A stretch of DNA of 54,051 nt, from assembly GCA_028867675.1 (NCBI GenBank), contig JAGWGA010000009.1, positions 1-54,051 of the forward strand, written 5' to 3'. The DNA comes from Nitrososphaerota archaeon (GTDB lineage Archaea > Thermoproteota > Nitrososphaeria > Nitrososphaerales > Nitrosopumilaceae). The translations under genes were made by a program, and so were the position numbers. Positions 1 to 54,051 of the stretch are shown here, piece after piece. Numbering within the stretch: the stretch's first letter is position 1; every line of letters starts with the position of its first letter. The notes beneath the pieces were generated by a model. The model was not told the DNA's origin, searched no databases, and was given only the letters and a program-made list of their open reading frames with translations.

Positions 1-173
1 TAATTGCTTTAAGAATTAGAAAAATTCAGATGATAAAATCTACGCTGACCCTTGTAGGAATTGATGGGCAAAACCATTCAACATACCAGGGAATGTGAAT
101 TACTGTGAAATCTTTTGAATCTGTTTTGATGAAAAACTGACAAGCGTAAATATTACGATGTCGTATATGAAAC

Positions 174-425
174 ATGGTTAGAGTAGGTACAGCAAAACTG
201 GCTGGACTCGTTATGACGCTAGGTATACTTGCCATGGCAAGTACTAACTTGGCATTTGCACAACAACCATCCTGTGGAGAGCAAGCTTACGTGTACAACG
301 TTGGATGCCTTCCATTAGATACAGCACATATGGTCGGCGCCATATTGGTGGCAAGCATAGCTGCATTTGCCATAGCATGGGGAGTAGCAGGGCGCCATCA
401 TCCTATAATATCCAACTTCGCATAA
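174..425 (+). CDS. Small two-helix membrane or secreted protein, unknown
   Basis: This 83-residue protein has a hydrophobic N-terminal segment (about residues 8-29, ending in an Ala-Phe-Ala signal-peptidase-like site), a short polar loop with two cysteines (about 34 and 45), and a second hydrophobic helix (about 53-72). It is probably an exported or membrane-inserted small protein. I do not recognise a family. Its stop codon TAA at 423-425 lies exactly at the left edge of a decayed transposase tail in the same orientation. Whether the present C-terminus is native or was created by that junction cannot be told from the sequence. Confidence 0.6.
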   Translation: MVRVGTAKLAGLVMTLGILAMASTNLAFAQQPSCGEQAYVYNVGCLPLDTAHMVGAILVASIAAFAIAWGVAGRHHPIISNFA

Positions 426-617
426 CCAATCTTAAACCTGAATGGAGTGAACACTCAATGTAAATTATAATTCATTTGTCTTAAGAGCTGCAGGATATTT
501 CCAAATTACATCAGATCGCATTAAGTACTAGGTAAAACACCGAGTGAATTTTGTGGATTTAAAACCAAAAGAAATAACAAATGAATAACTTTAATTCAAA
601 ATTCAAGTAAAAATTAA
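421..617 (+). pseudogene. Decayed C-terminal tail of a DDE transposase (copy A)
   Basis: This stretch aligns base by base with the better preserved tails at 979-1209 and 7761-7985. Shared parts are the ATAAC start, the AATGGAG block near 440, the ATATTTC-AATTACATCAGA block near 495-515, the GGTAAAACACCGAGTGAA block (Gly-Lys-Thr-Pro-Ser-Glu) near 530-548, and the closing TTAATTCAAAATTCAAGTAAA before a stop at 615-617. It is about 25 bases shorter than copy B and carries in-frame stops, so it is not coding. The first 25 bases are the least certain part of the alignment. It fills the gap between the 83-residue gene and the PH-like gene. Confidence 0.7.
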
Positions 618-623
618 GATAAG

Positions 624-986
624 ATGGCAGGAAAAATAAGTGTAGAAAACGAAAATCTGGTCTTTACGCTGACTGGAGTAGACAAGGTGCTTGCTCTAAA
701 GAGTAAACTTACGGTTCCATTGAAGCACATCAAGTCAGTATCTACAGCCAAGGCCGATTGGAACTATTTCAGGATGTTGAAAGTGGCTGGTACAAGGATC
801 CCAGAATTAGTAGTTGATGGGAGATTCTTGAGCAAGGAAGGTTTACTTTTCTACGAAATGCATGACCCTGACAAATGTATTACAGTTGAATTGGAAAATG
901 AAAAATACAAGAAGGTTGTCTTTGAGGTTTTTGATAAGGATGCTACCGCAAAAATGATTCAGGAAGCACTTGATAGATTACAATAA
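624..986 (+). CDS. PH-domain-like protein
   Basis: A 120-residue soluble protein of alternating short beta strands with a C-terminal helix. It looks like the small bacterial/archaeal PH-like family: an N-terminal strand pair, a Val-Pro-Leu-Lys-His-Ile-Lys strand around residues 31-37 and an amphipathic helix over the last 15 residues. No catalytic motif is visible and no signal peptide is present. The gene sits between two transposase tails in the same orientation. Its last codon and stop (CAA TAA, 981-986) are also the first bases of the right-hand tail. The function is not known. Confidence 0.65.
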   Translation: MAGKISVENENLVFTLTGVDKVLALKSKLTVPLKHIKSVSTAKADWNYFRMLKVAGTRIPELVVDGRFLSKEGLLFYEMHDPDKCITVELENEKYKKVVFEVFDKDATAKMIQEALDRLQ

Positions 987-1209
987 CAAGATGGAACGAT
1001 TGAACGGAGAGTTTAGAGATCGTGAGAAGGTAGTTAGAGGTCTAAAGAAAGAAGATTCATCTTTGATTTCAGGTTATCAGATATTTCATAATTACATTAG
1101 ACCGCATACGGGATTAGATGGTAAAACCCCGAGTGAAATGTGTGGTATTATAATCAAGGGTACGAATAAGTGGCAAACCTTAATTCAAAATGCAAGTAAA
1201 ATTGTGTGA
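979..1209 (+). pseudogene. C-terminal tail of a DDE transposase (copy B), frame open
   Basis: About 75 codons encode the end of a DDE/rve-type transposase. They run from Asn-Asn-Lys-Met-Glu-Arg-Leu-Asn-Gly-Glu, whose first Glu is probably the last catalytic acid of the DDE triad, through an Asn-Tyr-Ile-Arg-Pro-His and Gly-Lys-Thr-Pro-Ser-Glu block, to a final Asn-Ala-Ser-Lys-Ile-Val. The N-terminal part with the first two acidic residues is missing, so it cannot be an active transposase. Unlike copies A and C the frame has no internal stop. An ATG at 991 could start a 72-residue peptide. The stop TGA (1207-1209) overlaps the ATG of the next gene by one base. Confidence 0.75.
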
Positions 1210-1526
1210 TGAAAATATCATGGTTGTTCCTCTCGATTCTTTTTATTCCTTTGATCAATGCTAATCTTACTGCTAATGCATATCCTACTGGTACATCTGC
1301 TGATTTGCCAGCTGGTATTCATTCATCAGATTTACAACAAGGAATAATTGACAATCTTCAAAAATCACTAGATCAACAAAAACAGCAAAATGAGACGCAA
1401 CATGCTCAAGATTTGCAAATCATATCGTTCCTATTGGCATTGTCAATAGGATTAGCTTGTGTTGTAGTTGCCTTAACCTTGGTTTTTCTAAAGAACCGAA
1501 GATCACTTGATAAAGGAATTCTTTAG
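1209..1526 (+). CDS. Secreted/membrane protein with signal peptide and C-terminal helix
   Basis: A 105-residue protein if started at ATG 1209; a GTG one codon upstream is also possible. The N-terminus is a clear signal sequence (hydrophobic about 5-24, ending Ala-Asn-Ala-Tyr). A glutamine-rich polar stretch (about 45-70) that may form a coiled coil follows, then a transmembrane helix (about 73-95) and a short basic tail. This suggests a protein held in the membrane by its C-terminal helix with the polar part outside. No family is recognised. The start codon overlaps the stop of the preceding transposase tail. Confidence 0.6.
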   Translation: MKISWLFLSILFIPLINANLTANAYPTGTSADLPAGIHSSDLQQGIIDNLQKSLDQQKQQNETQHAQDLQIISFLLALSIGLACVVVALTLVFLKNRRSLDKGIL

Positions 1527-1722
1527 ATCAACCGATTTTTGACAGAGAGAAGATCAACCATAGACTTGACAGAACCCAAAACGATCATCTTTTTATTTTA
1601 TCAGTGTGTATGTCTATCCGGGTAGCAACCAACGGAATTACTCACTGACGCGCCTATGCCGGATCAGTGAAAATGTAGTCTGAGGATTACTGGATACTTC
1701 CCATTGTATTGCTATCCAGATA

Positions 1723-2076
1723 TTATTCCATTCTTTTGTAGATTGACTTGAAATCTTCTGCGATTAGGTATGCAGTGTTTTCAATGTGCGTCATTTCAGT
1801 CATGTTTGATTTGCCTCTTGCAATTTGTCTGACTAGTGTCATACATTTGTGAATCTGGTTATGATCAAGGGCATCCTCACCAGACATGGCATTAAAACAA
1901 TCTACAAAATCAAGGCAAAAATTCAAGACTATTAATTCCCAGTTGTTTGTATTGATTGGATATCCTATACCTTGAGCAAATAAACGAAATTCATTACTTC
2001 TATCAATTAGGAGCATCTCTAGTGCCTGATGGGATTTTCTCAAATCATACTTGTCTAGAGCGCTTGAGCCTTGCAT
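1723..2076 (-). CDS. Conserved-looking helical protein, unknown
   Basis: A 117-residue, mostly helical soluble protein without signal peptide or recognisable motif. It has evenly spread charged residues, two cysteines in a central hydrophobic helix (Phe-Cys-Leu-Asp-Phe-Val-Asp-Cys around residues 53-60) and ends with basic residues. The 196 bases between it and the upstream plus-strand gene hold no gene; they contain two ATCAGTG repeats and an inverted CACTGA between them. I cannot assign a function. Confidence 0.5.
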   Translation of the reverse strand: MQGSSALDKYDLRKSHQALEMLLIDRSNEFRLFAQGIGYPINTNNWELIVLNFCLDFVDCFNAMSGEDALDHNQIHKCMTLVRQIARGKSNMTEMTHIENTAYLIAEDFKSIYKRME

Positions 2077-2183
2077 GGGTATACTTACGTGTAAATTGTA
2101 TTTTAAGATGGATCCTGGTTTGTCTAATTGATAATAGAGCTGCGTCTGTTTGGTTGTGCTATGATTCTTGAATAGAATTTATC

Positions 2184-2495
2184 TTATTTTGATTTGTTAC
2201 ACTTTGGCAGTCTTCCATGTTCATACTGGAATGCTGTCAACTGTTTTTCTTCTTCGGCTTCTGGGAATAACGTCTCGTGATAACAAAATGATACTGTACC
2301 CTTGATGCATGAATCTATTGAATTCAGATGTTCTCCTAGTCTTTGCTGGATGTTATTGCTTGCACCAATGTACGTAGTTTCATGTTCTGATCCAAGAAAA
2401 TATACTCCTGCCTTGATTGGAGCCTTGCTTATAGTTTCCTTGTTAAATGGTACCCAGTCAGAATATGACATTACATGTCTTTTCATGTCTGACAT
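2184..2495 (-). CDS. GIY-YIG nuclease-domain protein
   Basis: A 103-residue single-domain protein with the GIY-YIG fold signature: Gly-Val-Tyr at residues 30-32, Tyr-Ile-Gly at 42-44 and the conserved arginine (Arg52) followed by Leu-Gly-Glu-His. GIY-YIG domains cut DNA in repair, restriction and homing enzymes. Stand-alone versions of this size are common and mostly uncharacterised. No other domain is attached, so partner and target are unknown. It stands alone, divergent from the zinc-ribbon gene at 2576. Confidence 0.75.
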   Translation of the reverse strand: MSDMKRHVMSYSDWVPFNKETISKAPIKAGVYFLGSEHETTYIGASNNIQQRLGEHLNSIDSCIKGTVSFCYHETLFPEAEEEKQLTAFQYEHGRLPKCNKSK

Positions 2496-2575
2496 TTAAC
2501 AGATTAGGTCAACATTTTATATTTTGGTGATAATGTATGTCACCCTTATTAGTGTCGGACGCGATATATTACACC

Positions 2576-2782
2576 ATGAACATATATGATAAAAAATCAG
2601 TCCACTGTTCCCAGTGTGACAGGTTCATAGGCGAGATTGACTATGATGCAGTAGTCGTTTTACCAAAATGTGGCAAATGTGCAAATCCAATGCCAGAAGG
2701 AGATGATAAAGTGCAATACATTGTAAGCAAGTTTAACAAAAATCCAAAAAGTCTGGTACCCGTGGATTCCACTGTTGCTTAA
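2576..2782 (+). CDS. Small zinc-ribbon-like protein
   Basis: A 68-residue protein with two Cys pairs (Cys-x-x-Cys at about residues 10-13 and again at about 32-35), the spacing of a small zinc ribbon. I chose ATG 2576 over the in-frame ATG 2537 because a TATA-like TTTTATATTTT at 2515-2525 predicts a transcript starting near 2545, downstream of 2537. It has no membrane segment. The function is unknown; such proteins often bind nucleic acid or act in protein complexes. Confidence 0.6.
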   Translation: MNIYDKKSVHCSQCDRFIGEIDYDAVVVLPKCGKCANPMPEGDDKVQYIVSKFNKNPKSLVPVDSTVA

Positions 2783-2829
2783 TTTTTTTGTAGAAATTAT
2801 AATTTCATACAGAATACAAAATCAAAAAC

Positions 2830-3306
2830 TCAGTGACATTCTTTCATTTCTTTCATGAATTTTTCTCCTGCTTGTTTGAGTTCGTCAGGAGTCATGTCTT
2901 TTTTGCGAGTTGCAATAGCCCAAACATGTCCAAAAGGATCCACAATTGATCCGAATCTATCTCCCCAAAAAGCGTCCATCAGAGCCATTTGTGATTTTGC
3001 TCCTGCAGAAATTGCTCTGTTGAACACATCGTCTGTATTTTCAACATACAAGAAAATTCCACTACTTGGTCCTCCCACTGATTGAGGTGACAGAGCTCCC
3101 ATTTGTGGTTGTTCGTCACTTAGCATGATTCTAGAATCTCCTATCTTGATTTCGGCATGCATGATACTTTTTCCATCTGGTCCTGGAAATCTGTTGATCT
3201 CTTGAGCACCAAATGCCTTTTTGTAAAATTCAATTGCATTTGCAGCTCCACGCACTGTGAGAGTCGGTGTTACGGTATGATATCCTTCTGGAATGGGCTT
3301 GGTCAA
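2830..3306 (-). CDS. VOC-superfamily (glyoxalase/PhnB-like) protein
   Basis: A 158-residue protein of the vicinal oxygen chelate fold, most like the PhnB/YdcL type: an N-terminal beta strand with Val-Thr-Pro-Thr-Leu-Thr-Val, the motif Ala-Ile-Glu-Phe-Tyr-Lys-Lys-Ala-Phe-Gly (about 25-34), and a C-terminal Asp-Pro-Phe-Gly-His-Val-Trp block (about 123-129) typical of the second metal-binding half. The last 20 residues are a charged helix. Members include glyoxalases, dioxygenases and resistance proteins; the substrate cannot be told. It is divergent from the fluoride operon that begins at about 3400. Confidence 0.8.
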   Translation of the reverse strand: MTKPIPEGYHTVTPTLTVRGAANAIEFYKKAFGAQEINRFPGPDGKSIMHAEIKIGDSRIMLSDEQPQMGALSPQSVGGPSSGIFLYVENTDDVFNRAISAGAKSQMALMDAFWGDRFGSIVDPFGHVWAIATRKKDMTPDELKQAGEKFMKEMKECH

Positions 3307-3400
3307 GTTACGCCTTTGTGTACTATGAAGATAATTTTAACTGTTTTGACATGGAATTACTGGACACATTGTATTTTTCATAGCAACAAAACATTTTGTA

Positions 3401-3416
3401 AAAAGCCTTAAAAATG
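3401..3416 (+). promoter_or_regulatory. Archaeal promoter of the fluoride operon
   Basis: An A-rich BRE-like AAAAG followed by the TATA-like CTTAAAAAT (centre about 3411). Archaeal transcription begins about 25 bases downstream of the TATA centre, which puts the first base at about 3435, just before the riboswitch aptamer at 3436. That agreement supports both calls. Confidence 0.5.
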
Positions 3417-3435
3417 GCACATATAAGAGTAAAGA

Positions 3436-3504
3436 AAGGCTATGACATTAGCCTTGGAATAAACTCCTAAACTGCCCAAGAAAGGTGCTGATAATGTCTA
3501 CCTA
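3436..3504 (+). ncRNA. Fluoride riboswitch aptamer (crcB RNA motif)
   Basis: The core matches the fluoride riboswitch. A stem GGC...GCC (3438-3440 / 3451-3453) encloses TATGACATTA. Then come a small extra GGA/TCC hairpin, the conserved AAACTGCCC (3469-3477), and GCTGAT-AATG-TCTAC (3487-3501). In the known Thermotoga petrophila aptamer the paired segments are GGCC with GGCC; here CATT (3445-3448) pairs with AATG (3493-3496), so the pairing is kept while the bases differ. This covariation plus the downstream crcB gene makes the call strong. The known ligand is fluoride. Confidence 0.9.
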
Positions 3505-3526
3505 ATGGAAATTAAATAGGTAGACA
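3495..3526 (+). promoter_or_regulatory. Expression-platform hairpin of the fluoride riboswitch
   Basis: TGTCTACCTA (3495-3504) and TAGGTAGACA (3517-3526) form a perfect 10-base-pair inverted repeat with a 12-base loop, ending one base before the ATG at 3528. The left arm is also the 3' strand of the aptamer, so the two folds exclude each other. Inferred mechanism: without fluoride the hairpin hides the ribosome-binding region (AGGTAGA) next to the start codon; with fluoride the aptamer holds the left arm and the start site is freed. This would be a translational ON switch. Confidence 0.7.
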
Positions 3527-3527
3527 A

Positions 3528-4703
3528 ATGAACACAAAAAATAAAAAACAAAAATTGGGCTGGTACAAAAATCTAGTCTATTCAATAATACTTGTAGTCA
3601 TCATAATGACAGGACTCATAGTTCCTGTGAGTGCAGTAGAATTTGAGGCACAGCTTAGCACTACGTCTACCATGACAAAACCAACATTTCAATTCGTCAG
3701 GACATATGTGATTGATTATCCAAATGGTGGAGAGATAAAAAATCTATTAAATGGCAAAAATACTTCCATGACATTTCACCTAGACCCATCTGATCCGATA
3801 AAGCAATCACTTGTCAAAAATCTCAATTCTGAAATTATCGGGGATCTCAAGAGTGCTGCAAATATCACAGATGCAGACATTACATATTATGCAACACTGT
3901 ATACAACAGATACCGAAGCTCACATTGATTATAAAATAACGTTTATTCCAACTGTATCAAATTATGTGTTAAGGAAAGCAACTAGTGACAGTGCAGCCAT
4001 TCTTGATACCCAGTGGAGGGGGTTAACTATACAAAATCCAATACTTGTAAACACTTCAAGTTATGGGCAGTTTGACATCAATTCTCCAATTGATTTTGTA
4101 AAAAAACAATTCCCTGATCTTTACAGCAAGTTACAGGGAACAAATGCAGAGAATCTATTTGAAATTCCGTTAATGTCATCAAATGATCTTATGAGTGATC
4201 CAATATCAAAATGGCAACACCTGTTTGACCCTGCATATACACTTGTAGAAACAAATTCTCTTGGATATAGAGGGCAAAAAATAACCATCTCAACATATGC
4301 TACTGGTGAAAGCAACATAAGCGAGGGACTCATGTTACCTACTGTTAAAAATTCTGATTTGAAGGCAGACATGGATTATCCAGTAAGCTACACAGAACGA
4401 GCAGGTTCCGCCAGCATACAAATCGACGGTTATGTTGCAGTGGCAGACATAAATGGCATTGAATACTTTGGTTCCAGTCCTCAGACACCACAGAATAGTG
4501 GAATAAACTCGACAGGAAACTATTCTGCTCAGGTTATCTATTCTATGGCAGCATTTGCTGTTGTAATAGCTATAGGTATTTTCTGGTGGAGTAATAGAAT
4601 GACTAAAGCTGCAATCAAAAGAGGGGTAGACAACAGTCCGCCGCCATCATTCCAGTATGAAGCAAGAAAACACTGGGCAGATAGATTTGATGAGGAAAAA
4701 TGA
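3528..4703 (+). CDS. Membrane-anchored extracytoplasmic protein, fluoride operon
   Basis: A 391-residue protein, the first gene behind the fluoride riboswitch, overlapping crcB by four bases (ATGA). It has a basic N-terminus, a transmembrane or signal segment (about 16-36), an extracytoplasmic domain of about 300 residues rich in Thr, Ser, Asp and Asn with several N-x-S/T sites, a second transmembrane helix (about 334-354), and a cytoplasmic tail ending in charged residues. I recognise no family. Position and overlap imply it is made with CrcB in response to fluoride, but its role (sensor, channel partner, wall protein) is unknown. Confidence 0.8.
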   Translation: MNTKNKKQKLGWYKNLVYSIILVVIIMTGLIVPVSAVEFEAQLSTTSTMTKPTFQFVRTYVIDYPNGGEIKNLLNGKNTSMTFHLDPSDPIKQSLVKNLNSEIIGDLKSAANITDADITYYATLYTTDTEAHIDYKITFIPTVSNYVLRKATSDSAAILDTQWRGLTIQNPILVNTSSYGQFDINSPIDFVKKQFPDLYSKLQGTNAENLFEIPLMSSNDLMSDPISKWQHLFDPAYTLVETNSLGYRGQKITISTYATGESNISEGLMLPTVKNSDLKADMDYPVSYTERAGSASIQIDGYVAVADINGIEYFGSSPQTPQNSGINSTGNYSAQVIYSMAAFAVVIAIGIFWWSNRMTKAAIKRGVDNSPPPSFQYEARKHWADRFDEEK

Positions 4704-5098
4704 TCATACCTCCAAAGGGAATTGAAATTGCATTTCTTGCGGTAGGAGGACTTGGGGGAACATTTCTCAGATATGGAATTACAAAATCACCATTACTTCT
4801 TGGTACATTACCTGTAAATGTATTAATTGTAAATGTAATTGGAAGTTTCATACTAGGGGCATTTGCAATATTGTCGCAACAGTGGAATCTTGATCAAAAA
4901 TTTGCAATGTTGATTGCAATAGGTTTCTGTGGTGGACTAACTACAATGTCTTCTTTTGCAATGGATACGTCAAATTTGATTAATGACAGGCAATATTCTT
5001 TAATGACAATCAACATAATTACTAATGTTGGTCTATCGCTTGGTGCAATATTTGGTGGCAGAGCTTTGACAAGTGTAATACTTGGAGGATTAAAATAA
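4700..5098 (+). CDS. crcB: Fluoride channel CrcB/Fluc
   Basis: A 132-residue four-helix membrane protein with the Fluc signatures: Gly-Gly-Leu-Gly-Gly-Thr-Phe-Leu-Arg-Tyr near residues 13-22, Asn-Val-Ile-Gly-Ser-Phe around 50, and Gly-Phe-Cys-Gly-Gly-Leu-Thr-Thr-Met-Ser-Ser-Phe near 73-84. The family forms dual-topology dimers that let fluoride leave the cell. A single gene is present, so a homodimer is expected. It overlaps the upstream gene by ATGA and is followed after one base by the DUF190 gene, giving one operon behind the fluoride riboswitch. Confidence 0.95.
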   Translation: MIIPPKGIEIAFLAVGGLGGTFLRYGITKSPLLLGTLPVNVLIVNVIGSFILGAFAILSQQWNLDQKFAMLIAIGFCGGLTTMSSFAMDTSNLINDRQYSLMTINIITNVGLSLGAIFGGRALTSVILGGLK

Positions 5099-5099
5099 A

Positions 5100-5414
5100 A
5101 TGAGAACTGCAAAGATGTGGTCTCTTGTCATAAGAATCAAGAGAAATGACACTACAAGAGGAAAACGTGCTCACATTCTGATACTTGATATTTTAAAGAA
5201 GGGAAACATTACAGGTGCTACTGTATGGACTGGCGTTGATGGGTATGGAAAGCGTGGAAAATCTACTCTTCATTTAGAAGGAATTGCAGTAAACATGCCA
5301 CTTATTATCGAAGCAATTGATGAACTAGAAAAACTGGAAAAGATTCTGCCTGAGATCAAGGAAGTAGTTGATGATAACGGTCTGATTACGATGCAAGAAG
5401 TCGGCGTAATCTAA
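5100..5414 (+). CDS. DUF190 family protein
   Basis: A 104-residue soluble protein of the DUF190 (PII-like fold) family: Gly-Lys-Arg-Ala-His-Ile-Leu-Ile-Leu-Asp at about 21-30, then Gly-Asn-Ile-Thr-Gly-Ala-Thr-Val-Trp and a Gly-x-Gly-x-x-Gly-Lys loop. DUF190 genes are often found next to crcB, and the PII-like fold suggests a small-ligand sensor, possibly controlling the channel; that role is inference. It starts one base after the crcB stop, so it is the third gene of the riboswitch-controlled operon. Confidence 0.88.
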   Translation: MRTAKMWSLVIRIKRNDTTRGKRAHILILDILKKGNITGATVWTGVDGYGKRGKSTLHLEGIAVNMPLIIEAIDELEKLEKILPEIKEVVDDNGLITMQEVGVI

Positions 5415-5431
5415 GTCCAGTTTAGATTCTC

Positions 5432-5448
5432 ACAGGTCTGAACCCTGT
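5432..5448 (+). terminator. Possible hairpin at the end of the fluoride operon
   Basis: ACAGG (5432-5436) and CCTGT (5444-5448) form a 5-base-pair stem with a 7-base loop, 18 bases after the DUF190 stop. No T-run follows directly, so termination is only a guess. Confidence 0.2.
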
Positions 5449-5536
5449 AGAACTAGAACTCTTAGTTGATAGTTTGTATGATACAGGAACATACTTTACT
5501 AAATATTGTATCAAGAAACTCATATTTTGATAGTAT

Positions 5537-5863
5537 GTGGACATTAAGCAAAAAACGATCGTTCCATTTGTAGCATACATAATTTTGCTACTAGGCGTTG
5601 CAGTATTGTTGATGTTATCATATTTTTTTAGTTACATGATTCAACAAACTCATACTAGCACAGGTTATGCTGAGATTCTGTTGATAACTATGCCGTTATG
5701 CATTCTTGATTTTGGAATCATTATACAATCATTGAGATTGAAACTAGTAAATACAATATTCATAATTGTTATTTTAATAGTAAATATTTTAGTTATTTTT
5801 TCTTTCATATTTCTTGGAGCAGTGAGCCTTTTAATGTTTGGAATAGGAAGTCATAATGCGTAG
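5537..5863 (+). CDS. Small polytopic membrane protein, unknown
   Basis: A 108-residue protein with a GTG start and about three to four hydrophobic helices (about 9-31, 42-60, 68-80, 83-104) and few charged residues. No family is recognised. Its end overlaps the next gene by eight bases, and that gene is also a small membrane protein, so the two are probably translated together and may form one complex. Confidence 0.55.
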   Translation: MDIKQKTIVPFVAYIILLLGVAVLLMLSYFFSYMIQQTHTSTGYAEILLITMPLCILDFGIIIQSLRLKLVNTIFIIVILIVNILVIFSFIFLGAVSLLMFGIGSHNA

Positions 5864-6350
5864 TCAAGATTCCATGTGGAAGAGACCTAACCTATATGCA
5901 ACCATTGTTAGTTTGTACTTGTTTTTTCTCATTGCAATGTTCTTGTTAGTCATTGTTTATTTTTTTTATACACAATCATTAGCATGTGAAACCGATTACT
6001 ATCATTGCAATGGTCCAGCTTCTCTTGGTGCAGGTGTAATTTTGATATTTTTGTTTGGGGCTATCATAGTTTTTTTTATTTTAGGGATTCCATCGATTAT
6101 TGGATCAATATTTTTAATGCAGAAAAAGAAGAAAGGAGTTTACCTTTCACTGATTCCATTAATATTTTGGACTCTCGTTTCCTCCTATCTAATCTGGGCG
6201 ACAATTTCTCCATTCAACATTAATGTATTTGAAAAGAATCTGCTATCAGGCATATTGATATTTTCATGGTTACCTCTGAACTCAGTTATGATGGGATTTC
6301 TAGTAAAAGGATGGAAAAGTGTACAGTGGCAAAAGAAATTACCTAACTAG
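5856..6350 (+). CDS. Polytopic membrane protein, unknown
   Basis: A 164-residue protein with about four transmembrane helices (about 15-37, 52-80, 91-113, 127-147), a short loop with two cysteines between helices 1 and 2 (Cys-Glu-Thr-Asp-Tyr-Tyr-His-Cys), and a basic C-terminus. It overlaps the previous membrane-protein gene by eight bases. There is no sign of a transporter motif or catalytic residues. Function unknown. Confidence 0.6.
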   Translation: MRSQDSMWKRPNLYATIVSLYLFFLIAMFLLVIVYFFYTQSLACETDYYHCNGPASLGAGVILIFLFGAIIVFFILGIPSIIGSIFLMQKKKKGVYLSLIPLIFWTLVSSYLIWATISPFNINVFEKNLLSGILIFSWLPLNSVMMGFLVKGWKSVQWQKKLPN

Positions 6351-6452
6351 ATGATAGATACTCATCAAAGTTCTGTAAGACTCGCTTACTATTTTTGTAT
6401 AATATGACACTAATCAATAATAAAGAAGATCATTCTGGGAACTGTCTAATTT

Positions 6453-6489
6453 GAGGGACACGAGTTGAATAATTCTTCGTGTCAACCTC
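6453..6489. terminator. Imperfect hairpin between convergent genes
   Basis: GAGG-g-ACACGA (6453-6463) pairs with TCGTGT-caa-CCTC (6477-6489), loop 13 bases. It lies between the end of a plus-strand gene (6350) and the end of a minus-strand gene (6503), where a two-way terminator would be useful. A regulatory or decayed element is equally possible. Confidence 0.3.
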
Positions 6490-6502
6490 GGGACATGAGA
6501 CA

Positions 6503-6925
6503 TTAACCACATTGGTGTTTTAGTATGCTTTCCATAAATGGTATTGTCTCTACACAGTTAATCGCAAAATATACTTCAAAAATTGAAAATGCCAATACTA
6601 TTCCTACAATAAAACCTGATGTAACCCTTCTAAAGATAAACTCAATCAATGTTATAGCCCCAATCATTCCAATTAACGCTTCATAAAGTGTAGCACCTGT
6701 TGATGTGCTGATATATTCTGTAAGAAAACTTAAACCGTTGTTTGGATCATGAGCATACGATGCGAGCATGAGACTGCCATATATTAGAATTCCATAAGAC
6801 ATTCCCTCAAACATCTTTTGGACGTTTTTCTTACCTAATTCGTTACGAAATGCAAATAGAACTATCATCAATGGAGTAAAAATTGGAAATAACCATGCTA
6901 CTGATGCTGGTGTAATTATTGCCAT
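6503..6925 (-). CDS. Integral membrane protein, unknown
   Basis: A 140-residue protein with about four hydrophobic segments (about 5-25, 43-60, 80-97, 103-122) joined by short polar loops, and two cysteines near the C-terminus. It has no signal for a known family. It is divergent from the DUF2971-like gene at 6990 and convergent with the two-gene membrane cluster to its left. Confidence 0.6.
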   Translation of the reverse strand: MAIITPASVAWLFPIFTPLMIVLFAFRNELGKKNVQKMFEGMSYGILIYGSLMLASYAHDPNNGLSFLTEYISTSTGATLYEALIGMIGAITLIEFIFRRVTSGFIVGIVLAFSIFEVYFAINCVETIPFMESILKHQCG

Positions 6926-6989
6926 CTGACTAATTCATAACATGTGAATAAAAATAGTTCTTTTAAACTTGATATTTCATAGAACTTTC

Positions 6990-7760
6990 ATGGTATTTTG
7001 GGCTGATCCTGATTTCTCTAAAGAAGTGGATGGTATCGATAAGATATGGAGATATATTGATTTTAGAAAATATGCCGATTTACTCAACAAGAAAAAACAA
7101 TATTTCACAAGTGGTAAGAAACTGTTAGAATTAGATGAATATGAGGGATATTTTAAGAAACCCGTTATATTAAATCCAGAAAATTGGACTGATTGGGAAA
7201 AATCATTAGTAAAGAATCGAGACGATTATGAACGAAATGAAACTCCCAAATCATTCTATGTGAATTGTTGGCACATTAATGAAAAGGAATCTGCTCGAAT
7301 GTGGGAAGGAAAAGAAATTGCAATACAAACTACTCTAAAAAAAATCAGAGATAGTTTTAGTGCATACTCACAGATGGTTTCCCATAGACGAATTGCATAT
7401 GTCAATGATATAGAAAACAGTGTTTCAGTTCCTTGGGCTGTTCATAGATATTCAAAAAAGCAAAAGAAACTATCATATGAAAATGAACTAAGATTCTATG
7501 TTTCAAGTCCTAATCCTAACCTTGTCTGTCTAGTGGATGGTGATAGAGCCTATGTCTATAACCCAGTGCCACAGGGTCAAAGGCTTGATTTGGAATTTAC
7601 AGATGAGTTTTGTTATGTAGATGTAGATCTTCATAACTTTATAGAAAATGTTTTTGTTTCCTCAAAACATTCAGATGAATTTTTTGAATCAGTAAAAACA
7701 ATAACAAAAGAAAATGGATTAAATCCTAACATAGTTAAAAAATCAACTATAATTTATTGA
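6990..7760 (+). CDS. DUF2971-like protein
   Basis: A 256-residue protein from ATG 6990; a TTG at 6969 is in frame but weaker. The N-terminal pattern Tyr-Ile-Asp-Phe-x-Lys-Tyr-x-x-Leu-Leu-x-x-Lys followed by Tyr-Phe-Thr-Ser-Gly-Lys, then Val-Asn-Cys-Trp-His (about 91-95) and Glu-Ser-Ala-Arg-Met-Trp-Glu, is that of the DUF2971 family. Its members occur patchily and often in genomic islands; a nuclease or defence role is suspected but not shown. The stop codon directly abuts the end of the inverted transposase tail (copy C). Confidence 0.65.
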   Translation: MVFWADPDFSKEVDGIDKIWRYIDFRKYADLLNKKKQYFTSGKKLLELDEYEGYFKKPVILNPENWTDWEKSLVKNRDDYERNETPKSFYVNCWHINEKESARMWEGKEIAIQTTLKKIRDSFSAYSQMVSHRRIAYVNDIENSVSVPWAVHRYSKKQKKLSYENELRFYVSSPNPNLVCLVDGDRAYVYNPVPQGQRLDLEFTDEFCYVDVDLHNFIENVFVSSKHSDEFFESVKTITKENGLNPNIVKKSTIIY

Positions 7761-7985
7761 TCAAACTTTACTTGCGTTCTGAATTAAGGTTATCCACTTG
7801 TTATCTCCATTAATCTCAATTCCACAAGCTTCACTCGGTGTTTTGCCATTCAACCCCTCATGAGTTCTGATATAATTATGGAATATCTCATAGCCCTTCA
7901 AGATAGGAGTATCCATTTTCTTTAACCTCTCATGGTTTTTTCACGATCTCGGATTTCTCCATTTAGGCGTTTCATTTTGTTATTG
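7761..7985 (-). pseudogene. Decayed C-terminal tail of a DDE transposase (copy C)
   Basis: Read on the minus strand it matches copy B closely: CAATAACAAAATG start, Arg-Leu-Asn-Gly-Glu, Arg-Asp-Arg-Glu-Lys, His-Asn-Tyr-Ile, Gly-Lys-Thr-Pro-Ser-Glu, and a final Asn-Ala-Ser-Lys-Val with a TGA stop. One frameshift near 7920-7925 (just after Met-Arg-Gly) breaks the frame, so it is dead. It fills exactly the space between the stop codon of the DUF2971-like gene and that of the zinc-ribbon gene, and overlaps the latter's stop. Confidence 0.8.
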
Positions 7986-8336
7986 TTCATCTTTTTTGTT
8001 ATTAGTTTCTTCTACAACCATTTTGACTAGAGATTTGTAGGAAACACACATCGAACCAGAACAATATGGGCATTCTGGATTATCCGTATCTTTTTTGACC
8101 AAGGCTCTGGATTTTCCACCACATTCTAGGCAGTAGCAGATCCTTCTTTTCCAAAGCCTAGTGCGATAGTATGGAATCATCCACCTTGATATTTTTTTGA
8201 ATCTAAGATTCCAATTTTCATCTATGACATAGATTCCAAGCACGGGTTTTGCACCTTTTATCCCACGATTACGGGGATCTCTATAGTGAGTCCTTGCATG
8301 ATTGTACCTTTTTGCTATTGAAATTACATACTCCAT
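7980..8336 (-). CDS. Basic zinc-ribbon protein, unknown
   Basis: A 118-residue basic protein with a Cys-x-x-Cys pair (Cys-Leu-Glu-Cys-Gly-Gly, about 71-74) and a second (Cys-Pro-Tyr-Cys-Ser-Gly, about 90-93), the layout of a zinc ribbon, preceded by an Arg/Tyr-rich region. DNA or RNA binding is plausible. The stop codon (CAA TAA) is part of the transposase tail behind it. Two copies of a 10-base repeat lie directly before the start codon. Confidence 0.55.
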   Translation of the reverse strand: MEYVISIAKRYNHARTHYRDPRNRGIKGAKPVLGIYVIDENWNLRFKKISRWMIPYYRTRLWKRRICYCLECGGKSRALVKKDTDNPECPYCSGSMCVSYKSLVKMVVEETNNKKDEQ

Positions 8337-8357
8337 TGAGCTATCACTGAGCTATCA
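8337..8357. repeat. Tandem 10-base repeat upstream of the zinc-ribbon gene
   Basis: TGAGCTATCA occurs at 8337-8346 and again at 8348-8357, an 11-base period, about one helical turn. The repeat touches the start codon of the minus-strand gene (8334-8336), so it may be an operator or lie in the leader. Confidence 0.55.
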
Positions 8358-8411
8358 GATTTTCTCTATTTTTGCAAATAATAAAGACAGATTATGACGT
8401 TTTTCTAATTT

Positions 8412-8813
8412 TTATTGTCTTGAACTTGATCTTCCACGTTTTCTTGGAAGTTTCTTTCTTCCCTTTTTCCTATTTTTGACAAAGACTTTATCAAACTCTG
8501 AAAATATCTTGTCTCTACCAGTAGAAAATTTCTCATATTCTGCTTCCTGTTGCTCGATAGGTATTTTTTCAAGAGTTTTTTTGATATCAGCATCTAATTG
8601 TTTCATAGATTTTTTGCTGAGTCTGTTTACTTTCTTTACAATTTTACTATCCATCATTTGCTGAAATTCTATCACAGCCATGAGTCTAACAAAAATTTCT
8701 ATTCCTGCTCTAAGTGATTGATTATAATTTAATCCATAGACATCTTTCAAAATATCTAATATTCTCTTTTCTTCTGATGTGAATTTTGCTGGGATTGTAT
8801 GCCACTCTGTCAT
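8412..8813 (-). CDS. Probable DNA-binding protein with basic tail
   Basis: A 133-residue protein. Residues 10-45 resemble a ribbon-helix-helix or similar compact helical unit (a strand, then Ser-Glu-Glu-Lys-Arg-Ile-Leu-Asp and a second helix). A long charged helix follows, and the last 20 residues are almost all Lys/Arg. The shape suggests nucleic-acid binding, but no family is certain. It is divergent from the AbrB-like gene; the palindrome TGTATACA at 8820-8827 in the 49-base gap could be a shared operator. Confidence 0.55.
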   Translation of the reverse strand: MTEWHTIPAKFTSEEKRILDILKDVYGLNYNQSLRAGIEIFVRLMAVIEFQQMMDSKIVKKVNRLSKKSMKQLDADIKKTLEKIPIEQQEAEYEKFSTGRDKIFSEFDKVFVKNRKKGRKKLPRKRGRSSSRQ

Positions 8814-8862
8814 TTAATATGTATACAAATTTCGATATTAATTTCTCTTTTTACTGTATAGT

Positions 8863-9093
8863 GTGAAAAACAAGTTAGAAGATACAAGAATTGAGCCAAA
8901 GGAACTTGATTTAGGAGAAAGGAAGGTTTCAAAAATGAATTTTAGTCACATTGTAACGCTTCCAAAGAAGTTCATACGAAACTCACCTTATGGAAAGATT
9001 ACCAGAGTAAGTATGACATTGTTAAAGGATGGTTCCCTGAAACTTACGCCAGCAAGGCAAAAGAACGAACCTGATGAATTTTCAATCATGTAA
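8863..9093 (+). CDS. AbrB/SpoVT-type DNA-binding protein
   Basis: A 76-residue protein with a GTG start. Residues 27-66 fit the swapped-hairpin AbrB/MazE fold: Ser-His-Ile-Val-Thr-Leu-Pro-Lys-Lys-Phe-Ile-Arg, a short Gly-containing turn, then a second strand ending Gly-Ser-Leu-Lys-Leu-Thr-Pro-Ala-Arg. Such proteins act as regulators or antitoxins and are common on archaeal mobile elements. It overlaps the longest form of the recombinase by 20 bases, which suggests a regulator of, or shared transcript with, that gene. Confidence 0.65.
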   Translation: MKNKLEDTRIEPKELDLGERKVSKMNFSHIVTLPKKFIRNSPYGKITRVSMTLLKDGSLKLTPARQKNEPDEFSIM

Positions 9094-10354
9094 TTTTATG
9101 AAAAGAGTAAATACGACAAACCCGCTTGCTATGACTGATGAGGACCGCATTGTGCGGTCTGATGTGGGAAACAAAATGGCGACAACACAATACAATAAAC
9201 CTGCCAAGACACTACTGCCAACAGATCCAGACCTTAGGAGGTGGTACGACAACCTTGCACGAGGAAGCCAGCTTACAGCAGACGTAAGGCTACGCAGGCT
9301 GGTTCACTTTTGCAGAAAGCACGAGACAATTCCTTCAGAGCTTGCCAAGCTTGCAGTCAAGGACATCCGAGCTGTAACAGACCTGATAGAAGACCATGTA
9401 ACATGGATGGAAACACAAAACCTCTCACCAACATACATTGAGGACACGATAAAATCCGTCAAGTCGTGGCTGAGACACTTTGAGGTCGAGATTCGAAGAC
9501 GAATAAAAATTGCAAACATGGACAGCACACCGACACTTGAAAACGAACGTGTGCCAAACACAGAAGAGCTCTCAGAGATGTTCAACAGGTCATCGCTTAG
9601 GGAATCTGCAATCATATCTCTGATTGCAAAATCAGGACTCAGACCACAAGTGATAGGAAATCACAACGGTACTGACGGATTAAAGATTGGAGATTTGCCT
9701 GACTTGGTGATTGAAGAAAAAGAAGTAAGGTTTGTGCAAGAGCCTCCAAAGCTAATTGTCCGAAGAACATTGTCAAAAGCAAGACACCAGTACTTTACAT
9801 TCCTGAGTACAAGTGCATCAAGAAAACTTTTGGCGTATCTTAACGACAGAATGGCACACGGAGAGAATCTGACTAGAGATCTTCCTCTGATATCTCCCAA
9901 CGCAAAATATCAATACGGACGGGGAAAAAATACTGGAAAAAAATTCCTGCCAACACAGAGAATATCACACCTTGTCAGAAAAGTTTTCAGACCACGATTT
10001 GTTTGGAGACCATATGTTCTCAGAGCTTACTTTGACACACAGCTCTTGATGGCAGAATCTCGAGGAAAGATTGCACACGACTTTCGCACATTCTTTATGG
10101 GTCACAAGGGAACAATCGAAGCCAAGTACACAACAAATAAGGGAATGCTTCCAGAGACTCTGATAAAAGAAATGCAGAGTGCATACAAAAGAAGCGAAGA
10201 GTTTCTTGACCTTGATCTTGTGGTAACAGAAATCAAGCAAGATACAAAAGACAATGTCGTAAACGACGTGATGCAAAATGCAACTCCTGCGGATCTTGCA
10301 AACATGCAGAAACTTCTCCAGAGCTGGGCAAACGAAATACTTTCAAGAAGATGA
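9074..10354 (+). CDS. Tyrosine recombinase / integrase
   Basis: Up to 426 residues. It has an N-terminal core-binding-like helical domain (about 65-160) and a C-terminal catalytic domain with Ser-Gly-Leu-Arg-Pro (first catalytic Arg, about 191), Arg-Pro-Tyr-Val-Leu-Arg-Ala-Tyr (second Arg, the usual His being replaced), Met-Gly-His-Lys-Gly and Lys-Tyr-Thr (nucleophile Tyr). In-frame ATGs at 9098, 9131 and 9176 are alternative starts; a hairpin at 9143-9159 lies inside the long form, so 9176 may be the real start. By eye it is richer in G and C than its neighbours. It ends 63 bases from the 3' end of tRNA-Ala, the classic place for an integrase. Confidence 0.85.
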   Translation: MNFQSCNFMKRVNTTNPLAMTDEDRIVRSDVGNKMATTQYNKPAKTLLPTDPDLRRWYDNLARGSQLTADVRLRRLVHFCRKHETIPSELAKLAVKDIRAVTDLIEDHVTWMETQNLSPTYIEDTIKSVKSWLRHFEVEIRRRIKIANMDSTPTLENERVPNTEELSEMFNRSSLRESAIISLIAKSGLRPQVIGNHNGTDGLKIGDLPDLVIEEKEVRFVQEPPKLIVRRTLSKARHQYFTFLSTSASRKLLAYLNDRMAHGENLTRDLPLISPNAKYQYGRGKNTGKKFLPTQRISHLVRKVFRPRFVWRPYVLRAYFDTQLLMAESRGKIAHDFRTFFMGHKGTIEAKYTTNKGMLPETLIKEMQSAYKRSEEFLDLDLVVTEIKQDTKDNVVNDVMQNATPADLANMQKLLQSWANEILSRR

Positions 10355-10382
10355 ACTTCGGTCCAAAAATAACGAACTTCGG
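10353..10382. repeat. Direct repeat GAACTTCGG after the recombinase
   Basis: GAACTTCGG at 10353-10361 (its first bases overlap the recombinase stop) and again at 10374-10382, 21 bases apart, two helical turns. It is followed by GGC...GCC before the tRNA. Possible arm-type recombinase sites or a terminator; neither is proven. Confidence 0.4.
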
Positions 10383-10417
10383 CTTTTGTTGCCGGGGTTC
10401 CACACCGTATGTATAGG

Positions 10418-10490
10418 TGGACTGGGGGGGATTTGAACCCCCGACATCCGCGTTGCGAACGCGGCATCACTACCCCTAGACTACCAGCCC
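10418..10490 (-). tRNA. tRNA-Ala (anticodon CGC)
   Basis: A full cloverleaf on the minus strand: acceptor GGGCTGG with CCAGTCC, which includes the G3-U70 pair typical of alanine tRNA, anticodon stem CCGCG/CGCGG with loop TTCGCAA, and a T-loop TTCAAAT. The discriminator is A and no full CCA is encoded. Its 3' end faces the recombinase gene. Confidence 0.95.
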
Positions 10491-10566
10491 TTTTGTAATC
10501 AAGATTTGTCTCTGCTTTTATTCATTTACTCAAAGAATAATACTAGGTTTTCAATCAAATTTTTCA

Positions 10567-11955
10567 ATGACTGTTGATGCGGTAATCACAGGTTCTCATG
10601 TTATTCTTCAAAATGGAATGGTAGACAAAAACATCGTAATTGATGAAGGAAAAATTATTGCTTTGACAAATGACATTCCACAATGTGATGTTAAAATAAA
10701 AGGTGATGGTCTTGTTTCACTTGCAGGAATAATTGATCCTCATGTACATTATGGAGTTTATTCGCCAATTGACGAAGCTGCTGTAACTGAATCAAAAGTT
10801 GCTGCAATAGGCGGTGTTACTACGATGATAAGAATGCTAAGACTTGGAGGTTCATATAAAAAAAATCTAGATTCTCATCTTCAAGCAAGTGCAAAGACTC
10901 ACTATGTCGATTATTCAATTCACGCTTCCATCCTTCAAAAAAATCAAATCGATGAAATGGAATTTTGCAAAAGTAGAGGAATAACTTCTTTTAAGATATA
11001 CATGAATCTAGGAGACGAAGTTGGCCATGTCTATATGGATATGAAACCTGGAGAAAAATCTCTCATAGAAGAAAAAGTGGAGATGACTAAAGATATGATA
11101 GAAAAAATAATTGCAAAAGCTGCTTCTCTAAATTGTATGGTTCTAGTTCATGCAGAAGATTACCAGATGTGTTCATGTGGAATTAGAACAGCGAAAGAGA
11201 AAAAAAAGGATGGTCTAGCTGCATGGTCCGAAAGTAGACCTGTAGAATCTGAAGTCAAGTCAATCAAAACTGTTTCTGAAATTGCAAGAAAATATGGTTG
11301 CTCTATTTACTTTGTTCATATTGGTTCACAAGCAGCTATCAATACTATATCTGAAGAAAAGAAAAATGGAACAAAAATTCACATTGAAACATGTCCACAC
11401 TATCTTACATTATCTCATGAATCTCAGAAAGATTATCTTGCTAAAGTCATGCCCCCAATACGTTCTTCACAAGATGTAGATTCGGTATGGAGAGAAATAC
11501 AATCTAACAGAATAGACACTATCGGAACTGATCATGTTGCCAATCGACTAAATCTGAAGATTGGTGGAGAAACTGTATGGGATGCACTTGCAGGATTTCC
11601 AGGAATTGGTACCATGATGCCTATCTTGTTAAGTGAAGGAGTCAACAAGGGAAGATTAAGCCTCCAACAGCTCTCAAATATGACTAGCTTAAACACTGCG
11701 CAAATATTTGGCATGTATCCAAAAAAAGGAATCATTCAAAAGGATTCTGATGCGGACATTGTTTTAGTAGATCTCAAAAAGGAAGCTAAAGTATCAGCAC
11801 AAGCACTTGATGGATTTTCAGATTACAATGTATACGAAGGTTGGAATCTGAAAGGATGGCCAGTAAAAACTATAGTACGAGGAAATGTTGTGGCTGAAGA
11901 TTTTAAAATGATTGAAAAACCTGGCTATGGTAAATTTGTTTCAAGACCTGTGTAA
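10567..11955 (+). CDS. Dihydroorotase/hydantoinase-family cyclic amidohydrolase
   Basis: A 462-residue metal-dependent amidohydrolase: Asp-Pro-His-Val-His near residues 57-61, Ser-Phe-Lys-Ile-Tyr (the lysine that is carbamylated to bridge the metals, about 143), Leu-Val-His-Ala-Glu-Asp, a Cys-Pro-His-Tyr-Leu-Thr block, and Gly-Thr-Asp-His near 318. The C-terminal part, with Pro-Gly-Ile-Gly-Thr-Met and the Ser-Asp-Ala-Asp-Ile-Val-Leu block, is most like hydantoinase/dihydropyrimidinase, but in this group it may serve as dihydroorotase in pyrimidine synthesis. The neighbours do not decide. Its stop codon touches the stop of the convergent rpiA. Confidence 0.8.
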   Translation: MTVDAVITGSHVILQNGMVDKNIVIDEGKIIALTNDIPQCDVKIKGDGLVSLAGIIDPHVHYGVYSPIDEAAVTESKVAAIGGVTTMIRMLRLGGSYKKNLDSHLQASAKTHYVDYSIHASILQKNQIDEMEFCKSRGITSFKIYMNLGDEVGHVYMDMKPGEKSLIEEKVEMTKDMIEKIIAKAASLNCMVLVHAEDYQMCSCGIRTAKEKKKDGLAAWSESRPVESEVKSIKTVSEIARKYGCSIYFVHIGSQAAINTISEEKKNGTKIHIETCPHYLTLSHESQKDYLAKVMPPIRSSQDVDSVWREIQSNRIDTIGTDHVANRLNLKIGGETVWDALAGFPGIGTMMPILLSEGVNKGRLSLQQLSNMTSLNTAQIFGMYPKKGIIQKDSDADIVLVDLKKEAKVSAQALDGFSDYNVYEGWNLKGWPVKTIVRGNVVAEDFKMIEKPGYGKFVSRPV

Positions 11956-12627
11956 TCACAGAATTTCATATTTACCATTTTCTTTTGCTTTGTAAATTAT
12001 GTCGGGTTTTGAAAATATTCCTACTTCAATTACACCTGGAATCTCTATTATCTTTGTTGCAAGTTCCTTAGGATTTGATATTTCACCAAAATCGCAATCT
12101 AATATGATGTTTCCATTCTCAGTTACAAATGGATAACCACGTTCTAGTAATCTAATATGCGGTTTTCCGCCAAGTTTTTTGATTTGAATATTTGCCATAT
12201 TTCTTGCAAATGGATAAACTTCTACAGGTACACTTCGATTTAGTTTTTTTACAAATTTTGATTCATCTGCTATTATTGCAACTTTTTTTGCAATGCTAAT
12301 CAGAATTTTTTCTCGTAAGAGAGCTCCACCTCCTCCTTTTATCATATTTCCTTTCGCATCTATCTGATCTGCGCCATCAAAAACCAAGTCGATGTGATTT
12401 ATCTGATCTGCTTCTATTATTGAAATTCCACCCTTTTCTGCCTCCATCTTAATCTGGAGAGATGTGGGTACTGCTTTTACAGAAAATTTATTTTTTTTAA
12501 TATATGATGATAATAATCTGACTATGGCAGTTGCAGCTCTTCCACTCCCAAGTCCTATGACAAAATTGTTCCTTACCATTTTCAATGCTTGAGGTGACAA
12601 TGCCTCAATGGCATCATCCACTGTCAA
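11956..12627 (-). CDS. rpiA: Ribose-5-phosphate isomerase A
   Basis: A 223-residue enzyme of normal family length that interconverts ribose 5-phosphate and ribulose 5-phosphate. Visible motifs are Gly-Leu-Gly-Ser-Gly-Arg-Ala (phosphate loop, about 25-31), Asp-Gly-Ala-Asp-Gln (about 84-88), Lys-Gly-Gly-Gly-Gly-Ala (about 97-102) and Asp-Glu-Ser-Lys (about 120-123). The last gene of a minus-strand run (Sm-like, L37e, coiled-coil protein, rpiA); its ATG follows the upstream stop with no spacing, so coupled translation is likely. Confidence 0.95.
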   Translation of the reverse strand: MTVDDAIEALSPQALKMVRNNFVIGLGSGRAATAIVRLLSSYIKKNKFSVKAVPTSLQIKMEAEKGGISIIEADQINHIDLVFDGADQIDAKGNMIKGGGGALLREKILISIAKKVAIIADESKFVKKLNRSVPVEVYPFARNMANIQIKKLGGKPHIRLLERGYPFVTENGNIILDCDFGEISNPKELATKIIEIPGVIEVGIFSKPDIIYKAKENGKYEIL

Positions 12628-13575
12628 TTATTCTACCTCTACTTGCTCTAGTTTTGATAAAGCTTTCATTATTTCGCTTTTTATTTTATCTAAATCCTTG
12701 TCGTCATCTTCTAATTTCTCTTCTTCTGGTATCTTGATTGCGGTTGGAAGTTGAATTTTCTTTTCTTGTTCTTGTTGTACTGTCTCAGGTTTTGGTAATT
12801 CAGATAAAATCTCCTCTTTCACATTTTGTATGCTTGACTGAGGTATAATTACAGGTGCTTCAATTATGATTGGTTCTATTACACTCTGAGGAATTTGTGG
12901 TTCAACTTGAGTGGGTCTGATAAATTCTGCAGGGAATTGTGGAACCTTGTTTGTAATCTCTGTTAAAGTAGATAGTTCAACGGTTCTGTGTTTGTCATAT
13001 GTTGGAACATCTATTGGAGGTAACCACTCTGATGTTCTTTCTTCCTGAATCTCTATCTTTTCCTTTTGAGATTCGATCTTTTGAGTTTCTATCTTTGGTT
13101 CAACTTTCTTAGTCTGAAGATTTTCTTGTATTGTCTCAACAGATCTTTCGACTTGTTTAGGTTGAGTAATTGGATTTACTGTAATCTTTGACGAGATCTC
13201 GTACAATCTTTGATCTAACTGTGATAGTCTGTTATCCATTAACGAAATCAAACTATCTCCTACTGGACCAAAGTCTGGATACTTGCTTGCAGCTTCGAGC
13301 TTTTCAATTTTAGTAATGACTATTCCAAGTTGATGTTGATAACGAAGCAACAGCTTGTCTTTTTGAATTCTTGTAACATCTGACTCTTGTTGATGGAGTC
13401 TTGTAATGGTTTTTGATAAAATTTCCCTTTCCATTCTTAGTGAATGTAATTGATTTAAAATTGCAGAATTAATAGTGGGAGTTTGTTTATTGCGTTTTAT
13501 CTTTGGAACTTTATCCAGTGCGACTGCAGTGCAGGCACCAGCAAGAGAGCTAAAAATTAGCGCTATTTCTTCCAT
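12628..13575 (-). CDS. Membrane-anchored coiled-coil protein, unknown
   Basis: A 315-residue protein. A short hydrophobic N-terminus (about 4-21) may be a membrane anchor. Residues about 45-130 have the heptad-like Leu/Ile spacing of a coiled coil, and the rest is a Glu/Lys/Pro-rich low-complexity region ending in a charged helix. No enzyme motif is seen. It is placed without any gap between ribosomal protein L37e and rpiA, so it shares their transcript. It may be structural, but no function can be given. Confidence 0.6.
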   Translation of the reverse strand: MEEIALIFSSLAGACTAVALDKVPKIKRNKQTPTINSAILNQLHSLRMEREILSKTITRLHQQESDVTRIQKDKLLLRYQHQLGIVITKIEKLEAASKYPDFGPVGDSLISLMDNRLSQLDQRLYEISSKITVNPITQPKQVERSVETIQENLQTKKVEPKIETQKIESQKEKIEIQEERTSEWLPPIDVPTYDKHRTVELSTLTEITNKVPQFPAEFIRPTQVEPQIPQSVIEPIIIEAPVIIPQSSIQNVKEEILSELPKPETVQQEQEKKIQLPTAIKIPEEEKLEDDDKDLDKIKSEIMKALSKLEQVEVE

Positions 13576-13743
13576 TTACGTATACCATTTAATCCAGTTG
13601 TATTTTCTTATTTTAGCCTCTGGATAACCACAGCTACCACATCTTTTGTGTCTTACATGATAAGAATTCTTTCCACATCTTCTACATCTAATGTGGACGT
13701 GTTTTCGTGTGTAGCCTCCCATTGAGGTAGTACCCTTAGTCAT
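13576..13743 (-). CDS. rpl37e: Ribosomal protein L37e (eL37)
   Basis: A 55-residue basic protein: start Met-Thr-Lys-Gly-Thr, then His-Ile-Arg-Cys-Arg-Arg-Cys-Gly and later Lys-Arg-Cys-Gly-Ser-Cys-Gly-Tyr-Pro, giving two Cys-x-x-Cys zinc-binding pairs (20/23 and 35/38), and an aromatic basic tail. This is the archaeal/eukaryotic large-subunit protein eL37. Its ATG is on the minus strand at 13741-13743 and its TAA at 13576-13578 directly abuts the next start codon. It lies seven bases downstream of the Sm-like gene, the usual archaeal neighbour. Confidence 0.95.
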
Positions 13744-13750
13744 AATTCAC

Positions 13751-13981
13751 TCACTTTGGTGGAGGGGATATGATTACTACGTTGTCTCCTCTGACAACTA
13801 TGGTTCCAAGACTCTTTGTCTCTCCTTCAGAAGGGATCTCTTCTGAAGATTCAAGTAGCAGGTTCATGTGTTGGTCAAAACCATGAAGATTACCTCTTAT
13901 CACTTTGCCGCCTTTCAGCTTGATAAGGACAACCTTGTTTAGGCTTTCATCAAGTACTTTTACTGCCATATCTACTGACAT
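13751..13981 (-). CDS. Sm-like (LSm) RNA-binding protein
   Basis: A 76-residue Sm-fold protein with the Sm1 motif ([13 protein letters not shown], then Gly-Phe-Asp-Gln-His-Met-Asn-Leu) and the Sm2 motif ([10 protein letters not shown]). Archaeal members form heptameric rings that bind U-rich RNA. First gene of the run with L37e, an arrangement known across archaea. Confidence 0.95.
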
Positions 13982-14041
13982 CTATTTCACTTATTACACA
14001 CTCTATAGAGGGTATATATTAAAATTTCATTGGTGTAATTT

Positions 14042-14755
14042 TCAACCTGTTCCAGTAAGGCAAGTTTGACTCTCTTTTACAATATTTGAAATTATTTCAC
14101 TTAGAATCGCTTTTCCATCTTTTACAGTAGCTAAAGTAGGATCTCCCCAGACGCCGTTCTTTGTTACTGAAATAAATGACTTGTTTGCTTTCTTATTTAG
14201 CCGATTCAATTCATTTCTTGACAAGTTGTCAGGAATAAGTCCTTTTTTGGCTTTTTTCATGAGCACTTTGTCTGATATTGCCAACATAATAGAAGTCTCA
14301 ACAAATCCCGCATGATCAAATTTCCTTTTCATAAAATGCCAATATGAATATACAAAAATACGTTGTTTTACACGGACCATCTTGGATACCTTATCTTGCA
14401 ATTTTTTTAATGCATCCTGATTTCCATGATGGCCATTAAGGATAATCACTGTGTCAATATGGTTTTTGGACAATGAAACACACAGCTCCACCAGAATCTT
14501 TTGTAAAGTACGAGTTGATACGCTCATGTTAAAAAATGGATGGTGTTCAAAAGACACTCCATATTGTATGGTGGGTAATAACAAAAATCCATTTTTGTCA
14601 GAGACTTGTCTTGCAATATGTGAAACTATATCAGAATCAGTGGATACCGGAAGATGAGGACCATGTTGTTCAATTGAACCAACTGGGATTAAAGCAACCG
14701 ATTTTCTCTTTGTTAGTTTAAGAATATCGGTATTTACAAGATCTCTTACTATCAT
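14042..14755 (-). CDS. Creatininase-family amidohydrolase (possibly ArfB-like)
   Basis: A 237-residue protein of the creatininase fold with its metal motifs: Pro-Val-Gly-Ser-Ile-Glu-Gln-His-Gly-Pro-His-Leu-Pro (about 25-37), Asp-Ser-Asp (about 40-42), Asn-Gly-His-His-Gly-Asn (about 107-112) and His-Ala-Gly-x-x-Glu-Thr-Ser (about 147-154). Archaeal members include ArfB, which deformylates an early intermediate of riboflavin and F420 synthesis, a fitting role here but unproven. Its start overlaps the purU stop by ATGA; both would release formate, so co-expression makes sense. Confidence 0.8.
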   Translation of the reverse strand: MIVRDLVNTDILKLTKRKSVALIPVGSIEQHGPHLPVSTDSDIVSHIARQVSDKNGFLLLPTIQYGVSFEHHPFFNMSVSTRTLQKILVELCVSLSKNHIDTVIILNGHHGNQDALKKLQDKVSKMVRVKQRIFVYSYWHFMKRKFDHAGFVETSIMLAISDKVLMKKAKKGLIPDNLSRNELNRLNKKANKSFISVTKNGVWGDPTLATVKDGKAILSEIISNIVKESQTCLTGTG

Positions 14756-15609
14756 CTAGAACTCTTGGGTTTCACATGTACCTTTCCCCAATATACCTCT
14801 AATCTTCCATCTAGGTGCATTTTTACAGCTTCTAATAGGGTTGCAGCTTCTAATTTTTGCCCTTTCTTTTTCAAAGTTTCTAGAGTTTCATTCTCATCTA
14901 TAGCAAAAGCATCCTGAAAAATTATGGGACCTTGATCAAGATCTTCAGTTACATAATGTGCGGTACATCCAACAATTTTTGCACCGCGCTCATAAGCTTG
15001 AACATATGCAAAAGCCCCTGGAAATGCAGGTAAGAGTGATGGATGTATATTGATAATTCTATTGGGATATCTCCATACAAAGTTAGGAGAAAGTATTCTC
15101 ATATATCTTGCAAGTACTATCAGATCAACATCGAATTTTTTTATGATGGACATTATCTTTTCTTCTGCCTTTAACTGATCATTTTCATTAACCAAAACAA
15201 ATGGAATGTTTGCCTTCTTTGCTGATGATGCTAAAGTATTTTCTGTGCCTATTATTACTACAATCTCTCCTCTAAGCTTACCTTTTACTCTTGCATCAAG
15301 AATGGCTTCAAGACAATGAGGTTCTTTTGTTACAAGTACTGCAAGTCTTTTTCTTTTTGATATTTCATAATGGATATTGACTTCCATCTTGAGCTTTTTT
15401 GCCAAACTCTCAGCTTCTTTGTTAAATCTGGTAATGTCTATCTTCTTTACAAAAGATGCTTCCAGATACATTCCAAAGAGTCCCTTTACAACATTTTGAT
15501 TTATCTTCTCAATGTTGCCCTTATTTTGAAAAATAAAATTAGTAAAACCTGCTACTACACCTTCATGGTCTTTTCCAACAACTACAAGTTCTACAATCGT
15601 CTTGCTCAT
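14752..15609 (-). CDS. purU: Formyltetrahydrofolate deformylase
   Basis: A 285-residue protein with an N-terminal ACT domain (about 5-80, regulatory ligand binding) and a C-terminal formyl-transferase domain with Asn-Ile-His-Pro-Ser-Leu-Leu-Pro-Ala-Phe-Pro-Gly (about 189-200) and Gly-Cys-Thr-Ala-His-Tyr-Val-x-x-x-Leu-Asp-x-Gly-Pro-Ile (about 215-230). The layout and length are those of PurU, which splits 10-formyltetrahydrofolate into formate and tetrahydrofolate. It overlaps the creatininase-family gene downstream by four bases. Confidence 0.92.
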   Translation of the reverse strand: MSKTIVELVVVGKDHEGVVAGFTNFIFQNKGNIEKINQNVVKGLFGMYLEASFVKKIDITRFNKEAESLAKKLKMEVNIHYEISKRKRLAVLVTKEPHCLEAILDARVKGKLRGEIVVIIGTENTLASSAKKANIPFVLVNENDQLKAEEKIMSIIKKFDVDLIVLARYMRILSPNFVWRYPNRIINIHPSLLPAFPGAFAYVQAYERGAKIVGCTAHYVTEDLDQGPIIFQDAFAIDENETLETLKKKGQKLEAATLLEAVKMHLDGRLEVYWGKVHVKPKSSR

Positions 15610-15765
15610 TCTGATTGTTAGACATACTCCAGTTATTAATACTTAAATAGCCTTTTGCAATATGACGTATTGTAAAAATGCTAGTTCAACTAGATACCAT
15701 AATTCTGTAATGTGTTGCTGAATGAGAGATAGAAGTTTTTTAAATTTTAATATTGATGAGGAAGA

Positions 15766-15954
15766 ATGATGGATAAACAAAAAAGTTCTCACAGGACACA
15801 CAATAGGGGAAACAGCTATGATCATAACAACCCAATAAAAATTTGTAAAGTATGCTCAACAATTGGTGATTGGCATTGTTATGAATGCTCAAATAACTTT
15901 TGTAGTGCTCATTTTCATAATCACAAAGAAATGCAGTTATGCGTAATTCATTAA
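15766..15954 (+). CDS. Small zinc-finger protein
   Basis: A 62-residue protein with Cys-Lys-Val-Cys, Cys-Tyr-Glu-Cys, a further Cys, and His-Phe-His-Asn-His in the C-terminal 35 residues, a cross-brace or treble-clef style zinc finger similar to small HIT/B-box fingers. The N-terminus is basic and polar. It stops three bases before the convergent tRNA-Leu gene. The function is unknown. Confidence 0.5.
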   Translation: MMDKQKSSHRTHNRGNSYDHNNPIKICKVCSTIGDWHCYECSNNFCSAHFHNHKEMQLCVIH

Positions 15955-15956
15955 GT

Positions 15957-16040
15957 GCGGGAGGTGGGATTCGAACCCACGAACTCCTAAAAGACAGGGT
16001 CCTAAGCCCTGCGCCTTTGACCAGGCTTGGCAACTCCCGC
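15957..16040 (-). tRNA. tRNA-Leu (anticodon TAG)
   Basis: An 84-base class II tRNA on the minus strand: acceptor GCGGGAG with CTCCCGC, anticodon stem CAGGG/CCCTG with loop CTTAGGA, a long variable arm, T-loop TTCGAAT. No intron, no encoded CCA. Confidence 0.95.
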
Positions 16041-16088
16041 ATGCACCATGACTTTTAAGACAAATTTATCTATTGTTGAATGGTCCAT

Positions 16089-17435
16089 ATGGCAAAATTA
16101 TTTGGAACTAATGGTGTAAGAGGAGTATTTGGAGAAGGTCTTACACTAGACTTTATCTCTGAAATTACTCTGTCAATTGCAAGTCTTTTCAAAAAAGGAC
16201 CAATTTTAGTAGGTTATGATGGCAGAGAATCCAGTATTATTATATCGAAAATAGTAACAGCAGCACTAAGCTCAGCTGGTCTGGATTCTGTAATTTGTGG
16301 TCTAATTCCCACACCTTGCTTACAATTCGCTACGAAAAAACTTGGTTACAACGGAGGAATCATGATAACCGCATCCCACAATCCTCCACAATATAATGGA
16401 ATCAAGGTTACTGCAAGAGATGGAATTGAGATATCAAGAGAGGATGAGCTTACTGTGGAAGAATTCTATTTTAAGAAGAAATGGAAGATTTCAAATAAAC
16501 CTGGTATTATCACAAAGGAAACAAATGCTATTAGTACATACATTTCTGGAATTAAAAAACAAGTTAATGTTAAGAAAATAAAATCAAGAGATCTCAAAGT
16601 AGTATTAGATCTTGGTAATGGGGTACAAGCAATTACGGCTCCACTCTTATGTAGAGATCTTGGATGCAAGACGATTTTGATAAATGAAAAAGTAGATGGT
16701 ACTTTTCCAGGAAGAGGTTCAGAACCAACGCCTGAAAATCTTGAAAAACTCTCATCTATGGTAAAAAAATCAAGAGCTGATTTTGGAATAGCATTTGATG
16801 GAGATGGCGATAGAAGTATCTTTTGTGATGAGAAAGGAAAAATTCTCACAGGTGATAGGTCTGCATTACTCTTATCAAAATATATTCTTGAAAGATATCC
16901 AAAATCCAAGATTGTTACTTCAGTTAATTCTACATATGTAATAGAAAAAATAGCATCCAGTTCAAATTCTAAAGTATTACGAACTAAAGTTGGTAGTGTT
17001 GAAGTTTCACGTAAGATGGTACAAGAAAATGCATTAATCGGCTTTGAAGAAAATGGTGGCTTCATGTATGGAAGACATAATCAAGTTCGAGATGGTTCTA
17101 TGACGATGGCCGTATTGATTGATCTCTTAGCAAACAGCAAAAACTCTTTATCGCAAAAAATGAATGAACTACCTCAGTCTTTTACTACTAAAGGAAAAAT
17201 AACATGTACAAAAGATGATTTTAAAAAAATAGTTAAAATTCTAAAAGCAGAACCTTTCAGAAAAGATCTTACTGACGGAATAAAATTATTTCTTGATGAA
17301 TCAAGCTGGGTTATGGTAAGATTGAGTGGAACTGAACCAATAGCTAGAATCTATGCAGAATCCTCATCCCAAGCTGGATTAGATGATATTTTTGCAAAAT
17401 ACATGCAAAAAGTAAAGGCTGCAGTTGACAGATAA
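16089..17435 (+). CDS. glmM: Phosphoglucosamine mutase / phosphomannomutase
   Basis: A 448-residue alpha-D-phosphohexomutase. Its motifs are Phe-Gly-Thr-Asn-Gly-Val-Arg-Gly (N-terminal), Thr-Ala-Ser-His-Asn-Pro-Pro (phosphoserine loop, about 93-99), Asp-Gly-Asp-Gly-Asp-Arg (metal loop, about 238-243), Glu-Glu-Asn-Gly-Gly (sugar loop) and Arg-Leu-Ser-Gly-Thr-Glu-Pro (phosphate loop). The Asn-Gly-Val-Arg start is typical of archaeal GlmM, feeding UDP-GlcNAc for glycans. I prefer ATG 16089 over 16080 because of family start and a TATA-like ACTTTTAAGA near 16051-16060. Confidence 0.9.
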   Translation: MAKLFGTNGVRGVFGEGLTLDFISEITLSIASLFKKGPILVGYDGRESSIIISKIVTAALSSAGLDSVICGLIPTPCLQFATKKLGYNGGIMITASHNPPQYNGIKVTARDGIEISREDELTVEEFYFKKKWKISNKPGIITKETNAISTYISGIKKQVNVKKIKSRDLKVVLDLGNGVQAITAPLLCRDLGCKTILINEKVDGTFPGRGSEPTPENLEKLSSMVKKSRADFGIAFDGDGDRSIFCDEKGKILTGDRSALLLSKYILERYPKSKIVTSVNSTYVIEKIASSSNSKVLRTKVGSVEVSRKMVQENALIGFEENGGFMYGRHNQVRDGSMTMAVLIDLLANSKNSLSQKMNELPQSFTTKGKITCTKDDFKKIVKILKAEPFRKDLTDGIKLFLDESSWVMVRLSGTEPIARIYAESSSQAGLDDIFAKYMQKVKAAVDR

Positions 17436-17437
17436 CA

Positions 17438-17447
17438 CTTTTAAAAC
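17438..17447 (+). promoter_or_regulatory. TATA box of the L7Ae operon
   Basis: CTTTTAAAAC with centre about 17443 predicts a transcript start near 17468, leaving a leader of about 27 bases before the L7Ae start codon at 17496. Confidence 0.5.
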
Positions 17448-17474
17448 CAATTGTAAAGAAGGAAAGAATGGAAA

Positions 17475-17491
17475 TGATCCCAATGGGTGAT
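17475..17491 (+). promoter_or_regulatory. Leader hairpin of L7Ae with tandem G-A flanks
   Basis: TGAT-CCC-AAT-GGG-TGAT: a 3-base-pair stem flanked on both sides by TGAT, so that two G-A pairs can form as in a kink-turn, the structure L7Ae itself binds. The right arm contains GGTGA, the ribosome-binding site of the L7Ae start at 17496. Binding of L7Ae here would block its own translation; this is inferred. Confidence 0.4.
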
Positions 17492-17495
17492 ACAT

Positions 17496-17882
17496 GTGGC
17501 TAAGGCTTATTACGTAAAGTTTCAGGTGCCCACTGACTTGGTTAGCCCAATCTATGAAGCTATAAGAGTTGCACACCAAAGTGGCAAAGTAAAGAAAGGT
17601 ACCAACGAAGTTACCAAAGCAATCGAAAGAGGAATTAGTAAACTGGTAATTATTGCAGAAGATGTAGAACCACCAGAGGTAGTTGCTCATCTTCCTATAC
17701 TATGTGAGGAGCACGGAATTCCGTATGGTTTTGTTCCAAGTAGACAGGAACTCGGCAAGTCTTTAGGAATTGATGTAACCTCTGCGGCTGCTGCGATATT
17801 AGATTCGGGAGATGCTCAACATATAGTAGACCAAATTGTGGCATCGTTGTCGCAGATAAAAGGCGGTCAAGCTAGCAAATGA
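17496..17882 (+). CDS. rpl7ae: Ribosomal protein L7Ae
   Basis: A 128-residue archaeal L7Ae, a part of the large ribosomal subunit and also the k-turn-binding core of box C/D, H/ACA and RNase P particles. Seen: [12 protein letters not shown] (RNA-binding motif), [12 protein letters not shown]. The start is GTG 17496, chosen over GTG 17487 because GGTGA (17486-17490) is a ribosome-binding site at the right distance. First gene of L7Ae-S28e-L24e-ndk-aIF5B, overlapping S28e by four bases. Confidence 0.95.
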
Positions 17883-18085
17883 GTACTGAAGTTCCTACCT
17901 CTGCTGAAGTTATACAAATTGTCGGAAGAACCGGAATTGCTGGAGAAGTTATTCAAGTAAGAGTAAAGATACTAGATGGTAAAGATAGAGGTAGAATTCT
18001 AACAAGAAATGTAAAAGGTTCTGTCAGAATGTCAGACATCCTCATATTAAGAGAAACAGAACGAGAAGCGAGAAAAATTAAGTGA
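17879..18085 (+). CDS. rps28e: Ribosomal protein S28e
   Basis: A 68-residue small-subunit protein eS28 with the family core Val-Gly-Arg-Thr-Gly-x-x-Gly-Glu-Val-x-Gln-Val-Arg-Val (about 15-29) and the conserved end Leu-Arg-Glu-Thr-Glu-Arg-Glu-Ala-Arg. Its start overlaps the L7Ae stop by ATGA, giving coupled translation in the cluster common to archaea. Confidence 0.96.
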
Positions 18086-18091
18086 TAAAAA

Positions 18092-18295
18092 ATGAGCGTT
18101 CTTGTTAAACCTTGCAGTTTTTGTAATAGGCCAGTAGCAAAAGGTTCGGGTACTATGCTTGTAAAAAATGACGGTTCAGTATTTTGGTTCTGTTCTTCAA
18201 AATGCAAGAAGAATATGCAGGTCTTAAAACGTGATCCAAGAAGACTAAAGTGGACTAACAAATACGTCAAGGGCGGAATAAAGGTCAAAAAATAA
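18092..18295 (+). CDS. rpl24e: Ribosomal protein L24e
   Basis: A 67-residue large-subunit protein eL24 with the zinc-binding Cys-x-x-Cys (Cys-Ser-Phe-Cys, about 8-11) and Cys-x-x-x-Cys (Cys-Ser-Ser-Lys-Cys, about 34-38), and a Lys/Arg-rich tail. It follows S28e after six bases and precedes ndk after one base. Confidence 0.96.
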
Positions 18296-18296
18296 A

Positions 18297-18698
18297 ATGG
18301 CTGAGCAGACGTTATTCATAGTAAAGCCTGACGGTGTAGAAAGAAAGATTGTAGGAGATATTGTATCTAGATTTGAACACAGGGGATTTAAAATATTAAA
18401 ACTGAAAATGTTTACTTTCACAAAACAAATGGCAGAGGAATTTTATTCTGCTCACAATACAAAACCTTTCTTTGGAGAATTGGTATCTTTTATCACATCT
18501 GGAAGTGTTGTTGCTGCTATAATTGAAGGAAACAATGCAATTGCAACAACAAGGGCTATGATTGGTTCAACCAAATCATTTGATGCTTCACCTGGAACAA
18601 TAAGGGGAGATTTCGGATTAGGAATTTCTGATAACATAATACACGCCTCTGATTCTAAGGAAAGTTTTGAAAAAGAAATAGCTGTGGTATTCAAGTGA
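18297..18698 (+). CDS. ndk: Nucleoside diphosphate kinase
   Basis: A 133-residue enzyme that balances nucleoside triphosphates. It has the family start [10 protein letters not shown], the arginine-rich nucleotide site Pro-Gly-Thr-Ile-Arg-Gly-Asp-Phe-Gly, and the active-site Asn-Ile-Ile-His-Ala-Ser-Asp-Ser (phosphohistidine about 116). Located in the ribosomal cluster between L24e and aIF5B, the standard archaeal order. Confidence 0.96.
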
Positions 18699-18704
18699 AA
18701 GCGG

Positions 18705-20489
18705 TTGCAAATACGACAGCCTATAGTCGCAGTTCTAGGTCACGTAGACTCTGGTAAAACATCTCTATTAGATAAGATAAGAGGTACAGGAGTACAATCA
18801 AGAGAAGCTGGAGGAATTACACAGCATATTGGTGCAAGCTTTCTTCCCACTGATACATTAAAGAAAGTTTGTGGACCTCTTTTTGCAAAGATGGGGGGAG
18901 CAAATCAAGAAATTCCCGGTCTACTTGTCATCGATACACCAGGACATGAAATATTTACAAATCTTAGAGCAAGGGGTGGTTCTGCTGCAGACATTGCTAT
19001 TTTAGTTGTAGATGTAAATCGAGGATTTCAACCACAAACTAATGAAAGTCTAAAAATCTTACAGGCTAGAAAAGTTCCATTTGTAATTGCTTTGAATAAA
19101 GTTGACATGGTTTCTGGCTGGAAAAAAAATCCAAAATCTCAGTTTATCTCACAGTCTGTTAAAGAACAAGACCAATTTGTTCAAACTGCACTAGATGAAC
19201 TATTGTATAATGTCGTAGGGACACTGTCTGTTCTAGGATACAACTCCGAGGCATTTTACAGAGTAAAAGATTTCTTAAAAGAAGTAGCAATAGTTCCAGT
19301 TAGTGCAAGAAGTGGGGAAGGAATGCCTGAATTACTAGCAGTATTGGTGGGACTGACACAACAATACATGCAAAAAAAATTGGATCAGACTGAGAAGCCA
19401 ACAAGGGGCATAGTTCTTGAGGTAAAAGAAGAGATTGGCCTTGGGATGACGGCTAATATCATACTAATTGACGGCACTTTAAGAAAAAGTGACTCTATAC
19501 TGGTTGCCAAGAGAGATTCAGTGATAATTACAAAACCAAAAGCAATACTACTTCCAAAGCCTCTTGATGAGATGCGTGATCCTAGAGATAAATTCAGACC
19601 TGTAAATGAGGTAGATGCTGCTGCTGGCATAAAGATTGCATCACCAGATCTAGAAGGTGTACTTCCTGGAAGTCCTGTATATGCAACAACTGATGAATCA
19701 CGAATTGAAGAATTCAAAAAATTGATCGAATCTGAAATGAAATCTGTATTTATCAAAACTGACACAAAAGGTGTGATTCTAAAATGTGATACAATCGGAT
19801 CTCTTGAAGCTTTAACTGAAATGTTGAAAAAACAAAATGTTACCATATCTATGGCAGATATCGGACCAGTTACAAGACGCGATGTAATGGAGGCACTTGC
19901 AGTAAAAGAACATGATAGACATTTAGGAGTAATTATAGCATTTAATGTAAAAATTTCACAAGACGCACAAGAAGAAGCAGATTCTAATCACATCAAGATT
20001 TTCCATGATCAAGTAATCTATAGTTTAATTGACAACTATACTAACTGGGTGCAAGAAGATACTGCAAATGAAGAAAATGCTATCTTCCAAGAACTTACGC
20101 CCGTATCTAAATTTACATTTCTCAAAGGATATGTGTTTAGAAAAAATAATCCTGCAGTTTTTGGAGTACGAGTAGATGCTGGAATATTAAAGCAAAAAGT
20201 GTCTGTAATGAATTCATCTGGTAGAAAAGTTGGTACTATACATCAATTGCAAGACAATGGTAAAAATGTTGATGTTGCAAAAAAAGGTCAGGAGGTTGCA
20301 GTTTCAATTCAAAATGTAACTGTAGGTAGACAAATATCTGAAGAAGAAGTTTTTTATTCATTCCCACCGTCTCCAGAAGCAAAATTATTGCTTAAGACAT
20401 ATTCTCATAAACTTAGTCCTGACGAATTTCAAGTTCTTAGAGAAATAATCGAAATTCAAAGAAAAGTAAATCCACTCTATGCTTACTGA
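18705..20489 (+). CDS. infB: Translation initiation factor aIF5B
   Basis: A 594-residue GTPase that joins ribosomal subunits during initiation. G1 is Gly-His-Val-Asp-Ser-Gly-Lys-Thr (about 12-19), G3 Asp-Thr-Pro-Gly-His-Glu (about 76-81), G4 Asn-Lys-Val-Asp (about 130-133); beta-barrel and C-terminal domains follow. The archaeal form lacks the long eukaryotic N-terminus, as here. The start is TTG, six bases after ndk. Its 3' end overlaps the convergent thioredoxin gene by seven bases. Confidence 0.95.
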   Translation: MQIRQPIVAVLGHVDSGKTSLLDKIRGTGVQSREAGGITQHIGASFLPTDTLKKVCGPLFAKMGGANQEIPGLLVIDTPGHEIFTNLRARGGSAADIAILVVDVNRGFQPQTNESLKILQARKVPFVIALNKVDMVSGWKKNPKSQFISQSVKEQDQFVQTALDELLYNVVGTLSVLGYNSEAFYRVKDFLKEVAIVPVSARSGEGMPELLAVLVGLTQQYMQKKLDQTEKPTRGIVLEVKEEIGLGMTANIILIDGTLRKSDSILVAKRDSVIITKPKAILLPKPLDEMRDPRDKFRPVNEVDAAAGIKIASPDLEGVLPGSPVYATTDESRIEEFKKLIESEMKSVFIKTDTKGVILKCDTIGSLEALTEMLKKQNVTISMADIGPVTRRDVMEALAVKEHDRHLGVIIAFNVKISQDAQEEADSNHIKIFHDQVIYSLIDNYTNWVQEDTANEENAIFQELTPVSKFTFLKGYVFRKNNPAVFGVRVDAGILKQKVSVMNSSGRKVGTIHQLQDNGKNVDVAKKGQEVAVSIQNVTVGRQISEEEVFYSFPPSPEAKLLLKTYSHKLSPDEFQVLREIIEIQRKVNPLYAY

Positions 20490-20866
20490 GAATATTTCTG
20501 AGCAAGCATGTGCAGTCCTGGTTCTCCTATTGCTCCCATAGCTTTGTCAACAGGCTCACCATTGTTGAATACGATGAATGTGGGAATTGAATATACTCCA
20601 TATCTTTGAGATATACCTGGAGCATCATCAACATTTAGTCGTGCAAATCTGATATTCCTATATTTTTTTGCAATCTTCTCAAAAATAGGTAACATAAATT
20701 GACACGGACCACACCATGTTGCCCAAAAATCCACAATTACTGGTGTATTACCTATAATGGATTTATCAAAATTCAAATCAGTAAGTTCTAAAATCTCTGG
20801 CTCCTTGTAAGCTTTCATTTCTTCTAATTTCCTTTTCATAATTTTTTCTAATTCCTCGTCTACCAA
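20483..20866 (-). CDS. trxA: Thioredoxin
   Basis: A 127-residue thioredoxin with a charged N-terminal helix (about 1-24) and the active site Trp-Cys-Gly-Pro-Cys (about 51-55) in the usual Val-Asp-Phe-Trp-Ala-Thr context, plus the cis-proline Ile-Pro-Thr-Phe. It reduces protein disulfides in the cytoplasm. Its coding end overlaps aIF5B by seven bases. Confidence 0.93.
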   Translation of the reverse strand: MVDEELEKIMKRKLEEMKAYKEPEILELTDLNFDKSIIGNTPVIVDFWATWCGPCQFMLPIFEKIAKKYRNIRFARLNVDDAPGISQRYGVYSIPTFIVFNNGEPVDKAMGAIGEPGLHMLAQKYSQ

Positions 20867-20906
20867 ACCTGATGAAATATAGATAAAAGCTATTTAATAA
20901 TTTAGC

Positions 20907-21323
20907 CTAGAGATCAAGAAGAAATCGCATCAAAACTGGTTTCTCATCTCTAATTTCCATGAGATGATATGTTGGCGATTTGATTTCCATTTTAAAATGA
21001 TGCTTTTCAAAATTGATTTCTTCTCCACCGATTTTTGCTAAAAGGTGAAATCTATCATTTTTTGTTATCTTTACATTGAATGTTTTTCCTGCAAATCCAT
21101 CTGTTATGGTAAGAATGATTATCTCCTCGAGCCAGCTATAAAGTAAGCCTTTCAGGTCATCTGCATCAATCTCTATTTTTCTATCGTCTTTATTCTCAAC
21201 TGAGTTGATATCTACAATTGTATCTACTACTGATATGCCTGCGTTTTCAAAGGCTTCTTCTATTGTATCTGCTATTACTTCGATAAAGGCATCTGTCATA
21301 TGATCTAAATATCGATAAACCAT
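20907..21323 (-). CDS. Archease
   Basis: A 138-residue archease, the small partner that activates the RNA ligase RtcB in tRNA splicing. Family marks: Tyr-Leu-Asp-His-Met-Thr-Asp-Ala at the start, a central Leu-Leu-Tyr-Ser-Trp-Leu-Glu-Glu block and a C-terminal Ile-Lys-Ser-Pro-Thr-Tyr-His block with a final Asp-Leu. RtcB is not in the window. The link to tRNA splicing is of interest because an intron-bearing tRNA gene lies at 43912. Confidence 0.92.
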   Translation of the reverse strand: MVYRYLDHMTDAFIEVIADTIEEAFENAGISVVDTIVDINSVENKDDRKIEIDADDLKGLLYSWLEEIIILTITDGFAGKTFNVKITKNDRFHLLAKIGGEEINFEKHHFKMEIKSPTYHLMEIRDEKPVLMRFLLDL

Positions 21324-21413
21324 GGATTGGTAGGTTTGGTATACTCTATTAATTTATTCTAACCATATTTTTTGTAATCAGAAAGTCTAAATGCATTAGA
21401 AAAAGAATGAGTT

Positions 21414-22694
21414 TTGAAATTGGAACTACCACGCGGTATGCGAGATATAGAACCAAAGGAATCTTCTGAAATTGAATATGTACGCCAAAAATTTATTGAG
21501 ACATCAAATTTGTTTGGCTTTCAATTTATGGAATCTTCTCCAATTGAATTACTATCTGTAATTGAAACAAAGAGTGGTCCTTCAATAAAAAATGAAATTT
21601 ATTACTTTACTGATAAGGGTGATCGTGAGGTAGCCCTGCGTTTTGATTTTACAATTGGTATTACACGTTATGCTACTTCTCAAAAATCAATGCGATTGCC
21701 TGCAAAAATCTCAACATTTGGCGGTGTATGGCGATATGATGAACCACAAAAAGGCCGATACAGATTCTTTCATCAATGGGATATAGAGATCTATGGAGAA
21801 CCAAACATAGAGTCAGATGCTGAAATTATTGATTTTACATCTAAATTTCTAACAAAACTTGGACTAGAAAATGTTGTAATTGATATTTGTGATAGAGAAC
21901 TTATCGAGTCATATGTTAGAAGTATTTTCAAATCTGACTCGCCAGATGTAATTGGTGATATTCTAAGAGCTGTTGATAAGATCCAAAAAAAGAGAAAGCA
22001 GGATATCATTAATGAATACAAAGAAAAAGGTTACTCAGTGTCTGAACTGGAACAAATTCTTAATTTTTCTGAAATCAAGGGACTTCCTGAAGAGATAGAA
22101 AAACAGGTTGATGTACGTCAACTAAAAAACTGGGACAAGATTTTACAATTGTTTGATACTTTAAAAAATCGCGGCGTAAATAATGTTAGAATAAACTTTG
22201 GAATAGTGCGAGGCCTTGACTACTATTCTGGAATAGTCTTTGAAGTATTTGAAAGAAACTTTGAGGTAGGAGCACTTGTGGGTGGTGGGAGATATGATAC
22301 CTTGACAAAAGCCTTTGGAAGAAATGATCTTGGTGCCACAGGTGCAGCTGGAGGGGTAGAACGAATTGTGCTATTGTTAGAAAAACAAAAAGTCGATACC
22401 CAGACTAGGAAAGAGCGAATATCTGTAGTTTTTGTAAATGATGATATGAAAAAAATTGCAACTGGCATTGCATCACAACTTCGTCTAAAAGAACTACCTA
22501 CGGATGTAGATTTATCAGGAAAATCTCTAAAAAAACAGATGGAAATTGCTTCAAACTCAAAATATGTCATTATAGTTGCTCCAAAGGAGTATGCTGAAAA
22601 TTCTGTTGTAATTCGTAATATGAGAGATGGTTCTGAAAAACAGGTAAAGATAGACGATATGTTAAATGATGTAAAATCTAATCTTCCACTCTAA
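21414..22694 (+). CDS. hisS: Histidyl-tRNA synthetase
   Basis: A 426-residue class II synthetase that charges tRNA-His. Motif 1 lies around residues 5-40 (Pro-Arg-Gly-Met-Arg-Asp), motif 2 around 95-125 (Phe-Gly-Gly-Val-Trp-Arg-Tyr-Asp-Glu-Pro), the HisA signature is Gly-Leu-Asp-Tyr-Tyr-Ser-Gly, and motif 3 has Gly-Ala-Ala-Gly-Gly-Val-Glu-Arg. An anticodon-binding domain ends the protein. The start is TTG. The 3' end overlaps the convergent aIF6 gene by 17 bases. Confidence 0.95.
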   Translation: MKLELPRGMRDIEPKESSEIEYVRQKFIETSNLFGFQFMESSPIELLSVIETKSGPSIKNEIYYFTDKGDREVALRFDFTIGITRYATSQKSMRLPAKISTFGGVWRYDEPQKGRYRFFHQWDIEIYGEPNIESDAEIIDFTSKFLTKLGLENVVIDICDRELIESYVRSIFKSDSPDVIGDILRAVDKIQKKRKQDIINEYKEKGYSVSELEQILNFSEIKGLPEEIEKQVDVRQLKNWDKILQLFDTLKNRGVNNVRINFGIVRGLDYYSGIVFEVFERNFEVGALVGGGRYDTLTKAFGRNDLGATGAAGGVERIVLLLEKQKVDTQTRKERISVVFVNDDMKKIATGIASQLRLKELPTDVDLSGKSLKKQMEIASNSKYVIIVAPKEYAENSVVIRNMRDGSEKQVKIDDMLNDVKSNLPL

Positions 22695-23349
22695 AAGCCT
22701 TAGTTAACATTACAAGCTCTGGACCATTTGTAAGACCGCCTACAACTAGTGAATTATTATTTGCCAGTATGCCTGAACATAGGTATGGAGATCCACCATT
22801 GATTGTTGCAGGCTCTAATCCCACGCCTAATACTTGTGAAATTACTTTGATGTCTTCTTCTTCTGTAGATGGATGAATAACTCCACCTTTGGAATTTGCT
22901 ACTGTCATTGCACCTGTTTGATGATATCCTGCAACTCTTTTTCTTATCACTTCTACTCCTAAAACATCTTCAACTTTCTTGACATATTCTGTTGGAATTA
23001 GAGGAGACATTACTGCTCCTCTATCGTTTGTACAAATTAAATTTCCTATAGCTGTATGTTTTGTCTCTAAGATATCAACATTAAGTCCGGTTGATTTTTT
23101 CAAATGAGATATCTCTTCCTCAAGACAATTGCGTGGAAGTAACAATCCTTTATTATTTACAACCATCAATGGTCCAAGCAATCTTGTATTTGCAACTGAA
23201 GTAAAAATATATTCTGTTTTTAAAAATTCTGCAAGGTTAGTTGCTTTTGTAGTAGCAAATCCATTTGGTACAAAAACAAACTTGTCGTTACACTTAGCAT
23301 AGAGTCCTACATTTGGATTACGATATACATCATACTTGAAAATCCCCAA
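22678..23349 (-). CDS. eif6: Translation initiation factor aIF6
   Basis: A 223-residue protein of the pentein-fold aIF6 family, which binds the large ribosomal subunit and prevents early joining. It shows the five-fold repeats (Gly-Leu-Leu-Leu-Pro, Gly-Ala-Val-Met-Ser-Pro, Gly-Gly-Val-Ile-His-Pro) and the N-terminal Asn-Val-Gly-Leu-Tyr. Length is normal. Convergent with hisS, sharing 17 bases of coding end. Confidence 0.95.
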   Translation of the reverse strand: MGIFKYDVYRNPNVGLYAKCNDKFVFVPNGFATTKATNLAEFLKTEYIFTSVANTRLLGPLMVVNNKGLLLPRNCLEEEISHLKKSTGLNVDILETKHTAIGNLICTNDRGAVMSPLIPTEYVKKVEDVLGVEVIRKRVAGYHQTGAMTVANSKGGVIHPSTEEEDIKVISQVLGVGLEPATINGGSPYLCSGILANNNSLVVGGLTNGPELVMLTKAFRVED

Positions 23350-23395
23350 TAAACTAGAACAATTTGTGAAAGATATGAATTTATCTTGTATACAC

Positions 23396-23404
23396 TTTAA
23401 ATAA
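23396..23404 (+). promoter_or_regulatory. TATA box of ferredoxin 1
   Basis: TTTAAATAA, centre 26 bases before the GTG start at 23426, so the mRNA is probably leaderless. Confidence 0.6.
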
Positions 23405-23425
23405 GTAACAATAATTTTAGATAAT

Positions 23426-23872
23426 GTGCCTATAGACCCAGACTTTCCAAAAAATCATCAAGCTCTTGAAAAATTCAAAGATCCGTTAAGCGAAAATTAT
23501 CATCTAGTTTGGGGTCCAGGACGTCTTGCTGAAGCAGCATCTGATCCTAAAGTAAAAACTGACTATCAATCTATAGGTGAAGAGATAAAACCAATGGGAG
23601 TACATGGAACTTTTGTAGCTGTAGATTGGGATTCCTGTGTTGCAGATGGGATCTGTTTACTAAGTTGTCCTGTCAAGGTTTTTGAATGGTACAAAAATCC
23701 TGGTGAAACAGGCAGAAATGATAGAAAAGATTACACTGACAAGGCAAATCCCGTTAAAGAAGCTGATTGTATTTGGTGCATGGCTTGTGTTGAAGTTTGT
23801 CCTACAAAGGCAATCAAAGTAGATCAACTAAATCAGGATTTTCATGAAAAAGAGATTGCAAAATTTGCTTAG
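23426..23872 (+). CDS. Zinc-type 7Fe ferredoxin, paralog 1
   Basis: A 148-residue ferredoxin with the long N-terminal extension of the Sulfolobus zinc-containing type. The first cluster motif is Cys-Val-Ala-Asp-Gly-Ile-Cys-x3-Cys-Pro, where Asp in place of the second Cys suggests a 3Fe-4S cluster; the second, Cys-Ile-Trp-Cys-Met-Ala-Cys-x3-Cys-Pro, binds 4Fe-4S. His11, His26 and His60 are possible zinc ligands, but the residue matching the Sulfolobus zinc ligand Asp76 is Asn here (Lys-Ala-Asn-Pro). It carries electrons for 2-oxoacid oxidoreductases and similar enzymes. Confidence 0.9.
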   Translation: MPIDPDFPKNHQALEKFKDPLSENYHLVWGPGRLAEAASDPKVKTDYQSIGEEIKPMGVHGTFVAVDWDSCVADGICLLSCPVKVFEWYKNPGETGRNDRKDYTDKANPVKEADCIWCMACVEVCPTKAIKVDQLNQDFHEKEIAKFA

Positions 23873-23883
23873 TTTTGTCTAGG

Positions 23884-23892
23884 TTTAAATAA
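23884..23892 (+). promoter_or_regulatory. TATA box of ferredoxin 2
   Basis: TTTAAATAA again, centre 26 bases before the ATG at 23914; the same sequence and spacing as for the paralog upstream, again implying a leaderless mRNA and a separate transcript. Confidence 0.65.
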
Positions 23893-24447
<555 letters not shown>

Positions 24448-24556
24448 AATTTTTCGTCCCTTTTCTTTTTCTTATTATGCATACCTACGGATGTCTAAAA
24501 TTCTAAAAAATCTGTAATCTTAAACAAATTTTAACAAGTCCTTACAAAAAAAAGTT

Positions 24557-24640
24557 GCAGAGGTCGCCTAGCCCGGCATGGCGTGGGCCTTGAGAGCCTA
24601 TGTGCGCAAGCACGCGGGGGTTCAAATCCCTCTCTCTGCG
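24557..24640 (+). tRNA. tRNA-Ser (anticodon TGA)
   Basis: An 84-base class II tRNA: acceptor GCAGAGG with TCTCTGC, anticodon stem TGGGC/GCCTA with loop CTTGAGA, a long variable arm (GTGCGCAAGCAC), T-loop TTCAAAT, discriminator G. No intron, no encoded CCA. Confidence 0.95.
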
Positions 24641-24643
24641 CTA

Positions 24644-25597
24644 TTATTTTTCTATATTGCCAATTTCTGCAAGCAAGGCAGAAAGCTGAATCTCTGGATT
24701 GGCTCCTATGATTAATCTGTAATCATATTTTGCTATGGCCTCTAAAATCTCTGATAAATGTGCTATCTTAATTCTATAACATTCTTCATTGAGGTATTTC
24801 AAAAAGTCTGATTCAGACATTCCATAAATCTTGATGAGTTCAATCATCTTGTTTCTAGCTTCTGAAAGTTTTCCACTAATTGCAAGTTTTAAAATCACAC
24901 TGACATCGCTTGTCTTGGAAAGTCCCGCCGAAGATTTTACATTCTCTTCATTTATTATTCCTACACTAGCAGTTGCCTGTAACATGTTTATCGAATGACG
25001 CATATCTCCTTCTGAATATTCATACAAAGTTTTCAAACCCTCCTCGTTATACTTTATCTTCTCTTTTTTACAAATTTCTTCTAAATGACTTGTAATGTCT
25101 TCTTCTGATATTCTTGTAAATTTAAAAACTGCACATCTACTTTGAAGAGGTTCTATGATTTTTGATATGTTATTTGCAATCATGATAAATCTACAATGTT
25201 TTGATGTATCTTCAATAATTCTTCTTAACGCAGTTTGAGCGTCTGCGGTCATCTCGTCAGCTTCATCTAAAATTACTAGTTTGAAAGGTATACTGGTATC
25301 TAAACCTGAAAATCTTGCAAATTTCTTTACCCTTTCTCTTACCATGTTGATGCCACGTTCGTCAGACGCATTCAATTCCAGAGTATATTCGCGCCACGAA
25401 TCTCCTAAAATTTCTCTTGCAAGACATAATGCAGTAGTTGTTTTACCAACTCCAGCTGAGCCGGAAAATAGCAGATGTGGCATTTCTGATGGATTTTTTA
25501 AAAGCGATCTTAGACTGCCAACTATCTCTTTCTGGTTTATTATTGATGAGATCTTTGTTGGACGGTATTTTTCAACCCACATCGAAGATTCAGTCAT
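24644..25597 (-). CDS. rfcS: Replication factor C small subunit
   Basis: A 317-residue AAA+ clamp-loader subunit that loads the PCNA ring. Walker A is Gly-Ser-Ala-Gly-Val-Gly-Lys-Thr-Thr (about 45-53), Walker B Val-Ile-Leu-Asp-Glu-Ala-Asp-Glu (about 107-114), the RFC box is Glu-Leu-Asn-Ala-Ser-Asp-Glu-Arg-Gly, and the SRC motif is Gln-Ser-Arg-Cys. The large subunit is elsewhere (46080), unlike archaea that pair them. It ends three bases after the convergent tRNA-Ser. Confidence 0.95.
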   Translation of the reverse strand: MTESSMWVEKYRPTKISSIINQKEIVGSLRSLLKNPSEMPHLLFSGSAGVGKTTTALCLAREILGDSWREYTLELNASDERGINMVRERVKKFARFSGLDTSIPFKLVILDEADEMTADAQTALRRIIEDTSKHCRFIMIANNISKIIEPLQSRCAVFKFTRISEEDITSHLEEICKKEKIKYNEEGLKTLYEYSEGDMRHSINMLQATASVGIINEENVKSSAGLSKTSDVSVILKLAISGKLSEARNKMIELIKIYGMSESDFLKYLNEECYRIKIAHLSEILEAIAKYDYRLIIGANPEIQLSALLAEIGNIEK

Positions 25598-25899
25598 AGG
25601 GACATACGACTTTCACTTACTAATAAAATTAAGTCTAGGAAATTGATTTAGTAAATTATTGCCATCGATCTTTAGCAGGTGATTGGGTATTACTATATGA
25701 CCCATTGTTATTATGATGAAAAAACACTTACATTGCTAGGATGATAATTCAAAGTCTCATGTTGAGTATGAAAGCAAGGATTTCAGTTATGAAGAAGCAT
25801 AAATTTGTACAAATAAAGTCTAGATCAAATGATCAGAGCAAATGGTTAACAGAATTGATCGATCGATCCCTTTAGTGGCCTGACGGAGGATCGAGTAAA
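25598..25899. other. Intergenic region between rfcS and GINS
   Basis: These 302 bases carry no open gene. They hold a weak box C/D-like unit at 25710-25770 (ATGATGA at 25713, CTAG at 25736, ATGATAA at 25741, TTGA at 25762) and a GATC-rich stretch at 25822-25894. An inverted repeat TCGATCC / GGATCGA (25863-25869 / 25888-25894) overlaps the GGAGG ribosome-binding site of the GINS gene. Both rfcS and GINS are transcribed away from it, so it also holds two promoters, which I cannot place with confidence. Confidence 0.4.
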
Positions 25900-26415
25900 T
25901 TGCACATATCAGAACTCATACAGGTACATAGCATAGGATATCGCTTACAGGATGTCAAAGTCAATTTTGTATATGACCTCAAAATAGATGCTCCAACTGT
26001 ATCCATAGAATCTAAACAAGGTGAGATTCTAAGTATCTCAAGATGGATAGCCGAAGTACTATCATCAGAAAAACTTGTTCAAGTACAAGACACGGATATG
26101 GTAGTAGCTTTGAAACAGGCAGTTATGAAAGAAAATGTGCAGGGAGATTTTGATCTTTCTACACTGGAATTAGACTTTTACATTAAAGTGAATTCATTCA
26201 CACAAAGACTTCCACAAGAAGATAGGGATAAAATAGAAAGTATGCTAAATTCTCTTATTCGTAAAAGACAAGGAAAAATAATTAGATTGGCTGATTCATC
26301 TAAAATGACAGCTGATTTAGCAAAAAAGTTAACAATCGAAGAACGTACCTTATTTGATTATATTCACAATAATAGTACTGAATTTAAAAAACAAATATTG
26401 GGTGATAAAAATTGA
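25900..26415 (+). CDS. GINS complex subunit
   Basis: A 171-residue replication protein placed directly before mcm, as is usual for archaeal GINS. It has the mixed beta/alpha N-terminus and a helical part with a conserved Gln-Arg-Leu-Pro-Gln-Glu-Asp-Arg stretch. GINS joins MCM to form the active replicative helicase. The start is TTG 25900, backed by GGAGGA at 25885-25890. The final bases overlap the mcm TTG start by four. Confidence 0.75.
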   Translation: MHISELIQVHSIGYRLQDVKVNFVYDLKIDAPTVSIESKQGEILSISRWIAEVLSSEKLVQVQDTDMVVALKQAVMKENVQGDFDLSTLELDFYIKVNSFTQRLPQEDRDKIESMLNSLIRKRQGKIIRLADSSKMTADLAKKLTIEERTLFDYIHNNSTEFKKQILGDKN

Positions 26416-28493
26416 CTGTACAATCTGAATCAATTTCAAAAAGTAAACTTCAGGATCAAGTAAAAGAATTTCTTAGTCAATTTAAAGACAAATCTGGTTC
26501 TTACAAATATGTTGATGAAATTGATCAAATGATGGCAAAAAAAACACAATACATCGTAGTTGATTACAACGACCTAGTATCATATCATGAAATTGAATCT
26601 GTTTTTAATGTTGATCCCGATGAAATTCTCAGAGCTTTTGGAGGTGCAATAAAAGATATTCTTAAAGAAAGGTTTCCACAATATGCAGAAAAAATTCGTC
26701 ATGATATTAGAGCAAGAATATCAAATTATCCATCTCAACGAAGTTTACGTGAAGTAAATGCTGAGGTAATTGGAAAAATGATCAGTGTGTCTGGAATGGT
26801 TGTAAGATCCTCTGAAATTAAACCGCTTGCAAAAGAACTAATTTACTTTTGTCCTGATAATCACAAGACTGTACGAGTTCAAGAAAAAGGTCTGGAATTT
26901 AAAGAACCGCTCAAATGTGATAATGGAAAATGTACTCATAGGGATCTTGAGATAAGTCCTGAACAAAGCAAGTTTATCGATTTTCAAATGGTTAGACTAC
27001 AAGAATTGCCAGAGGATCTACCTCCAGGACAATTACCTCATTATCTAGATGTCACAGTCTTGCAAGACCTAGTTGATAATGCAAGACCAGGAGATCGTAT
27101 CATTCTAACAGGAATTGTAAGAATTGAACAAGAACATATCCCTACTATGAGAGGAAAAAGTGGTATCTACAGATTAAGGATTCAAGGAAATAACATTGAA
27201 TTTCATCGTGGCCGTGGAAATAAGGCTTCAAGAAGTACAGAAAGAGAAGAAATCTCTCCTGATGAAGAAAGAATAATCAAATCACTTGTCAAAAATCCAG
27301 ATATTTATGATAGACTCATTGCTTCGTTTGCACCTCATGTAAGTGGACATGATATAATCAAAGAAGCTATCTTGTTGTTGATTGTAGGATCAACTCAAAA
27401 AATTCTTGCTGATGGTGCTAAAATCCGTGGTGATATCAACGTCTTTCTGGTAGGTGATCCAGGTACAGCAAAAAGTGAGATGTTAAAATTCTGTGCAAGA
27501 ATTGCTCCTAGAGGACTTTATACATCTGGAAGAGGTTCAACAGCTGCAGGTCTTACTGCTGCAGTTGTAAGGGATAAAATTGGTATAATGATGCTTGAAG
27601 CAGGTGCTGTTGTTTTAGGAGATCAGGGTCTTGTCTGTATAGATGAATTTGATAAAATGAAACCAGAAGATAGAAGTGCATTACATGAAACAATGGAACA
27701 ACAATCCGTAAGCATAGCAAAAGGTGGAATTGTCGCAACATTGAATGCAAGAACATCAATTCTGGCTGCTGCAAACCCTATGTATGGAAAATATGATCCT
27801 TTCAAGAATATTACAGAGAACGTCAACCTGCCAGTTCCACTTCTAACACGATTTGATCTTATCTTTGTTGTACGAGATATTCCGTCAAAAGAAAAAGATA
27901 CTAGAATAGCACGACACATATTGAATCTACACAGGGTTTCAGGAACTGATACAAAATCGCTAATTGATGTAGATATTCTTACAAAATATTTGTCATATGC
28001 AAAGAGAACTGATCCAAATCTCACTCCAGAAGCAGAAGATAAAATTCTAAACTATTACATGACTATGAGAAATGTGGAATCTGAAGGAATGATAACTGTA
28101 ACACCTAGACAACTTGAGGGACTTGTAAGATTAGCCACAGCAAGAGCTAGATTATTGATGAAAACACAAGTTGATGGTGAAGATGCAGAAAGAGCCATCT
28201 TTCTAATTCAGAGTATGCTACAAGATGCAGGAGTTGATGTAAACACTGGAAAAGTTGATCTTGGAGTACTTCAGGGACGTCCTCACAGCGAGGTCTCAAA
28301 AATGCAATTGTTTATGGATGTGATGAAGTCGCTTGAGGGAGATGAAAAGAGACCTGTTGAAGAAAAGACATTTGTCAAAGAATTAGTCAAGACAGGTAAA
28401 TTCACAGAAGAAGATGCAAGAAAGTACATCAAAAAATTGCAAAGAGAGTCAGCTATTTATGAATCAAAACCTGGTCATTATAACCGGGTATGA
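26412..28493 (+). CDS. mcm: Replicative DNA helicase MCM
   Basis: A 693-residue MCM: an N-terminal domain with a zinc-binding region (Cys at about 149, then a Cys-x4-Cys pair near 170-175) and an AAA+ core with Walker A Gly-Asp-Pro-Gly-Thr-Ala-Lys-Ser (about 350-357), Walker B Leu-Val-Cys-Ile-Asp-Glu-Phe-Asp (about 408-415) and the arginine finger in Leu-Leu-Thr-Arg-Phe-Asp. A C-terminal winged helix ends the protein. The start is TTG after GGTGA, overlapping GINS by four bases; the end overlaps the helicase gene by four. Confidence 0.96.
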   Translation: MTVQSESISKSKLQDQVKEFLSQFKDKSGSYKYVDEIDQMMAKKTQYIVVDYNDLVSYHEIESVFNVDPDEILRAFGGAIKDILKERFPQYAEKIRHDIRARISNYPSQRSLREVNAEVIGKMISVSGMVVRSSEIKPLAKELIYFCPDNHKTVRVQEKGLEFKEPLKCDNGKCTHRDLEISPEQSKFIDFQMVRLQELPEDLPPGQLPHYLDVTVLQDLVDNARPGDRIILTGIVRIEQEHIPTMRGKSGIYRLRIQGNNIEFHRGRGNKASRSTEREEISPDEERIIKSLVKNPDIYDRLIASFAPHVSGHDIIKEAILLLIVGSTQKILADGAKIRGDINVFLVGDPGTAKSEMLKFCARIAPRGLYTSGRGSTAAGLTAAVVRDKIGIMMLEAGAVVLGDQGLVCIDEFDKMKPEDRSALHETMEQQSVSIAKGGIVATLNARTSILAAANPMYGKYDPFKNITENVNLPVPLLTRFDLIFVVRDIPSKEKDTRIARHILNLHRVSGTDTKSLIDVDILTKYLSYAKRTDPNLTPEAEDKILNYYMTMRNVESEGMITVTPRQLEGLVRLATARARLLMKTQVDGEDAERAIFLIQSMLQDAGVDVNTGKVDLGVLQGRPHSEVSKMQLFMDVMKSLEGDEKRPVEEKTFVKELVKTGKFTEEDARKYIKKLQRESAIYESKPGHYNRV

Positions 28494-30613
28494 AAATAGA
28501 GCAGCTAGATATTCCTCCCTCAGCAATTGAGTTATTACAAAAAAATGGATATGTAAATCTGTACCCTCCTCAGGAAAAAACAGTCAAAGCTGGACTGCTT
28601 GAAGGAAAAAGTATTCTTGTTTCTGCTCCAACTGCAAGTGGTAAGACATTACTTGCAATGCTTGCAATAGTAAAACATCTATCTGAAAAAAAAGGTAAAA
28701 TAGTATATCTTAGTCCTCTGAAGGCATTAGCATCAGAAAAATTCAACGAATTTAAAAAACTTGATTCTCTTGATTTTGGAAAAAATCTGAAAATTCAGAT
28801 ATCAACAGGTGATTTTGACATATCTGACAAAACCCTCAGTCAAAATGATATTCTTGTATTGACAAATGAAAAAATGGATTCTATAATACGACAAGGTGCA
28901 GAATGGATAGATGAAATAAGTCTTGTAATTGCTGACGAAGTTCATTTGTTAGGTGATGATGATAGAGGTCCTACTCTTGAAATTGTGCTTACAAAACTAA
29001 AGCTGTTGCCACAAAAACCACAAATACTTGCTCTTAGTGCTACAGTTACAAACGCTGATGAAATTGCTAATTGGCTAGAATGTAAACTTGTGCATAGTGA
29101 ATGGAGACCAGTTCCATTATCTGAAGGAGTTTATGATCAAGGTATAGTTACCATGCATGACAGAAAAAAATTTGAAATTGAAACAAGTATTCGAGGTTCC
29201 CCGGTTGACTTGGGATTAGATTCTTTGAAAAATGGGGGTCAGGCCATTTTATTTGCAGAAACAAGGGCTCGTTCTGTATCACTTGCAACTAAGGCTTCTG
29301 ATGCAGTATCCAAGACTCTAAGCCGCGAAGAAAAAGAATCATTAGGAAATCTATCTAAAAAAATCCTTGATGAGAATGAGAATACTGAACTTGTTAAAAC
29401 CTTGGCAACTCTTGTTAAAAATGGAGTGGCATTTCATCATGCTGGTCTTAATCCAAACTGTAGAGATTTGATTGAATCTGAATTTAGAAATAAAAAAATA
29501 AAAATTCTGGCATCCACTCCAACCTTAGCTGCAGGAGTAAATCTTCCAGCAAGAAGAGTAGTTATTGCTAATGTGACTAGATTTGATGCAAAATATGGTG
29601 CAAACAAACCAATTAGCATACTTGAGTATAAGCAACTATGCGGTCGCGCAGGAAGACCACAATATGATGAATATGGAGAAGCAATCATTGTTTGTACCTC
29701 TAATAGTGAGGAAATTTTTGATTATTATATCAATGGAACCCCAGAACCAATCACTTCAAAGCTTACTGGAGACAAAGCATTAAGAATTCATCTTCTTAGC
29801 TTTGTATCTACAAATCCTGGTATCAAAGGTGAAGATATAGTGGATTTTTTTTCAAAAACGCTTTCGGGTTCTCAAGAAAGAGAAAGCACAATAAAATTCC
29901 ATATTCAAATTGCTCTGAGATACTTAGAATCAGAAGAACTTGTAAAACAAAAAGGAAATAGGTTCATTGCAACAGACTTTGGCAAAAAAACTTCTACGCT
30001 GTACATAGATCCTTTGACTGCAGTTCTATTTAGAAGATCATTGGAAAAGATCACATCACAAGGACACACTCTTGGTTTGTTACATCTAATTACAATATCT
30101 GAAGATTTTTTTCCAAAGTTTTCACTAAGAAACAAAGATTATGAACTTGTAGGTACTCTGATTGAAAATTATGCTGATCAATTAATAGACATTATATCAG
30201 AGTATGATTGTAATCGAAGTCTTCTCGCATTGCATGCTTGGATAAATGAATCAAGTGAAATATTTCTCTCTGATAACTTTGGTATCGAATCTGGTGATAT
30301 GTACCGAATGGTTGAAACTGGAGACTGGCTAATTCATGCCCTCTATGAGATAGCAAAACTAGAAAAAAAAGATGAAGCCCTAAATGAGATTGATTCTTTG
30401 AGGTCGAGAATAAAGTATGGAATCAAAGAAGAACTTGTTGATCTAGTACGAATAAAAGGAATTGGAAGAGTTAGAGCCCGAATACTCTTCAAAAATGGTA
30501 TAAAAACAACACAAGATCTCACTGAAATATCTGCAGAAAAACTCTCAAAAATAGATAAGATAGGGCCAGTTATTGCAGAAAACATAAAGACACATCTAAA
30601 AAAGATAAGATAA
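28490..30613 (+). CDS. hel308: Hel308-type DNA helicase
   Basis: A 707-residue Ski2-like superfamily 2 helicase: Walker A Ala-Pro-Thr-Ala-Ser-Gly-Lys-Thr (about 41-48), Asp-Glu-Val-His (about 149-152), motif III Leu-Ser-Ala-Thr-Val, motif VI Gln-Leu-Cys-Gly-Arg-Ala-Gly-Arg. A winged-helix and ratchet part follow, with a C-terminal helix-hairpin-helix (Gly-Ile-Gly-Arg-Val-Arg-Ala-Arg). Hel308 unwinds lagging strands at stalled forks. Overlapping ATGA with mcm puts it in the replication operon. Confidence 0.93.
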   Translation: MKIEQLDIPPSAIELLQKNGYVNLYPPQEKTVKAGLLEGKSILVSAPTASGKTLLAMLAIVKHLSEKKGKIVYLSPLKALASEKFNEFKKLDSLDFGKNLKIQISTGDFDISDKTLSQNDILVLTNEKMDSIIRQGAEWIDEISLVIADEVHLLGDDDRGPTLEIVLTKLKLLPQKPQILALSATVTNADEIANWLECKLVHSEWRPVPLSEGVYDQGIVTMHDRKKFEIETSIRGSPVDLGLDSLKNGGQAILFAETRARSVSLATKASDAVSKTLSREEKESLGNLSKKILDENENTELVKTLATLVKNGVAFHHAGLNPNCRDLIESEFRNKKIKILASTPTLAAGVNLPARRVVIANVTRFDAKYGANKPISILEYKQLCGRAGRPQYDEYGEAIIVCTSNSEEIFDYYINGTPEPITSKLTGDKALRIHLLSFVSTNPGIKGEDIVDFFSKTLSGSQERESTIKFHIQIALRYLESEELVKQKGNRFIATDFGKKTSTLYIDPLTAVLFRRSLEKITSQGHTLGLLHLITISEDFFPKFSLRNKDYELVGTLIENYADQLIDIISEYDCNRSLLALHAWINESSEIFLSDNFGIESGDMYRMVETGDWLIHALYEIAKLEKKDEALNEIDSLRSRIKYGIKEELVDLVRIKGIGRVRARILFKNGIKTTQDLTEISAEKLSKIDKIGPVIAENIKTHLKKIR

Positions 30614-31605
30614 TGCTGGATAAGACAATCGTAGGAATACTGATTTCAGCAATTGCGTTTGTTACTGTTTATGTAATTACTCCAGGCCTGATTAATATCC
30701 TAACAAAGAGAAACATGGTTGTAAAAGACTTCAACAAACCAACTGCAATAATGGTTGCTCGTCCTGGTGGACCATCTATTCTTGCAGGAATTTTAGCCTC
30801 AGAATTTGCTCTCTATGCATTTTTCCCATCTAATGAAATATTGGCAATCATTATCACAACTTCACTTGCATTTCTTGTAGGTTTTGCCGATGATAGAAAA
30901 GTGCTTGGTGGCTGGTTCAAACCTTTAGCTCTTGCAGGTTCTGCAGCACCTATTATTCTATTGGGAGTTTATTATCCACATCTTGCATTTCCATTATTTG
31001 GTTCAGTCAGTATTCCTGAACTTTATCTGGGATTGATAATTTTCATGATTCCTGTTATGGGAAATTCCATAAACTCTATTGATGTACTAAATGGTGTTGC
31101 AAGTGGGTTTATGACAATTGCAAGTTTTGCACTTACAATTTGTCTTTTCATTGTTCATAATTATGATATTGCATTAGCAAGTCTGCCTCTTGGGTTTGTC
31201 TCTCTTGCGTTTTATAAATATCACAAAGTTCCAAGTAGAATATTTCCAGGAGATTCTGGCGCACTAACTCTTGGAGCAATGTATGGTACATTGGCAATTG
31301 TAGGACATGTTGAGGTTATTGCAGCCATTGCTTTACTTCCTGCAGTGATAAACTCTTTCCTGTTTCTTTCTAGTGTAAAACGAATAATTGAACATAGGCA
31401 AATTAAAGCAAAGCCTGTAGTTCACACAGAAGATTTTAGGTTAATGGCAAGCGATGACAAATCTGCACCAGTAACTCTTGTGAGGTTGATTTTAGCCACT
31501 GGACCTATGACCGAAAAGCAAGTAGGCTTTGTAATTTTTAGATTGGCCCTATTTTCTGCTGCATTAGCAATCATCACTGCTTTTATGATGGGGATAAAAA
31601 TATGA
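30613..31605 (+). CDS. GlcNAc-1-phosphate transferase (AglH/GPT type)
   Basis: A 330-residue polytopic membrane enzyme of glycosyltransferase family 4 (MraY/GPT). Seen: Gly-Phe-Ala-Asp-Asp-Arg-Lys (acidic metal motif, about 90-96), Met-Gly-Asn-Ser-Ile-Asn-Ser-Ile-Asp-Val-Leu-Asn-Gly (about 149-161), and Phe-Pro-Gly-Asp-Ser-Gly-Ala (about 211-217). It should transfer GlcNAc-phosphate or a related sugar onto dolichyl phosphate, the first step of N-glycan assembly. Start shares one base with the helicase stop. Confidence 0.88.
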   Translation: MLDKTIVGILISAIAFVTVYVITPGLINILTKRNMVVKDFNKPTAIMVARPGGPSILAGILASEFALYAFFPSNEILAIIITTSLAFLVGFADDRKVLGGWFKPLALAGSAAPIILLGVYYPHLAFPLFGSVSIPELYLGLIIFMIPVMGNSINSIDVLNGVASGFMTIASFALTICLFIVHNYDIALASLPLGFVSLAFYKYHKVPSRIFPGDSGALTLGAMYGTLAIVGHVEVIAAIALLPAVINSFLFLSSVKRIIEHRQIKAKPVVHTEDFRLMASDDKSAPVTLVRLILATGPMTEKQVGFVIFRLALFSAALAIITAFMMGIKI

Positions 31606-31835
31606 AAGGAACCCCTATCTTTTTCTACATTTTTGTAATGTGGGCATTGATAATTGGTGGTGGAGGATTACTTGTTTCAATTATTGCACCACTTTCAATT
31701 CATGGATTTGGAAAACTCGATAGTTTGATAGATTCTGTAGTAAAAGCAGGCATTGCAATGGTACTTGTGGTACTTTGGATTTTGGTAATGTCAAAAATAA
31801 AGAACTGGATTTTTCACAAACAAATTAGTCACTAA
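31602..31835 (+). CDS. Small two-helix membrane protein
   Basis: A 77-residue protein with two transmembrane helices (about 6-30 and 43-63) and a short basic tail. It overlaps the transferase gene by ATGA and is last in the run, so it may be a small helper of that membrane enzyme. No family is recognised. Its stop overlaps the end of the convergent acetyltransferase gene by four bases. Confidence 0.55.
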   Translation: MKGTPIFFYIFVMWALIIGGGGLLVSIIAPLSIHGFGKLDSLIDSVVKAGIAMVLVVLWILVMSKIKNWIFHKQISH

Positions 31836-32308
31836 CTTTCTTCCCAGTTCTTCTTTTTCTTATCATATTCTTCTCTAGAATACTTGACTTTGGCTGGAAC
31901 TCCAACTACCACACAATTGGGTGGAACATCTTTTGTTACTACTGCTCCCATTGCTACAACGCTGTTTTTTCCTATTTTGACTCCTGCCTTTATGACTGCT
32001 CTTGAGCCAATTACTGCACCATCTTCTATGGTAACTCCAATCATCTTTTTACTTGCAGGATATGGGTCATTAGTTAATGCAGCAGCTGGACCTATGAAGA
32101 CATTTTTTCCAATTACTGAAAGCGGTGGTATGTAGACAAGCCCCTCTATCATTGTATTCTCACCTATCTTTACATTGTAATCGACATGTGCAAGAGATCC
32201 AATCTTGACATTATCTCCAATCTCCGCATTGTCTCCTACATAAGCAAAATGCCATATCCTGACATTTTTTCCAAGTTTTGCCTTTTCAGAAATAAAATTT
32301 GTTACCAT
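31832..32308 (-). CDS. Hexapeptide-repeat acetyltransferase (WbpD/WlbB-like)
   Basis: A 158-residue left-handed beta-helix protein with repeated Ile/Val-Gly-x-x-x-x units, for example Val-Gly-Asp-Asn-Ala-Glu-Ile-Gly-Asp-Asn-Val-Lys-Ile-Gly, and the C-terminal Val-Pro-Pro-Asn-Cys-Val-Val-Val-Gly-Val-Pro-Ala-Lys typical of sugar N-acetyltransferases. The nearby nucleotide-sugar oxidoreductase suggests the WbpB/WbpD pair that makes 3-acetamido sugars from UDP-GlcNAc derivatives. The matching aminotransferase is not evident here. Confidence 0.8.
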   Translation of the reverse strand: MVTNFISEKAKLGKNVRIWHFAYVGDNAEIGDNVKIGSLAHVDYNVKIGENTMIEGLVYIPPLSVIGKNVFIGPAAALTNDPYPASKKMIGVTIEDGAVIGSRAVIKAGVKIGKNSVVAMGAVVTKDVPPNCVVVGVPAKVKYSREEYDKKKKNWEES

Positions 32309-32314
32309 TTTTTA

Positions 32315-32584
32315 TCACAAGTGCCATGGAACACCTTTTGAAAAAATCTTTTCAGGCAAAGTATTTTTGTATTTATTTAAAAATTCGATATCTTGATTCT
32401 TGTCTCTTAATTCATCTGGCAACATTATGGGAATTTCCTCAATTATTGGGTAATATCTTGAACACTTTGAGCAAAATATTACACCTTCGGAAACAATTTC
32501 CTCTTTTGTAGTAAATTCTAAAAGCTCAAGAGGAAAATATTTGTCTATTGGACACGCAAGTATCTCCATTAATTTTCTATTCAT
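32315..32584 (-). CDS. Trm112-like zinc protein
   Basis: An 89-residue protein of the Trm112/UPF0434 family: Leu-Met-Glu-Ile-Leu-Ala-Cys-Pro-Ile-Asp-Lys near the start, then Ile-Phe-Cys-Ser-Lys-Cys-Ser-Arg-Tyr-Tyr-Pro-Ile-Ile-Glu-Glu-Ile-Pro. Trm112 activates several RNA and protein methyltransferases. It overlaps the oxidoreductase gene by four bases, so it is made with sugar genes although its role is probably general. Confidence 0.8.
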   Translation of the reverse strand: MNRKLMEILACPIDKYFPLELLEFTTKEEIVSEGVIFCSKCSRYYPIIEEIPIMLPDELRDKNQDIEFLNKYKNTLPEKIFSKGVPWHL

Positions 32585-33516
32585 TTTAGGTCTAGATAAA
32601 TTGGGGTTCCTTTGTGACTAGATAAAAGTGCCGCTTCTGCAATCCTGGTAGTATTTACAGCATCTTCTGCTCTTACTCTTATGCTATCTTTTCCTTCTAT
32701 TGCTGATATGAAATTTTTTATCTCTAAAAGCAAAGGTTCCTCCATTTCCTTACGAGGTATTTCAGCTCCAGAACTAGTTTCAATCTTTACTTCTTGTGTG
32801 ATAAAATCAGAAGAAATTATTGCATCTCCACATACTGCATTAAATTTTCTCACACGTATTGGAGTTATCCAGTTTGAAGATATTATTGCAACTCGGTTAT
32901 CCTTGAAACCCAACATTATTGTTGCAAAGTCCTCATGTTCATGTCTTATCTTACCTGATCTTGCAAATACAACTTCTGGTACGTCATCAAATAACCACAT
33001 GGCTGTATCTATATCATGAACTGAGGTATCGTAGATGATTCCAACATCTTTTATGTGATTTGGCATCCTGTTTTCTCTATGAAATTCAAGCATTATCAAT
33101 TCCCCATACTTCTTTGTCTTGACATATTCCTTGACAAGTGAAACAGCAGGATTGAATCGTTCTATGTAGCCACTTGTGAGAATCACCTTGTTTTTCTTGG
33201 CTAAATTGAGTAGATCTTCGCCTTCATGTGATAGATACGTCATTGGTTTTTCAACAAAGACATTTTTCTTTTGTTCAAGTAGTTTCTTTGCAATATCAAA
33301 ATGAGTTGAGGTGGGAGTACAAACAAATGCTGCATCAAACTGCTCCGAATCCATTAGTGAGTCTAGAGATGAGTAATAATTTACAGAATGTTTCTTGCCA
33401 AATTCTTCTGCACGAGAAGCATTCATGTCACATATGGCAGAAAGTACTCCTAGCTGAGAAAGAATTCTGGCATGATTTTTTCCAAATCCGCCAGTACCAA
33501 TTTGAACTACTTTCAT
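32581..33516 (-). CDS. Gfo/Idh/MocA-family sugar dehydrogenase (WlbA/WbpB-like)
   Basis: A 311-residue NAD(P)-dependent oxidoreductase. The Rossmann start has Gly-Thr-Gly-Gly-Phe-Gly (about 7-12), then the Glu-Lys-Pro-Met motif (about 93-96) and the helix with Gly-Tyr-Ile-Glu-Arg-Phe-Asn-Pro-Ala-Val typical of this family, with Asp-Val-Gly-Ile-Ile-Tyr-Asp and His-Asp-Ile-Asp later. Together with the acetyltransferase downstream it suggests oxidation of a UDP-sugar at C3. Specificity cannot be read directly. Confidence 0.83.
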   Translation of the reverse strand: MKVVQIGTGGFGKNHARILSQLGVLSAICDMNASRAEEFGKKHSVNYYSSLDSLMDSEQFDAAFVCTPTSTHFDIAKKLLEQKKNVFVEKPMTYLSHEGEDLLNLAKKNKVILTSGYIERFNPAVSLVKEYVKTKKYGELIMLEFHRENRMPNHIKDVGIIYDTSVHDIDTAMWLFDDVPEVVFARSGKIRHEHEDFATIMLGFKDNRVAIISSNWITPIRVRKFNAVCGDAIISSDFITQEVKIETSSGAEIPRKEMEEPLLLEIKNFISAIEGKDSIRVRAEDAVNTTRIAEAALLSSHKGTPIYLDLK

Positions 33517-33517
33517 C

Positions 33518-34435
33518 TTAATACACCGGTGTTATCCACTTGGAGTACTTCTTGTTTTTGCCCATGGTGATATCTGAATATATTGTTCTGATCCTTCCTG
33601 TAATCTTGCCTACTTTTCCATCCCCAACCGTTTTACCGTCTATTGAAATAACTGGAGTTATCTCAGCAGCAGTTCCTGTAAGAAATACTTCATCAGAAAA
33701 ATAAATCTCGGTTCTAGGAATTTCACGCTCAATTGTTTGGTAGCCCAGATCTTTTGCTATTTTAATAACAGAGTCTTTTGTTATTCCTTCTAATGCAGAT
33801 GAGCTAGGTGGAGGAGTTAGTAACTTCTCATCTCTTATGATGAAAATATTCTCTCCCGGTGCCTCACTTATGTTTCCTAGATGATCTAATAGTATAGCCT
33901 CGTCGTAACCGTTTCTCTTTGATTCTTGAGTTGCTAAAATGGAATTAAGATAGTTTCCACCCATTTTTGCAAGTGGCGGTGTAGAGATATCGTTAATTCG
34001 TCTCCAAGAAGATACTCCTGCTTTTATTCCGTTTTTGTTAAACAATTCTCCAAAAGGAAACATGACTACAGCTGCATGTGTAGGAGTTTTCTCAGTTACA
34101 TGGAGATTAATACCATGTTTGCCTACAAAATAAAATGGTCTTATGTAGCAGGATTCTTTCACATTATTTTTTTTACAAAGACTGATTATGGCATTTGTTA
34201 TTTCTTTATCAGTAAATCTCAAGGAAATTGAATACACTTTACCTGAATTTCTAAATCTCTTAATGTGATCATTTAGTCTGAAAATATACAAATTTTTGGA
34301 ATTCCAATATCCTCGAAGTCCCTCAAAAACTGAAGTTCCATAATGTATAGCATGAGTCATAACTGGAACATTTGCATCTTCATCTTTTATTATTTTTCCA
34401 TCAAACCAGACAAATTTTGGCACAAAAGGTTTCAT
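33518..34435 (-). CDS. ilvE: Branched-chain amino acid aminotransferase
   Basis: A 305-residue class IV PLP aminotransferase: Tyr-Gly-Thr-Ser-Val-Phe-Glu-Gly-Leu-Arg-Gly (about 32-42), the PLP lysine in Ala-Lys-Met-Gly-Gly-Asn-Tyr (about 156), Glu-Ala-Pro-Gly-Glu-Asn-Ile-Phe, and Phe-Leu-Thr-Gly-Thr-Ala-Ala-Glu-Ile-Thr-Pro. Length and motifs fit IlvE, the last step of Leu, Ile and Val synthesis. It precedes the sugar dehydrogenase by one base, but its fold class is not that of sugar aminotransferases. Confidence 0.92.
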   Translation of the reverse strand: MKPFVPKFVWFDGKIIKDEDANVPVMTHAIHYGTSVFEGLRGYWNSKNLYIFRLNDHIKRFRNSGKVYSISLRFTDKEITNAIISLCKKNNVKESCYIRPFYFVGKHGINLHVTEKTPTHAAVVMFPFGELFNKNGIKAGVSSWRRINDISTPPLAKMGGNYLNSILATQESKRNGYDEAILLDHLGNISEAPGENIFIIRDEKLLTPPPSSSALEGITKDSVIKIAKDLGYQTIEREIPRTEIYFSDEVFLTGTAAEITPVISIDGKTVGDGKVGKITGRIRTIYSDITMGKNKKYSKWITPVY

Positions 34436-34465
34436 ATTGAAAAACCAAATACATCTATAATTAAT

Positions 34466-35092
34466 CTATTTCGACCAAAATCCAATGCTTGGGAATTTCA
34501 TTCCTAATATTCGGTATGTAAGATCTTCTGCACTTGCAAATTTCTTTACAATGTCCCAATTTTCGCGTATTATTTTTACTACTTGTGGTTCAACATAGTT
34601 TTCCCAATCTGTCTCTTTTCCCATTGCTGCATCAAACATTTTTTGTTTTACAGATGACGCAGAGGTTTCTTTCCTCTTTCCTATTCTGGGATTTAGCCCA
34701 TAGAGTTTAAGTACAAAACCTTCAGCTTTATCTCCAGTATATGTAAAATAGTCTGTAGTAATTCCATCAAGAATTTGTTTTTTTATTTTCCATGAATAAG
34801 GAGATAGCATAGGAGGCATGTATTTTGTAAATGGTGCATAGAATGTATAATTTGGTGAAATTGTTATGGTTTCACCAAACACTGCCTTGAGCATTTTTTT
34901 TCTAAGCTCATAACTGAATGGAAAACTTCTACTATTGATTTCCTTACCGTTCTTCAAGAATATGACTGGTAATACTCTTACTTGATTTTCATTTTTTAGC
35001 TCATTGATGATTTCTACATGAGACTTTGTTACTGGATTCAAATGTGCAAGATAGATTGCAATTGTCAACTGGCTTTTGTATTTTTGTGGCAT
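34466..35092 (-). CDS. Nucleotidyltransferase-superfamily protein
   Basis: A 208-residue protein with an HxGH-like adenylyl/cytidylyltransferase start, Ala-His-Leu-Asn-Pro-Val-Thr-Lys-Ser-His-Val-Glu-Ile-Ile (about 16-29), and a later Thr-Ser-Ala-Ser-Ser-Val-Lys motif in the place of the usual Ser-x-Thr-x-x-Arg. It may activate a nucleotide or a sugar/lipid phosphate, but the substrate is unclear. Unusual features are the extended central region and the altered second motif. Confidence 0.6.
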   Translation of the reverse strand: MPQKYKSQLTIAIYLAHLNPVTKSHVEIINELKNENQVRVLPVIFLKNGKEINSRSFPFSYELRKKMLKAVFGETITISPNYTFYAPFTKYMPPMLSPYSWKIKKQILDGITTDYFTYTGDKAEGFVLKLYGLNPRIGKRKETSASSVKQKMFDAAMGKETDWENYVEPQVVKIIRENWDIVKKFASAEDLTYRILGMKFPSIGFWSK

Positions 35093-35136
35093 ATTTCAAT
35101 CATTTATTCAGGACTACGATGAAATTTCCGGAAATA

Positions 35137-35210
35137 TAGGGACGATGGGACTTGAACCCACGACATCCAGCGCCCGAGGCTGGCAGTCTACCAAGCTAAC
35201 CTACGTCCCT
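35137..35210 (-). tRNA. tRNA-Pro (anticodon CGG)
   Basis: On the minus strand: acceptor AGGGACG with CGTCCCT, anticodon stem CCAGC/GCTGG with loop CTCGGGC, T-loop TTCAAGT. No intron and no encoded CCA. Confidence 0.95.
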
Positions 35211-35259
35211 GTAGATTCGCCTAGGTAATAGAATATTATTCTTTCAAAGAGGATTTTTT

Positions 35260-36102
35260 TTAACCGTATGATTCATACTTTATTTCAAAGCTCTTGTCTG
35301 CTCTCTTGTTTCTTTCTGTGACAAAGCCTTTTGGTGTTAAAACATCCATACATCCATCAATAGTTCCTTGCCAGCCACAAATGAAAAATACTGTATTATC
35401 TTTTGTAATTTTTTCACCAACTAGTTTTTCAAGTGGAGACATTTCCCCATCTTTTGACTGTAAGAAACTTTCCACTCTACCTTTGTTACCGTTCCAGGTT
35501 CTGTTGAACCATTCGTCTGGTCTACTGATAGTTGCCCTATATCTGAAATTCCACTTGTCTTTACCTCTGTCAAGACTTTCTTCTTCTAATCGAGTTAATT
35601 CTTCTCTGTAACCTAACTCATCAACATAACTGGCCCCGTGAAATACTACAATTTCCCTTTTGCTTCCTATTGCATGAAGATGTTTTGCATAACTGACAAA
35701 TGGTGCAAGACCTGTACCTCCACCAAGACAGACTATTCTTCTATTATCCGGTTCTCCATCATGTTTCTTTTCCTCTATGGTAAAAGGACCAGTTGGTTTT
35801 AGCCAAATTATTTCATCTCCTTCTTTTGCACTAAACAAAACTGTGGTAAGACGTCCTGGAAGTGGTTTTCTTACCCATCTTATGTATAATTCAATATAAT
35901 TTCGGTTCTCTGGATTTGATGCAATTGAATAAGCTCTTCGAATTACCTTATTCTCTGCTGGTACAAATGCTCCAAGTGTTAGAAACTGTCCAGCTTTGTA
36001 TTGTGGGACTTCGCCACCTTCTTTTGGCTTGAATCTAAAAACTCCTAAATCTTCTTTTTGAATTTGTACGTACGAAATTATTGCTTTATTTTCTACGACC
36101 AC
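35260..36102 (-). CDS. Ferredoxin-NADP reductase-type flavoprotein
   Basis: A 280-residue FAD/NAD(P)H oxidoreductase: Arg-Arg-Ala-Tyr-Ser-Ile-Ala-Ser (FAD binding, about 54-61), Gly-Thr-Gly-Leu-Ala-Pro-Phe (NAD(P) binding, about 129-135) and a C-terminal Phe-Ile-Cys-Gly-Trp-Gln-Gly. No ferredoxin or cytochrome domain is attached. It probably moves electrons between NADPH and ferredoxin; the two zinc ferredoxins of this window are candidate partners (inference). Confidence 0.88.
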   Translation of the reverse strand: MVVENKAIISYVQIQKEDLGVFRFKPKEGGEVPQYKAGQFLTLGAFVPAENKVIRRAYSIASNPENRNYIELYIRWVRKPLPGRLTTVLFSAKEGDEIIWLKPTGPFTIEEKKHDGEPDNRRIVCLGGGTGLAPFVSYAKHLHAIGSKREIVVFHGASYVDELGYREELTRLEEESLDRGKDKWNFRYRATISRPDEWFNRTWNGNKGRVESFLQSKDGEMSPLEKLVGEKITKDNTVFFICGWQGTIDGCMDVLTPKGFVTERNKRADKSFEIKYESYG

Positions 36103-36232
36103 GCGAGGATTTTAATTTAGAAGCTTAAATATCTTATGCTATTATTTTGCATGCAAATTTTGACTTACGCTAAACGTTAATAACCTCTCAAAAAAAGTTA
36201 ATGCAAATCAGTGCAATATTCTGGTTGAACAT

Positions 36233-36306
36233 GGGCCGGTCGTCTAGCCTAGTAGGATACGCCCTTGGCATGGGTGAGATCGTGGGTTCAAATCCCACCC
36301 GGTCCA
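36233..36306 (+). tRNA. tRNA-Ala (anticodon GGC)
   Basis: Acceptor GGGCCGG with CCGGTCC including the G3-U70 pair, anticodon stem CGCCC/GGGTG with loop TTGGCAT, T-loop TTCAAAT, discriminator A. Second alanine isoacceptor in the window. Confidence 0.95.
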
Positions 36307-36311
36307 CTTTT

Positions 36312-36719
36312 TTAAGTTACAGTTATTGTATGAGTTGACATTGGAGCAAGTGGATTAATGTCACGTAAATTATCCCAAACAAATATCTCTATTTTGTAAT
36401 TTCCTCTAGTATCTGGAGTCCATGAAAGTGCTGGAGAAAGAGTCTGATTTGCATTAAGAGACCCAGTAAAATAATTTAGATCGACAATTGCTCCATCGGA
36501 ATTAATTACTTGAATTATGTATGCCCAATTGATATTTTTATCAGTTATATTCTTCAAAGAAGTTTGTAAACTAAGCTGCTGATCTACAACAGGAGATTTG
36601 ATATCCTCCCCAAGTGAATTTACTATTCTAAAGTCTGATGTTGAAACTTCTTGATATCCGTAAGCAGAACTGATTCCAATTATTGTTAGTGCAAAAAATA
36701 TAGACAGTAGAAACTTCAA
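36312..36719 (-). CDS. Secreted beta-sandwich-like protein, unknown
   Basis: A 135-residue protein with a clear signal peptide (about 1-21, ending Ser-Ala-Tyr-Gly-Tyr) and a domain of alternating strands with Trp-Thr-Pro-Asp-Thr-Arg-Gly-Asn-Tyr-Lys-Ile-Glu-Ile-Phe-Val-Trp near the end, as in immunoglobulin-like or CARDB-type domains common on archaeal cell surfaces. No anchor follows, so it may be released or bound to the S-layer. Confidence 0.65.
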   Translation of the reverse strand: MKFLLSIFFALTIIGISSAYGYQEVSTSDFRIVNSLGEDIKSPVVDQQLSLQTSLKNITDKNINWAYIIQVINSDGAIVDLNYFTGSLNANQTLSPALSWTPDTRGNYKIEIFVWDNLRDINPLAPMSTHTITVT

Positions 36720-36743
36720 TGCCTCGATTTTTTCATTCTTAGA

Positions 36744-36752
36744 TTTAAATTA
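36744..36752 (+). promoter_or_regulatory. TATA box of the Alba gene
   Basis: TTTAAATTA, centre 25 bases before ATG 36773, implying a leaderless mRNA, the same arrangement as for both ferredoxins. Confidence 0.6.
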
Positions 36753-36772
36753 TCCCAAATGATACTTCATGC

Positions 36773-37057
36773 ATGTCCGAATCTAGAGACATAATATACA
36801 TAGGAAAGAAGCCTCTGATGGCGTATGTTACTTCTGCGCTCATACAGTTGGCAAATCAACCAAAAATACTCATCAAGGCAAGAGGGCTTAGCATCGGCCA
36901 TGCAGTAGACGTAGCACAGATTATTGCACGAAAAACAGAAAATGCCGGCTTTGCCGTAGGAGACATCAAGATAGGTTCAGAACAAATGCAATCACAAGAC
37001 GGACGCTCTAGAAATGTTTCTACAATAGAAATAGAAGTAAAGAGAACCAACTCTTAG
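36773..37057 (+). CDS. albA: Chromatin protein Alba
   Basis: A 94-residue DNA/RNA-binding protein: Ile-Tyr-Ile-Gly-Lys-Lys-Pro-Leu-Met-Ala-Tyr-Val at about 9-20 (with the lysine pair that touches DNA) and Ile-Lys-Ala-Arg-Gly-Leu-Ser-Ile-Gly-His-Ala-Val-Asp. Alba dimers coat archaeal DNA. By eye its codons are somewhat richer in G and C than the neighbours, as may be expected for a highly expressed gene. Confidence 0.95.
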   Translation: MSESRDIIYIGKKPLMAYVTSALIQLANQPKILIKARGLSIGHAVDVAQIIARKTENAGFAVGDIKIGSEQMQSQDGRSRNVSTIEIEVKRTNS

Positions 37058-37090
37058 ATAGGATACCTTGAAAAACACTTTTCTTTTTTG

Positions 37091-37954
37091 TTAATTTTTT
37101 GTTGAATACTTGTTTTCCATTTTCTTAAATTTTGAGAGATCAACAATATCATTAAACTCATCAAAATTGACAAGAGATTGTTTTACCTTCAAAGTTGTTC
37201 CAGATTTTTTTAATTCTTTTAGAATCTTTAAGGTAGCAAATGTATTTGCATAAAGAACTGATAATGGATATAAAATTAGATTGAATCCCATCTTATGTAG
37301 TTCCTTGGATGAAAGAACAGGTGTTGCTCCACCTTCTATCATATTTGCAACTAGAGGAGCTTTAATCGATTTTCCTATCTTTTTCATCTCTTCAACTGAT
37401 TTTGGGGCTTCAACAAATATTGCATCTGCTCCAATCTCTTTGTAGAGTAAACCTCTTTCAATTGCAGCATCAAGACCTTCAGTAGCGCGTGCATCTGTCC
37501 TTGCTACAATTATGAAATCTTTACTTTTTCTTGCATCAACAGCTGCACGAAGTTTTTCAGCATATTCTTCTTTAGGAATTACTTCTTTACCAGACATGTG
37601 ACCACATCTTTTTGGCCATTTCTGGTCTTCAAGAAATATACCTGATGCTCCAACTGACTCTAATTCATTTACAAGTTTCCACACACTCAATGGGTTACCA
37701 TATCCTGTGTCAGCATCTACTATGACTGGAACAGATACTGACTTGCATATTCTCTTTGCATTTTCAATTGTCTCTTTGGATCCAATGAAACCATAATCTG
37801 GCATGCCAAGGAGTGCTGCAGATGTTCCATATCCTGTCTGAAACATTGCTTCAAAGCCTACCTTTTGGGCTATTCTTGCAGTTATTGCATCATAAACTCC
37901 TGGGAAAACAAGAGGTTTTGATTTATCTAATAATAATTTTCTAATATTTGTCAA
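37091..37954 (-). CDS. Isocitrate lyase/PEP mutase-family enzyme
   Basis: A 287-residue TIM-barrel enzyme with Asp-Ala-Asp-Thr-Gly-Tyr-Gly-Asn (metal site, about 80-87), Leu-Glu-Asp-Gln (about 107-110) and Lys-Arg-Cys-Gly-His (catalytic Cys loop, about 114-118). Length and motifs match methylisocitrate lyase and oxaloacetate decarboxylase relatives; glyoxylate-cycle isocitrate lyases are much longer. Which C-C lyase it is cannot be decided. Confidence 0.85.
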   Translation of the reverse strand: MTNIRKLLLDKSKPLVFPGVYDAITARIAQKVGFEAMFQTGYGTSAALLGMPDYGFIGSKETIENAKRICKSVSVPVIVDADTGYGNPLSVWKLVNELESVGASGIFLEDQKWPKRCGHMSGKEVIPKEEYAEKLRAAVDARKSKDFIIVARTDARATEGLDAAIERGLLYKEIGADAIFVEAPKSVEEMKKIGKSIKAPLVANMIEGGATPVLSSKELHKMGFNLILYPLSVLYANTFATLKILKELKKSGTTLKVKQSLVNFDEFNDIVDLSKFKKMENKYSTKN

Positions 37955-38155
37955 CTGCGGCTATACTGTTTTACAATTATTTATTGCTTAGTTAATCATT
38001 AATCATTTTTCTGAGGTCTTGATCGTTCCACAATTAGAATATCTTCAAACAATCAAAATATCTGAAAATCATTTGAAAGGCAAGTTTCATACTTGTCAGA
38101 AACTATTGATAGCGATAAGGTGTCACTATGGCCAGATTGAAATCCTTCACAAGAC

Positions 38156-38164
38156 ATATTTATG
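38156..38164 (+). promoter_or_regulatory. Promoter of the sdh operon
   Basis: ATATTTATG, about 30 bases before the sdhA ATG at 38190, so the leader is a few bases at most. The 230 bases upstream of sdhA hold nothing else that I can identify. Confidence 0.45.
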
Positions 38165-38189
38165 AAGCCTGAAAAGGAGAATTCGAATA

Positions 38190-39902
38190 ATGGTTAACAG
38201 CGTAGAACTTGATCTCTTGATAGTAGGTTCTGGTCTTGCTGGTCTTAGGGCCGCAATTCAAGCAGCCAAAGTAAGTTCAAAAATAAAGATTGGAGTAATT
38301 TCAAAACTTCAAGTTATGCGTTCACACTCTGTATCTGCTGAAGGGGGAACAGCTGCAGTTCTATATCCTGAGGAAGGTGATTCTCTTGAATCTCATGTTT
38401 ATGACACTGTAAAGGGAAGTGACTTTCTTGGAGATCAGGATGTCATTGAAAGACTAGTTTCAGAAATGCCATCTGAAGTATATCAGCTTGAACATTGGGG
38501 AATGCCTTGGTCAAGAAGAGAAGATGGAAGAATTGGTCAGCGAGCATTTGGAGGCTACAGCTTTAATCGAGCAACATATGCTCAAGATAAAGTTGGATTC
38601 TATGAAATGCAAACTCTCTATGACACTTGTCAGAAATTTGATAATATTGAATTTTACAATGAATGGTTTGTTACATCTGTAATTCATGATGGTCAAAGTT
38701 TCTGTGGTATTACTGCAATCGAACTTTCAAGTGGTAACTTTTACACATTCAAAGCAAAAGCATTGATAATTGCAACAGGCGGTGCAGGACGAGTTTATAG
38801 TTTTTCAACTTATGCTTTAGCTTCAACTCCAGATGGATTGGATATGGCATATCGTGCAGGAATGGCCTTGAAAGACATGGAGTTTGTTCAATTCCATCCA
38901 ACTGGAATATTGCCATCTGGAATTTTGATTACAGAAGGTGCTAGAGGTGAAGGTGGATATTTGTTAAACAAAGACGGAGAGAGATTCATGAAAAAATATG
39001 CTCCGACAAAACTTGAGCTTGCTTCAAGAGATGTTGTCTCACGTGCCATGATGACAGAAATTAACGAAGGCAGAGGCTTCAAAAATGAGACTGGAGTGGA
39101 ATGTCTAAAACTAGATCTTACTCATCTTGGCAAGGATGTTCTTACACACAAATTGCCTGCAATTAGAGAAATATCATTAAAATTTTCTGGCATTGATCCA
39201 ATTACTGAACCAATTGATGTTAGACCAGTATGTCACTATATGATGGGAGGAATTCATACCAACATAGATGGTGCAACAGAAATACAAGGAATATGGGCAG
39301 CTGGAGAAGCTGCATGTAACAGTGTTCATGGCGCAAATAGATTGGGAGCCAACTCAACTGCAGAATGTCTTGTTTGGGGAAAGATTACAGGCGATCTAGC
39401 TGCAAGATACATTCTTGAGGGTAAATCACAACCACCATTTCCAATGCATTTGATTGCCAATGAAGAAAAAAGAATCTATGATGGAATCTTTAGAGGTAGT
39501 GGAAGTGCAAATCCATATGAAGTTCGTCAAGAATTAACTGATATAATGAATTCAAAAGCATATGTCTTTAGAACTGAAAACGAACTAGTTGAAGGACTAA
39601 AACAAGTACGACAATTATACCAAAAAACCTGGAAGCACGTCGATGATAAAGCTAAAGAGTATAACACTAACTTTACAAATGTCATGGAACTTGATTCTAT
39701 GTTCCGAGTTGCTGAAGTTATTCTAATGGGAGCAATTGCAAGAAAAGAATCCAGAGGTGCTCATGCAAGAGTTGACTATCCCAATAGGGATGATAAAAAC
39801 TTCTTACACCATACTCTTGTTTACTATGATACAAAGGAACCTGTTCTTAAGACACATCCTGTAACTATTACTAAATACCAGCCTGTGGAGAGGAAATACT
39901 AG
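38190..39902 (+). CDS. sdhA: Succinate dehydrogenase flavoprotein subunit
   Basis: A 570-residue FAD protein: Gly-Ser-Gly-Leu-Ala-Gly (FAD loop, about 13-18), Ser-His-Ser-Val-Ser-Ala-Glu-Gly-Gly (with the His for covalent FAD), His-Pro-Thr-Gly-Ile, Arg-Gly-Glu-Gly-Gly (active site) and Cys-His-Tyr-Met-Met-Gly-Gly-Ile. It oxidises succinate to fumarate in the membrane complex. First gene of sdhACDB; its stop overlaps sdhC by one base. Confidence 0.96.
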   Translation: MVNSVELDLLIVGSGLAGLRAAIQAAKVSSKIKIGVISKLQVMRSHSVSAEGGTAAVLYPEEGDSLESHVYDTVKGSDFLGDQDVIERLVSEMPSEVYQLEHWGMPWSRREDGRIGQRAFGGYSFNRATYAQDKVGFYEMQTLYDTCQKFDNIEFYNEWFVTSVIHDGQSFCGITAIELSSGNFYTFKAKALIIATGGAGRVYSFSTYALASTPDGLDMAYRAGMALKDMEFVQFHPTGILPSGILITEGARGEGGYLLNKDGERFMKKYAPTKLELASRDVVSRAMMTEINEGRGFKNETGVECLKLDLTHLGKDVLTHKLPAIREISLKFSGIDPITEPIDVRPVCHYMMGGIHTNIDGATEIQGIWAAGEAACNSVHGANRLGANSTAECLVWGKITGDLAARYILEGKSQPPFPMHLIANEEKRIYDGIFRGSGSANPYEVRQELTDIMNSKAYVFRTENELVEGLKQVRQLYQKTWKHVDDKAKEYNTNFTNVMELDSMFRVAEVILMGAIARKESRGAHARVDYPNRDDKNFLHHTLVYYDTKEPVLKTHPVTITKYQPVERKY

Positions 39903-40336
39903 TGACAGAAAGATTGTCAAACCGTGAAGGCATTAAGGGAATGGCAAATCCTACTCGATATGGAATTGAACGAGTTGCATATTGGCTACAGAGACTCACA
40001 GGACTTGGTTTACTTGCTTATTTGATAGGTCATATTATTGAAACAAGCACCATTGTTCATGGCAAAATTGCATGGGACAAGATGTTGGAATTTACACAAA
40101 CTATCCAAGGACACCTTTTCCTTACTTTAGTAATTGGTATGTGTGTTTTTCATACTGCAAATGGAATTAGAGTAATGCTTGGTCATGGAGGTATAGGTGT
40201 TGGAAAACCTGGACAACCTGAATATCCATACAAGGCATCATCACTTAACTATAAACAAAGACTTTGCATATGGGTTTCAATCGGACTTGCAGCACTTGCC
40301 ATGATGTATGGTGCCTCAGTACTATTTGGTGTTTAA
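39902..40336 (+). CDS. sdhC: Succinate dehydrogenase cytochrome b subunit
   Basis: A 144-residue membrane protein with a GTG start and three transmembrane helices (about 32-52, 78-98, 119-141), with His residues in Ile-Gly-His (about 43) and Val-Phe-His-Thr (about 83) suited to bind heme b. Sits between sdhA and sdhD with one-base gaps or overlaps. Confidence 0.88.
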   Translation: MTERLSNREGIKGMANPTRYGIERVAYWLQRLTGLGLLAYLIGHIIETSTIVHGKIAWDKMLEFTQTIQGHLFLTLVIGMCVFHTANGIRVMLGHGGIGVGKPGQPEYPYKASSLNYKQRLCIWVSIGLAALAMMYGASVLFGV

Positions 40337-40337
40337 A

Positions 40338-40682
40338 ATGAGAGAAAGCATTATCATGAAAATACATTATGGAACAGCACTAGGAGCGGTAGCTCTTGTA
40401 GCTGTTCACATCTTGATGAGAATGACACAAAACTTTGATCAATCTCTACAATATGAAAATGTAATTGCAAACTATCATTTTCTACCATATGCATTAATGT
40501 TAGAGGCAGTGTTGATACTTTTATCAGTACATGGTTTTAATGGTCTTAGAGTAATTCTTTTGGAATTAAAACAAGGTTCAACTTATGAAAAAATGATCAA
40601 CTATGGTTCTATTGCAGCTATGGCAATTTTAATTGCGTATGGCTCAAGAACTATATTGATGGCGGGAATGGGGATTTCTTAG
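40338..40682 (+). CDS. sdhD: Succinate dehydrogenase membrane anchor subunit
   Basis: A 114-residue membrane protein with three helices and His in Val-Ala-Val-His-Ile-Leu (about 22) and Ser-Val-His-Gly-Phe-Asn-Gly. I start it at ATG 40338, one base after the sdhC stop, rather than at the in-frame ATG 40308 inside sdhC, because this avoids a 29-base overlap. It binds quinone with SdhC and SdhB. Confidence 0.85.
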   Translation: MRESIIMKIHYGTALGAVALVAVHILMRMTQNFDQSLQYENVIANYHFLPYALMLEAVLILLSVHGFNGLRVILLELKQGSTYEKMINYGSIAAMAILIAYGSRTILMAGMGIS

Positions 40683-40684
40683 GC

Positions 40685-41464
40685 ATGGCAGTTGTAACGG
40701 CCCAAAAACCATCTGAAGAATTAATCACTATTGGGAAAACATCTACTCAATCAGATGCTATAACTCTTAGAATTGCAAGATCAAATCCTGCAGAAGGACA
40801 AGAGACTACTTATGCTGAATTCAAAGTTCCAGTAAAGAAATGGACCACTGTTTTAGAAGCAATCTTGTATGTAAAACAAAATCTTGATCATGCTGTAGCT
40901 GTAAGATACTCTTGCAGACAGGCATCATGTGGCTCATGTGGGATGAAGATTAATGGAAAACCAGCACTGGCATGTTACACAAAGGTTTCAGAAATAAAAT
41001 CAAATGTTATCACAGTTGAACCAATGAACAATTTTCCAATAATTAGGGATCTTGCAGTTGATTTCAAGCAGCTTACATCTAATCACAAAAAAATAAAGCC
41101 ATTTATCATTAACGAAGAGTCTGAAGTTACACCTGAATCTAAAGAATTTATACAAACACCAAAAGATCTTGAAAAGTTTCTCCAGTTCTCATACTGTATA
41201 AAATGTGGTCTATGTAATTCTGCATGTCCAACAATGGCTACTGATACCTCATTTATTGGTCCACAGGGACTTGCACAAGCTTACCGGTATGTGGCAGATA
41301 ACCGAGATAAAGGAAAAGAAGAGCGACTGAAAATTGTCGATAATTCTCATGGAATTTGGAGATGTCACTTTGCTGGTTCTTGTAGTCATGTTTGTCCAAA
41401 AGGTGTAGATCCTGCTATGGCAATACAATTGCTTAGAGGATATATGTTAGGATTTCAGAAATAA
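40685..41464 (+). CDS. sdhB: Succinate dehydrogenase iron-sulfur subunit
   Basis: A 259-residue protein with the 2Fe-2S motif Cys-Arg-Gln-Ala-Ser-Cys-Gly-Ser-Cys (about 78-86) and Cys-Tyr (about 98), a 4Fe-4S motif Cys-Ile-Lys-Cys-Gly-Leu-Cys-x-x-x-Cys-Pro, and a third set Cys-His-Phe-Ala-Gly-Ser-Cys-Ser-His-Val-Cys-Pro-Lys-Gly. This is the normal three-cluster chain. The order A-C-D-B is complete here. Confidence 0.95.
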   Translation: MAVVTAQKPSEELITIGKTSTQSDAITLRIARSNPAEGQETTYAEFKVPVKKWTTVLEAILYVKQNLDHAVAVRYSCRQASCGSCGMKINGKPALACYTKVSEIKSNVITVEPMNNFPIIRDLAVDFKQLTSNHKKIKPFIINEESEVTPESKEFIQTPKDLEKFLQFSYCIKCGLCNSACPTMATDTSFIGPQGLAQAYRYVADNRDKGKEERLKIVDNSHGIWRCHFAGSCSHVCPKGVDPAMAIQLLRGYMLGFQK

Positions 41465-41468
41465 TTTT

Positions 41469-41789
41469 TTAAGGCTTTTTAGGATTTTTACTAGTATTGA
41501 CTTGATTGTTTATGGCTTCTGCCATAAAATGATTTGAAACGTTTACCTTTACGTCATTAATGCCATCTATCTTAAGCAAATTGTCATGCACATCTTGTGC
41601 AATTTTAAATCCAAATATTGCTGGACAAAAAGGACTTGTCAAGTGCAGGTCGATTTTAACTTCAGATTCAACGATGTCAATATTGTCTATTAATTCAAGC
41701 TCCATAATTGAGACATTAATTTCTGGATCAACTACCTTTGTTAGTTCATCAAAAATTTGTCTTCTCAGGTCTTGAGATGCCTGTGACAT
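41469..41789 (-). CDS. DUF59 (MIP18/SufT-type) iron-sulfur assembly protein
   Basis: A 106-residue DUF59 protein: Val-Val-Asp-Pro-Glu-Ile-Asn-Val-Ser-Ile-Met-Glu-Leu near residues 17-29, then Leu-Thr-Ser-Pro-Phe-Cys-Pro-Ala with the key cysteine. Members help insert Fe-S clusters. Its position between sdhB and argH, ending four bases from sdhB, suggests a service for Fe-S enzymes such as the neighbouring dehydrogenase. Confidence 0.88.
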   Translation of the reverse strand: MSQASQDLRRQIFDELTKVVDPEINVSIMELELIDNIDIVESEVKIDLHLTSPFCPAIFGFKIAQDVHDNLLKIDGINDVKVNVSNHFMAEAINNQVNTSKNPKKP

Positions 41790-41839
41790 AAATTAAAAAA
41801 GCGTCTATGCTATATATAACCATTCTAATTCGTAAATTG

Positions 41840-43309
41840 ATGTACAGATCGAGATTAGAGGGAAAGTTAGACGAAAACACTTTGGAATTCCTCTCTTCAA
41901 TTTCTGATGATTTTCAAATTGCTTTGTATGATATTCTTGGAAGTCAAGCTCACACTTTGATGCTTTTAGAAAATAAAATAATAACAAAAGCTGAAGCATC
42001 AAAGATTCTCTCAGCACTTGAAAAACTCAAAAAAGAAAAATTCTCTGAAAAATCAGAAGCTGAAGACATCCATGAACTAATTGAGTCTCTGGTGATTAAA
42101 AAAGCCGGAAAAGACGCAGGTGGTAAAATGCATACCGCACGCTCAAGAAACGACCAAGTAACACTTGATATACGCATGAAAATTCGTGATGATATCAATA
42201 TTGTCTGTTTTTGCTTAAACGAAGTAATTTCTACATTCATACAACTCGCAGAAAAATATCAAAATACCATAATGCCTTTGTATACTCATCTACAGCAGGC
42301 CCAAGTTGGACTCTTCTCTCATTTTCTACTTGCATATGCCGATGCACTTTTCAGAGATCTTGATAGATTCTATATGACATATGGGAGAGTCAATGAATCT
42401 CCCCTTGGGGCAGGTCCAGTTGGAGGAACAAGCATTCCAATTAACAGACAATCTACAGCAAAAATGCTTGGATTCAAAGGACTTGTAGAGAATTCAATTG
42501 ATGCTACTTCATCACGAGACTTTGTTGCAGAATATGTGGGAAATTCTTCCATACTTATGACAAACTTGAGTAGAATGGCAGAAGATTTTATCATATGGTC
42601 TACTTCTGAATTTTCATTTCTAGAATTGTCTGATAAATTTACCTCCACATCAAGTGTTATGCCACAAAAGAAGAATCCAGATATTCTTGAGCTAATAAGA
42701 GGAAAAACTGCTCAAGTCATAGGATATCAAATGGCTGTGTTGTCAAATCTAAAGGGACTCCCATCAGGATACAACCGGGATCTTCAACAAATCAAAGTCT
42801 CTATTTGGCCAACTTCTAAGATAGTAATATCCTCATTACTTGTAGTAAACTCTCTTCTTAAAACTATGAATGTAAATGAGAAAAAATTAAGATATGCAAT
42901 AGATGGTGGATTTTCAATCTCGCTTGATATTGCAGAACATTTGGTACGAAAAGGAATACCTTTTAGAATTTCACACAAAATAGTAGGACATCTGGTTCAA
43001 ATTGCTGCAAATTCAAAAAAATCTTTATCGCAGCTATCTCTATCTGAAGTAAAAGAAACAATTCCATCTGATGAAATTGATGCAAAAGAACTCTACAAAA
43101 TAATCCAATCCACAACTCCTGAATCTTCATTAGACACTAGAAGATCTCAAGGCTCTTCTGGTAAACATGAACAACAAAGAATGATTGCAGATAGAAAAAA
43201 GAAGATTCAGGCATATGTTGTAGGTACCACAAAGAGAACCAATGAAGTAAGGGCTGCAATTGAGGGGTTGGAAAGTAAATTGAAGGTCTTGATAAAAAAC
43301 AAAGCCTAA
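41840..43309 (+). CDS. argH: Argininosuccinate lyase
   Basis: A 489-residue lyase that makes arginine plus fumarate. It shows the superfamily signature Ser-Ser-Val-Met-Pro-Gln-Lys-Lys-Asn-Pro-Asp (about 273-283), His-Thr-Ala-Arg-Ser-Arg-Asn-Asp-Gln and the N-terminal Ser-Arg-Leu-Glu-Gly-Lys. The start ATG 41840 is chosen over 41807 because it gives the family start. Fumarate made here can enter via sdh. Confidence 0.94.
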   Translation: MYRSRLEGKLDENTLEFLSSISDDFQIALYDILGSQAHTLMLLENKIITKAEASKILSALEKLKKEKFSEKSEAEDIHELIESLVIKKAGKDAGGKMHTARSRNDQVTLDIRMKIRDDINIVCFCLNEVISTFIQLAEKYQNTIMPLYTHLQQAQVGLFSHFLLAYADALFRDLDRFYMTYGRVNESPLGAGPVGGTSIPINRQSTAKMLGFKGLVENSIDATSSRDFVAEYVGNSSILMTNLSRMAEDFIIWSTSEFSFLELSDKFTSTSSVMPQKKNPDILELIRGKTAQVIGYQMAVLSNLKGLPSGYNRDLQQIKVSIWPTSKIVISSLLVVNSLLKTMNVNEKKLRYAIDGGFSISLDIAEHLVRKGIPFRISHKIVGHLVQIAANSKKSLSQLSLSEVKETIPSDEIDAKELYKIIQSTTPESSLDTRRSQGSSGKHEQQRMIADRKKKIQAYVVGTTKRTNEVRAAIEGLESKLKVLIKNKA

Positions 43310-43450
43310 AATATATCAAAAGTATATGGAATTTCAAGTTTTTATAGGTAAAATAGTAATTACTTGAATTTAATGTAGGAAACTTGACTTTTATATTTAT
43401 TTTACTTAACATATGGGCAAATAACAAAATTTTGTAAATCACGTCTCAGT

Positions 43451-43663
43451 ATGTATCAATACGTACAACCACAATCAAACAACCCTAACTACACTGCAGG
43501 TCAAACATGGGGTGCACTCAAAAAAGCCTGGCGAGGATACAAAATTGCAAAGGTTCAGAGTGATAACACCAGAATGTCCGAATATGCAAAGAAGATTAGA
43601 ACACTTCAGCATGACTTGGGTATCAAACAAGCAGACTTTCCAGAATTACATCTGAGTAGTTAG
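43451..43663 (+). CDS. Small soluble protein, unknown
   Basis: A 70-residue protein with a Gln/Asn-rich start and a helical basic core (Gly-Ala-Leu-Lys-Lys-Ala-Trp-Arg-Gly-Tyr-Lys-Ile-Ala), ending in a Leu-x-His-Asp-Leu-Gly-Ile-Lys part. No family is recognised. TATA-like TTTTATATTTAT at about 43390 would give a short leader. Confidence 0.5.
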   Translation: MYQYVQPQSNNPNYTAGQTWGALKKAWRGYKIAKVQSDNTRMSEYAKKIRTLQHDLGIKQADFPELHLSS

Positions 43664-43679
43664 AATCCTTCTCTTTTTG

Positions 43680-43718
43680 AAGATTTGATGATAAATGATA
43701 TGAAATATTTCAAATCTT
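43680..43718. terminator. Hairpin between the small gene and tRNA-Lys
   Basis: AAGATTTGA (43680-43688) and TCAAATCTT (43710-43718) form a perfect 9-base-pair stem with a 21-base loop. It lies 17 bases after the stop at 43663 and before the convergent tRNA-Lys, a reasonable place for a two-way terminator. Confidence 0.35.
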
Positions 43719-43739
43719 GATTAATTTGTTGATTTTAAG

Positions 43740-43813
43740 CGGGTTCGCGGGGATTCGGACCCCGGACAGCCGGATTAAAAGTCCGGTACTCTACCTGGCT
43801 GAGCTACGAACCC
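43740..43813 (-). tRNA. tRNA-Lys (anticodon TTT)
   Basis: On the minus strand: acceptor GGGTTCG with CGAACCC, anticodon stem CCGGA/TCCGG with loop CTTTTAA, a normal D-arm. No intron and no encoded CCA. Confidence 0.95.
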
Positions 43814-43911
43814 ATAGCGAAGGGTCATAGTTGTGTATAATTTAGTCTTTTACAAAATTTTTTGAATAAAAGAAAGCTTTAAACTCAGATTTTCTTCCAC
43901 AATATTTTAAC

Positions 43912-44018
43912 GCCCTTGTAGTATAGAGGGGATGCGGTTAATTCCAATCCTCGTAAAGCCCGGTCTAGAATGGGGCCCTGTCACGGCCTCGACGCGTGTT
44001 CAAATCCCGCCAAGGGCG
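43912..44018 (+). tRNA. tRNA-Asp (anticodon GTC) with D-loop intron
   Basis: Acceptor GCCCTTG pairs with CAAGGGC, and the anticodon stem GGGCC/GGCCT carries loop CTGTCAC (anticodon GTC). The D-arm starts GTATAG, then about 32 extra bases (about 43927-43958) precede CCCGGTCTAG, which completes the D-loop with its GG. Removing them leaves a 75-base tRNA. The insert can form its own stem (GGGGAT with ATCCTC). Exact splice sites are uncertain by a few bases. The T-stem has one T-C mismatch. CCA follows the discriminator G at 44019-44021. Confidence 0.82.
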
Positions 44019-44055
44019 CCATAAATTTTTTCGAAAGTGAATCAGAAATTAAATC

Positions 44056-44868
44056 TTAAATCTTGATTGATAATCCAAGTTTTTTCATGACATCTGCAAG
44101 TGTTTCCTTATTTGCAGCAGCTATGAATGATATCCTCTTATCATAGCTTAATTTTGAGTCAAGTGGCATACCATTTTCATCAACTACATATCCACCAGCT
44201 TCCAAAGCGATCAGATATCCTGCAGCAACATCTGTTATCCTTAATTTTCTTCTCAGATCTACAAATACATCAACTAGTCCACGGGCAAATATTGCAAGTT
44301 CTAATGCAACGGCTCCAAAATGTCTCACATGATTTGATGCTGCAAGAATTGGTGCTAATTGGGGTAATGCTTCTGGTGAAATTCCGGAAATGTCAACGCC
44401 TACAACAAAATAGATTGGTTTTTCTTTGTGGACCTGAATCCTCTTTCCATTCATAAATGCCCCTTTTCCCTTTGATGCAGAATACAAATCTCCATGATGT
44501 AAATCCATGATGACTCCATCTGTAACTGAACTAAGATTATCTTCTGGTGCAAATGCAAGTGAACAACAAAAGAAAGGTAGTCCTCTAACTGCATTAGTGG
44601 AACCATCGATGGCATCCATTATTACAAACCCTTTAGGATTTGGGGATAACTCCACCATGCCACATTCTTCTCCAAAAACTGTACATTCAAAATTTATCTC
44701 TCGTAGATAATCAAGAACTGTCTTTTCTGCTACTATATCGATTCGTCGTGATATGTCTCCACCTGCACCCATTCCATGATCTGCACCTGATCCCTCTGTT
44801 CCCGCAAGATCCTTTACATTATTGTATACCCTCTTTGCAGCCTCTTCTAAAACCTCGATTACTTTCAC
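44056..44868 (-). CDS. Inositol monophosphatase-family phosphatase
   Basis: A 270-residue lithium-sensitive phosphatase fold: Gly-Glu-Glu-Cys-Gly (about 67-71), Met-Asp-Ala-Ile-Asp-Gly-Ser-Thr-Asn (metal site, about 84-92), and Ile-Thr-Asp-Val-Ala-Ala-Gly (about 212-218). Archaeal members act on inositol phosphates and also on fructose 1,6-bisphosphate, so it may work in gluconeogenesis. The substrate is not set by the motifs. Confidence 0.9.
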   Translation of the reverse strand: MKVIEVLEEAAKRVYNNVKDLAGTEGSGADHGMGAGGDISRRIDIVAEKTVLDYLREINFECTVFGEECGMVELSPNPKGFVIMDAIDGSTNAVRGLPFFCCSLAFAPEDNLSSVTDGVIMDLHHGDLYSASKGKGAFMNGKRIQVHKEKPIYFVVGVDISGISPEALPQLAPILAASNHVRHFGAVALELAIFARGLVDVFVDLRRKLRITDVAAGYLIALEAGGYVVDENGMPLDSKLSYDKRISFIAAANKETLADVMKKLGLSIKI

Positions 44869-44954
44869 AAGTTTTTCTTTTCAAAGTCCTAATTTATTTT
44901 AAGTAATAAAAAACTAGGCTGAATGCATAAATAGCAAAAAAGTTGTGCCATTGT

Positions 44955-46073
44955 GTGAGTAGTAAAGACGAGTCAATTTTTAGTAAGGAATCTCTCCTGT
45001 CTACTAAACCTGGTAAAGACATAGTCAAGCAAGCGTTATTCAAAAGTAAAGGTTACAAATTATTTGACAAATACAAAAAGGAGGCAGAGGATGAGTTTCC
45101 AAAATTTACCAAAAGGTTTGCTGAAGATCTACTAAAAGAGATAAAGTCTGACCCTAATCCCTTTGAAACACAAGAAAAATTTGCCAAAGAAGTTGGTTCT
45201 ACTGAAATAATTTTGCAAAAATCGCAAATAGACGAGGTTAAAAAGAGACTGGAAAATTACGAGACTCTTCTAGATAGAGTTTCAAGAATACTAAATTCTA
45301 ATTTTGTTAAAATGACCTTTCCAGTTTTTAATGCACTATATGATGCCTCAACTCAATATTTTGGGGATTCAAATGATAGTAAGAAAAAAACGGATATCAT
45401 TGATGGACATATCATAGCAATTGATCTTAGTGAACCGATGGATAGAATAATGGACAAAGATGAAGATGTAGAATTTCTAGACGATTACAAATTGATGAAT
45501 CCATACATCTTGAAGCTTGCAAGAGACAAGATTTCTGTTGGTGGAAAAGAAGTTTTGGAAGAGTTTGAGCGAGGTTTCAAGGATGCAAGAATAGGTCAGT
45601 ACATTGATTTTAAATTAAAAATAAATCCAAAAAGTATTTCAGAAGAAGAAATGATTCAATGTTACAAAAAATATAGAGCCGTAATGGGAACTGCTGGAAA
45701 GAATATGACGCTTGCAAGATTTCCATTAGGGGAAATCTTCTATCTTGGGATGGCAAAAGCTGCAGAATCAGTTGGGTGTGGAAATGAAATTGAAGATTCT
45801 ATTAAGAACAAATTTGTTAAAGTTCCTTCTTGGCCTCTGTATTACACATTTCTTACAGGAGATGTCCAAAAAGGATTTGAATTTACAATGAAAAAAAGTG
45901 ATATCTATCTAAGTGAAGCAAGACTTGCTTTGGAACTTTTACCAGAAAGTTTCTCACATAAAGATTTTCTAGAGTTTCTCTTTTTAACAGTAGAACACTA
46001 CAACTTGTATTGGTATAATCAACTTTCAAAAGAAAAGTTGTGGAAAGAATTTGAATCAAAAATTCCAAAGTGA
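44955..46073 (+). CDS. Unknown protein next to RFC large subunit
   Basis: A 372-residue helical, soluble protein if started at GTG 44955; TTG 44943 is a longer option with an odd Cys-His-Cys start. It has a charged N-terminal half with coiled-coil-like stretches (about 75-110) and a C-terminal half with aromatic residues and no catalytic pattern I know. It lies seven bases before rfcL and probably shares its transcript, hinting at DNA replication or repair, but this is only context. Confidence 0.65.
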   Translation: MSSKDESIFSKESLLSTKPGKDIVKQALFKSKGYKLFDKYKKEAEDEFPKFTKRFAEDLLKEIKSDPNPFETQEKFAKEVGSTEIILQKSQIDEVKKRLENYETLLDRVSRILNSNFVKMTFPVFNALYDASTQYFGDSNDSKKKTDIIDGHIIAIDLSEPMDRIMDKDEDVEFLDDYKLMNPYILKLARDKISVGGKEVLEEFERGFKDARIGQYIDFKLKINPKSISEEEMIQCYKKYRAVMGTAGKNMTLARFPLGEIFYLGMAKAAESVGCGNEIEDSIKNKFVKVPSWPLYYTFLTGDVQKGFEFTMKKSDIYLSEARLALELLPESFSHKDFLEFLFLTVEHYNLYWYNQLSKEKLWKEFESKIPK

Positions 46074-46079
46074 TTTGAA

Positions 46080-47240
46080 ATGATGTGGTCTGACAAGTAT
46101 AGGCCAAAGAATTTGCTTGAGATGGTTGGAAACGAAGAAGCAAAGGAATCTTTTGTTAAATGGCTTGGAAAGTGGATCAAGGGAACAAAACCGCTTCTAT
46201 TAGTTGGTCCACCTGGAATTGGAAAAACTACCATGGCCATCTTGGGCGCAAAGCAATTTGGCTATGATCTAATCAGCATGAATGCAAGTGATGTTAGAAG
46301 TAAACAGAAAATTCAAGAAATTCTCAATCCTATTCTTGGTAACCGTAGTGTACTTGGAAAACCAATGATCTTCGTTGATGAAGTAGATGGAATACATGGA
46401 AGATCTGATTTTGGGGGTGTAGAAGCGTTAATTGATATTCTAAAAGAGCCAACTATTCCAATGATCCTTGCAGCAAATTCTGACATATCTGACAAAATGA
46501 AATCCATAAAAAAAGTTGTGACTACAGTAAAGCTTAGACCGCTTCCTCCAAGATTGATGCGATTATACCTTGAAGAAATTCTAAGACGAGAAAACGTCTC
46601 AATAAAAATTGGTAGTCTAATAAAAATAATTATAGATTCGCGTGGTGATATTCGTTCAATTTTAAACTCTGCTCAAGCACTAGCTGGTGGATTTGAACCT
46701 CAACTTGATAAATCGTATCAAACTGCTAATGTGGAAGAATCAATAAATTCATTTTTTGTAGCCAAATCACTAGAAGAGGCTCAAGTCATACTTTATTCTC
46801 TAAGAATTGATCCTAAAGAGAAAATTAATGCATTTTATTCAAGTGTGATAACAAGTACTCTGCCAAAAGATGTTCTAAAAGAAATGTTGGATGTACTTTC
46901 TGAAGCTGATATGTTATATGGAAAAATAATGAGACGTCAAGAATGGAGACTTTTACGATATCTTGATAGTATTTTATTGAAACTATACAGACAAGGAACT
47001 TCAATAAAATACTCTCAATTTAATCTTCCATGGCCTACTCTTAATAGAATTAGATGGGATGGAAGAGCAATAAAGGGACTAACTAGCAATCTTGCAAAAC
47101 AAATGCACGTTTCACGCAGTACGTTTTCAACTTTGTATTTGCCATATCTTCTGTATTGTATAAAAAATAAATCTCTTGAAATGGAATTAAATGAGACAGA
47201 TTATGAAATTGTACAAAAAGAATTAGAGATTATGAAATGA
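46080..47240 (+). CDS. rfcL: Replication factor C large subunit
   Basis: A 386-residue AAA+ clamp-loader subunit: Tyr-Arg-Pro-Lys-Asn near residue 8, Walker A Gly-Pro-Pro-Gly-Ile-Gly-Lys-Thr-Thr (about 43-51), Walker B Ile-Phe-Val-Asp-Glu-Val-Asp-Gly (about 96-103) and the sensor Ala-Ala-Asn-Ser-Asp. It is shorter than many archaeal large subunits and lacks their long charged tail. ATG 46083 is an equally good start. It overlaps the next gene by four bases. Confidence 0.93.
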   Translation: MMWSDKYRPKNLLEMVGNEEAKESFVKWLGKWIKGTKPLLLVGPPGIGKTTMAILGAKQFGYDLISMNASDVRSKQKIQEILNPILGNRSVLGKPMIFVDEVDGIHGRSDFGGVEALIDILKEPTIPMILAANSDISDKMKSIKKVVTTVKLRPLPPRLMRLYLEEILRRENVSIKIGSLIKIIIDSRGDIRSILNSAQALAGGFEPQLDKSYQTANVEESINSFFVAKSLEEAQVILYSLRIDPKEKINAFYSSVITSTLPKDVLKEMLDVLSEADMLYGKIMRRQEWRLLRYLDSILLKLYRQGTSIKYSQFNLPWPTLNRIRWDGRAIKGLTSNLAKQMHVSRSTFSTLYLPYLLYCIKNKSLEMELNETDYEIVQKELEIMK

Positions 47241-47554
47241 GCTGGCGTAGTATACCGATGAAATTTCCAGGGACATGTCTAGTTTGCAATAAAAAGATAG
47301 AAATCAATGAAGTTGCTTTATGGGCAAAAGGATTAGGTGTCAAACATCAGGCCTGTGCAGAAGTTATGCAGCTAAAATGCATAATTTGTGGAGGTCAGGC
47401 GGGATGTCCAGAGTGTGAATTTGCTGATAATTGTGATCTAAACAAAGTCTCACAGATGTGCATATGTAAGAAATGTAGTGATGGCAAAGATGCCTTTTCG
47501 CTCTATCAAAGTTCTGTAGTGAAACGATTTCCTTTACTAAATCTTAAAATCTAA
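47237..47554 (+). CDS. Cysteine-rich zinc-binding protein, unknown
   Basis: A 105-residue protein with many cysteines in pairs (Cys-Leu-Val-Cys, Cys-Ile-Ile-Cys, Cys-Pro-Glu-Cys and Cys-Ile-Cys-Lys-Lys-Cys), fit for two or three zinc sites. It resembles small zinc-finger adaptors but no family is certain. It overlaps rfcL by ATGA and so may be tied to DNA metabolism. Confidence 0.6.
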   Translation: MSWRSIPMKFPGTCLVCNKKIEINEVALWAKGLGVKHQACAEVMQLKCIICGGQAGCPECEFADNCDLNKVSQMCICKKCSDGKDAFSLYQSSVVKRFPLLNLKI

Positions 47555-47574
47555 CCACTCAGAATGAGAAATCG

Positions 47575-47847
47575 ATGGCAAAGCCTACCACAAAGATTAC
47601 TCCATTAGATCCAGCCTTTCATGGCGAATCAAACTATGAAGTAGGATTGGAAGACCTTCTTGCAGAGAAACGAAGTCTAATAGCAAAATTAGAAGCCAAT
47701 CCGCAGACTAGTCATGAGACATTACAGTCTGCCAGAGAAGCACTTCAAATCGTAGAAGGACTTTGGCAAAATTACCATATTGGGATGAATGTTTTCCGCA
47801 ATGCAAAGGGCGGCCGAGATGGTATTAGAGAAGTAAAAACTGATTAA
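47575..47847 (+). CDS. Small helical protein, unknown
   Basis: A 90-residue soluble protein: polar N-terminus, two amphipathic helices (about 22-40 and 44-66) and a basic, Gly-rich end (Lys-Gly-Gly-Arg-Asp-Gly-Ile-Arg). No motif is recognised. It lies 36 bases before the carboxylase operon. Confidence 0.55.
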   Translation: MAKPTTKITPLDPAFHGESNYEVGLEDLLAEKRSLIAKLEANPQTSHETLQSAREALQIVEGLWQNYHIGMNVFRNAKGGRDGIREVKTD

Positions 47848-47883
47848 ATTAATATAGGTTGTAGTCAGCCTCTATTTCGAATC

Positions 47884-49431
47884 ATGCATTCTGAAAAAAT
47901 TAAAAATTTTTTACATAAAAGGAGACAGGCAGAACAAAGTGGTGGAGAAGAAAGAATTCAGGGTCAACACGATAAGGGTAAACTGACTGCAAGAGAGAGA
48001 ATCGACCTACTACTTGACGAAGGAAGTTTTAATGAAATTGATTCGATGACAACTCACCATTATTATGAATTTGATATGCAAAACAAAAAATTCTTTGGAG
48101 ATGGAGTTATAACCGGATACGGAACTATACACGGAAAACAAGTTTTTCTTTTTGCTTATGATTTTACAGTTCTTGGTGGAACACTAAGTGAAATGGGTGC
48201 CAAGAAAATTACAAAAGTTATGGAACATGCTACTAAAGTTGGTTGCCCAATCATAGGCATAATAGATTCAGGTGGAGCAAGAATTCAAGAAGGAATTCTA
48301 AGTCTTGATGGTTTTGCAAGTATATTTTATCATAACCAACTTGCTTCAGGAGTAGTACCACAAATTACTATTAGTGTTGGGCCATCAGCAGGTGGTGCAG
48401 TGTATTCCCCTGCAATGACAGACTTTGTTATAATGGCTGACAAGATTGCTACAATGTTTGTAACTGGTCCAGAAGTTGTCAAGACAGTACTTGGAGAAGA
48501 TGTATCTTTTGATGAACTTGGAGGAGCAATGTCCCATGGAAAGAACAGTGGTGTTGCACACTTTGTTGGAAAGAACGAGTATCAATGTATGGATATTGTA
48601 AAGACACTCTTATCGTATATTCCTCAGAATAGCACAGAAGAACCGGCAATTGTAGAAACTGGTGATGATCCAAACCGACTAGATAATAATCTCATAAACA
48701 TAATTCCAGAGAATCCCCTTCAACCCTATGATATGAAAGAAATCATAAGTTCTATTGTTGATAATCATGTATTCTTTGAAATCCATGAATTATTTGCACC
48801 AAATGTTGTAGTAGGATTTGCAAGAATGCATGGAAGGACAGTTGGAATTGTAGCAAATCAGCCAATGGTGCTTGCAGGTGCCTTGGATATTGATTCATCT
48901 AACAAAGCATCAAGGTTCATCAGATTCTGTGACTGTTATAATATTCCAATTATTACTCTAGTTGATACCCCTGGATATATGCCTGGGACACAACAAGAAC
49001 ATGCTGGAATTATCCGTCATGGAAGTAAACTCTTGTATGCCTACTGTGAGGCTACAGTTCCAAAGATTACGCTAATCATAGGAAAAGCCTATGGTGGAGC
49101 ATATATTGCAATGTCCAGCAAGAATTTGGGAACAGATATGAATTATGCATGGCCAAATGCACAAATTGCCGTACTTGGTTCTGAAGCAGCTGTAAGAATT
49201 ATGAACAGAAAAGAAATTGATTCTGCAAAAGATCCAGCTGCAATGAAAAAACAACTTGTTGATAACTTTACTGAAAAATTTGCTAATCCATATATTGCTG
49301 CATCTTATGGTACTGTTGATTTAGTAATTGATCCTGCTGAAACGCGACCTGCATTAATACGTGCTTTGGATGCTTTAGCAAATAAGAGGGAAAGAAGAAT
49401 TCCTCGAAAGCATGGAAACATTAATCTTTAG
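47884..49431 (+). CDS. pccB: Acyl-CoA carboxylase, carboxyltransferase subunit
   Basis: A 515-residue carboxyltransferase (crotonase-like fold in two halves) with Gly-Lys-Leu-Thr-Ala-Arg-Glu-Arg-Ile (about 36-44), Ser-Gly-Gly-Ala-Arg-Ile-Gln-Glu-Gly (oxyanion loop, about 131-139) and Gly-Lys-Ala-Tyr-Gly-Gly-Ala-Tyr in the second half. It moves CO2 from biotin to acetyl- or propionyl-CoA, both substrates in the HP/HB carbon fixation cycle. First of three adjacent subunit genes. Confidence 0.93.
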   Translation: MHSEKIKNFLHKRRQAEQSGGEERIQGQHDKGKLTARERIDLLLDEGSFNEIDSMTTHHYYEFDMQNKKFFGDGVITGYGTIHGKQVFLFAYDFTVLGGTLSEMGAKKITKVMEHATKVGCPIIGIIDSGGARIQEGILSLDGFASIFYHNQLASGVVPQITISVGPSAGGAVYSPAMTDFVIMADKIATMFVTGPEVVKTVLGEDVSFDELGGAMSHGKNSGVAHFVGKNEYQCMDIVKTLLSYIPQNSTEEPAIVETGDDPNRLDNNLINIIPENPLQPYDMKEIISSIVDNHVFFEIHELFAPNVVVGFARMHGRTVGIVANQPMVLAGALDIDSSNKASRFIRFCDCYNIPIITLVDTPGYMPGTQQEHAGIIRHGSKLLYAYCEATVPKITLIIGKAYGGAYIAMSSKNLGTDMNYAWPNAQIAVLGSEAAVRIMNRKEIDSAKDPAAMKKQLVDNFTEKFANPYIAASYGTVDLVIDPAETRPALIRALDALANKRERRIPRKHGNINL

Positions 49432-49437
49432 AGTGAC

Positions 49438-50931
49438 ATGATCAAGAAAATTTTAATCTCAAACAGGGGAGAAATCGCAATACGTGTCATTAAAACATGT
49501 AATGCATTAGGGATAAAATCTGTAGCAGTTTATTCTGATGAAGATGTAAATTCAAAACACGTCAAGATGGCTACTGAAGCATATCATATTGGTGCGGCAC
49601 CTCCAGCACAAAGTTATCTGAACATGGAAAAAATAGTTGAAACAGCTATTATCTCTGGAGCAGATGCAATTCATCCGGGATATGGATTCCTTTCAGAAAA
49701 TGCAGACTTTGCAGATCTATGTGAAAAAAAGAAACTCAATTTCATAGGTCCTTCAGGAAAATCAATGAGACTTTGTGGTGACAAAATGGAATGTAAAGAT
49801 GCAATGATAAAAGCAAAGGTACCTACCGTACCAGGAAGTCCTGGAATTGTTGAAGAAGTTGAAAAAGCATTAGATATTGCTCACAAAATTGGTTATCCCG
49901 TCTTACTAAAGTCAGTTTTTGGTGGAGGAGGTAGGGGAATTAGACTTGTACATGATGAGAAAGAATTACGAGAGGCCTTTGAAATTGCTTCAGGCGAATC
50001 CAAAGCTGCATTTGGTAAATCTGCTCTATTTGTAGAGAAATTCCTTCCAAAAATAAGACACATTGAATTTCAACTAGCACGTGATAAACATGGAAATGCT
50101 GTACATATCTTTGAACGAGAATGTTCTATCCAGAGACGACATCAAAAACTCATAGAGATGTCTCCATCTCCAGTTGTTGATCAAAAGATTCGTGATGAAA
50201 TTGGAGAACTTGCAGTAAAAGCTGCAGTAGCTGTGGACTATCATAATGCGGGAACTGCAGAATTTCTAAGATTAGATGATGGAACATTTTACTTTATAGA
50301 AATTAATGCGAGATTGCAAGTTGAGCATCCAGTAACTGAATTAGTTTCAGGTCTTGATCTTGTAAAATTACAAATTGACATTGCAAATGGACAAGAAATT
50401 CCATTCAAACAAAAAGATCTCAAAGTAAACGGTTGCTCTATAGAATGTAGAATTAATGCAGAAGATACATTCCTAGACTTTGCACCATCAACTGGAAAAA
50501 TCTTTGATGTCGATATTCCTTCAGGTCCAGGAGTCAGAGTTGATACATACCTCTATCCTGGTTGCACTGTATCACCATACTATGATTCACTAATGGGCAA
50601 ACTCATCACATGGGGACAAAACTTTGAAGAGGCGAGACAAAGAATGACTCTTGCACTGTCTGATTTCTATATTGAAGGAGTCGAAACTGCAATTCCATTA
50701 TACAAGACTATTTTGGATAGTAAGGAATTCATTAGTGGTGACCTATCAACTGATTTTCTTGATAGATTCAAAATTCTTGACAGGTTACAAAATGATCTGA
50801 AAAAAGAGGCATCCCAGAAATCCGAAGCTGCTTTAGCTGCTACTCTAATACATTCAGAATTTCTCAAAAATAGGATAAAATCACATAAAGAACACACTGT
50901 GAGATGGAAAACCCAAGTGGATAGGCATTAA
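49438..50931 (+). CDS. accC: Biotin carboxylase subunit
   Basis: A 497-residue ATP-grasp enzyme: Ser-Asn-Arg-Gly-Glu-Ile-Ala-Ile-Arg at the start, Gly-Gly-Gly-Gly-Arg-Gly-Ile (ATP loop, about 162-168), Glu-Arg-Glu-Cys-Ser-Ile-Gln-Arg-Arg (about 224-232), and Glu-Ile-Asn-Ala-Arg-Leu-Gln-Val-Glu-His. It carboxylates the biotin on the BCCP protein encoded next. It starts six bases after pccB. Confidence 0.95.
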   Translation: MIKKILISNRGEIAIRVIKTCNALGIKSVAVYSDEDVNSKHVKMATEAYHIGAAPPAQSYLNMEKIVETAIISGADAIHPGYGFLSENADFADLCEKKKLNFIGPSGKSMRLCGDKMECKDAMIKAKVPTVPGSPGIVEEVEKALDIAHKIGYPVLLKSVFGGGGRGIRLVHDEKELREAFEIASGESKAAFGKSALFVEKFLPKIRHIEFQLARDKHGNAVHIFERECSIQRRHQKLIEMSPSPVVDQKIRDEIGELAVKAAVAVDYHNAGTAEFLRLDDGTFYFIEINARLQVEHPVTELVSGLDLVKLQIDIANGQEIPFKQKDLKVNGCSIECRINAEDTFLDFAPSTGKIFDVDIPSGPGVRVDTYLYPGCTVSPYYDSLMGKLITWGQNFEEARQRMTLALSDFYIEGVETAIPLYKTILDSKEFISGDLSTDFLDRFKILDRLQNDLKKEASQKSEAALAATLIHSEFLKNRIKSHKEHTVRWKTQVDRH

Positions 50932-50932
50932 A

Positions 50933-51445
50933 ATGAAATTCATTCTAGAAAATACAAATGAAAACTTGGATGGAGAAATTGTCAAATCTATTGCTAATAA
51001 CGAGTTTGTCTTGAAGATCCAAGGAAAAGAACGTGAATTAAAAATAATTACAATGACTCATGATAAAGTTGAGTTTATGTTGGATAGTGTTTATCACATC
51101 ACAAAATATCTTGAAAACAGTACTAATAGAATAACACTTGTTATTGATGGAGTAAAATTGACATTTAACAAACGCCCGGAGATGGACAAGATTGTTTACA
51201 AAAACTCTGGAGCTGACTCTGCTGCTGATTCTCAAATAAATCTTAAAAGTCAAATTCCTGGTAGAGTTGTATCGATAAATGTTGCAACTGGAGACAAAGT
51301 AAAGAAAGGAGATGTAGTTTGTGTTTTGGAATCTATGAAAATGCAAATTTCAATCAAATCTCATAAAGACGGTATCGTAAAATCTATGAAATTAAAACAG
51401 GGCGCATCAGTAGCCAAAAGCGATGTGCTGGCAGAGATTGAATAA
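50933..51445 (+). CDS. accB: Biotin carboxyl carrier protein
   Basis: A 170-residue protein: an N-terminal domain, a short Ala/Ser/Asp-rich linker (about 95-103), and a C-terminal biotinyl domain with Leu-Glu-Ser-Met-Lys-Met (biotin lysine about 137). Stop and start of accC and accB nearly touch, so the three carboxylase subunits form one operon. Confidence 0.93.
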   Translation: MKFILENTNENLDGEIVKSIANNEFVLKIQGKERELKIITMTHDKVEFMLDSVYHITKYLENSTNRITLVIDGVKLTFNKRPEMDKIVYKNSGADSAADSQINLKSQIPGRVVSINVATGDKVKKGDVVCVLESMKMQISIKSHKDGIVKSMKLKQGASVAKSDVLAEIE

Positions 51446-51473
51446 TTATTTTTAAAAATAAATTAAAAGGAAT

Positions 51474-51944
51474 TTAATTTCCTTTCTTAAGAAAATCTAT
51501 TATCTCTTGATAGTTTGGTTCTATCAATGGATTGTCTGAAACCCATTTGTAGACTATGGTTCCATTTGCATCTACGATAAACACAGATCTTTTTGCCGCA
51601 TCATAACCTTTCACATGCAACAAATCAGGCATTAAAACATCATAGTCTCTTATTGTCTGACTCTTGTAGTCTCCAAGAACTGGGAAATTGAGATGATGTG
51701 CTTCTGCAAATGCTTTGTTTGCAAATGGGCCATCATTACTAATTCCTATTACTTGAGCACCAAGTTTTGATATCTGATTCCATTCGTCTCTAAAGGTACA
51801 CATTTCCTTTGTACATACAGGAGAACTTGCTGCTACAAAGAATGAGAGAACTACTTTTTTCCCTTTAAATTCATCCAAGCTACGCATTTTCAGATCTGTA
51901 TCTACTAGAGTGAAGGACGGTGCCTTTTGTCCTATATTTGCCAT
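51474..51944 (-). CDS. Peroxiredoxin (AhpC/TSA family)
   Basis: A 156-residue thiol peroxidase with the peroxidatic Cys44 in Ser-Pro-Val-Cys-Thr-Lys-Glu-Met-Cys-Thr-Phe; a second Cys49 five residues later could resolve it, as in bacterioferritin comigratory-type proteins, whose usual motif also has Cys-x4-Cys. Reducing power could come from the thioredoxin at 20483. It is convergent with accB. Confidence 0.88.
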   Translation of the reverse strand: MANIGQKAPSFTLVDTDLKMRSLDEFKGKKVVLSFFVAASSPVCTKEMCTFRDEWNQISKLGAQVIGISNDGPFANKAFAEAHHLNFPVLGDYKSQTIRDYDVLMPDLLHVKGYDAAKRSVFIVDANGTIVYKWVSDNPLIEPNYQEIIDFLKKGN

Positions 51945-52087
51945 AACTTAGATTCATTATTGACATATATCAATCAATTTGAGATTTCAAATTGAATAGA
52001 AAACAAATGTGAAAGATTGAAGATATTATCCAATTTCAAAGAAATTGTTGAAAAATTTACCATCAATGAAAAGTATGATCGAATAAT

Positions 52088-52504
52088 GTGAATAGATTTT
52101 TATACTCTACGACTGGCTTGTTAGCTACTTTGGTGGGAGAAGCTGCTGGTAGTTTCAGTCCAATCTTACTGTTATTCATATTTGCAATTGTAGCTACAGG
52201 ACCTACATTGATTCTTTCTAGAATGATCGCACCTAGACGTACTCCTAATCCCGTAAAGTTCCTTCCAATGGAATCTGGTCAAGTCCCACAAGGTGAAGGA
52301 CGTACTCACTTCATGATGCAATATTACTCGTATGTCTTGATGTTTGTTGTATTTGATGTAGCATCGATCTTTTTGTACGCTTGGGGAAGTAGTATTCTTA
52401 ATTTGCCAAAAGCTGAGACTCTTCCGATTATTGGATTTCTTGCGATAATCTTTGCAGCCTTTGCCTTTGCACTATATCAGGCAGGGAGAAAAGACATTTG
52501 GTAA
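52088..52504 (+). CDS. nuoA: NADH-quinone oxidoreductase (complex I) subunit A
   Basis: A 138-residue membrane protein with a GTG start and three helices (about 20-42, 78-99, 108-130), with the Met-Glu-Ser-Gly loop after the first helix typical of NuoA. It begins the nuoABCD run of complex I. In thaumarchaea the NADH-binding NuoEFG part is usually missing and the electron donor is unknown; only A to D are visible here. Confidence 0.9.
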   Translation: MNRFLYSTTGLLATLVGEAAGSFSPILLLFIFAIVATGPTLILSRMIAPRRTPNPVKFLPMESGQVPQGEGRTHFMMQYYSYVLMFVVFDVASIFLYAWGSSILNLPKAETLPIIGFLAIIFAAFAFALYQAGRKDIW

Positions 52505-52547
52505 CTTTTAAATCGAATATAGAAAAGATTCGGGATGGGGAAGAGAA

Positions 52548-53075
52548 ATGTTAAAAGAATTAGTAAATCAGGATACAGCACCTCATGCTACTAATGTTCT
52601 AGTTGGAAAACTTGGTGATATACTAATCAAGGCAGTAGGAAAACCGTTTGACATGGCAATCAACTGGGGTAGAATCTATTCCCTGTGGCCAGTCCATCTT
52701 GAGACTGCATGCTGCAGTGTAGAATTTGGCGCTGCATCCAGTCCACGTTATGACGTTGAAAGATTTGGCATTATCGAAGCATTTGGTTCTCTAAGACAAT
52801 GTGATCTAATTGTTGTCATGGGAACAATTACCAGAAAAATGGCTCCTAGATTGAGAATGGTATATGATCAGATGCCTGATCCAAAATATGTCATAGCAAT
52901 GGGAGCATGTGCAATTACTGGAGGATTATATTTTGACTCGTATAATGTACTCCCAGGTATAGATGGAGTTCTTCCTGTTGATGTTTATGTCCCAGGATGT
53001 CCACCAAGACCCGAGACACTTATTCAGGGATGTATGTTACTTCAAGAAAAAATAAAACGGATGAAGGCTAAATAG
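52548..53075 (+). CDS. nuoB: Complex I subunit B (Fe-S cluster N2)
   Basis: A 175-residue subunit with Cys-Cys-Ser-Val-Glu-Phe (about 53-58), Met-Gly-Ala-Cys-Ala-Ile-Thr-Gly-Gly and Gly-Cys-Pro-Pro-Arg-Pro-Glu, the four ligands of the N2 cluster next to the quinone site. Located 43 bases after nuoA and two bases before nuoC. Confidence 0.95.
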   Translation: MLKELVNQDTAPHATNVLVGKLGDILIKAVGKPFDMAINWGRIYSLWPVHLETACCSVEFGAASSPRYDVERFGIIEAFGSLRQCDLIVVMGTITRKMAPRLRMVYDQMPDPKYVIAMGACAITGGLYFDSYNVLPGIDGVLPVDVYVPGCPPRPETLIQGCMLLQEKIKRMKAK

Positions 53076-53077
53076 CA

Positions 53078-53725
53078 ATGAGCTCTGGAAATGAAAAGGA
53101 CGTAGAAGTTAAAGATACTGCCGATGAGCAATCTAATTCATCAAATTCAATGTCCAAGGATGAAGCAAAGAAATTTTATGAAGAAAAAGGATTGGACTTA
53201 TCTCCCGATGTTCCTGTTAAACCAAAACCAATTCCTGCATTTGAAAAATCTTTAGCTGATAAAATTTCTTCAAAATTTTCTGATAAGATACATGTAGACT
53301 ATGTAAGAGCTGACAGAATTAGAATTACCGCTAAAAGAGAAGATATTGTAGATGTTGCTAAATTTATTCGAGATGAACTAAAGTATGATCACGCTGAATC
53401 TGTATCCGGAGTCGACTATCCTGATTCAAGTGAAATTGAAGTTGTATATCACTTGGGATCTTATTCTGATGAAAAACTTGGACGACAAATTCTTACACTA
53501 GCAACTAGAGTTCCAAGAGAAGATATACCAAATCCCGGTTCAGATAAAACAAGAACTCCATCGCTGCGTGACGTATTCTATAGCGTAGAGTTTCACGAAA
53601 GAGAATGTTTTGAAATGTTTGGTGTTTACTTTGAAGGTCATCCTGATATGCGTAGATTGCTTCTCCCAGAAGATTGGGCGGATATACCCCCATTTAGAAA
53701 GGATTTCAAGATAAAGGGAAGATAA
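53078..53725 (+). CDS. nuoC: Complex I subunit C
   Basis: A 215-residue subunit with a charged low-complexity N-terminus (about 1-60) and the 30-kDa domain with Glu-Arg-Glu-Cys-Phe-Glu-Met-Phe-Gly-Val, Arg-Arg-Leu-Leu-Leu-Pro-Glu-Asp-Trp and Pro-Phe-Arg-Lys-Asp-Phe. Its stop is one base before nuoD. Confidence 0.93.
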   Translation: MSSGNEKDVEVKDTADEQSNSSNSMSKDEAKKFYEEKGLDLSPDVPVKPKPIPAFEKSLADKISSKFSDKIHVDYVRADRIRITAKREDIVDVAKFIRDELKYDHAESVSGVDYPDSSEIEVVYHLGSYSDEKLGRQILTLATRVPREDIPNPGSDKTRTPSLRDVFYSVEFHERECFEMFGVYFEGHPDMRRLLLPEDWADIPPFRKDFKIKGR

Positions 53726-53726
53726 G

Positions 53727-54051
53727 ATGACAACACAACTACCTCCAGGAATGCATATTGAGACAGTAGACGAAAAGATAATGACACTTAACGTAGGTCC
53801 TCAACATCCAGGTTCTGGACATATGAGACTAATCATCAAAGTCGACGGTGATTACATTGTTTCATGTGATCCTGATCCAGGTTATGTACATCGAGGAGAA
53901 GAAAAAATGGCTGAATATAGAAACTACATTCAGAACATTCCACATCTTGAAAGACCTGTGATTCACGACTCTTCTAATATTTTGTATCCGTATTGTCTTG
54001 GAGTTGAAGAGTTATTGGGAATTGAAGTTCCTGAAAGAGCAAAATATATTC
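53727..54051 (+). CDS. nuoD: Complex I subunit D, cut by the window edge
   Basis: The first 108 codons of the 49-kDa subunit: Leu-Asn-Val-Gly-Pro-Gln-His-Pro-Gly-Ser-Gly-His-Met-Arg (about 21-34), Asp-Pro-Gly-Tyr-Val-His-Arg-Gly-Glu-Glu-Lys (quinone side). The gene runs past the end of the window, so the C-terminal part is not seen. Confidence 0.93.
   Translation, partial: MTTQLPPGMHIETVDEKIMTLNVGPQHPGSGHMRLIIKVDGDYIVSCDPDPGYVHRGEEKMAEYRNYIQNIPHLERPVIHDSSNILYPYCLGVEELLGIEVPERAKYI

Follow-up and report, generated by a model that had tools for sequence, protein, structure and literature searches.

The riboswitch locus and its operon

The window, i.e. the whole stretch of 54,051 nucleotides that was analyzed, carries a fluoride riboswitch aptamer in the 5' UTR of a fluoride-resistance operon, ORF391-crcB-DUF190 (Table 1). 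The host genus is Nitrosotalea, as judged by its relatives, and close ORF391 relatives behind an equivalent switch are found in Candidatus Nitrosotalea. The Rfam covariance model matches with an E-value of 4e-7 over the whole window and 2.6e-9 in a local search. An earlier note on this DNA had called an aptamer at 3436-3504, which is the core of the match, and had named the crcB covariance model as the sequence-level check on its call; the model scores above its cut-off.

Table 1. Features of the fluoride riboswitch locus in the window.
Feature	Positions	Strand	Details
TATA-box-like CTTAAAAA	3407..3414	+	about 30 nt 5' of P1
Fluoride riboswitch aptamer	3429..3507	+	RF01734 (Rfam), 38.3 bits, gathering cut-off 34
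P1 stem-loop	3438..3453	+	GGCT 3438-3441 pairs AGCC 3450-3453; 8-nt loop ATGACATT
P3 pseudoknot, 5' strand ACATT	3445..3449	+	partner 3493-3497
P1.1, extra hairpin in J1/2	3454..3469	+	core GGA 3456-3458 / TCC 3465-3467; insertion in Rfam model
P2 stem-loop	3474..3488	+	GCCC..GGTGC, one U bulged or mismatched; mismatch marked in Rfam alignment
P3 pseudoknot, 3' strand AATGT	3493..3497	+	3495-3497 common to P3 and hairpin
Hairpin left arm TGTCTACCTA	3495..3504	+	holds conserved CTAC and linchpin T3499
Anti-start right arm TAGGTAGACA	3517..3526	+	holds SD-like AGGT 3518-3521
ORF391, first gated gene	3528..4703	+	hydrophobic stretch near each end; A-rich first codons
crcB (fluoride exporter family)	4700..5098	+	PF02537, E 5e-22; start overlaps ORF391 stop (ATGA)
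DUF190 gene	5100..5414	+	PF02641, E 1e-20; 1 nt after crcB

The aptamer keeps the conserved bases of the fluoride class together with P1 and P3. Among 58 relatives, P1 is paired in 100% of cases, with two-sided changes at two pairs, and P3 in 99.7%, with two-sided changes at four of its five pairs; the long-range pairing of CATT with AATG, noticed before along with its covariation, is contained in P3. The weakest helix is P2 (83.6% paired in relatives); one of its pairs is imperfect in the window. A3491 and T3499 flank the P3 3' strand at the correct spacing and are the linchpin by analogy, T3499 corresponding to U48 when spacing and neighbors are compared with the A40-U48 pair of B. cereus. 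Taken from its sequence, the RNA probably senses fluoride.

Between P1 and P2 lies a further helix, P1.1, which has no counterpart in the Rfam consensus and was overlooked at first reading. Out of 2346 column pairs, its pair insL5-insR2 covaries most strongly, and the helix is 96% paired in relatives, with CG, AU, UA and GC as pair types. The insert is long enough to form P1.1 in 87 of the 90 distinct ATG-loop sequences. P1.1 also occurs in a group of genomes of the phylum outside the class (f42), while it is absent from GTG-loop aptamers.

Upstream, 66 out of 112 loci have a TATA-like hexamer between -45 and -28, counted from P1 (16 +/- 3.5 in shuffled sequence), mostly at -29 to -31. With such a box about 30 nt before P1 in the window, the transcript is expected to start near 3433-3437, so that the RNA would begin at the aptamer.

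The first gene of the operon, ORF391, was assigned to no Pfam family in a Pfam search, its homologs were found only in Nitrosotalea-like archaea, and its AlphaFold model is unusable (mean pLDDT 34.7). A relative with 36% identity adjoins the RNase P RNA without a riboswitch (L115:2935-4215, L116), and the protein family is therefore not tied to fluoride.

The anti-start hairpin and its conservation

The two hairpin arms form ten Watson-Crick pairs around a 12-nt loop, and the single base A3527 separates the right arm from the ATG at 3528-3530, exactly as the earlier note had described. The hairpin takes up 3495-3497, i.e. three of the five P3 pairs, as well as C3498-A3504 including linchpin T3499, and the aptamer and hairpin folds are consequently mutually exclusive. 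This exclusion, too, had been proposed before; it holds for the strands in the window and, with compensating changes, for the hairpin across the class. Shuffled sequence would yield about 0.5 perfect 10-bp hairpins beside an ATG per 54-kb strand. The plus strand of the window has just this one, so the case is carried by position and conservation and not by rarity alone. The loop region, 3505-3519, holds a mini-ORF (ATG GAA ATT AAA TAG) that is conserved in close relatives and in some of them, e.g. G249, extends to overlap the real start.

Searches with RF01734 gave matches in 86 of 400 genomes of the class, 44 of 250 of the family and 80 of 398 of the phylum. Out of 118 places from the class and family searches, 112 were parsed into aptamer parts, leaving out the weakest matches (G016:C1, G282, G355 and G037) and two unparsed ones (G016:C8 and G029:C2). 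In the 97 ATG-loop aptamers, the best complement to the P3-CTACC strand within 45 nt downstream had a mean energy of -13.4 kcal/mol, as against -6.1 in dinucleotide shuffles. A complementary arm was present in 84 of them at p<0.05 and in 72 at p<0.01, and in 81 of these 84 the aptamer's own arm fitted better than arms taken from sequences whose left core differs. The start codon lies 1-2 nt 3' of the arm in 42 loci, and in 13 the AT of the ATG is within it.

Covariation was scored for all 2346 column pairs of 90 distinct sequences, with average-product correction (APC). After P1.1, the hairpin pair T3497-A3524 ranks second and the P3 pair A3445-T3497 third, while the transitive pair A3445-A3524 ranks sixth. 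As covariation links the T3497 column to A3445 as well as to A3524, one nucleotide tracks two alternative partners. The summed APC-corrected covariation of the hairpin pairs was 167, compared to 42 +/- 19 (highest 88) for shuffled downstream DNA. Complementarity decided where the right arm was put, which favors pairing, but the shuffles went through the same placement as the real sequences. Pair counts on 58 thinned sequences showed 95.0% of cells paired for the aptamer and 97.2% for the hairpin (eight pairs), values that none of 500 shuffles reached; slid versions were 24-48% paired overall and 31-48% for the hairpin.

Two-sided changes were found at six of the eight hairpin pairs. The U/C state behind the top hairpin signal underwent only about two changes on a tree of 59 CrcB proteins and thus represents few events; the idea of many independent changes was rejected on this ground. 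Separate lineages, each contributing a single change, have their own two-sided versions: CTCCTACC/GGTAGGAG in G020, TGTCTACA/TGTAGACA in G048, TGTCTACTCA/TGAGTAGACA in G087, ATGTCTCCAG/CTGGAGACAT in G185 and TGCCTATCA/TGATAGGTA in G253.

The P3-CTACC arm was found in none of the 15 GTG-loop aptamers. In 11 of these, GCGAGCGG(T) located 5' of the start codon instead pairs the J1/2-P2 strand (AACCGCTCGC; p about 0.005-0.015). Two groups of genomes in the phylum but outside the class were compared by means of single-nucleotide shuffles: f42 genomes have CCTATCTC/GAGATAGG immediately 5' of the ATG, and in f29 genomes the P2 strand is paired. That the strand differs while the exclusion persists is the best argument for selection on the exclusion itself.

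The proposed switch and possible translational coupling

We consider the element very probably a fluoride riboswitch that turns translation on. Without fluoride, the 3' strand of P3 and the adjoining CUACCUA would be captured by the arm 5' of the AUG (10 bp), which would cover the SD-like AGGU and abut the AUG (OFF). In the presence of fluoride and Mg2+, the strand would instead stay in the aptamer, held by the pseudoknot and the A3491-U3499 linchpin; the arm would remain single-stranded and the ribosome could start at 3528 (ON). CrcB would then be made by way of its ATGA overlap with ORF391. What can be read from the sequence is the class of the aptamer, the two pairings with their mutual exclusion and conservation, and the order and overlap of the genes; from these we infer fluoride binding, the ON direction, ribosome occlusion and coupling.

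The ON direction follows from the predicted state of the start region, which is covered with the strand free and open with the strand held: the predicted mean pairing of 3517-3530 is 0.72 with the aptamer strand free and 0.26 with it held in the aptamer, and among 84 relatives, 67 show a drop of more than 0.2 in the predicted start-region pairing. The hairpin, with a folding energy of -12.6 kcal/mol, looks far stronger than the five-pair P3, and the switch may therefore have to act kinetically. Shine-Dalgarno use was estimated on 117 genes from the window and related loci, 21 of which are preceded by SD 4-mers, compared to 8 at a control distance. Since such use is weak in these genomes, it is probably the start region that is occluded rather than the SD. 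An exact-pattern search did not find the 16S 3' end in this genome. The earlier note had spoken of a complete reading of a translational ON switch. Anatomy and predicted folding favor the ON direction, but "complete" is too strong, as the gated AUG belongs to a 391-aa membrane protein and regulation of the exporter would need translational coupling.

Such coupling is suggested by stop-start overlaps, here ORF391-ATGA-crcB, which the first reading had missed. The first slot in the genus is occupied by ORF391 relatives, a plastocyanin-like protein (PF00127) or a short ORF alone, with mostly A-rich first codons. At 33 loci, the ORF that begins with the gated ATG has only 3-65 codons. In 29 of these its stop codon overlaps or directly adjoins the next gene's start, 15 of them with the exact ATGA-type offset; next-gene starts were here chosen nearest the stop, while those of CrcB were fixed by homology. 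The short ORF of G157 joins the N-terminus of ORF391 to its last codons, i.e. the overlap outlived the gene.

The hairpin might instead act on transcription, through termination or polymerase release. Archaeal terminators are U-tracts, and no T-run is found 3' of the hairpin in the window, where the ATG comes 2 nt later and is followed by A-rich codons, making termination unlikely; moreover, most relatives have the right arm directly next to the start codon, which termination would not require. Despite the precedent of B. cereus, where a corresponding strand invasion forms a terminator (PMC11077080), we regard control of transcription as quite unlikely. A functional aptamer could also be combined with a downstream arm that is a static start-site hairpin, or an initiation signal conserved in sequence, with no exchange of P3. 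GGTRGRC could indeed be kept as a ribosome signal, and the U/C-A/G covariation amounts to few events, but the arms vary by lineage together with the aptamer strand (CTACA/TGTAG, CTATC/GATAG, CTACTC/GAGTAG), GTG-loop aptamers employ a different strand altogether, and SD-like motifs of this kind are rare before other genes, which leaves a static arm very improbable. Finally, a degenerate or orphan aptamer that has lost fluoride sensing, as could be read from the P2 mismatch and a score just 4 bits above the cut-off, is hardly credible given the retained conserved bases, P1 and P3, the crcB operon downstream and the retention of RF01734 matches in 28 of about 37 genomes of the genus. In the remainder of the family, matches occur in 16 of about 213 genomes.

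Copies in the genus and relation to known systems

Islands in two sister genomes harbor seven and eight fluoride riboswitches, respectively, namely L091-L092 (G087:C37, 54-74 kb) and L093-L094 (G185:C57, 26-48 kb). According to Pfam, their genes encode ORF391 or plastocyanin-like proteins, a complex-I/FHL-like operon, enolase, Usp, an AsnC-like protein and an MFS transporter, and not every gene has a switch directly upstream. Riboswitches also lie upstream of TFB genes (L092:5818-6960 and L091:9891-11541 in G087, L093:5047-6232 in G185), the TFB gene being directly 3' of a short leader ORF in two cases; the one in G185 was called from sequence, not by Pfam. TFB, a general transcription factor, may thus possibly be under an RNA sensor. 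Another arrangement is that of L107 (G331:C55:140243-140481), where two fluoride riboswitches are situated back to back on opposite strands, a layout that recurs in G557 and G572.

Tentatively, the Nitrosotalea switch could be a portable translation module, consisting of the aptamer, P1.1, the anti-start arm, the AUG and a few A-rich codons, which gates an overlapping first ORF so that coupling puts different genes under fluoride control, and which has been copied into TFB-containing islands. If so, the TFB-linked copies would let fluoride set the transcription program via an RNA sensor.

One mechanism can be read here across a whole class of ammonia-oxidizing archaea, in which either of two strands brings about the exclusion, so that translational switching in archaea can be put to a direct test. 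Nitrosotalea is a genus of acid soils, a setting in which fluoride enters cells as HF, and the switch therefore makes physiological sense. Furthermore, the element could become a small gene-control tool for archaea with few Shine-Dalgarno sites.

The fluoride riboswitch class, or crcB motif, occurs in both bacteria and archaea (PMC2864571), and translational control and an archaeal example are likewise already known (PMC8241225, PMC11077080). In the open-licence literature we found no paper on thaumarchaeal fluoride riboswitches, and as far as the literature searched shows, what is new is the class-wide evidence for the switching strands, the use of two alternative strands, P1.1 and the presence of coupled first ORFs. 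The window shares with RF01734 the helices P1 and P2, the P3 pseudoknot, the conserved AUG loop, AAC(C/U)G, GAU, CUAC and a downstream crcB, but differs from the consensus in its covarying P1.1 and in having an anti-start arm as expression platform. In B. cereus crcB, breakage of the A40-U48 linchpin lets the expression platform invade the 3' strand of P3 (PMC11077080); the invading strand there builds a terminator, whereas the invading arm in the window lies at the start codon. The closest archaeal parallel is the Thermococcus kodakarensis switch, which is fluoride-responsive and presumably translational (Speed et al. 2018, as related in PMC8241225 and PMC11077080) and is, according to PMC8241225, the sole natural riboswitch of archaea to have been demonstrated experimentally. 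The present one shares the archaeal setting and the translational reading, predicted here from sequence, but T. kodakarensis belongs to another phylum than the host of the window. The suggested riboswitch interplay with a translated short upstream ORF, lastly, resembles the M. tuberculosis B12 riboswitches, which are coupled to uORF translation as outlined in PMC11260477; that case is bacterial and has another ligand, while ours consists of the overlap pattern only, yet across many loci.
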